Source of the DNA: Flavobacteriaceae bacterium
Lineage (GTDB): Bacteria > Bacteroidota > Bacteroidia > Flavobacteriales > Flavobacteriaceae
Assembly: GCA_028277085.1 (NCBI GenBank)
Contig: JANQHL010000034.1
Span: forward strand, 1 to 38,931
Direction: 5' to 3'
Length of the DNA: 38,931 nt
The position numbers and the translations under genes were made by a program. Below the pieces are notes generated by a model that made no database searches, was not told the origin of the DNA, and saw only the letters and a program-made list of their open reading frames with translations. Shown here one piece after another: positions 1 through 38,931 of the stretch (position 1 is the stretch's first letter; each line of letters opens with the position of its first letter).

Positions 1-298
1 GCTTTTGGAAAACATGAACCACAACGTTAACGTAATCCATTAAAACCCATTCGGCATTATCTGCACCTTCAATATGCCACGGTTTGTCTTTACTGGATTT
101 GCTTACTGTCTTTTGAATGGAAGAGACTATGGCGTTAACGTGGGTGTTGGAAGTTCCATTGCATATTACAAAATAGTCGCAGACTGTGTTTTCTATTTCC
201 CTAAGATCTAGAAGGTTGATATCTAATCCTTTTACTTCTTCTATCCCTTCAATTACTAAAGCTATTAGATCATCTGCACTAACTTTGGTTTTCTGCAT
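1..298 (-). CDS. rsfS: ribosomal silencing factor RsfS (C-terminus cut by window edge)
   Basis: The reverse strand reads from an ATG at 298 as MQKTKVSADDLIALVIEG and stays open to the window edge, giving 99 residues; the C-terminal end lies outside. The DxxxLDLREIENTVCDYFVICNGTS core and the later WHIEGADNAEWVLMDY segment are the hallmarks of the RsfS/Iojap (DUF143) family. RsfS binds ribosomal protein L14 and blocks joining of the 30S and 50S subunits when nutrients are short. It diverges from birA across 92 bases, a common Bacteroidota neighbourhood. A promoter -7 candidate lies 20 bases upstream of the start. Confidence 0.93.
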   Translation of the reverse strand, partial: MQKTKVSADDLIALVIEGIEEVKGLDINLLDLREIENTVCDYFVICNGTSNTHVNAIVSSIQKTVSKSSKDKPWHIEGADNAEWVLMDYVNVVVHVFQK

Positions 299-317
299 TC
301 AAAAATTTTAGTTTCTA

Positions 318-325
318 CAAAGTTA
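318..325 (-). promoter_or_regulatory. candidate -7 element of rsfS
   Basis: On the minus strand this reads TAACTTTG, an exact fit to the Bacteroidota sigma-A -7 consensus TAnnTTTG, 19 bases before the rsfS start codon. No clear TTG is present at the -33 position, so this rests on the -7 box alone. Confidence 0.45.
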
Positions 326-390
326 TTACTTTTTTGTTTTGCTCTATCGCGTTTTTAACATAACCTTGAAGGGCGCAACGCTCGAACAAT

Positions 391-1122
391 ATGAAAATTA
401 TCAAACTTGATGCCACGGAATCTACTAACCACTATTTGAAAGAATTAGTGGCCAAAAACACATTTGAAGATTTTACGGTTGTCACCTGTGAATATCAGAA
501 AAAGGGAAAAGGACAACGTGGGAATTCCTGGATTTCGGAAAGAGGTAAGAATCTAACAGTGAGTGTATTAAAACACTTTTCTGGGTTTGATATGGCAAAG
601 ATCTTTTACTTGAATTTGGCGGTATCACTTGCTATTTTGCACGCCTTGAAGGGACTGGCAGTTCCCGGCCTGAAAGTGAAATGGCCAAACGACATAATGT
701 CAGGAAACAAGAAAATATGCGGAATTTTAGTAGAAACTGTGCTAAAAGGAGGGCAATTAAAATACGGTATCCTGGGATTTGGTTTGAATGTTAACCAAAT
801 TGAGTTTGAAAATCTCACCCAAGCAGCTTCCCTAAAGCATATCACCGGAAAGCACTATGATCTGGATAGGGTGTTAGAACTGGTACTATCGCAGCTGCAA
901 CTTTATTTAGAGAATATCGATGAACATGTGGATAAATTACACCTGGAATACGAAAGTGCGCTTTTTAACAAAGACACCCCATCTATGTTTATTCGTAGTG
1001 GCACTAATCAACGTTTTAAGGGTACTATTGATGGGATCTCCCCTGAGGGTAAACTGTTGGTAGTTCACGAAGACGGTACCCAACTATCTTTCTACAACAA
1101 GGAAGTACAACTGATTTATTGA
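391..1122 (+). CDS. birA: biotin--[acetyl-CoA-carboxylase] ligase
   Basis: This 243-residue protein attaches biotin to the biotin carboxyl carrier protein of biotin-dependent carboxylases through biotinyl-AMP. The family motifs are visible: STNHYLK near residue 11, GKGQRGNSW at 39-47 (the nucleotide/biotin loop), and KWPNDIM followed by KKICGILVE near 98-116. A small SH3-like C-terminal domain follows. It has no N-terminal DNA-binding domain, so it should be a monofunctional ligase and not a biotin repressor. It is divergent from rsfS, and its 3' end overlaps the convergent SRPBCC gene by 7 bases. Confidence 0.93.
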   Translation: MKIIKLDATESTNHYLKELVAKNTFEDFTVVTCEYQKKGKGQRGNSWISERGKNLTVSVLKHFSGFDMAKIFYLNLAVSLAILHALKGLAVPGLKVKWPNDIMSGNKKICGILVETVLKGGQLKYGILGFGLNVNQIEFENLTQAASLKHITGKHYDLDRVLELVLSQLQLYLENIDEHVDKLHLEYESALFNKDTPSMFIRSGTNQRFKGTIDGISPEGKLLVVHEDGTQLSFYNKEVQLIY

Positions 1123-1514
1123 CCAATCACGGTTAAATTATTGGATAGCGTATTGATAAAATTGGTAAGTGGTCCTTTGATCATCATGGCCATCATAGCA
1201 TTGAATTCACCTTGAAAACTTAGTTGAACCTCACTACTGGTAGGGGTGATCTCTGCAATATCACAAGTGAGGGAAAAGGAAAGCTTTTGGCTGGCCGCTC
1301 CCAGGATTACTTTCTGATGCGGCAATTCTTCTTTCTTACGCAAGACGATTTCTGGCATTCCGCTCAATGCGAATCTGAAGGTTTTTTCATCCAACACCTC
1401 AAACTTCTTTATGTTTTCGGGCATCAGCTTTTCGAAGTTTTTAATGTCGGACAGAAAATCAAAAACTTCTTTGTCGCTGTTATTTACCGTCTTTTTATTT
1501 GTCTCAATATACAT
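1116..1514 (-). CDS. SRPBCC-fold (START/polyketide-cyclase-like) small protein
   Basis: The 132-residue product starts MYIETNKKTVNNSDKEVFDFLSD, the typical first strand and helix of the SRPBCC (Bet v 1-like) fold, and ends with a long C-terminal helix containing GPLTNFINTL. The fold binds hydrophobic ligands, but no substrate can be inferred. It starts three bases after the pyrE stop codon and is probably co-transcribed with it; this pairing is common in flavobacteria as far as I recall. It has no signal peptide and is probably cytosolic. Confidence 0.75.
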   Translation of the reverse strand: MYIETNKKTVNNSDKEVFDFLSDIKNFEKLMPENIKKFEVLDEKTFRFALSGMPEIVLRKKEELPHQKVILGAASQKLSFSLTCDIAEITPTSSEVQLSFQGEFNAMMAMMIKGPLTNFINTLSNNLTVIGQ

Positions 1515-1517
1515 AGC

Positions 1518-2159
1518 TTATGGTTTCCATTGGTCCGGGGCGTTTTTCCAGGCCAATAGGGTTTGTAACTGTTCTTCTCTAAGATAATTGATGGCAGCAG
1601 CCTGGTTGATCAAGTAGGTGTAATCGCTCAGCGTGTGCAACGCCACAGCATTTTTTGAAAAATTCTCCCTGGCAATGTCAAATCCGTAAGTAAAGATTGC
1701 CATCATGCCCATAACCCTGGCACCTGCGGTTTCTAAGGCGGTTACGGCGTTAAGACTACTTTTTCCCGTGCTGATCAAATCTTCAACAACAACTACGGTC
1801 TTTCCAGGTTCTAAAAATCCTTCTATCTGGTTTTTTCTGCCATGCGATTTTGGTTGCGGGCGCACATAAATAAAGGGTAACTCCATAATATCTGCCACAA
1901 GTATTCCCAACCCAATTGCACCAGTTGCTACTCCGGCTATAACATCAGGAGTGCCATAAAGGTGTTGGATCTGCCGCGCCATCTCTGCCTTAATGTAATT
2001 TCTGATCTCGGGAAAGGAAAGCAGTATCCTGTTGTCGCAGTAGATTGGAGATTTCCAGCCGGAAGCCCAGGTAAAAGGACTTTCAGGACTCAACTTAATT
2101 GCATTAATTTGCAGCAACAGCTCTGCTGTTTTTTTAGCGCTATCCTTGTCTAAAATCAT
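1518..2159 (-). CDS. pyrE: orotate phosphoribosyltransferase
   Basis: The enzyme converts orotate and PRPP to OMP in pyrimidine synthesis. From the ATG at 2159 the product has 213 residues, the usual family length; the longer open frame upstream would add 32 residues that do not look conserved and overlap the NUDIX gene. Visible motifs are the flexible-loop RPQPKSHGRKNQIEG near 100-114 and the PRPP-binding VVVVEDLISTGKSS at 122-135. It is divergent from the NUDIX gene with seven bases between start codons, and its own -7 promoter box covers the NUDIX start codon. Confidence 0.95.
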   Translation of the reverse strand: MILDKDSAKKTAELLLQINAIKLSPESPFTWASGWKSPIYCDNRILLSFPEIRNYIKAEMARQIQHLYGTPDVIAGVATGAIGLGILVADIMELPFIYVRPQPKSHGRKNQIEGFLEPGKTVVVVEDLISTGKSSLNAVTALETAGARVMGMMAIFTYGFDIARENFSKNAVALHTLSDYTYLINQAAAINYLREEQLQTLLAWKNAPDQWKP

Positions 2160-2163
2160 TGCG

Positions 2164-2171
2164 CAAATGTA
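2164..2171 (-). promoter_or_regulatory. candidate pyrE -7 element overlapping NUDIX start
   Basis: On the minus strand this reads TACATTTG, an exact TAnnTTTG match, ending four bases before the pyrE ATG. Transcription would begin at or very near the pyrE start codon, giving a leaderless or almost leaderless mRNA. The box also contains the ATG (2167-2169) of the opposite NUDIX gene. A good -33 TTG at the expected distance is not seen. Confidence 0.45.
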
Positions 2172-2763
2172 TAAAGTTTTTGTAAACGAGTTGCCACTTA
2201 TACTTACCAACCAACCCTTGAACAATGGTATTGGTAATGTGTTTACGCTAGACACCGATTCGATTCACTATGCGATAACCTCGCTGTACAAGAAACGCTT
2301 GCAAGAAGCCTTTATCTACGAGCCGGGTAATGACATCCTGGAAAAGTTTGCCAGTAAGATTCCTATGGTTCTAGCGGCAGGAGGATTGGTGAAAAATAAG
2401 AAAGGAAAGGTGCTATTTATCTTTCGACAAGGAAAATGGGATCTACCGAAAGGAAAATTAGATAAAGGAGAATCTATAGAAGCCGCAGCCATACGCGAAG
2501 TAGAAGAAGAAACAGGAGTTCAAAATATCCAGGTCAAACGATTTTTACAAACTACCTACCATATTTTCAGAAATAATGGTCAGTATCGACTCAAAAAGGT
2601 CTATTGGTTTGAAATGTTTACGGATTATAAAGGGAAATTGATCGCACAAGCGGATGAAGGAATTACCGAAGTTAAGTGGAAAGGACCCAAAAAAGTGGAG
2701 AAAGCGCTTAGAGAATCCTACAAGAATATCCGAATTCTTTTTGAAGAAAACCTAGTCTTCTAA
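2167..2763 (+). CDS. NUDIX hydrolase
   Basis: The 198-residue product carries a complete NUDIX box at residues 96-118, with G96, E102, R110, E111, E114, E115 and G117 all in place (G-x5-E-x7-REVxEExGV). It should hydrolyse a nucleoside-diphosphate-linked substrate with Mg2+; which one cannot be told. The N-terminal MYKVFVNELPLILTN is typical of the Bacteroidota NUDIX family next to pyrE. I chose the ATG at 2167; a TTG at 2146 would add seven unlikely residues and overlap pyrE. The 3' end overlaps the convergent carboxypeptidase gene by 12 bases. Confidence 0.88.
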   Translation: MYKVFVNELPLILTNQPLNNGIGNVFTLDTDSIHYAITSLYKKRLQEAFIYEPGNDILEKFASKIPMVLAAGGLVKNKKGKVLFIFRQGKWDLPKGKLDKGESIEAAAIREVEEETGVQNIQVKRFLQTTYHIFRNNGQYRLKKVYWFEMFTDYKGKLIAQADEGITEVKWKGPKKVEKALRESYKNIRILFEENLVF

Positions 2764-4533
2764 AAGTTGTTCCGTGGCACTTCCTTTCAAAATCCTATAA
2801 ACAGGATACTGCATATGAGCTTCCTCATAATACTTTGAATGCTGGAAAATCCAGTTCAATTGCGCATACCAGTTTTGGGCAAAGGTGGTATCAATGGCCT
2901 TTTTGCGTTCAAAACTATCTCGCATTTTAGTGTTGGTAGCTAAAATTTGTGAGGCCAGGTCTTCGAATACGTAAGGAGAAAACCCTTCTTTTCGTTGCAA
3001 AACAGTGTCAAAGAAATTCCAGTTGAAAAACGAATCCACTGCCTCGGGTTCCAAAACTTCCAGAAGATATCTAAGACCATGCTGTTGCGTAGGAACAATA
3101 AAATCTCCTTTGTGGAATTTGACGTTCTTAATTGATGCCGCAACTTTCGTATCATAGTGTGGATAGTGACCTTCATATGGATTCTTGTACGTTTTAAAGT
3201 CGGCAATGCGGTAGGCTTCCACCTCCAGGATGGTGTCTTTATCCAGTTCAAAAAAATCGATTTCATTCGCAACTAAACGCTCCATGACGTTCTGCCAACC
3301 GCGTTTTACGATGTAGGCAGATGGGACTGTAATCACGTCTACTGCGTTAAACCAATTGCGGTAAGGGATCATTTTCTCAAAAGGTTTTTCTTCGTCGTAC
3401 TTTAGTCTAGGAAACCCTGTAATCGAACTTGTCAGGGTGTCTGCCTTATACCCTTTGAACTTAATGGTTGTGGTCTGCGTGGTATCCACAACCCAGTGGG
3501 TAGGGTAGGAAGTCATTGCTAAATTCTTTTCAAAAGCCTGCTGTCGTAACTGTTTTATTTTTTTGAAATTACCATCAACAACTACCATCATTTCCAACAT
3601 AAAAGCATAAGTGCCTTTTACACGTTGATCATATGGCTTTAGCATGTGGGTTTCTAGCATTACCCCAAAAGTATTCCAAAGGGTGGTATACCCTGTTGAA
3701 TATCTGGGATGATCCATAAATTGTGTAAATCCGTTCTCCGGTGGCCGATTAAATACATTCACATAGGGTGTGATGTCCCAGTCCGATGCTTTTAAACGGT
3801 TTTCCAATTTTGGAATAATTTCATTAATTAAGTAGTCACCCATGGCACCTCCCAGTTTGTTGTGTTGGGTAAACAAATGTGTTAAGGTATATTGGTAATT
3901 CGCTCCATTGCTTACATGATTGTCTATAAAAACATCCGGTAGTGTTAAATGAAATATGGAGGCAAAGGTTTTGGAGTTTTTGGTATCCATTTTAACAAAA
4001 TCCCTGTTGAGATCATAGTTTTTGGCATTTCCCCGAAACCCATAGGCAGCCGGGCCGTTTTGATTGACCCTTGTGGTGGTATTTCTATTGAGCATGCCTC
4101 CAATATTATATACAGGAACTGTAGCGATCACCAGATTTTTGGGAATTGCTATGGAACTTTCCGCCAAATCCCGAAACAATAGCATGGTGGCATCAATACC
4201 ATCACTTTCTCCGGGGTGAATGCCGTTGTTTATTAATAGTACAGCCTTCTCTTCCCGGATTTTTTGAAAATTGAAATTCCCATCTGGGTTGTAGGTTACC
4301 AGATGAAGCGGATGACCGCTATCGGTCTCACCAATGGTCTGTACATTAATTTCCGGAAATTCCTTTGCCAATGATAAATAGAAGTCTATAACCTCTTGGT
4401 AGGTTGCGGTTTCGACTCCCTTTGAACGTTCAAAAGGGGTAGCAAAATTACTTTGGTCCTGTTCGGTATATTTTTTGCAACCCGACACCAAAAAGAACCC
4501 CAGAAGGAGTATCGGTAAAAATTGATAACGCAT
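2752..4533 (-). CDS. M14-family zinc carboxypeptidase lipoprotein
   Basis: This is a 593-residue protein with a lipoprotein signal peptide (LVSGC, lipidated Cys19), so it is expected in the periplasm or outer membrane. Zinc ligands of the M14 fold are visible as HPGE (H106, E109) and DNHVSNG (H206). The substrate-binding YDLNRDF is at about 173-179, and the likely catalytic Glu is E294 in VMLETHM. The family trims peptides or cell-wall fragments from the C-terminal end. About 250 residues follow the catalytic domain and I do not recognise them. The gene stands downstream of the histidine kinase/response regulator pair on the same strand, 46 bases from the regulator. Confidence 0.85.
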   Translation of the reverse strand: MRYQFLPILLLGFFLVSGCKKYTEQDQSNFATPFERSKGVETATYQEVIDFYLSLAKEFPEINVQTIGETDSGHPLHLVTYNPDGNFNFQKIREEKAVLLINNGIHPGESDGIDATMLLFRDLAESSIAIPKNLVIATVPVYNIGGMLNRNTTTRVNQNGPAAYGFRGNAKNYDLNRDFVKMDTKNSKTFASIFHLTLPDVFIDNHVSNGANYQYTLTHLFTQHNKLGGAMGDYLINEIIPKLENRLKASDWDITPYVNVFNRPPENGFTQFMDHPRYSTGYTTLWNTFGVMLETHMLKPYDQRVKGTYAFMLEMMVVVDGNFKKIKQLRQQAFEKNLAMTSYPTHWVVDTTQTTTIKFKGYKADTLTSSITGFPRLKYDEEKPFEKMIPYRNWFNAVDVITVPSAYIVKRGWQNVMERLVANEIDFFELDKDTILEVEAYRIADFKTYKNPYEGHYPHYDTKVAASIKNVKFHKGDFIVPTQQHGLRYLLEVLEPEAVDSFFNWNFFDTVLQRKEGFSPYVFEDLASQILATNTKMRDSFERKKAIDTTFAQNWYAQLNWIFQHSKYYEEAHMQYPVYRILKGSATEQLLED

Positions 4534-4579
4534 TTTCCAGCCCCTTAGACAATTCAGATCAAAATTAGGAAAACTCTGA

Positions 4580-4981
4580 TTAGGAAGCCACTTGCAGATC
4601 TACCAGGTCCAGTTCATAGATCGGCTTGGTGATAAAGTCAATATGATGTTGCGCATCTTTAACATAGGATTTCCATTTCTCCCGATCCCGAATGTCTATG
4701 GAAGAGGTGATGATTTTGATGGTAACTGTTGAAGTATGGGAAAGCTTAAGAAATTCGTCAAGAAAGGTCCATCCATCCATTACGGGCATATTGATATCCA
4801 AAAAGATTATTTCGGGGAGTGGTTTATTCTGTTGTTGTAAGCAGGTGAGGGCGTCCAAAGCGGTTTTACCATTTTTGAACTCATGGATGGCCAAATTTTT
4901 ATGAAGCTTGTCCAATAGTTTTCGCAGTCCAAAAATGGTTATGCTATCATCGTCTATGATATAAACAGATCTAATTTTCAT
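4580..4981 (-). CDS. single-domain (CheY-like) response regulator
   Basis: The 133 residues are one receiver domain with nothing attached. The acidic pocket is D10-D12 (IIDDDS), the phospho-acceptor is D62 in IIFLDINMPVMDGW, and the conserved lysine is K119 in TKPI. It overlaps the upstream kinase gene by 11 bases, so the two are almost certainly translated together and work as a pair. With no DNA-binding output it must act by protein-protein contact or as a phosphotransfer intermediate. Confidence 0.92.
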   Translation of the reverse strand: MKIRSVYIIDDDSITIFGLRKLLDKLHKNLAIHEFKNGKTALDALTCLQQQNKPLPEIIFLDINMPVMDGWTFLDEFLKLSHTSTVTIKIITSSIDIRDREKWKSYVKDAQHHIDFITKPIYELDLVDLQVAS

Positions 4982-6818
4982 CTTTAAAGTATACGCTAAA
5001 GGTGGATCCTTGGTGTACCTCGCTACACACCATTATGTTGCCGCCCATGGCCTCAATTTGATTTTTGGTGATGTAGAGCCCAATTCCTCTTGCATCTTTG
5101 TTATTATGAAATGTTTTATACATCCCAAAGAGTTTATTACCGTACTTGTTCATATCAATTCCCAGTCCATTATCTTTAATGTTGAAAACAATATGTTCCT
5201 TCTGTTTGCGAGTACTTAATGTAATTTCCGGGATTCTTTCCGGGTCTTTGTACTTTACCGCATTGGTCAGTAAATTGAGTAGAATGCTCTCCAGGTAGGC
5301 CGGTACCGCACTCAAGTGGACTTTGTCTGAAATTTGATTGTCAATTTTGACCTGATGCTGCTTAAGGAAGCCAGCCAAGCTCTCTTGTACCTTGGTTATC
5401 TCCTGGTTAAGATTAAGTGATTTCTTCTCCAAATTTACGTTGGTACTAATGGCTACTACCTCGTTTAAATTTTCCAAGGTTTGTGCCAGGTTTTCCGATG
5501 CCTTACTTAGCATCCCGAGGATGCGTTCTTTTTCATTTTCTTCTTTTTCTTTGATCAGAAAATCCAACAGCATGGAAAAATTTGCTGTGTGTGACCTTAG
5601 ATTATGGGATACGACGTGAGCAAAATTGATCAATTTTTTGTTTTGTATTGCGGTGACATTGATCAAATCTCGGAGTTGATCTTCCTTTTGGATAATTTCT
5701 GAAATATCCATACTTATACCAATAATGCCTTTGCTTTCACCTTCCAGATTGAGCCAAGGAATCTTGGAAGTAAGAAATGAGGTGGAAGCCCCATTTTTCT
5801 TTATGCTTACGGTGCGTTTGCCAAGTATTGATTTCTTAGTTTTCATCACTTGCAGGTCCTCATCCCGGGAAATCTGTGCAACGTTGTTTTCGTAAAGGTC
5901 AAAATCCGATTTTCCTAGCAATTTTGAGGGGTCATCAACACCTAAATACTCGCATTCCGCTTTGTTGACCAGAATTTTACGAGAATCTTTATCCTTAATA
6001 AAAACGTTTAAAGGAAGATTGTCGATCAAAGTACGGAGAAGTCGTTCGCTTTCCTTTGTTTTGATTTCCTGTGCAACCTGTTCGCTTATATCCTGAAGGG
6101 TCCCAATGAGTCGAGTGATCTCTCCATTTTTATACAGGGGTTTACCCGCAGCGATAACCCACTTTTCATTTCCCTTTGCGCTTACGAATTGCAATTTTTC
6201 ATTCCAGGACGTCCCCCGGTGTAACCCATTATGGACCAACATAGCTATGGTGTTCCTGGAATGGCCTTGTTTATAGAAATTTATTGCAGTGTCCACTTTT
6301 GGTTCATAGTCCGAAGGAACTTCATGAATTTTTCTTGTCATTTCAGACCAGATAAGCCGGTCCGTTGCAAGGTGATATTCCCAAATACCTACTTTTGTGA
6401 TTTCAGATTGCTCTCTCAAAAGACTTTCCAACTTTTCATATTTCATCTCTTGCTCAAGTTGTCCTCCAATGTCCTCGAGACTTGTGATCGCCCCAATGAT
6501 GTTTTCAGCTTCGTCGTACCATGGGAGTGCGGTCCATCTTGACCACAGTTCTTTACCGGATTTGTCCGTGGAATAATGCACGCCAAATTCCATGCTGCCT
6601 TTAAAGCATTTGTTTAATTGTTGCTCCCAGAGAGCATCCTCTTTATTATTCCAAAGGTGTAAAAGATTACTTTCTCTGGCTTCATCCATCTTGGTTTCAA
6701 AATATTCCAACCACATCTTTGAGGCGGCGACCAGTTCAAAATTTTTGTTGATAAATGCCATAGGATGTGGTAGCTGTTTGACCAAATAGTCAATTGAATG
6801 AATTCCGATAGCTTTCAA
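4971..6818 (-). CDS. cytosolic PAS-domain sensor histidine kinase
   Basis: The 615-residue product has no membrane segment. It contains three PAS/PAC-like sensor regions at about 9-120, 143-250 and 258-378, and a dimerisation/phospho-acceptor helix with VVSHNLRSH, where H405 is the likely phosphorylated residue. The ATPase domain follows, with an N box around LLNLLTNAVKYKD (N519), a G1 box DNGLGID (549-555) and a G2 box RGIGLYITK (578-586). It should autophosphorylate in response to a cytosolic signal (redox, ligand or light; not determinable) and pass the phosphate to the overlapping response regulator. Confidence 0.92.
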   Translation of the reverse strand: MKAIGIHSIDYLVKQLPHPMAFINKNFELVAASKMWLEYFETKMDEARESNLLHLWNNKEDALWEQQLNKCFKGSMEFGVHYSTDKSGKELWSRWTALPWYDEAENIIGAITSLEDIGGQLEQEMKYEKLESLLREQSEITKVGIWEYHLATDRLIWSEMTRKIHEVPSDYEPKVDTAINFYKQGHSRNTIAMLVHNGLHRGTSWNEKLQFVSAKGNEKWVIAAGKPLYKNGEITRLIGTLQDISEQVAQEIKTKESERLLRTLIDNLPLNVFIKDKDSRKILVNKAECEYLGVDDPSKLLGKSDFDLYENNVAQISRDEDLQVMKTKKSILGKRTVSIKKNGASTSFLTSKIPWLNLEGESKGIIGISMDISEIIQKEDQLRDLINVTAIQNKKLINFAHVVSHNLRSHTANFSMLLDFLIKEKEENEKERILGMLSKASENLAQTLENLNEVVAISTNVNLEKKSLNLNQEITKVQESLAGFLKQHQVKIDNQISDKVHLSAVPAYLESILLNLLTNAVKYKDPERIPEITLSTRKQKEHIVFNIKDNGLGIDMNKYGNKLFGMYKTFHNNKDARGIGLYITKNQIEAMGGNIMVCSEVHQGSTFSVYFKDEN

Positions 6819-6859
6819 AGATGTAGGTTTTAAAATATAAGAAATAAAGTAATTTCTTA

Positions 6860-6867
6860 CAAATATA
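6860..6867 (-). promoter_or_regulatory. candidate -7 element of the histidine kinase gene
   Basis: The minus strand reads TATATTTG, an exact TAnnTTTG match, 41 bases upstream of the kinase start. Between it and the gene lies a small 7-bp hairpin (6839-6845 with 6852-6858) in the presumed 5' leader. The -33 region is not convincing. Confidence 0.4.
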
Positions 6868-6950
6868 TATACCTATAACTACAAAGTAGGTGTTATGTTG
6901 TGTATTCTGCAAAAATGTGATGTGGGTTCTTGAATCCCAAAATGTTTAGG

Positions 6951-7451
6951 CTAAAGGGCTTTGTTCCCAGGTTCTGGTTCGGTTTGCCTGCGATGATCTG
7001 TCACAACTACAGTGTCCGGTACCAATCCTGTATAGTCGCCACCATTGCGGATCACATCCCGGACGATTGAAGAACTTATATACGATTTTCCCGATGAGGT
7101 TAACAGAAAGACCGTTTCAATTTCAGATAGTTTTCTATTGGTATGTGCTATAGCTTTTTCAAATTCAAAATCGGCAGGGTTTCGCAAACCGCGAAGAATA
7201 AAATTGGCATTTATTTCTTTACAGAAATGTACTGTAAGCCCTTCATAGGTTAATACCCGGACTTTAGGTTCGTTCTTAAAAGCCCCTTCAATAAAGTGTT
7301 TGCGCTCCTCAAGGGAAAACATGTATTTTTTCTCCGCATTGATCCCAATGGCAATAACCAGTTCGTCAAAAAGTGTAATCCCTCTTTTAATAATATCGTA
7401 GTGCCCAAGGGTAAGCGGATCAAAAGAACCTGGAAAAACTGCTCGCCTCAT
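6951..7451 (-). CDS. coaD: phosphopantetheine adenylyltransferase
   Basis: CoaD makes dephospho-CoA from 4'-phosphopantetheine and ATP, the penultimate step of CoA synthesis. The 166-residue product shows GSFDPLTLGH at 8-17 (the nucleotidyltransferase TxGH site), the ILRGLRNPADFEFE substrate region, and ISSSIVRDVI. The last roughly 13 residues (RRQTEPEPGNKAL) are a polar tail beyond the usual family end. It lies 42 bases downstream of ddl on the same strand and is probably co-transcribed with it. Confidence 0.96.
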   Translation of the reverse strand: MRRAVFPGSFDPLTLGHYDIIKRGITLFDELVIAIGINAEKKYMFSLEERKHFIEGAFKNEPKVRVLTYEGLTVHFCKEINANFILRGLRNPADFEFEKAIAHTNRKLSEIETVFLLTSSGKSYISSSIVRDVIRNGGDYTGLVPDTVVVTDHRRQTEPEPGNKAL

Positions 7452-7493
7452 ACTTTTAATGTAGGTATTCGCTTAAAAATACATATAAAATCG

Positions 7494-8468
7494 CTAGTTA
7501 AGCGCATCCTCAATAGCGCTTTCAAAGAGTTCCGCAAGAGACATCCCCGCTGCCCTGGCCTGTTGAGGTAGAATGCTTTCTTCTGTTAGTCCCGGTGTAG
7601 TATTCATTTCTAAAAGATAGGGTATATCCCCTACAAGTATGAATTCACTTCTGGTGTAGCCTTTCATCTTGAGTATCAGATAGATTTCTTTTGCTACTTG
7701 TGCAATTTGGTCCCGCTGCGATACGGAAATTCTGGCTGGAGTAATTTCCTGGGATTTTCCCAGGTATTTCGCTTCGTAGTCAAAAAAGTCATTTTCGCTG
7801 ACTATTTCGGTCATGGGCAATACCATAACCTCGCTTTTATGGGTAATCACCCCAACCGAAACTTCCGTACCTTCAAGAAACGACTCAATAATGATCTCGT
7901 CATCTTCCAAAAATGCCTTGTGGATGGCCTCATTTAGCGCACTTTTCTCATAAACTTTAGTAATCCCAAAACTGCTTCCCGCCTTATTTGCTTTTACAAA
8001 GCACGGTAAATCGACAACGTCTATAATTTCGTTTTCTTTGATCTCATCGCCCTGGTTCAAATAATAAGATGTTGCGCATTGTATTCCATAGGGTTTTAAG
8101 GTGCTCAACAGGTCCCTTTTATTGAAAGTAAGGGCAGCCTGATAGTGGTCGCAAGAGGTGTGGGGAATTCCAAGGAGTTCAAAATAGGCTTGCATCAATC
8201 CATCTTCCCCGGGTGTACCATGGATAGCGTTAAAAACACAATCGAATACTACCTTACCCTGAGGCAAGGGTAAACTAAAATCTGCCTTATCGATCTCACA
8301 ATGTACGCCCGAACTATCTATGTAGTACCAGGAATCCCTTGTTACAATGATGGGAAACGTCTGAAACTTGCCTTTGTCCAGGTGTTTTTCGACTACCGCA
8401 CCACTTTTCAGGGATATTTCATATTCACTGGAGTAACCTCCCATAATGACGGCAATGTTCTTCCTCAT
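7494..8468 (-). CDS. ddl: D-alanine--D-alanine ligase
   Basis: Ddl joins two D-alanines for the peptidoglycan stem peptide in the cytosol. The 324 residues fit the family. The N-terminal GGYSSEYEISLKSG is the classic substrate-binding start. The ATP-grasp region includes CFVKANKAGSSFGITKV and IIESFLEGTEVSVGV. The metal-binding end is LLEMNTTPGLTEESILPQQARAAG. The gene diverges from the PASTA protein gene across 71 bases, which places two envelope-related genes back to back. Confidence 0.96.
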   Translation of the reverse strand: MRKNIAVIMGGYSSEYEISLKSGAVVEKHLDKGKFQTFPIIVTRDSWYYIDSSGVHCEIDKADFSLPLPQGKVVFDCVFNAIHGTPGEDGLMQAYFELLGIPHTSCDHYQAALTFNKRDLLSTLKPYGIQCATSYYLNQGDEIKENEIIDVVDLPCFVKANKAGSSFGITKVYEKSALNEAIHKAFLEDDEIIIESFLEGTEVSVGVITHKSEVMVLPMTEIVSENDFFDYEAKYLGKSQEITPARISVSQRDQIAQVAKEIYLILKMKGYTRSEFILVGDIPYLLEMNTTPGLTEESILPQQARAAGMSLAELFESAIEDALN

Positions 8469-8514
8469 GTTTATCTTTTAGACCTGACCAAAGTAATTAA
8501 AAAAGCTGTTTTTC

Positions 8515-8522
8515 TATATTTG
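8515..8522 (+). promoter_or_regulatory. candidate -7 element of PASTA-rluD operon
   Basis: TATATTTG is an exact TAnnTTTG match 17 bases before the PASTA gene start, giving a short 5' leader of about 10 bases, usual for Bacteroidota. No TTG sits at the expected -33 spacing. Confidence 0.45.
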
Positions 8523-8539
8523 TCCGAAAACTGGCATAC

Positions 8540-9130
8540 ATGAGGGACTTTTTAAATTTTCTCAGAAGTAGAACCTTTTTGATACAATTGGCGCTTGCTT
8601 TTTTGGCTCTAATCCTATTTGGGTTTTTGGCATTGCGATGGCTAAAAAGCACGACCCAACATGGCGATTTTGTAGTAGTTCCTGATTTTTCAAAAATGTC
8701 GGTGATGGAAATGCGGGAAGCTGCTGATAATTCAGGTTTACGGTATGAAGTACTGGATAGTACCAATTACAATCCGGAGTATCCTCGCTTTTCCATCTTA
8801 GAACAAAATCCACCCGCTGGTACAAGGGTGAAAAATAATCGGAAGATCTATTTTACCGTAAATCCTTCGGGATACAAAAAGGTTTCTGTTCCTAGAATAA
8901 TTCAGGTTACACGCCGAAATGCCACCTCGATGTTACGCGCCGTAGGGCTGGATGTCCAGCGCGTTACCTATATTGATGAATTAGGTAAGGATATGGTGTA
9001 CTACATCAAATTCAAAGGGAAGGAGGTCAACCCCGGAGATAAGCTTCCCAAAACGTCTAAAGTGGAATTGATCTGTGGTAATGGTACTATCCCAGGGAAG
9101 GCAATTATTCAAGCAGAATCCAAGGACTGA
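8540..9130 (+). CDS. membrane-anchored PASTA-domain protein
   Basis: The 196-residue product has a short cytosolic N-terminus, one membrane helix at about 13-35, then two PASTA-type repeats: about 43-109 (VVVPDFSKMSVMEMREAADN to NPPAGTRVKNN) and about 112-186 (VPRIIQVTRRNATSMLRAVGL). PASTA domains bind peptidoglycan stem peptides or muropeptides; here there is no kinase or transpeptidase attached. Position beside ddl suggests a cell-wall role. Its stop overlaps the rluD-like ATG by one base (translational coupling). Confidence 0.88.
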   Translation: MRDFLNFLRSRTFLIQLALAFLALILFGFLALRWLKSTTQHGDFVVVPDFSKMSVMEMREAADNSGLRYEVLDSTNYNPEYPRFSILEQNPPAGTRVKNNRKIYFTVNPSGYKKVSVPRIIQVTRRNATSMLRAVGLDVQRVTYIDELGKDMVYYIKFKGKEVNPGDKLPKTSKVELICGNGTIPGKAIIQAESKD

Positions 9131-10155
9131 TGACTGCATCTAAGCTTTCCGAAGTCGCTCAGGAAGAACTTTTTGAACACTACAGATTTAACGCCGCTAA
9201 GGGCCAGGAGCCACTTCGTGTAGATAAATTCCTAATGAATTTTATTGAAAATGCTACGCGAAATAAGATTCAGCAAGCAGCGAAACAAGGGCACATTTGG
9301 GTTAATGGAATACAGGTAAAACAGAACTACAGGGTAAAAGCAGGGGATGAAGTAAAAGTACTTTTTGAACATCCACCTTATGAACAGTTATTGACGCCTG
9401 AAGACATTCCTTTGGATATTGTTTTTGAGGATGATACTGTCTTAGTAGTGAACAAGCCTCCAGGCTTGGTCGTACATCCCGGACATGGCAACTATTCGGG
9501 AACCCTTGTGAACGCTTTACTTTATCATTTCAGTAACCTGCCGAATAACAGCTCGGGAAGACCCGGGCTGGTACATCGTATAGACAAGGATACTTCCGGT
9601 CTTTTGGTCATTGCTAAGACGGAACCGGCGATGACTGCCCTGGCCCAACAATTTTTCGAGAAAAGTACGGAACGTGAATATGTGGCATTGGTATGGGGTA
9701 ACGTAAAAGACGATGAAGGGGTGATTTCAGGACATATAGGACGTAATCCCAAGAATCGCTTGCAAATGATGGTATTTCCCAATGGTGAATCGGGAAAAGA
9801 AGCGGTTACCCACTACAAGGTCTTAGAACGTTTGGGGTATGTAAGTTTGGTGTCTTGTAAACTGGAAACAGGACGTACCCATCAGATTCGGGTACATCTG
9901 AAACATATTGGACATACCTTGTTTAACGATGAACGTTATGGCGGGGATAAGATTTTGAAAGGAACCACTTTTACCAAATACAAGCAATTTGTAGAGAATT
10001 GTTTTAAGGTACTTCCTCGTCAGGGATTACACGCCAGGACGTTAGGGTTCAGACATCCAGGGACAAAAGAGTTCATGAGATTTGAAGCAGAACTCCCTAG
10101 GGATATAGCTGAATGCACTGAAAAATGGCGTAATTACACCAAGCATAGCCTTTGA
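9130..10155 (+). CDS. RluA/RluD-family 23S rRNA pseudouridine synthase
   Basis: This 341-residue enzyme isomerises specific uridines in structured RNA to pseudouridine. It has an N-terminal S4 RNA-binding domain (about 28-80, including KIQQAAKQGHIWVNG) and the catalytic domain with GLVHRIDKDTSGLLVIAK, where D152 is the catalytic aspartate. The conserved GRTHQIRVHLKHIGHTLFND follows. The domain layout matches RluD, which modifies helix 69 of 23S rRNA, but the exact target is inferred. The start overlaps the PASTA gene stop, so the two are one operon. Confidence 0.92.
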   Translation: MTASKLSEVAQEELFEHYRFNAAKGQEPLRVDKFLMNFIENATRNKIQQAAKQGHIWVNGIQVKQNYRVKAGDEVKVLFEHPPYEQLLTPEDIPLDIVFEDDTVLVVNKPPGLVVHPGHGNYSGTLVNALLYHFSNLPNNSSGRPGLVHRIDKDTSGLLVIAKTEPAMTALAQQFFEKSTEREYVALVWGNVKDDEGVISGHIGRNPKNRLQMMVFPNGESGKEAVTHYKVLERLGYVSLVSCKLETGRTHQIRVHLKHIGHTLFNDERYGGDKILKGTTFTKYKQFVENCFKVLPRQGLHARTLGFRHPGTKEFMRFEAELPRDIAECTEKWRNYTKHSL

Positions 10156-10225
10156 TATAAGAACTCTCAATAACAGTATTGAAATTCAATACCTTTCAGC
10201 TACTCGGATTGACCAAAACTCTGTT

Positions 10226-10233
10226 TATTTTTG
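10226..10233 (+). promoter_or_regulatory. candidate -7 element of yaaA
   Basis: TATTTTTG fits TAnnTTTG and ends 19 bases before the yaaA ATG. The nearest upstream TTG (10209-10211) gives a spacing of only 14 bases, so the -33 assignment is poor. Confidence 0.35.
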
Positions 10234-10252
10234 ACAAAAGGATTATGCACTT

Positions 10253-11014
10253 ATGAAAATTGTTATTTCCCCGGCAAAATCTTTGGATTTTGATTCCAAA
10301 CTTCCTACCGCGAGATATTCTCTACCCGAGTTTTTAGACTTTTCGGAAAAACTGAATAAGGTCTTGGCCAAAAAACGTCCTAAGGCGCTTTCGAAATTAA
10401 TGTCTATTTCTGATGCTTTGGCGCAATTAAATTGGGAACGAAACCAGGCATTTACTACCCCCTTTACTCCTGAAAATGCCAGGCCTGCAGTATATGCTTT
10501 TAACGGTGACGTGTACCAGGGATTGGATGTGTATACCCTCCCGGAGGAGCAATTAGATCGTCTTCAGGATACGCTACGAATCCTATCCGGGCTTTACGGC
10601 CTGCTCAAACCTTTGGATCTTATTCAGCCCTATCGCTTAGAAATGGGGACGCCCTTAAAAATGGGCCGTAAAAAAAATCTTTATGAGTTCTGGCAGAAAC
10701 AGCTCACTCAACATTTAAATAATGAACTTTCCAAAGGAGAGCTTTTTATCAATCTGGCCAGCAATGAGTATTTTGGAGCTGTGGATGAAAAAGCCCTTAA
10801 AGTTCCTGTAGTTACCCCTGTTTTTAAGGATTGGAAAAATGATCAGTTAAAGGTAATTAGCTTCTTTGCCAAAAAGGCCAGGGGTTCTATGGTGCGTTAT
10901 ATTTTAGACACCAATGCGCAGACGTTAGATGATATCAAAGGCTTCAATTACGACGACTATCAGTTTAGTCAGCAACACACTTTAAAAGAGAATCAACCTG
11001 TGTTTGTGCGATAG
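10253..11014 (+). CDS. yaaA: peroxide stress protein YaaA
   Basis: The 253 residues match the YaaA (DUF328) family along their whole length. They start [13 protein letters not shown] and contain [23 protein letters not shown], the [22 protein letters not shown] core, and the late [14 protein letters not shown]. In E. coli YaaA limits iron-driven damage under hydrogen peroxide; the fold binds DNA. It stands alone between the rluD-like gene and a small lipoprotein gene. Confidence 0.93.
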
Positions 11015-11055
11015 AATATTTCCGGTATTTTTTCGTTCTCACTAAAACAGTGAAA

Positions 11056-11424
11056 ATGAAAACTATCTTTTCTTTTGTGGTTTTTGCGGCGCTTTTGGCA
11101 GGGATTTTTGCCTGTGAGGATCGTGACGACAACCTGGATGCCCCAAACATTCGAATCCGAAATACGAGTAATCTTCGATTCCTTAGTGTAGGAGTAAATA
11201 ACGATTCCGTAATCTATGAAAATGTTGCGGCTGACGGTTTTTCCGACTACAAAGCCTTCATCACTGCCTTTGAAGCATTACCTTTTTCGGTAGCAACAGA
11301 TTCTGCTACGTTTAACTTTACGCCACCGGCAACCGCTCAGGAGCCCCTTCCCGTAGGATTGTATACCTATGAAATCAATTTTTCCGAAGAGGGTGAGGTA
11401 CAGTTAACGTTTAGGATAGACTAG
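11056..11424 (+). CDS. small hypothetical lipoprotein
   Basis: The 122-residue product (from the ATG at 11056; a GTG two codons earlier is possible) begins MKTIFSFVVFAALLAGIFAC, a clear lipoprotein signal. The lipidated cysteine is followed at once by EDRDDN. Acidic residues just after the cysteine resemble the Bacteroidota signal that sends lipoproteins to the cell surface, so surface exposure is a reasonable inference. The rest is probably a beta-rich domain that I do not recognise. It lies 41 bases after yaaA and may share its transcript. Confidence 0.65.
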   Translation: MKTIFSFVVFAALLAGIFACEDRDDNLDAPNIRIRNTSNLRFLSVGVNNDSVIYENVAADGFSDYKAFITAFEALPFSVATDSATFNFTPPATAQEPLPVGLYTYEINFSEEGEVQLTFRID

Positions 11425-11434
11425 ACTAGGTAGC

Positions 11435-11563
11435 TCATTTGGTTTTTTCAGGCTGCACCTTGTTTTCTACAGCAGTCTTTTTCTTGATTTTTCGTTTGCG
11501 CCGGGCACCATACGATTTATTCGCAATCTTACCCCTTCGTGTTTTAATATCTCCCTTTCCCAT
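11435..11563 (-). CDS. 30S ribosomal protein THX
   Basis: This 42-residue gene is on the minus strand. The product starts MGKGDIKTRRGKIANKSYGA and continues with a run of arginines and lysines (RRKRKIKKK), ending VQPEKTK. That matches the small basic bTHX family, which in Thermus sits in the head of the 30S subunit. It is convergent with the lipoprotein gene and divergent from the uracil-DNA-glycosylase-like gene. The identification rests on the GKGDxKTRRGKI start, which is highly characteristic. Confidence 0.85.
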   Translation of the reverse strand: MGKGDIKTRRGKIANKSYGARRKRKIKKKTAVENKVQPEKTK

Positions 11564-11643
11564 GATCTATTGGTTGTGAATCTTTTTAAAATAAGGAAAA
11601 GCTGGCACATCTCAAAAATGGGTTTCTCCTATCTTTGCTTTTC

Positions 11644-12303
11644 ATGTTTGTACATCAACATCCTTATCCACCTTTTCTTTTTCCCGGAGTAGAAAAACTG
11701 ATAGTAGGCACACTCCCTCCCCCTCGTTTTAGTACCCGAATGCTTAAAGCAGGCGATGTTGATTTTTGCTACGGGAGTCGGGATGGGCAATTATGGCCTA
11801 TCCTGGATCGTATTTTTCAATTGAACCTGAAGTTCGAAACGACCCCCGAAGCAATAACGCAACGCAAGAACTTTCTGTTACAACAGAAAATCGGTATTTG
11901 TGACATTGTGGAACGTGCAGAACGGCAAAAGGTGGATGCTTCGGACTTAGGAATGGAAAACGTCGAACTTCGGGAAATACTACACTATCTGGAAGCCTAT
12001 CCTTCTGTACATACCCTGCTTTTCACGGGAGGAAACAGCAAAAATGGCCCGGAATACTTTTTTCGCAAACATTTAAAGCACCACAAAGTCACCTTGGAAC
12101 TGTTGGATAATGCGGTGCCTAGAATTCATCAATTTGTACATCCTGCCACTCACAAACGAATCAAGACAGTGTCCTTAATTGCCCCATCAGGCTCGGCCAA
12201 TAGAGCGGTGGGTAGTTTGGCGGCCTACAAACGGGTAAAGGATAAAAATCCTGAATTCAACACACTGGATTTTCGGGTGCTTCAATATGAAAAGTTTTTT
12301 TAA
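11644..12303 (+). CDS. uracil-DNA glycosylase-fold family protein
   Basis: The 219-residue product starts MFVHQHPYPPFLFPG (ATG at 11644; a TTG three codons upstream is less likely). It has KLIVGTLPPPRF, then GDVDFCYGSRDGQLWPILD, then GICDIVERAERQKVDASD, and ends SLIAPSGSANRAVGSLAAYK. The GTLPPPR and APSGSANR segments sit where family 4/5-like uracil-DNA glycosylases and Mug place their catalytic and DNA-intercalating loops, so base-excision repair is plausible. The true substrate is unknown. It reads as a stand-alone gene. Confidence 0.72.
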   Translation: MFVHQHPYPPFLFPGVEKLIVGTLPPPRFSTRMLKAGDVDFCYGSRDGQLWPILDRIFQLNLKFETTPEAITQRKNFLLQQKIGICDIVERAERQKVDASDLGMENVELREILHYLEAYPSVHTLLFTGGNSKNGPEYFFRKHLKHHKVTLELLDNAVPRIHQFVHPATHKRIKTVSLIAPSGSANRAVGSLAAYKRVKDKNPEFNTLDFRVLQYEKFF

Positions 12304-12431
12304 TAAAGCCCGTTCGCTTTGTTAGGTTTGTAGGGTTCACTTGCTTAAATTGTGACAGGAATACAATATTTCCAGCAGTACACATTTAATAACGACCTTT
12401 AGGAAGTCATCAATCGTAATAGCACCTGACA

Positions 12432-14987
12432 ATGAATGAAATGCAACTCGCCAAACGGTTGGAAGAATTCAAAAAATCGGTTACCAACAGGTTCAATATC
12501 TATAATAGTTTATTTCTGAGCCTTCCGTATGCAGACATGGAAAACGTAGGCATGTTGGTGCCCTTACTCTTTGAGCAATGCGACAAGGGGTTAAGGGCTG
12601 GAAAAAAGCCCCAGGACATTCTGGAGTCTTTTTTTGTCAATATTGCTGCCCTGGAGGATGAAAAGGCACGCATAGATTTTATGTTTCGCATCATTCAGTA
12701 TGTAGAAAGACAGGTGGTATTGTACGACAGTGTGGAAGATGCTGCTTTTCCAAAGTTACAGGAGTACACGGGTTCACTTTCCATTAAAGACTATTTTGAA
12801 CTGGTGGATCAAAGCAAAAATTGGGATAAAATTGCCAAAAAGCTCTCGACCTTTAGCGCCCGCATTGTACTGACTGCGCATCCTACTCAGTTTTATACCC
12901 CGGCAGTGCTGGATATTATCAAAGAATTGCAGGCCTTGATCAACGAAAACCGGATTGATGACATTGATATAACGCTGCAACAACTGGGGTTAACCTCTTT
13001 GATCAACACTAAAAAACCCACCCCTCTGGACGAAGCCAAGAACATTATCCATATTTTACGATATACCTATTACGATGCCATTGGGGAGCTCTTTCAATAT
13101 GTGAAGCGCAATTTGAGGATAGAAGAATTTGATAACTATGATCTTATTAAACTGGGCTTTTGGCCCGGTGGGGACCGAGACGGGAATCCTTTTGTTACCG
13201 CAGCAATTACTGCACAGGTTGCTGACGAATTGCGCCTTACGTTGATGAAGTGTTACTATAACGACCTCAAAAACTTGCGCAAAAAACTCACCTTTAAAGG
13301 CTTGCAAGAACCTTTGTTTGTCCTTAACCAGAAGCTTTACCGGGCGATGTTTCAGGAGCAATACGAACTGCCCTATGAGGAAATTGTGTCCAGGTTGATG
13401 GAACTTCGGGAGATCCTGATACAGGATTACCATTCGCTGTATTTGGAGGAATTAAATGCATTGTTGGACAGGGTACACATTTTTAAAACCCATTTTGCCA
13501 CATTGGATATTCGCCAGGACCACAGTAAACATGTGTTGGCCATAACCGCGATACTGAAAAAGCAAGGGGCCATCCAGGAAAATTTGGAAGAACTTACTGA
13601 GGAAGAACTTTTGGATTGGTTGTTGAAGCATGATCTTCAACTAGATCCCGATGATTTTGAAGAGGGGATCGTGAAGGATACTTTGATCAATATTGCTCAA
13701 TTAAAAGAGATCCAACGGAAGAACGGAGAAGGGGGATGCAACAGATACATCATCAGTAATTCTGAAGACATTTTTTCCGTATTGTTCGTCTTCGCCTTGT
13801 TCCGCTGGAGTGGATGGAAAACGGATGAAATCACCTTCGACATAGTACCGCTATTTGAGACGATGAAAGGAATGCAAGCGTCCGAAACGGTAATGCAAAC
13901 ACTGTTTGACATACCGGTCTATCGCCAACACCTGGAACGAAGAAAAGATACCCATACGATAATGTTAGGTTTTTCAGATGGCACCAAGGATGGCGGTTAT
14001 GTAAAAGCCAACTGGAGTATTTTGAAAACCAAGGAAACCCTGAGTAAGGTGTGCAAGAAAAATGGGATCAAGGCACTGTTCTTTGATGGTAGGGGAGGTC
14101 CACCAGCACGTGGTGGCGGTAAAACCCACCGGTTTTATGCGGCTCAAACCAAAGATGTTGCCAATCATGAGATTCAATTGACTATCCAGGGGCAAACCAT
14201 CACCAGTACCTATGGCACAAAGCAACAGTTCATTCACAATGCGGAACAACTGCTAACTGCCGGTTTGACGAATAATTTGTTTGGGAAAGAACATGTCATT
14301 TCTGCTGCGGAACGCAAACTTATCGAGGAATTATCAGAATTAAGCTATGCAAAGTACGAAGCTTTAAAACAGCACGAACAGTTTATACCCTACCTGGAAC
14401 AGCGGAGTACACTAAAATACTATACGAGGGCGAATATTGGGAGCAGGCCGGGGAAACGAGGTAGTAAGAAGCAATTAACACTATCGGACCTTCGGGCTAT
14501 TTCTTTTGTCGGGTCATGGAGCCAATTAAAACAAAATGTTCCTGGGTACTTTGGACTAGGGACAGCACTCCAAAAATTGAAAACGGAAGGAAGAATAAAT
14601 GAGGTGCGGAAATTGTATAAAGAGGTACCTTTCTTCAGGGCGCTAATGAGCAATAGCATGATGTCTATGGCGAAAACCAATTTCAACTTAACGAGCTACA
14701 TGAAAGAAGATCCTGAGTTCGGAGAGTTTTGGAATATCCTTCACGAGGAATACCAGCTTTCTAAAAAAATGTTGCTTCAGATCTCCGGGCATGAAGTGCT
14801 TATGGAAGATGAGGCAGTTTCCCGGGAGTCCGTAAAGATTCGGGAGAAGATTGTCCTGCCCTTATTGGTAATTCAACAGAATGCGTTGTACCATATTTCC
14901 AAAGCGTCTGCGCATACCGAGCTTTATGAAAAGATAGTAACGCGTTCGCTATACGGGAATATCAACGCCAGTAGGAATTCTGCTTAA
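12432..14987 (+). CDS. ppc: phosphoenolpyruvate carboxylase
   Basis: This enzyme carboxylates PEP with bicarbonate to oxaloacetate to refill the TCA cycle. The 851 residues are slightly shorter than the E. coli enzyme (883). Recognisable sites are IVLTAHPTQ with catalytic H150, GFWPGGDRDGNPF near 235, LGFSDGTKDGGY near 515, GRGGPPARGGGKTH near 555, and SRPGKRG near 670. Several active-site neighbours differ from the textbook form (AHPTQ for AHPTE, SDGTKDGG for SDSAKDAG), as expected of a divergent Bacteroidota branch. The 3' end overlaps the convergent regulator gene by four bases. Confidence 0.93.
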   Translation: MNEMQLAKRLEEFKKSVTNRFNIYNSLFLSLPYADMENVGMLVPLLFEQCDKGLRAGKKPQDILESFFVNIAALEDEKARIDFMFRIIQYVERQVVLYDSVEDAAFPKLQEYTGSLSIKDYFELVDQSKNWDKIAKKLSTFSARIVLTAHPTQFYTPAVLDIIKELQALINENRIDDIDITLQQLGLTSLINTKKPTPLDEAKNIIHILRYTYYDAIGELFQYVKRNLRIEEFDNYDLIKLGFWPGGDRDGNPFVTAAITAQVADELRLTLMKCYYNDLKNLRKKLTFKGLQEPLFVLNQKLYRAMFQEQYELPYEEIVSRLMELREILIQDYHSLYLEELNALLDRVHIFKTHFATLDIRQDHSKHVLAITAILKKQGAIQENLEELTEEELLDWLLKHDLQLDPDDFEEGIVKDTLINIAQLKEIQRKNGEGGCNRYIISNSEDIFSVLFVFALFRWSGWKTDEITFDIVPLFETMKGMQASETVMQTLFDIPVYRQHLERRKDTHTIMLGFSDGTKDGGYVKANWSILKTKETLSKVCKKNGIKALFFDGRGGPPARGGGKTHRFYAAQTKDVANHEIQLTIQGQTITSTYGTKQQFIHNAEQLLTAGLTNNLFGKEHVISAAERKLIEELSELSYAKYEALKQHEQFIPYLEQRSTLKYYTRANIGSRPGKRGSKKQLTLSDLRAISFVGSWSQLKQNVPGYFGLGTALQKLKTEGRINEVRKLYKEVPFFRALMSNSMMSMAKTNFNLTSYMKEDPEFGEFWNILHEEYQLSKKMLLQISGHEVLMEDEAVSRESVKIREKIVLPLLVIQQNALYHISKASAHTELYEKIVTRSLYGNINASRNSA

Positions 14988-15370
14988 GGAATCTCGTAAT
15001 AGGCGACCAATTTCTGGAGGCGATTCGTAATTGTGTTGATTTTATTGTCGAATGCCTTTTTGGAGATGGGCTTATGCAAAAGATCGTTGATACCATATAA
15101 GCCAGTGATTGGAGCATATTTTTCCAATGTGGAATTGATCAATACAGTAGACGGGATTTGTATGCTATGCATAAGCTGAAAGGCGTTGGTAGTATCCATC
15201 AGCGCATCCAGCAAAAGGATGTCGGCATTTTTTTCGTGAACAGCACGAATACCTTCAAAGGGATCTTCATAAGCGCCAATAAATTCTAACCGGGGATGGT
15301 TTTTCACTAAAAATGTGGTGGTCATCCGTTGAACGGATGAATCGTCTATAACAATGGTCTTAAAAGTCAT
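14984..15370 (-). CDS. orphan single-domain response regulator
   Basis: The 128-residue product is a lone receiver domain. Acidic residues D9-D10 follow KTIVI, the phospho-acceptor is D55 in ILLLDALMD, the switch serine is S80, and the conserved lysine is K100 in LHKPIS. No kinase lies nearby, so it must be served by a kinase encoded elsewhere. It converges on ppc with a four-base overlap; a functional link to ppc is not implied. A weak -7-like box (TAACTTTC on the minus strand, 15392-15399) lies about 20 bases upstream. Confidence 0.88.
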   Translation of the reverse strand: MTFKTIVIDDSSVQRMTTTFLVKNHPRLEFIGAYEDPFEGIRAVHEKNADILLLDALMDTTNAFQLMHSIQIPSTVLINSTLEKYAPITGLYGINDLLHKPISKKAFDNKINTITNRLQKLVAYYEIP

Positions 15371-15705
15371 GCGTAAAAAGATTTGGTGTAGGAAAGTTAT
15401 TACAATCTTAGCTTTTGCCGTAAAATCGGGGTTAACGGCATATAATTTTCGTTGAAACGTCGTATTCCGTAGAAATCAGCCTATAACAAGCCATATCAAA
15501 TCGATATTTTCGAAAAGCGTAACAGCAATATTATTGCTCGATCGTATTGGCCAAGATGTTGTAAAAAGCTCGGAGATGCTCTGTTCTTCTCTCCTAGAAT
15601 GGAATCAAAAAAGATATTGTAAAAATCCCTTCAAGGGAAAAGTTTTGTTTGGCTGACAGTAATTATAATATCATGAAAAAAGAGGTATTACATCATAGAA
15701 ATTTT
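15371..15705. other. 335-base spacer without a gene
   Basis: The spacer holds the 5' region of the orphan regulator on the left and the 3' end of the beta-barrel gene's transcript on the right. I see no open frame with coding character, no RNA gene and no long repeat. The only structured item is the small terminator-like hairpin at 15621-15638. Confidence 0.6.
15621..15638 (-). terminator. candidate weak terminator after the beta-barrel gene
   Basis: On the minus strand a 5-bp stem (TCCCT/AGGGA, loop TGA) is followed by five Ts, 68 bases past the beta-barrel gene stop. The stem is short, so the call is tentative. Confidence 0.35.
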
Positions 15706-16581
15706 CTACAGATGATACCGTAATCCGATTGAAAAATCTAAACGGGCACTACTAACAAGTCTTTCATTATCGGGTAGGCGAACCTCTGTAGTGGTACCCT
15801 CATTTGTGATTTCCACCCTTCGGAACAGGGTTGAAGTTACTCCTAGTTGCAATCCTATGGAAATGTTTTTGTTCAGTCCGATATTATATCCTACTGCGCT
15901 TGAAAGGCCTAGACCTTTCCCAGTGGTAACAATTTCGGAGGCATATGTTGTTGCCTCTTCATAGGAAATGTAGCCAATTGTAGTATTGAGGATCAACGCA
16001 TTTTTTTGACTTTTATTCAGGAATCTTAATGAAACTAAAGGCCCGATGAAATAAACATTTACCGTTCCGGACAAGTCCGTAGTAATAGGATTTCCGAGTT
16101 CATCTGTGCCGCTTACATTAACTTCATTCCCAGATGATCTAAAATAATTGCCTAAGACTCCAAAACCCAGTGACTTATCAACGTAGTAGATATAACTAGC
16201 CTCGAGATGGAAGCCAGAACGAAGTTGGTCTAAGTAGCTTTCGAAATTAGGAGAATGTCCAGCATTTTGTCTTCCCGGATCATAGCTAAAGCCAGAATTT
16301 AGAGCAATCAGCTGACGTGGAAAGGCCTGAAAACCCGGAAGGCTATCTTTTGGAATTTCTGTGGTCTTAAAAAAGCCACGTTGATATGATGCCACCTCAG
16401 CACGGTCAATTAGGGTATTCTCGTAACTATTATTCTTTTTGAAAACAAAGAAGATATGGTCAGACGTTACTTTAGTGATTTTGCAATGAATTGAGTCGTT
16501 CGTTTTGGTTACAATTAAGTCTTGACTCCTCGCGGTTGGCATTAGCAGAATACCAAGCGCTAAAATCAAAAAATACTTCAT
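15706..16581 (-). CDS. hypothetical secreted outer-membrane beta-barrel-like protein
   Basis: The 291-residue product has a signal peptide (MKYFLILALGILLMPTARSQ) and then a short N-terminal domain, DLIVTKTNDSIHCKITKVTSDHI, of a type common at the start of secreted Bacteroidota proteins. The remaining part alternates polar and hydrophobic residues, with glycine- and tyrosine-rich strands ending RLDFSIGLRYHL, as expected for an outer-membrane barrel. No specific function is recognisable. It starts seven bases after a small lipoprotein gene, so the two probably form one transcript and may share a location. Confidence 0.65.
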   Translation of the reverse strand: MKYFLILALGILLMPTARSQDLIVTKTNDSIHCKITKVTSDHIFFVFKKNNSYENTLIDRAEVASYQRGFFKTTEIPKDSLPGFQAFPRQLIALNSGFSYDPGRQNAGHSPNFESYLDQLRSGFHLEASYIYYVDKSLGFGVLGNYFRSSGNEVNVSGTDELGNPITTDLSGTVNVYFIGPLVSLRFLNKSQKNALILNTTIGYISYEEATTYASEIVTTGKGLGLSSAVGYNIGLNKNISIGLQLGVTSTLFRRVEITNEGTTTEVRLPDNERLVSSARLDFSIGLRYHL

Positions 16582-16588
16582 AAAATGT

Positions 16589-16960
16589 TTAATTGGTAGT
16601 TCTTAGTATGGTGGCATCGATTCTGTGGCAGGTGCTCCAAAAATCTGGTTTTTTGTGTTTTGTGAGTTGTATGATATTTCCGCCGGCTTTACGTGCTTCT
16701 AGTTTTGCACGTTCCACAACTCTTTCATAGTTACATTTGACACTAAATCCTGTATCACGAATTTTGATCGTACCTAACACCTCTACATTTTTAGGTCTCG
16801 GATCATCGATCGCCAACACCGTCACTTCTTCGTTAAAAGCTAATGTTGGGTATTTTTTAAGCAACGCGGCATTGGAACTAGGGCTACAGGAATTTAAAAT
16901 GACCAGTAAGAACAAAATTGGAAAAGTGCCTTTATCAAGAACTTTTTTGAAATGGATCAT
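16589..16960 (-). CDS. hypothetical small lipoprotein
   Basis: The 123-residue product has a lipoprotein-type signal with LVILNSC (lipidated Cys25). The mature part contains VTVLAIDDPRPKNVEVLGTIKI, a cysteine at KCNYERV, and ARKAGGNIIQLTKH. The strand-helix pattern with 'EARKAGGN' is reminiscent of small YbjQ/RcsF-like envelope proteins, and two cysteines (KCNYE and WSTCHR) could form a disulfide as in RcsF. This is a resemblance only. It is co-directional with the beta-barrel gene 7 bases downstream. Confidence 0.6.
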   Translation of the reverse strand: MIHFKKVLDKGTFPILFLLVILNSCSPSSNAALLKKYPTLAFNEEVTVLAIDDPRPKNVEVLGTIKIRDTGFSVKCNYERVVERAKLEARKAGGNIIQLTKHKKPDFWSTCHRIDATILRTTN

Positions 16961-16989
16961 TAATCAGTTGGTTTCAGATATAACTTGAA

Positions 16990-18486
16990 TTATTCCAATT
17001 CATTGCTTAAGACATTGTAAAAAGCTTTAATCCCATAGGCCAGTTGTGCTATTTTGAGGTTTTCGTTTGGGCTATGCTGATTGTTATCGGCATTGACCAT
17101 TGGAACAATAAAGGCAGGTAGTTGTAATTCATTAATAAACGGCGCTATTGGAACAGTGCCCCCCATAATCCGAATCTGAACAACCTCCTGTTCAAAAGTG
17201 TCCGTCAGCGTTTTCACCAGGAATTGGCCGTAGGGATTGTCAAGATCGGTTCGGAAGGCTGGTGTAACAGTGCCCTCTGTGATAGTAACGATGTTGTCAT
17301 GCGTTAAACGTTCTTCTTTTGTTGGGGGATGATCTAAAACATGGAATCCCTGTTTAGCTATATGCTCTTTCACCAACTTTTTGAGCCGGTTACCGTCGGT
17401 TTCAGGAACCAAACGGAGGTCCAACTCGGCGGTAGCGCTTGCCGGAACGATGGTACGAGCTTGATCTCCAATCCATCCTGAGCCTAATCCCCGGATGTTC
17501 AAACTGGGGTATTGCAGTGACTCCTGGTAAAACCCGCCTACTTTTTCCGCAGTTTTGAACTGCAATTTGGCTGCAATGTCTTGCTCGTCATCGGGTACTT
17601 TGGTAAGCGTTGTTACCACCTTCTCGTCAAGGGTTATCCCATCGTAATATCCGGGGATAACCACCTTGCCTTGTGCATCCTTCATTGAAGCCAATAGGCG
17701 CGCCAGGTGAAAACCCGGATTAGGGGCATAGTTCCCATAATGCCCACTATGTTGTGGACTTGCCGGGCCATACGCGGTTATGGAAAGAGTAGTGATGCCG
17801 CGGCAACCGTATACTATAGTAGGAAGGGCAGAAGGATGTGAAGGGCCGTCTGCGATCAATAGAAAATCGGCCTCCAGCAACTCCCTGTATTCCTTTACCG
17901 CTTTTGGTAAGGGTTTACTGCCTCTTTCTTCTTCCCCATCCAGAATGACCTTGATGTTAACACTGAGTTCCTTTCCTTCCTTTTTTAACAGATCAATGGC
18001 ATTCAGAAACATAATAATTGGCCCTTTATCATCTGAAGTGGACCGCCCAAACAGCCGCCAATCATAGTTGATATCTACATCAAGGGTGTCAAAAGGAATC
18101 GTTTTAAATGCCTCTCCAGCGGGTTTTTTGAGCACCGTCTGATAAGGATTAGGTTGGTCCCATTTGCTGGGGTCTACCGATTGCCCATCCATATGCATAT
18201 ACAATAACATTGTCGGTTTGGCATCGTCCATAGGTAAGGCCGCAAAAAGGAGCGGAAGATTTTCCGTTTCCAGTTCTGTGGTGTTGAACCCTCTGGCGTT
18301 GAACTGCTTTCGCAACCAAATAATGTTATCGTCAATGTCATCCGGGTTAAGAGCATCATTAGGTAAGGCTACAAATTCTCGTAAATCCTGAATGGCTTCT
18401 GCCACCTGGGATTTGATGGCGGTGGAGTCTTGAGGATACAGAACGTACGAGCAGAAAAGTAGGCCGAAAAGCAATTTTTTCTTCAT
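16990..18486 (-). CDS. M20-family metallopeptidase, secreted
   Basis: The 498-residue product has an N-terminal signal (MKKKLLFGLLFCSYVLYPQ) and then an M20 (ArgE/DapE/CPG2) di-zinc peptidase domain. Metal-ligand segments are LLYMHMDGQS, GRSTSDDKGP and DGEEERGS, where EE carries the catalytic base. A lid/dimerisation domain interrupts it, and a late HSPNE supplies the last histidine. It probably releases amino acids from dipeptides in the periplasm. It begins 29 bases after trpA stops and may be read with the trp operon, though it has no evident role in tryptophan synthesis. Confidence 0.85.
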   Translation of the reverse strand: MKKKLLFGLLFCSYVLYPQDSTAIKSQVAEAIQDLREFVALPNDALNPDDIDDNIIWLRKQFNARGFNTTELETENLPLLFAALPMDDAKPTMLLYMHMDGQSVDPSKWDQPNPYQTVLKKPAGEAFKTIPFDTLDVDINYDWRLFGRSTSDDKGPIIMFLNAIDLLKKEGKELSVNIKVILDGEEERGSKPLPKAVKEYRELLEADFLLIADGPSHPSALPTIVYGCRGITTLSITAYGPASPQHSGHYGNYAPNPGFHLARLLASMKDAQGKVVIPGYYDGITLDEKVVTTLTKVPDDEQDIAAKLQFKTAEKVGGFYQESLQYPSLNIRGLGSGWIGDQARTIVPASATAELDLRLVPETDGNRLKKLVKEHIAKQGFHVLDHPPTKEERLTHDNIVTITEGTVTPAFRTDLDNPYGQFLVKTLTDTFEQEVVQIRIMGGTVPIAPFINELQLPAFIVPMVNADNNQHSPNENLKIAQLAYGIKAFYNVLSNELE

Positions 18487-18515
18487 GGTTTTGATTTGAT
18501 AGGATGATCGCCAAA

Positions 18516-19277
18516 TTAACGAATTCCCTTGACAAATTCGGTGATAGTAGCGGTCCCATTTTGGGTAAGATGTTTAATAAAAGCCGAACCAATAATGGCA
18601 CCTTTTGCTTTAGCAGTTGCAGCTTGAAAAGTAGCAGCATTGCTAATGCCAAACCCAATGATCTGAGGGTTTTTTAGTTTGAGGGAAGCTATGCGATCAA
18701 AGTACCCCTGCTGAGCAGTGCCAAAACCACTTTTAGCGCCTGTTGTGCTTGCCGAGCTTACCATGTAAATAAACCCATCGCTAGCGTTGTCAATTTTCCG
18801 GATACGTGCATCACTGGTCTGTGGCGTAATCAGAAAGGTGTTCAAAAGGCCATATTTTTCAAAGATCACTTCGTATTCTTCCTGGTAGACATCAAAGGGT
18901 AGATCCGGTAGTATTAGGCCATCTATACCAATCTTCTGACATTTTTTACAAAACGCTTCTACGCCATATTGCAGTACCGGGTTAAAATACCCCATAATGA
19001 TCAACGGAAGGGTCACCTTCTCACGAATATCTTTTAATTGCTCAAAAAGAAGGGCTGTGGTCATGCCATTTTGTAATGCAGCCGTTGAGCTTTCTTGTAT
19101 GGTAGGGCCATCTGCCAACGGGTCACTAAAGGGCAATCCAATTTCAATCATATCCACTCCAGCATGCTCTAGCGCTTCAATGATCGGAACCGTGTCGTCC
19201 AGACTTGGATAACCTGCTGTAAAATAGATTGATAGCAGTTTATGGTCTTCCTGGAGTTTTTGTTTGATCCGATTCAT
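18516..19277 (-). CDS. trpA: tryptophan synthase alpha subunit
   Basis: TrpA splits indole-3-glycerol phosphate into indole and glyceraldehyde-3-phosphate. The 253 residues have the TIM-barrel motifs [27 protein letters not shown] (catalytic E45 and D56), and the later [12 protein letters not shown] and [11 protein letters not shown] phosphate-binding loops. The start overlaps trpB by four bases, so the two subunits should be made in equal amounts. Last biosynthetic gene of the operon. Confidence 0.97.
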
Positions 19278-20455
19278 AATTTGAAGTAATCAATATAGGT
19301 TTGCAAATCCTTATCGCCTCTTCCTGATAGGTTAACAACGACCACATTATCCTTTTCGAATTTCTTATAGTCAAATATGGCAAAGGCATGGCTGGTTTCG
19401 ATGGCGGGAATGATCCCTTCCATTTGTGAAAGCTCCAGCCCTGCAGTCATGGCTTCATCATCTGTGATCGATAAAAACTCTCCCCGACCACTTCTAAACA
19501 GATGTGCGTGCATAGGGCCAACCCCAGGATAATCCAGTCCGGCCGAGATAGAATAGGGTTCTGTAATCTGACCGTCCCCGGTCTGCATTAACAGGGTTTT
19601 ACTACCGTGAATAATACCTACTTTACCTAAAGCAGAAGTGGCGGCACTTTCCCCGGAATGGATTCCTTTACCTGCAGCTTCTACAGCTATGATGCCTACC
19701 TCCGGAGTATCTAAATAATGGTAATAAATACCAGCGGCGTTACTACCTCCGCCTACACAAGCCACCACATAATCCGGATTCTTCCGGCCCTCTTTTTCTT
19801 GTAACTGCGACTTTACCTCTTCCGAGATCACCGATTGAAATCGTGCAACCATATCCGGATAGGGATGCGGCCCTACCACCGAGCCTATAATGTAATGGGT
19901 ATTTACTGGATTGTTGATCCAATCCCGAATAGCTTCGTTGGTAGCATCTTTTAACGTACGGCTACCGGATTTTGCAGCACGGACCTCTGCACCTAACATT
20001 TTCATCCGGGCTACGTTGGGCGCCTGTCTCGCAATATCAATTTCACCCATGTACACGACACATTCAATACCCATTAATGCACAAACTGTGGCAGTAGCCA
20101 CTCCATGCTGACCGGCACCGGTTTCGGCAATGATCCGGTTTTTTCCCAGCTTTTTAGCCATCAAGATCTGACCTATGGTATTGTTTACCTTATGGGCCCC
20201 GGTATGGCAGAGGTCTTCCCGTTTCAGGTAGATTTTAGTATTGTACTTTTCGGATAGGCGTTCTGCAAAATAGAGTGGGGTAGGTCGTCCTACATAGTCT
20301 TTCAACAGTTGTTGAAATTCTTCCTGAAATGCGGGTTCCTCCATGATCCGGATATAATTCTGCCGCAATTCCTCGCAATTGGGATACAGCATTTCCGGAA
20401 TGTAAGCACCGCCAAATTCCCCGTAATAGCCTCTTTCATTAGCGTGATAACTCAT
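19274..20455 (-). CDS. trpB: tryptophan synthase beta subunit
   Basis: TrpB condenses indole with serine using pyridoxal phosphate. The 393 residues fit TrpB1. [11 protein letters not shown] carries the PLP lysine K89, [13 protein letters not shown] follows the active-site loop, and the phosphate-binding GGGSNAAG is present. The start lies 17 bases inside the end of trpF, a longer overlap than the four-base junctions elsewhere in this operon. It pairs with the adjacent trpA. Confidence 0.97.
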
Positions 20456-21119
20456 GTTCTAGCAATTTTTTGAACGTTTTTAGTTTTTCAATATTCTTTA
20501 GTCCAGGTTGCTCTTCGAACCTGCTGTTTATGTCTATGGCATAACAATATTCCGATTTTGGGCTACGCAAGAAGGCCGCTATCCCTGTTTGGTTTTCCAG
20601 GCCTATGCCACCACTTAAAAAATAAGGTTTGGTAGAGGGATATTCCTTTAGCACCTCCCAGTTAAAGGCGTAGCCATTTCCTCCAGGCAATTTCCCTTTG
20701 CTGTCAAAAAGGAAATAATCGCAAACAGTTTCGTAGGGGAGTAGCACGGAAAAATCAAACTCCTCCCGGATAGAAAACGCTTTGATGATCTCAATGCGAT
20801 CGTTTTTTAAGGGATGCTCCATTTTTCTGCTTTTACCGGAATTCCCCTGAAAACGATCTCGCAAGGCTTCACAATATTCCGGTGGTTCTTTGCCATGTAG
20901 CTGTACGGCGTCCAAATGATACGTTTGCACTTTCAGTAGTACCTCTTCAAGCCTTGCATCAACAAATACCCCTACCTTTTTGATATAGGGGGGTAGCGAA
21001 GGTAACTCGCCCGTAAAAACGCGGGGAGAAGGTTCCCAAAATATAAAACCAAGGTAGTCCGGTTGCAGCGCAGCCACTTCCTCGGGATTGTATTTCATGC
21101 CGCAGACCTTAAGTTTCAT
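20439..21119 (-). CDS. trpF: phosphoribosylanthranilate isomerase
   Basis: TrpF performs the Amadori rearrangement of phosphoribosylanthranilate to CdRP. The catalytic cysteine is C6 (LKVCGMKY) and the catalytic aspartate is D139 in [13 protein letters not shown]. The 226 residues exceed the usual length of about 200. The excess sits near 90-108 ([18 protein letters not shown]), a basic insert just before the strand carrying IIKAFS. The four-base overlaps with trpC upstream and the context leave no doubt of the role. Confidence 0.94.
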
Positions 21120-21901
21120 AGTTTTAACTTGGCAATAAACTCCGCTGCGCTTTTTGCAGGAGTATTGGTTTTCATAAAGTTTTCCCCAATCAAGAACCCT
21201 TGATATCCGAAGGTCTTGAGTTCATTAATAGCCTCTATGGAACTAATTCCACTTTCGGAAACCTTTACGAAACTTTCCGGGATTTCGTCCGCTAGCGTTT
21301 TACTGGTCTCCAGGCGTACTTCAAAGGTTTTTAAGTTTCTATTATTAACCCCCAACATGTCCAAACTGGGCATCAGGGATTTCTCCAATTCTTTTTGGTT
21401 ATGCACTTCCAGCAATACCTCCATCCCCAAACTTTTCGCCATTTCGGACAAATTTTTAATTTGCGATTGCGTCAACACGGTAGCTATAAGTAAGATGACA
21501 TCCGCACCATAAGCTTTGGCTTCCAGGACCTGATATTCGTCAATAATAAATTCTTTTCTAAGCAAAGGCATGGTCACCACCGATCGGGCCAATAGCAAAT
21601 CTTCCAGGGACCCACCAAAATATTTAATATCGGTAAGTACGCTCATTCCGGAAGCACCCGCTTTTTGATAGCCTTTGGCTACCTGGGCAACGTTGGTATT
21701 TTGATGAATGGTACCTTTGGAGGGAGACCGCCTTTTGTGTTCGGCAATAATTCCTGTAGTGCTGTTTTTTAAAGCGGTAGCTAAAGAAGCACATTCCCTG
21801 TTAAACAATACAGACTGCTCTAACTGAGCAGCTGGAATTACCGCTTTTTTTAAGGCTACTTCCACCTTTTTATCAGCAATTATGTGATCAAGGATATTCA
21901 T
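21116..21901 (-). CDS. trpC: indole-3-glycerol phosphate synthase
   Basis: TrpC closes the indole ring from CdRP. The 261 residues show IIAEHKRRSPSKG near 51-63 (catalytic E54 and K56), SVLTDIKYFGGS, LLRKEFIIDEYQV, and the late VSESGI and GFLIGENFMK phosphate loops. Here TrpC and TrpF are separate proteins, not fused as in E. coli. Both ends overlap their neighbours by four bases (ATGA-type junctions). Confidence 0.97.
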   Translation of the reverse strand: MNILDHIIADKKVEVALKKAVIPAAQLEQSVLFNRECASLATALKNSTTGIIAEHKRRSPSKGTIHQNTNVAQVAKGYQKAGASGMSVLTDIKYFGGSLEDLLLARSVVTMPLLRKEFIIDEYQVLEAKAYGADVILLIATVLTQSQIKNLSEMAKSLGMEVLLEVHNQKELEKSLMPSLDMLGVNNRNLKTFEVRLETSKTLADEIPESFVKVSESGISSIEAINELKTFGYQGFLIGENFMKTNTPAKSAAEFIAKLKL

Positions 21902-22893
21902 GCCGCACTCAATTGCTGTAATTTTTTCAATGCTTTTAATCCTTCTCCGTTCAGTAAGGACTCCTGGGCCTTTTCAAAACCGGCTTTTGGAGTGATTCCG
22001 TTTACTGTTGCGATGGCCATTCCGGCATTGGCACAAACCACGTTGTTTTGAGCAGTTGTGCCTTTCCCTTGTAAAATATTGAGAAAGATTTGAGCAGATT
22101 CCGCAATATCTTCCCCACCAACAATGGCTTCGGGGGAAATCTGATCTACGCCAAAATCTGCAGGATTTAGCATCCCTTCGGATCCATTGGAAATGGTTTT
22201 GGTAGCTCCGGTAAGGCTTATTTCGTCATAGCCGTCCAAAGCGTGGATCACGGTAAAATTTTTGCTCGTATTCTGGTATAGGTAGCCGTACATACGTGCC
22301 AGTTCCAAATTAAACACTCCTACCATTTGATTGGTGGGAAAGGCCGGGTTAACCATAGGCCCCAACATATTAAAAAAGGTCTTTACCGCAAGCTCCTTGC
22401 GTATAGGGGCCACATTTTTCATAGCCGGATGGAAAAGTGGGGCATGCAATACGCAAATTCCGCATTCCTCGATGGATCTCTCCAAAAAATCGGGATTGTT
22501 ACTGAATTTAATCCCTAAGAACTCCATAACATTGCTACTGCCACATTTTGATGATACCCCATAGTTCCCATGTTTGGTAACCTTTATTCCCGCACCAGCC
22601 GTAACAAAGGAGGCTAAGGTAGAAATGTTGAAAGTGTCCTTACCATCTCCGCCAGTACCACAAAGATCAATAGGGTTATAGCTACTTAAATCCACCGCCA
22701 GGCAAAGCTCCAATAAAGCGTCCCGGAAGCCCTCCAATTCCTCAATTGTGATGCTCCGCATCATATACACGGTAAGAAATGCCGCTATCTGACTGGTATT
22801 GTATTCTCCCTTCGCAATGTTGATCAGGATCTGCTTGGCATCTTCCTTGGAAAGGATTTCGTGATTGATAAGCCTGTTTAATGTTTCTTTCAT
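21898..22893 (-). CDS. trpD: anthranilate phosphoribosyltransferase
   Basis: TrpD transfers phosphoribose from PRPP to anthranilate. The 331 residues carry the diagnostic DLCGTGGDGKDTFNIST at 77-92 and KHGNYGVSSKCGSSNVMEFLG. The later HALDGYDEISLTGAT completes the active site. It is a stand-alone TrpD with no glutaminase fused to it. It is separated from trpG by a 311-base spacer with repeats, the only large gap inside this operon. Confidence 0.97.
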   Translation of the reverse strand: MKETLNRLINHEILSKEDAKQILINIAKGEYNTSQIAAFLTVYMMRSITIEELEGFRDALLELCLAVDLSSYNPIDLCGTGGDGKDTFNISTLASFVTAGAGIKVTKHGNYGVSSKCGSSNVMEFLGIKFSNNPDFLERSIEECGICVLHAPLFHPAMKNVAPIRKELAVKTFFNMLGPMVNPAFPTNQMVGVFNLELARMYGYLYQNTSKNFTVIHALDGYDEISLTGATKTISNGSEGMLNPADFGVDQISPEAIVGGEDIAESAQIFLNILQGKGTTAQNNVVCANAGMAIATVNGITPKAGFEKAQESLLNGEGLKALKKLQQLSAA

Positions 22894-23204
22894 TCTTTAT
22901 TTTTTGTCATACCTAAGGTCACTAAGCAAAACCGAGGTGTGAAGGGAATCTATTTTCTTGTGTTCTTTTTTGCTCGTCCAAAAAAGAACCTAAAAAGGAC
23001 GTCTTTTCAGAGGAATTTTTTCTGCAAACAGAAAAACCGATTCGAAAACTTCGCGTCGTTACACTCCTGTCTTTCGAAGCTTTTCTCATCTATTCTGCTG
23101 AAAAGCGAATTCCACTCACACTTTCTTTCTACACTGTACTTGCTTTTTATACTCTTAATACATTTTAATTCTATTTTTCTGCGCTCCTATTTCATTGGTT
23201 AAGT
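22894..23204. repeat. 311-base spacer inside the trp operon with hairpins, repeat-element-like
   Basis: No credible gene. It contains a perfect 11-bp inverted repeat (22962-22972 with 22979-22989, arms GTTCTTTTTTG and CAAAAAAGAAC, 6-base loop) and a second 8-bp one (23017-23024 with 23029-23036, arms TTTTTCTG and CAGAAAAA, loop CAAA). Further complementary pieces such as TTCGAA and CTTTCGAAG follow. The composition is unlike the neighbouring genes. From memory, similar AAAAAAGAAC-type elements are scattered between genes in flavobacterial genomes; copy number here cannot be tested. Confidence 0.6.
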
Positions 23205-23771
23205 CTAGGACTTGTTGAGCCAGTTTTCCAGTATTTTTTTTCCATAAGGGGTTAATATGGACTCGGGGTGAAACTGCACTCCTCGTACATCGTACGTTTT
23301 ATGTTTCAAAGACATGAGCTGTTGGCTGCTGTCATAGGAGGTAGCTTCCAGTACTTCCGGTAAGTTATCGTCGACAACCCAGGAATGATAGCGGCCTACT
23401 TCGATCTCTTCAGGAATACCGTCAAAAATGTAATCCTGTCCTGTAATGTGAACCGTGGTGGCAATTCCGTGATATACCTCATCGAGGTTGATCAAAGTAC
23501 CTCCATATACCTCACCAATAGCTTGTACCCCAAGACACACACCAAAAATGCGTTTTGTGGGACCATAGGTGTCAACAATGGCCTTCAGGAGTCCGGCTTC
23601 TTCTGGAATTCCTGGGCCCGGAGATAAGACAATGTATTCAAAAGGCGCTACTTCCTCAAGGGTAAGTTGATCATTTCGTTTTACAATTACTTCGCAACCC
23701 AGTTCTTCCAGGTAGTGCACCAGGTTGTAGGTGAAACTGTCGTAATTGTCTATCATCAATACCTTTTTCAT
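23205..23771 (-). CDS. trpG: anthranilate synthase glutaminase subunit
   Basis: TrpG supplies ammonia from glutamine to TrpE. The 188 residues are a class I glutamine amidotransferase with the triad C79 (FGVCLGVQAIGE), H169 and E171 (VQFHPESI), plus the oxyanion loop LSPGPGIPEEAG. In many bacteria lacking a separate pabA the same subunit also serves folate synthesis, which cannot be judged here. Two bases separate it from the trpE stop. Confidence 0.95.
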   Translation of the reverse strand: MKKVLMIDNYDSFTYNLVHYLEELGCEVIVKRNDQLTLEEVAPFEYIVLSPGPGIPEEAGLLKAIVDTYGPTKRIFGVCLGVQAIGEVYGGTLINLDEVYHGIATTVHITGQDYIFDGIPEEIEVGRYHSWVVDDNLPEVLEATSYDSSQQLMSLKHKTYDVRGVQFHPESILTPYGKKILENWLNKS

Positions 23772-23773
23772 AG

Positions 23774-25171
23774 CTAGATCGTTTCGGCAATTTCAAGGGC
23801 GTTATTTAGAGCCCCAAGTTTATTGTAAGTTTCCTGTAATTCGGTTTCGGGATCAGATGCTGCCACTAAGCCGGCCCCAGCCTGAAAATGAAGCGTATGG
23901 TTTTCGCTTAAAAAAGTACGGATCATAATGGCATGGTTAAAATTTCCCTTGAAATCCATAAATCCTATGGCACCACCATAGTAGCCCCTATTTGTTGTCT
24001 CGTATTTTTCAATAAGCTGCATTGCCCGATGTTTAGGAGCACCACTTAGAGTACCTGCTGGAAAGGTATCTGCCACAATTTTTAAGGTGGAGGTATCGGG
24101 TTTTTTAATTCCGGTTACTTTAGATACCAGGTGGATAACATGGGAAAAGTACTGCACTTCTCTATAGGTTTCCACATTTACGGCATTGCCATTTCTGCTC
24201 AGATCGTTTCGGGCCAAATCCACCAGCATTACGTGTTCGCTATTTTCTTTGTCATCTGCGGCTAATGCTTTGGCCAATTCAGCATCTTTTTCATCGTTTC
24301 CCGTTCGCTTATAGGTGCCGGCTATGGGATGTATTTCGGCCTTACCCTCCTTTACAACCAATTGGGCCTCCGGAGAACTTCCGAATATTTTAAAGTTGCC
24401 ATAGTCAAAGAAGAACAAGTAAGGCGAAGGGTTTATAGATCGCAACGCCCGGTAGACATTAAACTCATCGCCTTTAAAATTCTGGGAAAACCTTCTCGAC
24501 AGTACCAGTTGAAAAACATCACCTCTATGGCAATGTTTCTTGGCAAACTTTACTTGTTCGCGATAATCTGCATCTTCCAGGTTTGAGGATAACTCTCCTT
24601 CACGATTAAAGGTATAGGTGGCAAAATTGCGCACATTTAGGAGTTGAGCAATTGTCTCTATATTGTCTTTGCCATCTAGGGAATGGCAAAAAATATACGC
24701 TTCATTCTTAAAATGGTTGATCGCAATTATGTTTTGATACACCGCGTAGAAAACATCAGGAATAGCCACGGAGTTTTCCTTCTTCTCAATGGCTATGGCT
24801 TCAAAATAACGTACGGCATCATACGCCATATAACCGAACAGCCCGTTGGTCGCAAACTTAAAATTGAGTTCCTGCGCCTCAAAAGTCCTTGCAAATTCAT
24901 CCAAAACAGCGGGCAGATCGGTGTCGGCTGTGATCTTTTCCCGGGTTTGTTTTCCATCAGGATAAGAGGTCAGGATTTCCTCATTTTCAACTTTGATAGA
25001 AGCCAGCGCATTGCAACAGATGTAAGAGAAGCTATTATCATTGGCATGATAGTCACTACTTTCCAATAAAATACTATTTGGAAATCGATCCCGAATCTTC
25101 AAGTACACGCTTACCGGGGTAATGGTGTCGGCAAGGATTTGTTTGTAATTGGTTTTAAGCTTGAATTTCAT
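23774..25171 (-). CDS. trpE: anthranilate synthase component I
   Basis: TrpE converts chorismate to anthranilate and is the feedback-controlled first step. I took the ATG at 25171 (465 residues, MKFKLKTNYKQILAD); an earlier start would run back into the attenuator terminator. The LLESSDYH segment near 34 resembles the tryptophan-binding LLES motif. The chorismate-binding domain has FQLVLSRRFSQNF, IAGTYKRTGNDEKD, EHVMLVDLARNDLSR, TLSGAPKHRAMQLIE and the final YGGAIGFM. First gene of the trp operon, preceded by the leader peptide. Confidence 0.96.
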   Translation of the reverse strand: MKFKLKTNYKQILADTITPVSVYLKIRDRFPNSILLESSDYHANDNSFSYICCNALASIKVENEEILTSYPDGKQTREKITADTDLPAVLDEFARTFEAQELNFKFATNGLFGYMAYDAVRYFEAIAIEKKENSVAIPDVFYAVYQNIIAINHFKNEAYIFCHSLDGKDNIETIAQLLNVRNFATYTFNREGELSSNLEDADYREQVKFAKKHCHRGDVFQLVLSRRFSQNFKGDEFNVYRALRSINPSPYLFFFDYGNFKIFGSSPEAQLVVKEGKAEIHPIAGTYKRTGNDEKDAELAKALAADDKENSEHVMLVDLARNDLSRNGNAVNVETYREVQYFSHVIHLVSKVTGIKKPDTSTLKIVADTFPAGTLSGAPKHRAMQLIEKYETTNRGYYGGAIGFMDFKGNFNHAIMIRTFLSENHTLHFQAGAGLVAASDPETELQETYNKLGALNNALEIAETI

Positions 25172-25182
25172 TTCAAATGGAT

Positions 25183-25216
25183 TCAAAAAATTAAGGCTTG
25201 TCGTGATGACAAGCCT
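25183..25216 (-). terminator. trp attenuator (intrinsic terminator before trpE)
   Basis: On the minus strand a 9-bp perfect stem, AGGCTTGTC (25208-25216 on the window) with GACAAGCCT (25194-25202), loop ATCAC, is followed by TAATTTTTT. This is a strong intrinsic terminator lying 11 bases before the trpE start codon and 32 bases after the leader-peptide stop. Its position between leader peptide and first structural gene is that of a transcription attenuator. Confidence 0.85.
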
Positions 25217-25248
25217 CAAATATTGTTATAGCAGGGACTAGCTCACGA

Positions 25249-25296
25249 TCATTGACGCAAGTTTTTCCACCACCAGTTGTTATTCATTCCTTTCAT
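25249..25296 (-). CDS. trpL: trp leader peptide (three consecutive Trp codons)
   Basis: A 15-codon frame on the minus strand encodes MKGMNNNWWWKNLRQ; an internal ATG at 25287 would give MNNNWWWKNLRQ. Three adjacent TGG codons in so short a frame, directly ahead of trpE and an intrinsic terminator, make this a regulatory leader peptide. When charged tRNA-Trp is scarce, the ribosome should stall on the TGG run and favour read-through into trpE. Just past the stop, TCGTGA (RNA sense) can pair with TCACGA in the terminator loop and descending arm, a short candidate antiterminator. Confidence 0.85.
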   Translation of the reverse strand: MKGMNNNWWWKNLRQ

Positions 25297-25301
25297 TGGT
25301 G

Positions 25302-25331
25302 TAAATATAAAAATGAATTTGAAATTGACAA
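25302..25331 (-). promoter_or_regulatory. candidate trp operon promoter
   Basis: On the minus strand, TTG (25329-25331) and TATATTTA (25302-25309) are separated by 19 bases, the Bacteroidota -33/-7 layout with one mismatch in the last position of TAnnTTTG. The start of transcription would fall close to the leader-peptide start codon, so the leader mRNA has almost no 5' untranslated sequence if the first ATG is used. Confidence 0.6.
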
Positions 25332-25367
25332 ATGAAAAATCCAATATCAGTCTTAAGAATAAAAAAA

Positions 25368-25383
25368 GCAACCGTTTAGTTGC
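25368..25383. promoter_or_regulatory. operator site 1 for the ArsR-type regulator
   Basis: GCAACCGTTTAGTTGC is an inverted repeat with 5-bp arms GCAAC/GTTGC. It covers the -33 TTG of the promoter ahead of the SRPBCC-arsR pair. A near-identical site lies 41 bases further on, about four helical turns, so both face the same side of the DNA. Confidence 0.65.
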
Positions 25384-25409
25384 ATAAATAAAAAAGAATC
25401 GTATTTTAG
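25380..25409 (+). promoter_or_regulatory. promoter of the SRPBCC-arsR pair
   Basis: TTG (25380-25382) and TATTTTAG (25402-25409) are 19 bases apart, matching the Bacteroidota TTG-N19-TAnnTTTG form with one mismatch. The -33 lies inside operator site 1 and the -7 abuts operator site 2, so a bound regulator would block RNA polymerase. Confidence 0.6.
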
Positions 25410-25424
25410 CAACCAATTAGTTGC
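25409..25424. promoter_or_regulatory. operator site 2 for the ArsR-type regulator
   Basis: GCAACCAATTAGTTGC is an inverted repeat with one mismatched pair, sharing arms and core pattern with the site at 25368. It begins at the last base of the -7 element and would cover the transcription start. Confidence 0.65.
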
Positions 25425-25448
25425 GTATTAATCTTAAAACGAACAGTT

Positions 25449-25874
25449 ATGAAAGACGTTATTTTAAAAGAACAAATTTTCAATCATTCGATTGATAAAG
25501 TGTGGAAGGCAATTTCCAATGAAGCGGAAATCTCCTCCTGGTTTATTAAGGCAGATTTTAAAGCAGAGAAAGGATACCGTTACACCTTTTTCTCTGAAGG
25601 TGAAAATTGTACTCAAATTACCGGAGAGGTAAAAGAAGCAAACCCCTATACGTTGATTTACACCTGGGTAGTGCAAAACACAGATACCATTACAACGGTG
25701 AAATGGTCTTTGGAAGAGGTAGGGGGGAAGACAAAACTGTATTTGGAACATTCCGGAATATCTGGTTACGAAGGGGATACTGCCGTTAACATGTTTAACA
25801 GCTTTGATGGCGGTTGGGACAATTGTGTGACTGAGCTTACTAAATTCTTAAACGCTGAAGTCCATGCAGGATAG
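25449..25874 (+). CDS. SRPBCC (AHSA1-like) domain protein
   Basis: The 141-residue product is an AHSA1/START-type SRPBCC protein. It starts MKDVILKEQIFNHSIDKVWKAISN, continues with EISSWFIKADFKAEKGYRY and TYTWVVQNTDTITTVKWSLEE, and ends in a C-terminal helix with DGGWDNCVTELTKFL. The fold holds a hydrophobic ligand; none is known for this subfamily. It overlaps the following ArsR-type regulator by 11 bases. This SRPBCC plus ArsR pairing is widespread, and the two operators upstream suggest autoregulation. Confidence 0.85.
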   Translation: MKDVILKEQIFNHSIDKVWKAISNEAEISSWFIKADFKAEKGYRYTFFSEGENCTQITGEVKEANPYTLIYTWVVQNTDTITTVKWSLEEVGGKTKLYLEHSGISGYEGDTAVNMFNSFDGGWDNCVTELTKFLNAEVHAG

Positions 25875-26187
25875 TGTCACAGGGGTCCTTAAGGCTATTG
25901 CGGACCCAACACGACGTGAGATTTTTCATGCATTGATCTTAGCTGCAACGGCTCTACCGATCACCCATATTTCCAATCAGTTTGAAATCTCCAGGCAAGG
26001 AGTAACCAAACACTTAAAAACATTGGAGGAAGTGGGTCTTGTGGAAATTGAGAGCAAAGGTCGGGAACGGTATTGCAAGGCAAATGCCAATCCCTTAAAG
26101 CAGGTGAATCATTGGGTGAGTTTCTATGAAAAGTTTTGGGACAATGCTTTGGGAAACTTGAATTCTTACTTAGATGCAAAGTCTTGA
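25864..26187 (+). CDS. ArsR-family winged-helix transcriptional regulator
   Basis: The 107-residue protein is a compact winged helix. ADPTRREIFHALIL is the characteristic first helix, THISNQFEISRQGVTKHLKTLEEVGLVE the helix-turn-helix and recognition helix, and SKGRERYCKA the wing. There is no metal-binding ELCVCDL motif, so it belongs to the non-metal SdpR-like branch. It is translationally coupled to the SRPBCC gene and most likely represses that promoter through the paired GCAAC-N6-GTTGC sites. What inactivates it is unknown. Confidence 0.9.
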   Translation: MQDSVTGVLKAIADPTRREIFHALILAATALPITHISNQFEISRQGVTKHLKTLEEVGLVEIESKGRERYCKANANPLKQVNHWVSFYEKFWDNALGNLNSYLDAKS

Positions 26188-26211
26188 GTAAATGAACTTA
26201 TTTTTTGGTTT

Positions 26212-26243
26212 AAAAAACCCGCACAGCATGCTGTGCGGGTTTT
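26212..26243. terminator. bidirectional terminator between arsR-type gene and yceI
   Basis: A perfect 30-bp palindrome (26214-26243) has CCCGCACAGC/GCTGTGCGGG arms, with As on the left and Ts on the right. It forms a strong GC-rich hairpin followed by Ts on both strands, so it should end the arsR transcript and the convergent yceI transcript. Confidence 0.9.
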
Positions 26244-26268
26244 CAAACACTAAACCACGGTACCTGAT

Positions 26269-26844
26269 CTAGAATTCCAGATCAACCACCAAATCAAATT
26301 CGTCATAAATGGTTTTATCCCCCAGGTTATCAAAAAAGCTTCCGGAACCATAGCGGACATCGTATTCGGCTCTATCTACTTTTAAAGTAGCAGTTGCTTT
26401 GCTTCCGTAAATAGAAACATCGAAAGTAACCGGTTTAGTAATTCCTTTAATGGTAAGATCTCCGGTTACTTTGTAAGAGTTTTTGCCAGAGGCCGTAACA
26501 TTGGTAAATACCAAACTAGCTGAAGGATGATTTTCCACACCAAAGAAGTCCGCAGACTTTAAATGTCCGTCTAACTTGTTTTTATAATCACCCTCCAGAT
26601 CCGTAGTATTAATAGTTGTCATGTTTACTGTGAACTCGCCACCGGTTAATTTGTCACCATCGAACGTCAATGCTCCGGATTGTAATGTTACCGTTCCGGT
26701 ATGGGAACCTGTTACTTTGTAGGCTTTCCAGGTGACGGTACTTTTCTCCGCGTTCACCTCTTTTTTCTCCTCTTCAATTGGATTGGCTATAGCAAAAACT
26801 CCAAAGGCTAAGGTCAATGCTAAACTTAATAGGGTTGTTTTCAT
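26269..26844 (-). CDS. YceI-family periplasmic protein
   Basis: The 191-residue product has a signal peptide (MKTTLLSLALTLAFGVFAIA) and a YceI domain. It starts with the characteristic STVTWKAYKVTGSHTGTV, then KLTGGEFTVNMTTINTTDL, HLKSADFFGVENHPSASLVF, VTGDLTIKGITKPVTFDV and a late RAEYDVRYGSG. YceI proteins form a lipocalin-like barrel that binds long isoprenoid or fatty-acyl molecules, such as polyprenyls. It is the last of three co-directional genes after marR and a nitroreductase. Confidence 0.92.
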   Translation of the reverse strand: MKTTLLSLALTLAFGVFAIANPIEEEKKEVNAEKSTVTWKAYKVTGSHTGTVTLQSGALTFDGDKLTGGEFTVNMTTINTTDLEGDYKNKLDGHLKSADFFGVENHPSASLVFTNVTASGKNSYKVTGDLTIKGITKPVTFDVSIYGSKATATLKVDRAEYDVRYGSGSFFDNLGDKTIYDEFDLVVDLEF

Positions 26845-26874
26845 GATTTTTAAAATTAATTTCTGTTTTTAGAT

Positions 26875-27507
26875 TTATAGTAATGTGAATAATTCCTCTT
26901 TTGATTTCCGGACTTTAGCATAGTGCTGTGTTTCATCGGATTCCGATCGATATCCTATAGCAAGTACTACGGCGGCATTCTGATTCTTTTCCGTAAGCCC
27001 TAAAATCTCATTGTACTGTTCTGGCTCAAAACCCTCCATAGGACAAGTATCTATTTTTAGCTCAGCTGCAGCCTGCATAAGATTGCCGAAAGCGATATAG
27101 GCCTGCTTAGCAGTCCAGGTGCTTTTACTTTCTGAAGGCAATTCTAACAGCTTGGCTTTCATAAAATCGCCATACCCCTTTAAACCTTCAGCAGGGACGT
27201 TTCGGGTTTCAGAAACATTTTCCAAATAACCGTCCACCAATTCTGCCCCAAAATCACTTGCATTAGCAAACACAAGAATGTGAGAGGCATCCTCAATTTG
27301 GGATTGATTCCAGGAAGCAGGTCGTAATTTGGCTTTCAATGCTTTGTCCGTAATCACATAAATATGATAGGGCTGTAATCCATAAGAAGAAGCGCTTAAG
27401 CGAGTGGCCTCCAATAGTAATTGCAAATCTGCTTCACTCACTTCTTTAGTAGGATCAAATTTTTTTGTGGCATATCGCCAGGTTCTTGTCTCTAAAATGG
27501 TGTTCAT
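26875..27507 (-). CDS. nitroreductase-family NAD(P)H-dependent oxidoreductase
   Basis: The 210-residue flavoenzyme (ATG at 27507; a TTG two codons earlier is less likely) has RTWRYATKKFDPTKEVSE at the start, then LLEATRLSASSYGLQPYHIYV, the FMN-binding segment of NfsB-like nitroreductases. Near the end come AAAELKIDTCPMEGFEPEQYNE and VVLAIGYRSESD. It should reduce quinones, nitro compounds or similar oxidants using NAD(P)H. It follows the marR gene by two bases and is very likely under its control. Confidence 0.9.
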   Translation of the reverse strand: MNTILETRTWRYATKKFDPTKEVSEADLQLLLEATRLSASSYGLQPYHIYVITDKALKAKLRPASWNQSQIEDASHILVFANASDFGAELVDGYLENVSETRNVPAEGLKGYGDFMKAKLLELPSESKSTWTAKQAYIAFGNLMQAAAELKIDTCPMEGFEPEQYNEILGLTEKNQNAAVVLAIGYRSESDETQHYAKVRKSKEELFTLL

Positions 27508-27509
27508 GA

Positions 27510-27956
27510 TCAAAATTTATCTAAAAGGGTATTTAATTGTATTAATTCAGTTTTAGTAAAATGTTGTAAAATCGCTTTCTCTACTTTTAAAATAGCCGCA
27601 TCCATTTTTTCTAATGCAGCATTACCTTTTGGGGTAATGTAGATCTCGATCTTTCTACGATTTGCAGCACAGACCTCTCGTCTTACATAGTCTTTCGCTA
27701 AGAGTTTATCTACCAGACGGGTGGTATTGCTCATTTTTGAAACCATCCGCTCATTTAGGGTAGAGAGATTAGCAGGTTTGCCTTTTTGACCTCTTAGTAT
27801 GCGCAAAACGTTAAATTGTTGTAAGGACACTTCATAGGGTTTTAGCGCATTGGTCAGTTCATCGTCCATCTTGTTGCGGACCAACTGCATATGGATAATA
27901 GTTCGCTTCCCAAGTGGAATGGCGCTGGAAGTTTTTATGACCTCTTCAACATTCAT
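27510..27956 (-). CDS. MarR-family transcriptional regulator
   Basis: The 148-residue protein has the MarR winged-helix layout: N-terminal dimerisation helix, LKPYEVSLQQFNVLRILRGQ, recognition region NLSTLNERMVSKMSNTTRLVDKLLAKDYVRRE, and wing ANRRKIEIYITPKG. MarR regulators usually repress adjacent stress or efflux genes and let go on binding a phenolic or oxidant. Here the likely targets are itself, the nitroreductase and yceI. A perfect 12-bp palindrome overlaps its promoter. Confidence 0.92.
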   Translation of the reverse strand: MNVEEVIKTSSAIPLGKRTIIHMQLVRNKMDDELTNALKPYEVSLQQFNVLRILRGQKGKPANLSTLNERMVSKMSNTTRLVDKLLAKDYVRREVCAANRRKIEIYITPKGNAALEKMDAAILKVEKAILQHFTKTELIQLNTLLDKF

Positions 27957-27969
27957 GTAGTTACAACAA

Positions 27970-27986
27970 TTGTATATACAAATGTA
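27970..27986 (-). promoter_or_regulatory. marR promoter -7 with overlapping palindromic operator
   Basis: TTGTATATACAA (27970-27981) is a perfect 12-bp palindrome. On the minus strand TACATTTG (27979-27986) is an exact TAnnTTTG box ending 22 bases before the marR start. The two overlap by three bases, the expected place for MarR autorepression. A -33 TTG is not evident. Confidence 0.5.
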
Positions 27987-28090
27987 TATTTTTCTGCTCT
28001 AAACCTTTTCCTAAAGGAGGTATAAATTTTTGTTAAAAGACTAAAGGGGGGCGGTCCATTAACTAATTTTAAGCGGTTTAAAGAAAAATA

Positions 28091-28645
28091 ATGATGCGTT
28101 TTTGTTTAGCATTCGTAGTAGGAGTTTTTATGTTAAGCAGTTGTGGGGATCACAACACTAAAAAGTCGACGGAGGTATCAGATGTTGCGCTAGTGGAAGC
28201 TTCCGAAGCGAAGACGTCCCCAAATGTTAATTTCCCTATCTATGATTTTGACGGAATGACTTCCTTATTGAACAAAAAAAATGATTCGACATACATTGTA
28301 AACTTTTGGGCCACATGGTGCAAGCCATGCATAGAAGAGTTGCCCAATTTTGAAAGGACATTTGCTGAACAAAAAGACAACAAAGTAGCGCTCATTTTGG
28401 TGAGTCTTGATATGCCTTCAATGTGGGAGAAACGGCTGGGTCCCTTTGTGGAAAAAAATGATTTGCAGGGAGAAGTGGTCATTTTGGATGATCCAAAGAT
28501 GAATGAGTGGATTCCTAAGGTAAATCAGAATTGGGGAGGTGGAATTCCAGCTACCTTAATATACAATAAGAGTGGGCGTTCATTTTTCGAGCAATCCATG
28601 ACATATGAACAGCTAAACGAGGAACTCGACAAATTCATTAATTAA
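28091..28645 (+). CDS. TlpA-like thioredoxin-fold lipoprotein
   Basis: The 184-residue product has a lipoprotein signal with MLSSC (lipidated Cys18), a spacer of about 30 residues, then a thioredoxin domain with the active site NFWATWCKPCIEELP (C77, C80). The cis-proline region is GGGIPATLIYN. WCKPC is typical of TlpA/ResA reductases that reduce disulfides in periplasmic proteins, including cytochrome c apoproteins. The N-terminal lipid places it at a membrane. It is followed five bases later by another thioredoxin-fold gene. Confidence 0.87.
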   Translation: MMRFCLAFVVGVFMLSSCGDHNTKKSTEVSDVALVEASEAKTSPNVNFPIYDFDGMTSLLNKKNDSTYIVNFWATWCKPCIEELPNFERTFAEQKDNKVALILVSLDMPSMWEKRLGPFVEKNDLQGEVVILDDPKMNEWIPKVNQNWGGGIPATLIYNKSGRSFFEQSMTYEQLNEELDKFIN

Positions 28646-28650
28646 CTATT

Positions 28651-29265
28651 ATGAAAACACTAAAGATTTTTGGGTTTATGGCCGCGATATTTTTAATGGC
28701 GGCCTTTACTTACAATTCGCTTGAAGCCGATGGTTATGCCATAGGCGATTACGCCACTGATTTTTCCTTGAAAAATATCGATGGCGAAATGGTCTCCCTC
28801 TCAGATTTTGAAACTGCAAAAGGGTTTTTGGTCATTTTTACCTGTAATACTTGCCCATATGCTGTTGCATATGAGGACAGGATCATTGCTTTGAATGAAA
28901 AATACAAGTCAAAAGGGGTTCCGGTGATTGCCATTAATCCTAATAACCCGGCTGTAAAATCCGGAGATAGTTTTGAGGCAATGAAAGAACGTGCCAAGGA
29001 AAAGGGGTTTACGTTTCCCTACTTATTTGATGATGGCCAGAAGGTGTATCCCCAATATGGGGCCACCAGAACTCCTCACGTTTTTCTTTTGGAAAAAACA
29101 GAAAAGGGCAACCAGGTACGCTACATCGGAGCTATTGACGATAATTACCAGGATGCATCCCAAGTGGAGGATAAATACGTGGAGAATGCCGTAGATGCTA
29201 TGTTAGCAGGACAAGAAATAGAGATTACCACAACCCGGGCCATTGGATGCTCAATAAAAGTATAA
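28651..29265 (+). CDS. secreted thioredoxin-fold (AhpC/TSA-like) protein
   Basis: The 204-residue product has an N-terminal signal or anchor (about 1-20) and an AhpC/TSA-like fold. DYATDFSLKNIDGEMVSLSDF is the typical strand-loop start, and FTCNTCPYAVAYEDR holds a CxxC pair (C65, C68) at the active-site position. Later parts include GVPVIAINPNNP and YGATRTPHVFLL with the cis-proline. The TCNTCPY active site is a distinct thioredoxin subgroup of unknown substrate. It lies between the TlpA-like gene and a rhodanese gene. Confidence 0.83.
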   Translation: MKTLKIFGFMAAIFLMAAFTYNSLEADGYAIGDYATDFSLKNIDGEMVSLSDFETAKGFLVIFTCNTCPYAVAYEDRIIALNEKYKSKGVPVIAINPNNPAVKSGDSFEAMKERAKEKGFTFPYLFDDGQKVYPQYGATRTPHVFLLEKTEKGNQVRYIGAIDDNYQDASQVEDKYVENAVDAMLAGQEIEITTTRAIGCSIKV

Positions 29266-29342
29266 TACGAAAATTACGTAGTTTTAGGTCCGGGGCATTG
29301 CTTCGGACTTTTGTTTTTACCAAACTAAAACTGATACAACCT

Positions 29343-29651
29343 ATGGATTTAAGCCAGGAAGAATGGGCAGAGCAGCTACAAAACGATGCAAATGCCTTTA
29401 TCCTTGATGTACGGACCCCGGAAGAAGTGGAAGAGGGATACATCCCGGGGGCCACCAACATTGATATTTATTTGGGACAAGGATTTATGGATGAAATTGA
29501 AAAACTAGACAAGTCCAAAAACTACTATGTGTATTGTCGTTCAGGAAATAGAAGTGGACAGGCCTGTGCGATACTGAACAGTATAGGAATTGAAAACGCC
29601 TACAATTTGGAAGGTGGATTCATGGATTGGGAAGGGGAAGTAGCAGAATAA
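29343..29651 (+). CDS. single-domain rhodanese
   Basis: The 102-residue product is one rhodanese domain with FILDVRTPEEVEEGYIPGATNID and the active-site loop YVYCRSGNRSGQA, where C65 carries the persulfide. The ATG at 29343 gives a protein that starts at the domain; the frame is open upstream, but those residues overlap the previous gene and look unrelated. It probably transfers sulfane sulfur in the cytosol. The next gene starts one base after its stop. Confidence 0.87.
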   Translation: MDLSQEEWAEQLQNDANAFILDVRTPEEVEEGYIPGATNIDIYLGQGFMDEIEKLDKSKNYYVYCRSGNRSGQACAILNSIGIENAYNLEGGFMDWEGEVAE

Positions 29652-29652
29652 G

Positions 29653-30162
29653 ATGGAAGCGCTTTCCATAATTGCCGAACTGAAACATAATCAGGAAGTT
29701 TTTCGCCATCTATTGCAGTCTGCTACACAGGAGCAGTACACCTTTAAACCGGATCCGAAAACGTGGTGCTTGCTTGAGGTGGTATGCCATTTACTGGATG
29801 AGGAGATCGAAGATTTCAGGGCGAGGGTGGAGCATGTACTCTCCCGTCCCGGTCAACCCCTTAAACCGATCAGGCCGGAGTCTTGGCCAAAGGAGCGAAA
29901 CTATATGGATCAGGATTTCGAATCCGTTTTACAGCAATTTCTAGTAGAAAGAAGGGAATCTGTAGCATGGCTAAATTCCTTACAAGACCCAAAATGGGAA
30001 CAAACAGTTGATCATCCCGATATGGGACCGCGAAGCGCAAAAAAGTTTTTGATCAATTGGTTGGCACACGATTACCATCATATTCGGCAAATAAATCGTA
30101 TTCAGCATGCCTACCTGAAGTATACTTCGGGTGATGATCTGACCTATGCGGGCAAATGGTGA
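29653..30162 (+). CDS. DinB-family four-helix metal-binding protein
   Basis: The 169-residue product has the DinB/YfiT four-helix arrangement with LLEVVCHLLDEE (H46) and NWLAHDYHHIRQINRI near 135-150, supplying the three histidines that bind a divalent metal. Members act in thiol-dependent transfer reactions (bacillithiol transferases) or have unknown roles. The spacing of one base from the rhodanese gene suggests co-transcription. No substrate can be assigned. Confidence 0.82.
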   Translation: MEALSIIAELKHNQEVFRHLLQSATQEQYTFKPDPKTWCLLEVVCHLLDEEIEDFRARVEHVLSRPGQPLKPIRPESWPKERNYMDQDFESVLQQFLVERRESVAWLNSLQDPKWEQTVDHPDMGPRSAKKFLINWLAHDYHHIRQINRIQHAYLKYTSGDDLTYAGKW

Positions 30163-30183
30163 TCAAATTACTATTTTCGCTAT

Positions 30184-31470
30184 ATGAGCGAAAATTTTCT
30201 TCATTTTATCTGGAAAACGCATAAACTTCCCAATAAAGGCATTTTTACTACAAAAGGGGAGCAGGTAACAATAGTTAAATCTGGAATGCATAACACCCTT
30301 GAAGGACCGGACTTTTTCAATTCCTTGTTGGAAATTAATGGACAGCGATGGGCGGGAAACGTGGAAATGCATTTAAGATCTTCCGACTGGTATGCCCACG
30401 GGCATGAGCAGGATGAAAATTATAACAATGTGTTGCTCCATGTAGTTTGGGAAGAAGATACTCCTGTTTTTAGAAAGGATGGATCTGAAATTCCCACTGT
30501 GGAGTTAAGACACTTTGTGAGTGCCGACCTGCTAAATGACTATCAGTCCCTTTTCAACCATTTTGGAAAGCAATTCATCAATTGTGAAAATGATTTGGAG
30601 ACCGTGGATGCCTTTGTATTAAACCATTGGGAAGAGCGCCTTTTCTTCGAACGCCTGGAGGAAAAATCAAAACTTGTTTTCGAGCTATTGCGGACTTCAA
30701 AGAACGATTGGGAAAAAGTGTTGTTTTGTCTCCTGATGAAAAATTTTGGGCTCAACACCAATGGACCCGTTTTCCTGAAAGCAGCATTGGCCCTTGACTT
30801 TTCGATAATTAGAAAAATACAACATAATCCTTTGCAACTGGAGGCGCTTTTGTTAGGGAGTGTTGGGTTGCTTAAAAAGGGAGAGGAAGAGGATATTTAT
30901 CGTTCACAACTTCAAAATGAATTTGAGTTTTTGTGCAAAAAGTTTGATTTAAATGCTTTGAAGCTGTTGGAAAGGCCAAAGTTTTATGGCTTACGACCCC
31001 ATAACTTTCCTACTATTCGGTTAGCGCAACTAGCACAGCTATATTCCAAACAACATGGGCTTTTTCAAAAAATTATCAACGCAAAAGACAGAAATACGTA
31101 CTACGATACCTTCCAGGTGGCGGCAGGGGCGTATTGGGACAGTCATTATGTATTTGGAAAAGCATCAAAAGGCGTCAAAAAGAAATTGAACAAAAAGTTT
31201 ATCGATTTAATTATTAGTAATACGTTGGTTCCTTTGAAGTTCTGCTATGGCAAAAAAGTGGGAAAAGATATGAGGGAGACCATTGTTGCTACCATGCGTG
31301 AGCTCCCGGATGAGCGCAACACTATTCTGGATAAATTTCAAAAACTGGGCTGGGAAACCAATTGTGCTTTGCAAAGTCAGGCCAAGTTGCATTTACATGC
31401 CCATTATTGTACAAAGCAGAGGTGTTTGCAATGTTCAGTAGGAACTTTTTTATTAGGTAGAAATCTCTAA
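30184..31470 (+). CDS. DUF2851 family protein
   Basis: The 428-residue product belongs to DUF2851, a family I know mainly from Bacteroidota. Its N-terminal part has SGMHNTLEGPDFFNSLLEI followed by GNVEMHLRSSDWYAHGH; the C-terminus has HYCTKQRCLQCSVGTFLLGR, with cysteines that could bind metal. The order PDF ... GxVEMH resembles the PD-(D/E)xK nuclease core, which would suggest a nucleic-acid enzyme, but this is an inference from spacing only. It is followed eight bases later by a PspC-domain gene. Confidence 0.82.
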   Translation: MSENFLHFIWKTHKLPNKGIFTTKGEQVTIVKSGMHNTLEGPDFFNSLLEINGQRWAGNVEMHLRSSDWYAHGHEQDENYNNVLLHVVWEEDTPVFRKDGSEIPTVELRHFVSADLLNDYQSLFNHFGKQFINCENDLETVDAFVLNHWEERLFFERLEEKSKLVFELLRTSKNDWEKVLFCLLMKNFGLNTNGPVFLKAALALDFSIIRKIQHNPLQLEALLLGSVGLLKKGEEEDIYRSQLQNEFEFLCKKFDLNALKLLERPKFYGLRPHNFPTIRLAQLAQLYSKQHGLFQKIINAKDRNTYYDTFQVAAGAYWDSHYVFGKASKGVKKKLNKKFIDLIISNTLVPLKFCYGKKVGKDMRETIVATMRELPDERNTILDKFQKLGWETNCALQSQAKLHLHAHYCTKQRCLQCSVGTFLLGRNL

Positions 31471-31478
31471 ATTTAACC

Positions 31479-31706
31479 ATGCGCTGGTTTTATAATTTGT
31501 TGTACTATTTTCAGAAGCGCGGTTTCGAGGTGTGCAGACGAATAGCAGAACGTTTGGGTATTCGCGCTCGTGTGGTGCGCACTACATTTATATATTTAAC
31601 CTTTGTGACCCTTGGTTTTGGTTTTGCGCTCTATTTGTTCATTGCTTTCTGGTTGAGAATCAAGGATCTTGTCTACACAAAACGAACCTCAGTTTTTGAT
31701 TTATAA
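31479..31706 (+). CDS. PspC-domain small membrane protein
   Basis: The 75-residue protein has an N-terminal amphipathic part, KRGFEVCRRIAERLGIRARVVRTTFIY, that fits the start of the PspC domain, then a membrane helix (about 45-63, FVTLGFGFALYLFIAFWL). PspC proteins sit in the inner membrane; some activate the phage-shock response. Three bases separate it from the potassium channel gene, and both probably share a transcript. Confidence 0.8.
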   Translation: MRWFYNLLYYFQKRGFEVCRRIAERLGIRARVVRTTFIYLTFVTLGFGFALYLFIAFWLRIKDLVYTKRTSVFDL

Positions 31707-31709
31707 CTT

Positions 31710-32738
31710 ATGATAAAGTTTTTCCGCTCCAAGATCGCATTGGCCCTATCCTTGATGGTAGTGGTGTTCTTTTTTGGAGTAGTAGGTTATCGGTATATTG
31801 CTAACTACACTTGGGTAGAAGCGGTGTACATGACCATAATTACGGTTACCACTGTGGGATTTTCAGAAGTCAGACCGTTGGATGCGGATGCTCAGGTATT
31901 TACCATAGTCCTAATTGTTAGCAGTGTTTTTATTTTTGGTTTTGCAATCTCTGTGGTTTCGGAATATGTCTTGAGCAGGAATACGTTACAAACGCTAAAA
32001 AAGAAAAGGGTGAGAAATACGATTAAAAATTTGGAAAACCATGTAGTGCTTTGCGGGTTCGGTCGTAATGGACAACAAGCTGCGGAGCGGTTGCGGGCCT
32101 ACCAAAAACCATTTGTTGTAATTGAAAAAGACAAAGAAATCATCCAGGCAAATGAAAATGAGGTATTGTTTGTGGAAGGGGATATCAATGACGATGAAGT
32201 ACTCTTGGAAGCAGGATTAAAAAAAGCACAGTACCTGGTTACCGCTTTGCCCGATGATGCACTCAATCTTTTTGTGGTACTTTCTGCCCGGCAGTTGAAC
32301 AAAGATCTTTTTATCATAAGTAGGGCCTCTCAGGCAACTTCAATCAAAAAATTAGAGTTCGCCGGGGCAAACAAGGTAATTATGCCAGATAAAATAGGAG
32401 GAGACCATATGGCTTCCTTGGTTGTTATGCCGGATTTGATCACCTTTATGGATCAACTTTCCATGGAGGGGGGAGACACTACTAATCTTGAGGAAGTGGA
32501 AATAGCTGATTTCAACGAGGCACCAAGTTTTCATTCAATTCGGGATTTGGATTTACGCAGAAAGACCGGATGTACCATAATAGGCTACATAGATCCCGCC
32601 GGAAAATATACTATCAACCCTGAAGCAGATATGGAACTGGAACCAAAGGGGAAGGTCATAGTATTAGGCCGACCGGAACAGATAAGAAAACTAAATGAGA
32701 TGTTCCATATCGAACACTTAAATACCGGTAAAATTTGA
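31710..32738 (+). CDS. potassium channel with TrkA-N (RCK) domain
   Basis: The 342-residue protein has two membrane helices (about 8-30 and 62-86) around a pore loop with TVTTVGFSEV at 45-54, then a cytosolic RCK domain. The Rossmann part starts NHVVLCGFGRNGQQAAERL near 111, and a TrkA-C-like part ends with GKVIVLGRPEQIRKLNEMF. This is the MthK-type architecture: a tetrameric K+ channel gated by a ligand bound to the RCK ring. The selectivity filter reads TVGFSE where the classic form is TVGYGD. Confidence 0.9.
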   Translation: MIKFFRSKIALALSLMVVVFFFGVVGYRYIANYTWVEAVYMTIITVTTVGFSEVRPLDADAQVFTIVLIVSSVFIFGFAISVVSEYVLSRNTLQTLKKKRVRNTIKNLENHVVLCGFGRNGQQAAERLRAYQKPFVVIEKDKEIIQANENEVLFVEGDINDDEVLLEAGLKKAQYLVTALPDDALNLFVVLSARQLNKDLFIISRASQATSIKKLEFAGANKVIMPDKIGGDHMASLVVMPDLITFMDQLSMEGGDTTNLEEVEIADFNEAPSFHSIRDLDLRRKTGCTIIGYIDPAGKYTINPEADMELEPKGKVIVLGRPEQIRKLNEMFHIEHLNTGKI

Positions 32739-32802
32739 CCGGGTTGAAATTTTTTAGGATATTGCCCGCTAACGATAACTTAACATTCCAAATAAACCAA
32801 GT

Positions 32803-34431
32803 ATGAAAGTTAGATGCACTGCGCTATTTTCTTTCCTGATCCCTATGCTTTCCTTTGCTCAAGAAACGTCGGAAAAAGGGTTGGACGAAAGGGTAAATGA
32901 CGCTTTTATGCCTTTTGCGGTATGGTGGGAAAGCTTCATTTTAACACCTATTCCTGTTGGAGAGTACAACTTACCGATAGTTTTGATTTTATTGATCTTT
33001 GGCGCTACTTTCTTTACGATTGCATTTAAGTTTCCCAATATTTCGAGGTTTCCGTTGGCCATCAATACGGTTAGAGGTAAATATGATGATTTAGATCACC
33101 ACAGTGTGGAACAGACAGAGCTAAACGTGGTGGACGGGGATTTACTGCATACCATTAAAGATGAAAGCAAGGAAGGAGAAGTAAGTCATTTCCAGGCGTT
33201 GGCTACCGCAGTTTCCGGAACTGTAGGGCTAGGAAACATCGCTGGAGTTGCGGTGGCTATTGCTATCGGGGGCCCTGGCGCTACCTTTTGGATGATTGTT
33301 TGCGGTTTGATAGGGATGTCAACCAAGTTTGTGGAGTGTACGTTGGGGGTTAAATATCGCGATGTTGGCCCGGATGGAACGGTGTACGGTGGACCCATGT
33401 ATTATTTATCCAAAGGGCTTTCGGAAAAAGGCCTCAAAGGATTAGGGAAAGTATTGGCGGTCATTTTTGCTGTCTTATGTGTGGGGGCATCCTTTGGAGG
33501 AGGTAACGCCTTTCAATCCAATCAAGCGGCAGTACAATTGAGTACCATGCTTAATTTACAAGGAGGTGCTACCGGGGTTATTCTTGGTATTATCCTGGCT
33601 TTTTTGGTGGGTATCGTGATCATTGGCGGTATCAAAAAGATTGCGAGCGTAACGGAGAAAATAGTGCCATTTATGGCGGTGGTATATGTTATCGCTTCTT
33701 TAATTATCATTTTTGCCAACATAGAGTTCATAGGAGATGCCTTCGGAATGATCTTTTCCGGGGCTTTCAGTCCCCAGGCTGGCTTGGGAGGAATTCTTGG
33801 GGTTATTATTGTGGGCTTCCAACGTGCAGCATTCTCAAATGAAGCAGGAGCAGGATCGGCGGCCATAGCGCATTCCGCGGTAAAAACTAAATATCCGGCT
33901 AGCGAAGGAGTGGTAGCCCTGTTGGAGCCGTTTATCGATACGGTGGTAATATGTACCATGACCGCTCTGGTAATTATCTTCTTTAATATGGATGCCGGAG
34001 CTTTCGATTATGGCAATGGCGTAGGAAGTACCGTTCTTTTGAATGAGAGCGGAACCTATGTTGGTGGGGTGGATTTGACATCCATGGCCTATGATTCGGT
34101 AATTCCGGGATTTAGATATGTACTGACAATTGCAATAGTTCTTTTCGCTTTTTCAACAATGATCTCCTGGTCATATTACGGGCTGCAATCTTGGAAATAT
34201 CTCTTCGGAAGAGGCAAGACTGCTGATATCGTGTACAAAGTACTGTTTTTGTTGTTTGTTATTATTGGTGCCGGTGCCACCCTGGATGCGGTGATAAAAT
34301 TCTCTGATGCTATGATTTTGGCATTGGTTTTTCCTAACATGGTTGGATTGCTTATCCTCTTTCCAAGAGTTAGGGAAGAGATGAATAAATACCTGTTGGA
34401 CATTAAAGAATTTGTCAAAGGAAAGGCTTAG
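32803..34431 (+). CDS. alanine:cation symporter (AgcS family)
   Basis: The 542-residue inner-membrane protein begins with a cleavable-looking signal (MKVRCTALFSFLIPMLSFAQ) and then about ten hydrophobic helices. AgcS hallmarks are SHFQALATAVSGTVGLGNIAGVAVAI, GTVYGGPMYYLSKGL, FQRAAFSNEAGAGSAAIAHS and STMISWSYYGLQSWKYLFG. It should import alanine or glycine with sodium or protons. A hydrophilic stretch of about 50 residues precedes the first conserved transport helix. It reads as a single gene with 64 bases upstream. Confidence 0.93.
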   Translation: MKVRCTALFSFLIPMLSFAQETSEKGLDERVNDAFMPFAVWWESFILTPIPVGEYNLPIVLILLIFGATFFTIAFKFPNISRFPLAINTVRGKYDDLDHHSVEQTELNVVDGDLLHTIKDESKEGEVSHFQALATAVSGTVGLGNIAGVAVAIAIGGPGATFWMIVCGLIGMSTKFVECTLGVKYRDVGPDGTVYGGPMYYLSKGLSEKGLKGLGKVLAVIFAVLCVGASFGGGNAFQSNQAAVQLSTMLNLQGGATGVILGIILAFLVGIVIIGGIKKIASVTEKIVPFMAVVYVIASLIIIFANIEFIGDAFGMIFSGAFSPQAGLGGILGVIIVGFQRAAFSNEAGAGSAAIAHSAVKTKYPASEGVVALLEPFIDTVVICTMTALVIIFFNMDAGAFDYGNGVGSTVLLNESGTYVGGVDLTSMAYDSVIPGFRYVLTIAIVLFAFSTMISWSYYGLQSWKYLFGRGKTADIVYKVLFLLFVIIGAGATLDAVIKFSDAMILALVFPNMVGLLILFPRVREEMNKYLLDIKEFVKGKA

Positions 34432-34441
34432 GCTTTGATAA

Positions 34442-35323
34442 ATGAAATGGTTTAGATCCCACTTCGAGTATACCAAACAGCAACGAAGTGGGATTTTCTT
34501 TTTGTTGTTGGTCATTGTGGTATTGCTGGTGAGTTACGCCCTATTACGATGGAATTCTGAATCAACCGGTAATTCCTCTTTTACCGTAGACAAGCAATTA
34601 CAACGGCAATTCGATAGCCTGAAATTGGCGTCCAAGAAAGAAGAAAAAAGACAACTCAAACCTTTTAATCCCAATTTTATTTCCGATTTCAAGGGGTATG
34701 TTTTGGGGATGTCCCCGGAGGAAATAGATCGGTTACACTCGTTTAGGAAGGAAGACCGCTATGTAAGGTCGGTGCAGGAATTCCAGAGGGTAACCCAGGT
34801 TTCAGATGCTCTATTACAGCAGATTTCCCCGTTCTTTCGGTTTCCGGAATGGGGCAATTCTGAAACCAAAAGAGCTTCTTTCAAGGATAAGAACAAAAAA
34901 AATAATGGGGCTGACGGGGATGTAGCGGTTAGGGACCTGAATACCGCAACAGCTTCGGATTTAGCGAGTATTAATGGTATCGGACAAGTCCTTTCAACGC
35001 GAATTGTAAAATTTAGGGATAGATTAGGAGGCTTTCTGGTGAATGAGCAGCTTTATGATGTTTATGGGCTGGAACCTCTTGTAGTGGAGAGGGCTTTAAA
35101 GGTTTTTCAAGTATTTGACCCTCCAGATGTTGAAAAAATTAATATTAACACAGCTTCAGTTAACGAGTTAGCAGATTTGGTTTATATTTCCTACGATTTG
35201 GCGAATAACATTGTTGATTATAGGGAGGGAAACGGGACATATACGTCATTTGACAATTTGTTTAACGTTGAGGGCTTTCCGGTGAACAAAATAGATAGAA
35301 TAGCCTTATATTTGTCATATTAA
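34442..35323 (+). CDS. membrane-anchored helix-hairpin-helix (ComEA-like) protein
   Basis: The 293-residue product has one N-terminal membrane helix (about 17-37), a linker region including PFNPNFISDFKGYVLGM, then helix-hairpin-helix units. RDLNTATASDLASINGIGQVLSTRIVKFRDRLGG is one, and ININTASVNELADLVYISYDLANNIVDYRE is a second, more degenerate one. ComEA-type proteins bind double-stranded DNA outside the inner membrane during uptake. A DNA-binding role is plausible, competence is not shown. It lies 10 bases after the symporter gene and 10 before the dehydrogenase gene. Confidence 0.82.
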   Translation: MKWFRSHFEYTKQQRSGIFFLLLVIVVLLVSYALLRWNSESTGNSSFTVDKQLQRQFDSLKLASKKEEKRQLKPFNPNFISDFKGYVLGMSPEEIDRLHSFRKEDRYVRSVQEFQRVTQVSDALLQQISPFFRFPEWGNSETKRASFKDKNKKNNGADGDVAVRDLNTATASDLASINGIGQVLSTRIVKFRDRLGGFLVNEQLYDVYGLEPLVVERALKVFQVFDPPDVEKININTASVNELADLVYISYDLANNIVDYREGNGTYTSFDNLFNVEGFPVNKIDRIALYLSY

Positions 35324-35333
35324 ACAAGTTGGT

Positions 35334-36530
35334 ATGAATAGTGTGTACTTCAGCGAAGAACATCATCTTTTTAGGGAGAGTTTAAAGGATTTTTTACAAA
35401 AGGAAGTCGTTCCACATATTGAAAAATGGGAACAGACAGGAACCATTGAGCGCTTTATTTGGAAGAAGTTTGCAGATATGGGTTATTTTGGTTTGGCCAC
35501 ATCGGAGGAATATGGTGGAATGGGACTCGATTTGTTTTACACTGTTATCCTGCTGGAAGAACTGCAAAAGATAAATTCCGGTGGTTTCGCCGCAGCCATT
35601 TGGGCACATGTGTACCTCGCCATGACCCATTTGAATAAGAATGCCAATGATCAGCAAAAACGGCAATACCTGGAGCCCAGTGTTCATGGAGAAAAAATAG
35701 GTTGTCTGGGAGTTACAGAACCCTTCGGAGGAAGTGATGTGGCAGGTATGCGTACAACTGCTGTCCGTCAGGGGGATAACTATGTGATCAATGGATCTAA
35801 GACCTTCATTACTAATGGAGTATACGGGGATTACATCATTTTGGCTGCCAAAACCGATCCCGCTGCAGGTAATAAGGGGATAAGCATTTTCATTGTGGAT
35901 CTAAAACGCCCTGGAGTTACCGCCAGTAAGCTTAATAAATTAGGATGGCGGGCATCGGACACAGCGGAACTGGCTTTTGACAATGTCGTAGTCCCTGCTT
36001 CCAATTTAATGGGAGAAGAAGGAATGGGCTTTGGATTTATCATGGAGGCCTTTGCGCTGGAGCGTCTGGTCATGGGAATAAATGCGCATGCTAGAGCGGA
36101 ATATGCACTGGATTATGCGCTGCAATATATGTCCGAAAGGGAAACGTTTGGAAAACCCATCAATCAATACCAGGCGTTACGCCATAGATTGGTAGACCTG
36201 CATGCGGATATGGATATGTGTAAGCAATATAATTATGCCGTTGTGCATAAGATGGACCGAGGGGAATATGTTGTCCGTGAGGCAACCGTTTCCAAATTGA
36301 AATCGACCCAAATGGCTGATGAGGTCATATATAGCTGTTTACAATTCCTTGGGGGATACGGCTACATAGAAGAGTATCCAATGGCGCGAATGCTTAGGGA
36401 TAGTAGATTAGGACCAATTGGAGGAGGTACTTCTGAAATACTCCGGGAGATTATTGCAAAAATCATAATAGATAAAAAAGAGTACAGACCTGTTTCAGAT
36501 CAGGTACAGGCAAAGCGAGAAATTTTTTAA
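35334..36530 (+). CDS. acyl-CoA dehydrogenase
   Basis: The 398-residue flavoenzyme introduces the first double bond into acyl-CoA thioesters. Visible are the N-terminal helical domain with GYFGLATSEEYGGMGLD, the FAD loop CLGVTEPFGGSDVAGMRTTA, FITNGVYGDYIILAAKTDP, the ERLVMGINAHARAEYAL helix, RETFGKPINQYQALRHRL, and GGYGYIEEYPMARMLRDSRLGPIGGGTSEILREIIA at the end. Chain-length preference cannot be read from the sequence. It probably shares a transcript with the gene before it. Confidence 0.93.
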   Translation: MNSVYFSEEHHLFRESLKDFLQKEVVPHIEKWEQTGTIERFIWKKFADMGYFGLATSEEYGGMGLDLFYTVILLEELQKINSGGFAAAIWAHVYLAMTHLNKNANDQQKRQYLEPSVHGEKIGCLGVTEPFGGSDVAGMRTTAVRQGDNYVINGSKTFITNGVYGDYIILAAKTDPAAGNKGISIFIVDLKRPGVTASKLNKLGWRASDTAELAFDNVVVPASNLMGEEGMGFGFIMEAFALERLVMGINAHARAEYALDYALQYMSERETFGKPINQYQALRHRLVDLHADMDMCKQYNYAVVHKMDRGEYVVREATVSKLKSTQMADEVIYSCLQFLGGYGYIEEYPMARMLRDSRLGPIGGGTSEILREIIAKIIIDKKEYRPVSDQVQAKREIF

Positions 36531-36557
36531 AAAGGATCGCCGTTATAAATACATTTG

Positions 36558-36565
36558 TATATTTG
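36558..36565 (+). promoter_or_regulatory. candidate rpsU promoter -7 element
   Basis: TATATTTG is an exact TAnnTTTG match 34 bases before the rpsU start codon. A clear -33 TTG at 19-20 bases is not seen. The resulting 5' leader of about 25-30 bases is longer than usual here and makes room for the Shine-Dalgarno. Confidence 0.5.
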
Positions 36566-36583
36566 CACTCCAAAAATAAAAGA

Positions 36584-36591
36584 AAGGAGGT
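36584..36591 (+). promoter_or_regulatory. strong Shine-Dalgarno of rpsU
   Basis: AAGGAGGT, with eight bases to the ATG, is an almost full match to the 16S anti-Shine-Dalgarno. I see no comparable site before other genes in the window. In Flavobacterium the anti-Shine-Dalgarno of 30S subunits is held by bS21, bS18 and bS6, and rpsU is reported to keep a strong site so that only subunits lacking bS21 translate it. The sequence fits that autoregulation. Confidence 0.85.
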
Positions 36592-36599
36592 TGTAGCCA

Positions 36600-36794
36600 A
36601 TGTTAATAATACCTGTAAAAGAAGGAGAAAATATAGATAGAGCGCTAAAGCGTTTCAAACGAAAGTTTGATAAAACCGGAACTATGCGCCAGCTACGTGC
36701 GAGACAGCAGTATACCAAACCTTCGGTTAAGCGAAGGGCAGTAGTGCAAAAAGCGCAGTATATCCAGAACCTTAGAGATAATGAAGAGCTTTAG
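36600..36794 (+). CDS. rpsU: 30S ribosomal protein S21
   Basis: The 64-residue basic protein matches bS21: MLIIPVKEGENIDRALKRFKRKFDKTG, then the arginine-rich LRARQQYTKPSVKRRAVVQKAQY. It sits near the 3' end of 16S rRNA on the small subunit platform. In Bacteroidota it helps hide the anti-Shine-Dalgarno. Its mRNA has a strong Shine-Dalgarno, unusual in this window, and an intrinsic terminator follows 23 bases after the stop. Confidence 0.97.
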   Translation: MLIIPVKEGENIDRALKRFKRKFDKTGTMRQLRARQQYTKPSVKRRAVVQKAQYIQNLRDNEEL

Positions 36795-36817
36795 CCTTCT
36801 TGATTCACGATATATCA

Positions 36818-36847
36818 AAAATCCTGTCCCCAGCGGCAGGATTTTTT
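36818..36847 (+). terminator. intrinsic terminator after rpsU
   Basis: A 9-bp stem (AAAATCCTG with CAGGATTTT, 10-base loop) runs into a T tract. It lies between rpsU and xerC and should end the rpsU transcript. Confidence 0.8.
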
Positions 36848-36888
36848 ATTTTCAATAGGTAATACTATCCTTTTCATACCTTTATGGT

Positions 36889-37782
36889 ATGAGCTTACCG
36901 GCATTCGTTTCCTATCTTACCTTCGAAAAAAAATATTCCAAGCATACGGTCATTGCTTACGAAAGAGACCTCAAAGAATTTCTGCTGTTTTGTGAAACAG
37001 AATTGGGAATAGTTGACTTCAAGGAGGTGAAGTACGCCGTCGTACGCAACTGGATTGTACATCTGGTACAGAAAGGGATTTCCAATAGAAGTGTTAATAG
37101 AAAACTCTCTTCTGTAAAAGCTTTTTACAGATTTCAACAGAAAATTGGGACAATAACTGCGTTACCATTTTCAAACCATCAGGCACTTAAGGTAGAGCGG
37201 AAACTCCAGGTACCTTTTTCGGAGGATGAGATGTTGGCGGTTTTGGATAGTATCGAATACGGTGATGATTTTGAGGGAAAACGGGATAAACTGATCATTG
37301 AAATTTTGTATACTACCGGAATTCGAAGAGCGGAACTGGTACATCTGAAATTGGTTGCGTTTGACGCTAGGAATAACACCTTAAAGGTTTTGGGAAAACG
37401 GAACAAGGAAAGAATACTTCCTTTATTACCCGGGCTGAAGGCATCAATTTCCACATATCTTTTGGAGCGGGAAAAACTGGAAATTATTATGAATCCTGAG
37501 TTTTTGTTGTTAACAAAATCCGGAGCCAAAATATACGAAACTCTTGTTTACCGGGTTATAAATAAGTATCTTAGTTCAGTGTCCCCAAAGGTCAAAAAAA
37601 GCCCACATATGTTACGACATACTTTTGCGACACATTTATTAAATCGGGGGGCCGACTTAAACGCGGTAAAAGAGTTGTTGGGCCATTCTAGTTTGGCATC
37701 CACCCAAGTGTATACCCACAACAGTATAGCAAAACTTAAAGAGGTTCATGCTACCGCCCATCCAAGAAACAAAGAGCAGTAG
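36889..37782 (+). CDS. xerC: tyrosine recombinase XerC/XerD family
   Basis: The 297-residue recombinase resolves chromosome dimers at dif. The N-terminal SAM-like core-binding domain (about 1-85) is followed by the catalytic domain with all active residues visible: R146 (TTGIRRAEL), K170, H240 and R243 (HMLRHTFATHLL), H266 (LGHSS) and the nucleophile Y275 (STQVYTH). It could be XerC or XerD; position near rpsU and hpf favours the XerC annotation used in flavobacteria. No integrase-linked mobile element is seen around it. Confidence 0.9.
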   Translation: MSLPAFVSYLTFEKKYSKHTVIAYERDLKEFLLFCETELGIVDFKEVKYAVVRNWIVHLVQKGISNRSVNRKLSSVKAFYRFQQKIGTITALPFSNHQALKVERKLQVPFSEDEMLAVLDSIEYGDDFEGKRDKLIIEILYTTGIRRAELVHLKLVAFDARNNTLKVLGKRNKERILPLLPGLKASISTYLLEREKLEIIMNPEFLLLTKSGAKIYETLVYRVINKYLSSVSPKVKKSPHMLRHTFATHLLNRGADLNAVKELLGHSSLASTQVYTHNSIAKLKEVHATAHPRNKEQ

Positions 37783-37833
37783 TCTTTGTATTGTTTAACC
37801 TGTCTGTACCCAACAGACCCAAAAACGTGTTCT

Positions 37834-38136
37834 ATGAAGGTAAACACACAATCTGTAAATTTTGTGGCTGATAGCAAACTACTCGGTTTTATCCAAAACC
37901 GAATGGATAAACTGGAAGTCTTTTACGATAAAGTAATAAGTTCGGATGTGTATTTAAAAGTAGATAATACAAGTGCAAAAGAGAACAAAATTGTGGAAAT
38001 CAAAGTGCATGTTCCCAGGAACAAATTCATCGTAAAAAAGCAGTGTAAAACTTTTGAAGAAGCAGTTGACACTGCATGCAATTCTCTGGAGCGGCAATTA
38101 GTGAAAAAGAAAGAAAAAACCAGGGCTCAGGTCTAA
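37834..38136 (+). CDS. hpf: ribosome hibernation-promoting factor (short HPF/RaiA family)
   Basis: The 100-residue protein (ATG at 37834; the frame is open upstream but without conserved residues) is the short HPF/YfiA form. It has MKVNTQSVNFVADSKLLGFIQNRMDKLEVF, then DVYLKVDN, VEIKVHVPRNKFIVKK and FEEAVDTACNSLERQLVKKKEK. It binds the 30S subunit and inactivates ribosomes in stationary phase. It follows xerC by 51 bases and precedes the tRNA cluster. Confidence 0.92.
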   Translation: MKVNTQSVNFVADSKLLGFIQNRMDKLEVFYDKVISSDVYLKVDNTSAKENKIVEIKVHVPRNKFIVKKQCKTFEEAVDTACNSLERQLVKKKEKTRAQV

Positions 38137-38159
38137 TTATTTTTTTTTGTGAGTTTGTT

Positions 38160-38188
38160 TTGAATAAACAAATAAATCTATACATTTG
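38160..38188 (+). promoter_or_regulatory. candidate promoter of the tRNA (and tuf) operon
   Basis: TTG (38160-38162) and TACATTTG (38181-38188, exact TAnnTTTG) lie 18 bases apart, one short of the spacing at the trp and ArsR promoters. The transcription start would be about 38193-38195, exactly where a terminator hairpin begins, 45 bases before tRNA-Thr. Confidence 0.6.
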
Positions 38189-38192
38189 CAGT

Positions 38193-38218
38193 CCGTTAGA
38201 AATAACGGGCTTTTTTTT
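38193..38218 (+). terminator. intrinsic terminator between hpf and the tRNA cluster
   Basis: CCGTTA-GAAA-TAACGG is a perfect 6-bp hairpin with a GNRA loop, followed by GC and eight Ts. It can end the xerC-hpf transcript. It also lies immediately downstream of the tRNA promoter, so transcripts from that promoter must pass it. Confidence 0.75.
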
Positions 38219-38237
38219 GTGTAAAAATGGCTGTTAA

Positions 38238-38311
38238 GCCGGTATAGCTCAGCTGGCTAGAGCAGCTGATTTGTAATCAGCAGGTCGTGGGTTCGAGTCC
38301 CTCTACCGGCT
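38238..38311 (+). tRNA. tRNA-Thr (anticodon TGT)
   Basis: A 74-base cloverleaf with acceptor arms GCCGGTA/TACCGGC, D arm AGCTCAGCTGGCTAGAGC, anticodon arm GCTGA/TCAGC with loop TTTGTAA (anticodon at 38272-38274), and T arm GTGGG-TTCGAGT-CCCT. The CCA end is not encoded. Confidence 0.96.
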
Positions 38312-38333
38312 CGTAAGGTGCTAAAAATAAGGA

Positions 38334-38415
38334 GGGGAGATACTCAAGCGGCCAACGAGGACAGACTGTAAATCTGTTGGTTTTACCTTCGCAGGTTCGA
38401 ATCCTGCTCTCCCCA
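38334..38415 (+). tRNA. tRNA-Tyr (anticodon GTA)
   Basis: An 82-base class II tRNA with acceptor arms GGGGAGA/TCTCCCC, anticodon stem ACAGA/TCTGT with loop CTGTAAA (anticodon 38368-38370), a long variable arm, and T arm GCAGG-TTCGAAT-CCTGC. It follows tRNA-Thr(TGT) by 22 bases and lies in the same transcript. Confidence 0.95.
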
Positions 38416-38494
38416 CAGTTGTTTGTCAATTGATACATGCTGATACAGGCAAATAGAAAAAGTGAAGGTGCTTTGAAATATTGAACAATTTTTT

Positions 38495-38556
38495 GCGGGA
38501 GTAGCTCAGTTGGTACCCGCCTGTACCGAACTGTACGTTCGGGCGGGGAGCGTCAG
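38495..38556 (+). pseudogene. broken 5' copy of tRNA-Gly split by a palindromic insert
   Basis: Bases 38495-38515 equal the first 21 bases of the intact tRNA-Gly, and 38548-38556 (GAGCGTCAG) equal its next nine. Between them sits a 32-base insert (38516-38547) bounded by CCCGCC and GGCGGG with an inner CCGAAC/GTTCGG stem. After GAGCGTCAG the sequence diverges, so no anticodon or T arm is present. Upstream, TTGAAATATTGA at 38473-38484 recurs at 38592-38603 before the intact gene, so the copy includes flanking DNA. Confidence 0.85.
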
Positions 38557-38614
38557 ACGCTTGGGTTTCTTAACAAAAGCTTTCCGCTTCATTGAAATAT
38601 TGATTTAATAAAAC

Positions 38615-38687
38615 GCGGGAGTAGCTCAGTTGGTAGAGCGTCAGCCTTCCAAGCTGAATGTCGCCGGTTCGAACCCGGTCTCCCGCT
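38615..38687 (+). tRNA. tRNA-Gly (anticodon TCC)
   Basis: A 73-base cloverleaf with acceptor arms GCGGGAG/CTCCCGC, D arm, anticodon stem TCAGC/GCTGA with loop CTTCCAA (anticodon 38648-38650), and T arm GCCGG-TTCGAAC-CCGGT. This is the only complete tRNA-Gly here; partial copies lie on both sides. Confidence 0.96.
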
Positions 38688-38721
38688 CAAGATAGACAAC
38701 AAACCTGGGATTACCGGGTGA

Positions 38722-38750
38722 GAAGTTTATCCCGAGCGAAGTCGAGGGAA
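38722..38750. repeat. REP-like intergenic sequence
   Basis: TATCCCGAGCGAAGTCGAGG lies within this stretch. I recognise CCCGAGCGAAGTCGAGGG as a string found repeatedly between genes in many Bacteroidota and other bacterial genomes. Only one copy is in this window, so the repeat status rests on memory and not on comparison. Confidence 0.5.
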
Positions 38751-38752
38751 AC

Positions 38753-38767
38753 CCCGGTCTCCCGCTC
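38753..38767 (+). pseudogene. 3' fragment of tRNA-Gly
   Basis: CCCGGTCTCCCGCTC repeats exactly the 3' end of the intact tRNA-Gly gene plus one following base (38674-38688), 79 bases downstream. The flanks are partly alike (AAGA-type bases follow both), which suggests decay of a former tandem tRNA-Gly copy. Confidence 0.7.
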
Positions 38768-38842
38768 TAAGAGTGACGAAGCTGTTCTTTTTGAACGGTA
38801 ATCTCCTCCTTTCTGAGAAGGGTTGTAGATTGAACACTTTAC

Positions 38843-38914
38843 GCCGACGTAGCTCAGGGGTAGAGCGTTTCCTTGGTAAGGAAGAGGTCACGGGTTCAAT
38901 TCCCGTCGTTGGCT
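38843..38914 (+). tRNA. tRNA-Thr (anticodon GGT)
   Basis: A 72-base cloverleaf with acceptor arms GCCGACG/CGTTGGC (one G-T pair), D arm AGCTCAGGGGTAGAGC, anticodon stem TTTCC/GGAAG with loop TTGGTAA (anticodon GGT), and T arm CACGGG-TTCAATT-CCCGT. The order Thr(TGT)-Tyr-Gly-Thr(GGT) is that found ahead of tuf in many bacteria, so tuf is expected beyond the window edge. Confidence 0.96.
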
Positions 38915-38931
38915 CGATAGAAATTAAGACA

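Follow-up and report, generated by a model that had tools for sequence, protein, structure and literature searches.

A conserved leader ahead of trpE in Flavobacteriaceae is probably a ribosome-mediated attenuator of the Bacteroid-trp family

The trp operon of the Flavobacteriaceae bacterium in assembly GCA_028277085.1 is preceded by a leader that, judged from comparison with relatives and from folding models, is very probably a ribosome-mediated trp attenuator homologous to the Bacteroid-trp RNA (RF01692). A sequence-only reading of the window, the whole stretch of 38,931 nucleotides analysed here (contig JANQHL010000034.1), had proposed a Trp leader peptide and an attenuator ahead of trpE. 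Class-wide conservation and the covariation of both the antiterminator and the protector hairpin now back this proposal. We observed the parts of such an attenuator, their conservation, the covariation of the two pairings and the equilibrium folding of nascent segments into the alternative states. The same reading suspected a mode of switching different from that of Escherichia coli. This suspicion is not upheld, since the leader has a 1:2 state as well as an antiterminator and a terminator state.

Results

Organization of the trp leader region

The features of the locus are collected in Table 1. A complete operon with the gene order trpEGDCFBA follows directly after the terminator. Its trpE product scored 429.8 bits against TIGR00564, under the cut-off of 517.7 bits, and its best named match was 97% identical and came from a metagenome-assembled genome labelled Croceivirga sp. 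(L234); identities in the 80 best named loci ranged from 74 to 97%. The upstream neighbour gene (25449-25874, plus strand) is divergently oriented. The terminator is thus not that gene's, and like the promoter it belongs to the trp operon. We considered whether the terminator is shared elsewhere in the own genome and rejected this, because the terminator pattern and the combined motif and terminator pattern occurred in one copy each.

Table 1. Features of the trp leader and operon in the window
Feature	Position	Strand	Details	Basis
Putative Bacteroidota housekeeping promoter	25302..25331	-	TTG 25331-25329, 19-nt spacer, TATATTTA 25309-25302	sequence
Leader ORF MKGMNNNWWWKNLRQ	25249..25296	-	stop TGA 25251-25249	sequence
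Three Trp codons, predicted sensor	25267..25275	-		sequence, family comparison
Region 1 inner strand, CUUGCG	25256..25261	-	with the Trp codons, pairs to region 2 (1:2 protector)	MFE, permutation
Region 2 core, UCGUGA	25243..25248	-	directly after leader stop	family comparison
Region 2 continuation	25229..25240	-		MFE, pairing search
Intrinsic terminator hairpin	25191..25219	-		sequence, MFE
Terminator T tract	25185..25190	-		sequence
trpE, first gene of operon	23774..25171	-	ATG at 25171; TIGR00564 429.8 bits	
trpG, trpD, trpC, trpF, trpB, trpA, rest of operon	18516..23771	-		profile and ORF data

The sequence between the leader stop and the terminator hairpin is UCGUGAGCUAGUCCCUGCUA. The terminator has a 9-bp core, formed by AGGCUUGUC (25216-25208) and GACAAGCCU (25202-25194) around the loop AUCAC (25207-25203), and the minimum free energy (MFE) structure lengthens this stem to 12 bp (25219-25191). 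The MFE of the segment 25298-25183 was -33.5 kcal/mol, compared with -21.4 +/- 3.4 for shuffled sequences (z -3.6). The region 2 core has two alternative partners, either region 1 or the loop and 3' arm of the terminator. Thus, a short ORF with regulatory codons and an intrinsic terminator lie before the first structural gene, and comparison and prediction add a 1:2 protector hairpin that a ribosome on the Trp codons could disrupt, which are the features expected of an attenuator.

Promoter and start of the leader

The promoter box TATATTTA is one base off TAnnTTTG and lies 5 nt from the leader ATG at 25296. With TTG and a 19-nt spacer in place, the putative promoter is of the Bacteroidota type, as the sequence-only reading had it. 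In the family, 137 of 149 Flavobacteriaceae leaders have TAnnTTTG no more than 45 nt before their ATG, and in 117 of these 137 a TTG precedes the box by 19-20 nt. The gap between box and ATG in the 137 leaders was 4-8 nt in 49, 9-12 nt in 21, 14-22 nt in 65 and 30 nt in 2. The count runs to the ATG nearest the Trp run, in the window its second one. The nearest ATG lies 8 codons before the first Trp codon (Trp1) in 123 of the 143 leaders with an ATG; the remaining 6 of the 149 lack an in-frame ATG shortly before the run. For the window leader we favour a start at the first ATG (25296), given this usual distance and the close relative L235, which lacks a second ATG in its leader.

The leader peptide had also been described as nearly leaderless. 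The 5-nt spacing between box and ATG makes such a start plausible for the window, but the feature is not conserved, and a leaderless leader as a family-wide trait was rejected on the varying gaps given above. In Flavobacterium psychrophilum, 5.5% of the mRNAs whose start was mapped are leaderless (PMC9723704), and Shine-Dalgarno sequences are described there as absent in the group.

Conservation of leader and terminator

Of 199 Flavobacteriaceae genomes, 189 yielded a trpE, and the 400 nt upstream of 150 of these genes, the window included and the weakest-scoring left out, were compared. Within 400 nt of trpE, 149 of the 150 loci have a terminator and a short frame that contains a Trp run, WWW in 147 leaders and WW in 2. 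In the single exception (L214), the leader lies further upstream behind a 382-nt insert, and counting such distant placements all 150 loci carry a leader before trpE. The same holds for all 80 named relatives: leader and terminator are within 400 nt in 73, and about 490-580 nt upstream in the other 7. Relatives without the TGG run or the terminator had been named as what would speak against the attenuator; we looked for them, and the survey did not overturn it.

An insert of 380-470 nt separates the attenuator terminator from trpE in L238, L240, L244, L251, L259, L266, L301 and L214. By eye, its ends are inverted repeats resembling ATTTCCGCGAAGGCGGAAAT. It encodes a short GIY-YIG protein, of 94 amino acids in 5 of the 7 named loci; the longest insert frames in L251 and L301 have 31 and 71 amino acids, respectively, and the protein from the L214 insert matched PF01541 with 63.3 bits. 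Judged by its sequence, the insert resembles a mobile element of the small, palindromic kind.

A further 60 loci of the class comprised 57 from other families and three divergent members of the same family (L172, L173, and L213), with L184 and L204 coming from one genome; left out were the matches G382 and G465, whose trpE lies close to the end of a contig, and some of the matches from the same family. Leader and terminator were within 400 nt in 53 of the 60, and four more loci have them 1.35-1.40 kb upstream (57 of 60), whereas no qualifying leader was detected in L175, L190 (truncated contig) or L205, the last of which has a one-Trp ORF by eye. In family f43, Trp-Arg-Trp replaces WWW before trpE in 5 of 7 leaders (L179, L180, L182, L184, and L186). 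The far-upstream leaders belong to L198/L216, L199/L217, L206/L219 and L207/L220, where presumably another gene is first in the operon; these four loci carry the motifs UCGUAAG or UCGUGAG opposite terminator loops such as CUUGCGG and CUUACGA.

More distant members of the phylum were sampled with 13 of 26 matches, and 10 of the 13 have a Trp-rich leader before trpE; the other three (L221, L223, and L232) showed doubtful W pairs only and were not used. The leaders in L222, L224-L231 and L233 precede genes for TrpE proteins about 40% identical, and some contain four Trp codons (WWWW in L222, WLWWW in L225). This distribution suggests that attenuation before trpE is usual in the families sampled.

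The antiterminator and its covariation across families

The region 2 motif UCGUGA is exact in 141 of the 149 Flavobacteriaceae leaders, with one mismatch in 7 and two in 1. It starts 27 nt (108 leaders), 28 nt (37), 26 nt (3) or 23 nt (1) after the first Trp codon, while its offset from the leader stop is -3 in 87, -8 in 34, +6 in 16 and otherwise in 12 leaders. Its spacing from Trp1 is thus fixed while the reading frame differs or the motif is unread, implying conservation as RNA. Among the 73 named relatives with a close leader, UCGUGA is found at 27-28 nt in 65, and eight have another base at its first position.

The candidate antiterminator, pairing UCGUGA (25248-25243) with UCACGA (25206-25201), is placed as the sequence-only reading had it, and 145 of 149 leaders have the motif at 27-28 nt from Trp1. 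Its core pairs are kept in 144-149 of the 149, and sequence comparison ranks the 6-bp pairing with the best conserved RNA features in Flavobacteriaceae leaders. A length of only 6 bp, however, was an underestimate: UAGUCC (25240-25235), in the region 2 continuation, is complementary to GG-c-UUG of the terminator 5' arm, and as UAG-u-CC it can add pairs there. The duplex spans 5' arm, loop and 3' arm in 148 of the 149 leaders. We rejected this span as a class-wide hallmark, as it was seen in 0.58 of 67 other leaders versus 0.51 of mismatched cross-family pairs. A loop-only pseudoknot with an intact terminator is disfavoured, since the 3' arm contributes its first two bases to a U-A and a C-G core pair, which 145 and 149 of 149 leaders, respectively, retain. 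These two core pairs rarely vary in Flavobacteriaceae, which is conservation and not covariation; a paired double change was found in L072, where UCGUAAG stands opposite CUUACGA.

Covariation was assessed across families. Leaders were picked by Trp codons, frame and terminator alone, antiterminator pairing not being a criterion, and in each permutation one leader per family was paired with its own or with other families' terminators. The region 2:terminator duplex averaged -14.87 with the own terminator versus -11.37 (sd 0.71) with foreign ones, a difference reached in 0 of 20,000 permutations (54 leaders, 21 families). In an enlarged set with 13 more leaders, nine of them from distant phylum members, the values were -15.14 versus -11.01 (sd 0.58), again with 0 of 20,000 (67 leaders, 28 families). 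No permutation of 20,000 was as good when Flavobacteriaceae were removed (63 leaders, 27 families), or when the spacer was shortened to about 40 nt and stopped 6 nt or more short of the terminator. L231 (family f19), in which the terminator was mis-called and the spacer held the apparent true 5' arm, was left out of the final permutations and is still among the 67 leaders in the counts of core pairs and duplex geometry. The cross-family permutations leave base composition shared by spacer and terminator uncorrected; a shuffled-spacer control, which corrects for it and covers region 2:terminator only, gave p < 0.05 in 30 of 54 leaders and p >= 0.05 in 24, with a combined p of 3.6e-10 over 21 families.

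Region 2 sequences are mostly unrelated between families while the pairing is kept, as in CGCUGUGA-C-UCAGC with GCUGA-UCACAGC(G) in L157, GUGAACGGC with GCUGUUCAC in L204, and ACAGUAGG with CCUACUGU in L211. Individual leaders vary: the duplex of the window itself (-12.3) was matched by 15 of 50, or 17 of 63, other-family terminators, and in L172, L179 and L212 the own terminator was no better than foreign partners. Taken with the folding described below, comparison indicates an antiterminator able to exclude the terminator.

The protector hairpin

The 1:2 pairing, which had been described as not obviously strong, is strong in the MFE structure of the window. It joins CUUGCG (25261-25256) with CGUGAG (25247-25242), and the Trp codon segment UGGUGG-u-GGA (25275-25266) with the complementary UCCCUGCUA (25237-25229). 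Region 1 consists of the later Trp codons and the strand that follows them directly. With region 2 placed from the terminator alone, region 1:region 2 pairing averaged -7.96 for own versus -5.75 (sd 0.50) for foreign partners, reached in 1 of 20,000 permutations (54 leaders, 21 families). An outer helix, in which the codons as far as the Trp run pair with the end of the spacer, covaries as well, at -10.98 versus -7.73 (sd 0.51; 0 of 20,000; 28 families). Within Flavobacteriaceae, with the kinship of leaders ignored, the outer helix gave -9.2 versus -7.7 (0 of 5,000). In the window it is short and weak (-6.0). This hairpin enclosing the Trp codons, present in the window MFE and covarying across families, corresponds to the structure drawn in the Rfam model.

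Predicted switching during transcription

Nascent segments were folded under an assumed ribosome footprint, for which 12 nt counted from the first base of the A-site codon onward were masked. For the window with a ribosome on the third Trp codon (Trp3), the predicted probability of the antiterminator was 1.0 with 3 nt of the 3' arm out and 0.78 with 6 nt out, whereas the terminator is predicted to form once the ribosome has reached the stop, and also when there is no ribosome. With a ribosome on Trp1 or Trp2, pairing of region 1 with the 5' arm leads instead of the consensus antiterminator. Over the 149 leaders, sequestration of the nascent terminator by upstream sequence was 0.63 when stalled on Trp3, 0.10 at the stop and 0.34 with shuffled spacers; the corresponding values for 53 other leaders were 0.61, 0.18 and 0.37, and all 21 family means agree in direction. 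Exceptions were sequestration above 0.3 with the ribosome at the stop (6 of 149 and 12 of 53 leaders), sequestration not higher when stalled (1 of 53), and sequestration not above the shuffled mean (3 of 53). At equilibrium the finished terminator outcompetes all other structures in every ribosome state, and the switch must thus be kinetic, decided during transcription.

Relation to RF01692

A cmscan search of 24900-25600 placed RF01692 Bacteroid-trp first (model positions 1-131, 31.1 bits, E 0.18 for 701 bases). With 31.1 bits, under the curated 49-bit cut-off, the window is a homologue below cut-off and not a formal Rfam match. Relatives match in graded scores (L235 45.5, L245 49.8, L237 52.1, and L236 57.1 bits), and the window is therefore regarded as a divergent homologue; its weak outer helix may account for the low score. 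All 20 sampled Flavobacteriaceae loci matched at E up to 1, 13 of them over cut-off. Of the named close relatives, 20 were scanned at E up to 3; 18 matched, 16 over cut-off. L234, which has the same leader as the window, and L239 gave no match at E up to 3. Weak matches are unspecific: with E up to 10 allowed, half of the control genomes (7 of 14) gave one, and in one genome it was over cut-off. A second match in the own genome (C217, E 3.5) was dropped, as no Trp run was present in the 140 nt examined.

The window and RF01692 share a Trp-codon leader ORF, the position before trp biosynthesis genes in Bacteroidota and the layout of the leader. They differ in that the Rfam model consists of one long hairpin ending inside the terminator 5' arm, with the terminator and antiterminator pairings absent from it.

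Discussion

We propose that RNA polymerase would start at or a few nucleotides from the leader AUG, with a ribosome following. Given enough Trp-tRNA, the ribosome would move beyond the Trp codons as far as the stop at 25251 and would then cover region 2 or have left it behind; the terminator (25219-25191) would form and transcription would end before trpE. At low Trp-tRNA, a ribosome stalled on UGGUGGUGG would break the 1:2 hairpin and free region 2, which could then pair with the nascent terminator (5' arm, loop and first bases of the 3' arm) and allow read-through into trpEGDCFBA. Without translation, the 1:2 hairpin would be expected to keep region 2, and the terminator would win. We infer the transcription start site, the translation of the ORF, its coupling to transcription, the efficiency of termination and the response to tryptophan from the arrangement of these parts.

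Could the terminator act unswitched, as a roadblock or a setter of basal expression behind a Trp-rich ORF without control? Its superior stability at equilibrium in all ribosome states would fit; yet in-frame Trp runs occur in all 149 leaders, region 2 keeps a constant distance from Trp1, and the helices excluding or releasing the terminator covary over 21-28 families, so that we consider such an inert terminator very unlikely. Even less probable appears sensing by something other than a stalled ribosome, such as a tryptophan riboswitch, a T-box or a TRAP-like protein, with the ORF being secondary. The strong RNA-level conservation of UCGUGA and the terminator within Flavobacteriaceae is what such a sensor might leave behind, but the cmscan search of 24900-25600, which listed Bacteroid-trp first and reached E values of 10, contained neither a T-box nor a riboswitch, and region 2 sequences that are wholly different between families while the pairing is kept are unlike a ligand pocket or protein site.

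A further possibility adds to attenuation instead of replacing it: the terminated leader RNA or the peptide might have a second, trans-acting role in Flavobacteriaceae, explaining why the terminator is near-invariant there. The 9-bp arms AGGCUUGUC and GACAAGCCU are identical in 108 of 149 leaders, though spacer and peptide vary, and the loop mostly ends in UCAC; rnTrpL and peTrpL of Sinorhizobium meliloti provide a precedent (PMC7298713). However, many terminator bases have two alternative partners, and this dual pairing may itself explain the slow change; outside Flavobacteriaceae, moreover, terminator sequences are mostly unrelated. We therefore regard the trans-acting role as unlikely, and ribosome-mediated attenuation remains our preferred reading of the leader.

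According to sequence comparison and folding, the switching logic follows that of the E. coli trp attenuator (RF00513) in unrelated sequence: both have Trp codons in a short ORF, and 1:2, antiterminator and terminator alternatives among which the position of the ribosome decides. In E. coli, the antiterminator pairs with the terminator 5' arm alone, whereas the predicted antiterminator of the family described here takes the 5' arm, the loop and the start of the 3' arm. The window further differs in its three adjacent Trp codons and its Bacteroidota promoter, and cmscan of 24900-25600 gave no match to Trp_leader RF00513. The trpL transcript of S. meliloti is leaderless, starting at the leader ATG, with a trans-acting RNA and peptide reported (PMC7298713). 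The promoter spacing of the window may point to a start at the leader ATG as well; S. meliloti is, unlike our organism, an alphaproteobacterium.

The element itself is already known, having been catalogued as RF01692 since 2010 and named in print for F. psychrophilum. Table 1 of Weinberg 2010 lists Bacteroid-trp for Bacteroidetes with 'y' for both RNA and cis-regulation, and the main text does not mention 'tryptophan', 'leader peptide' or 'attenuation' (PMC2864571). Bacteroid-Trp was noted upstream of the F. psychrophilum trp operon (PMC6414381), and clues for leader-peptide attenuation upstream of amino acid operons were reported in that species (PMC9723704); the passages concerned give no antiterminator structure for trp. 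Among the matches listed in the open-licence literature, none studied trp attenuation in Bacteroidota experimentally or described an antiterminator for it.

The present comparison provides a switching structure for Bacteroid-trp, with an antiterminator covarying over 28 families and a protector covarying over 21-28. The Rfam cut-off misses copies such as that of the window. The mechanism is classical and would not surprise a specialist; the value of the present analysis lies in the mechanistic completion of a known family, for which the switching structure makes the mechanism directly testable.
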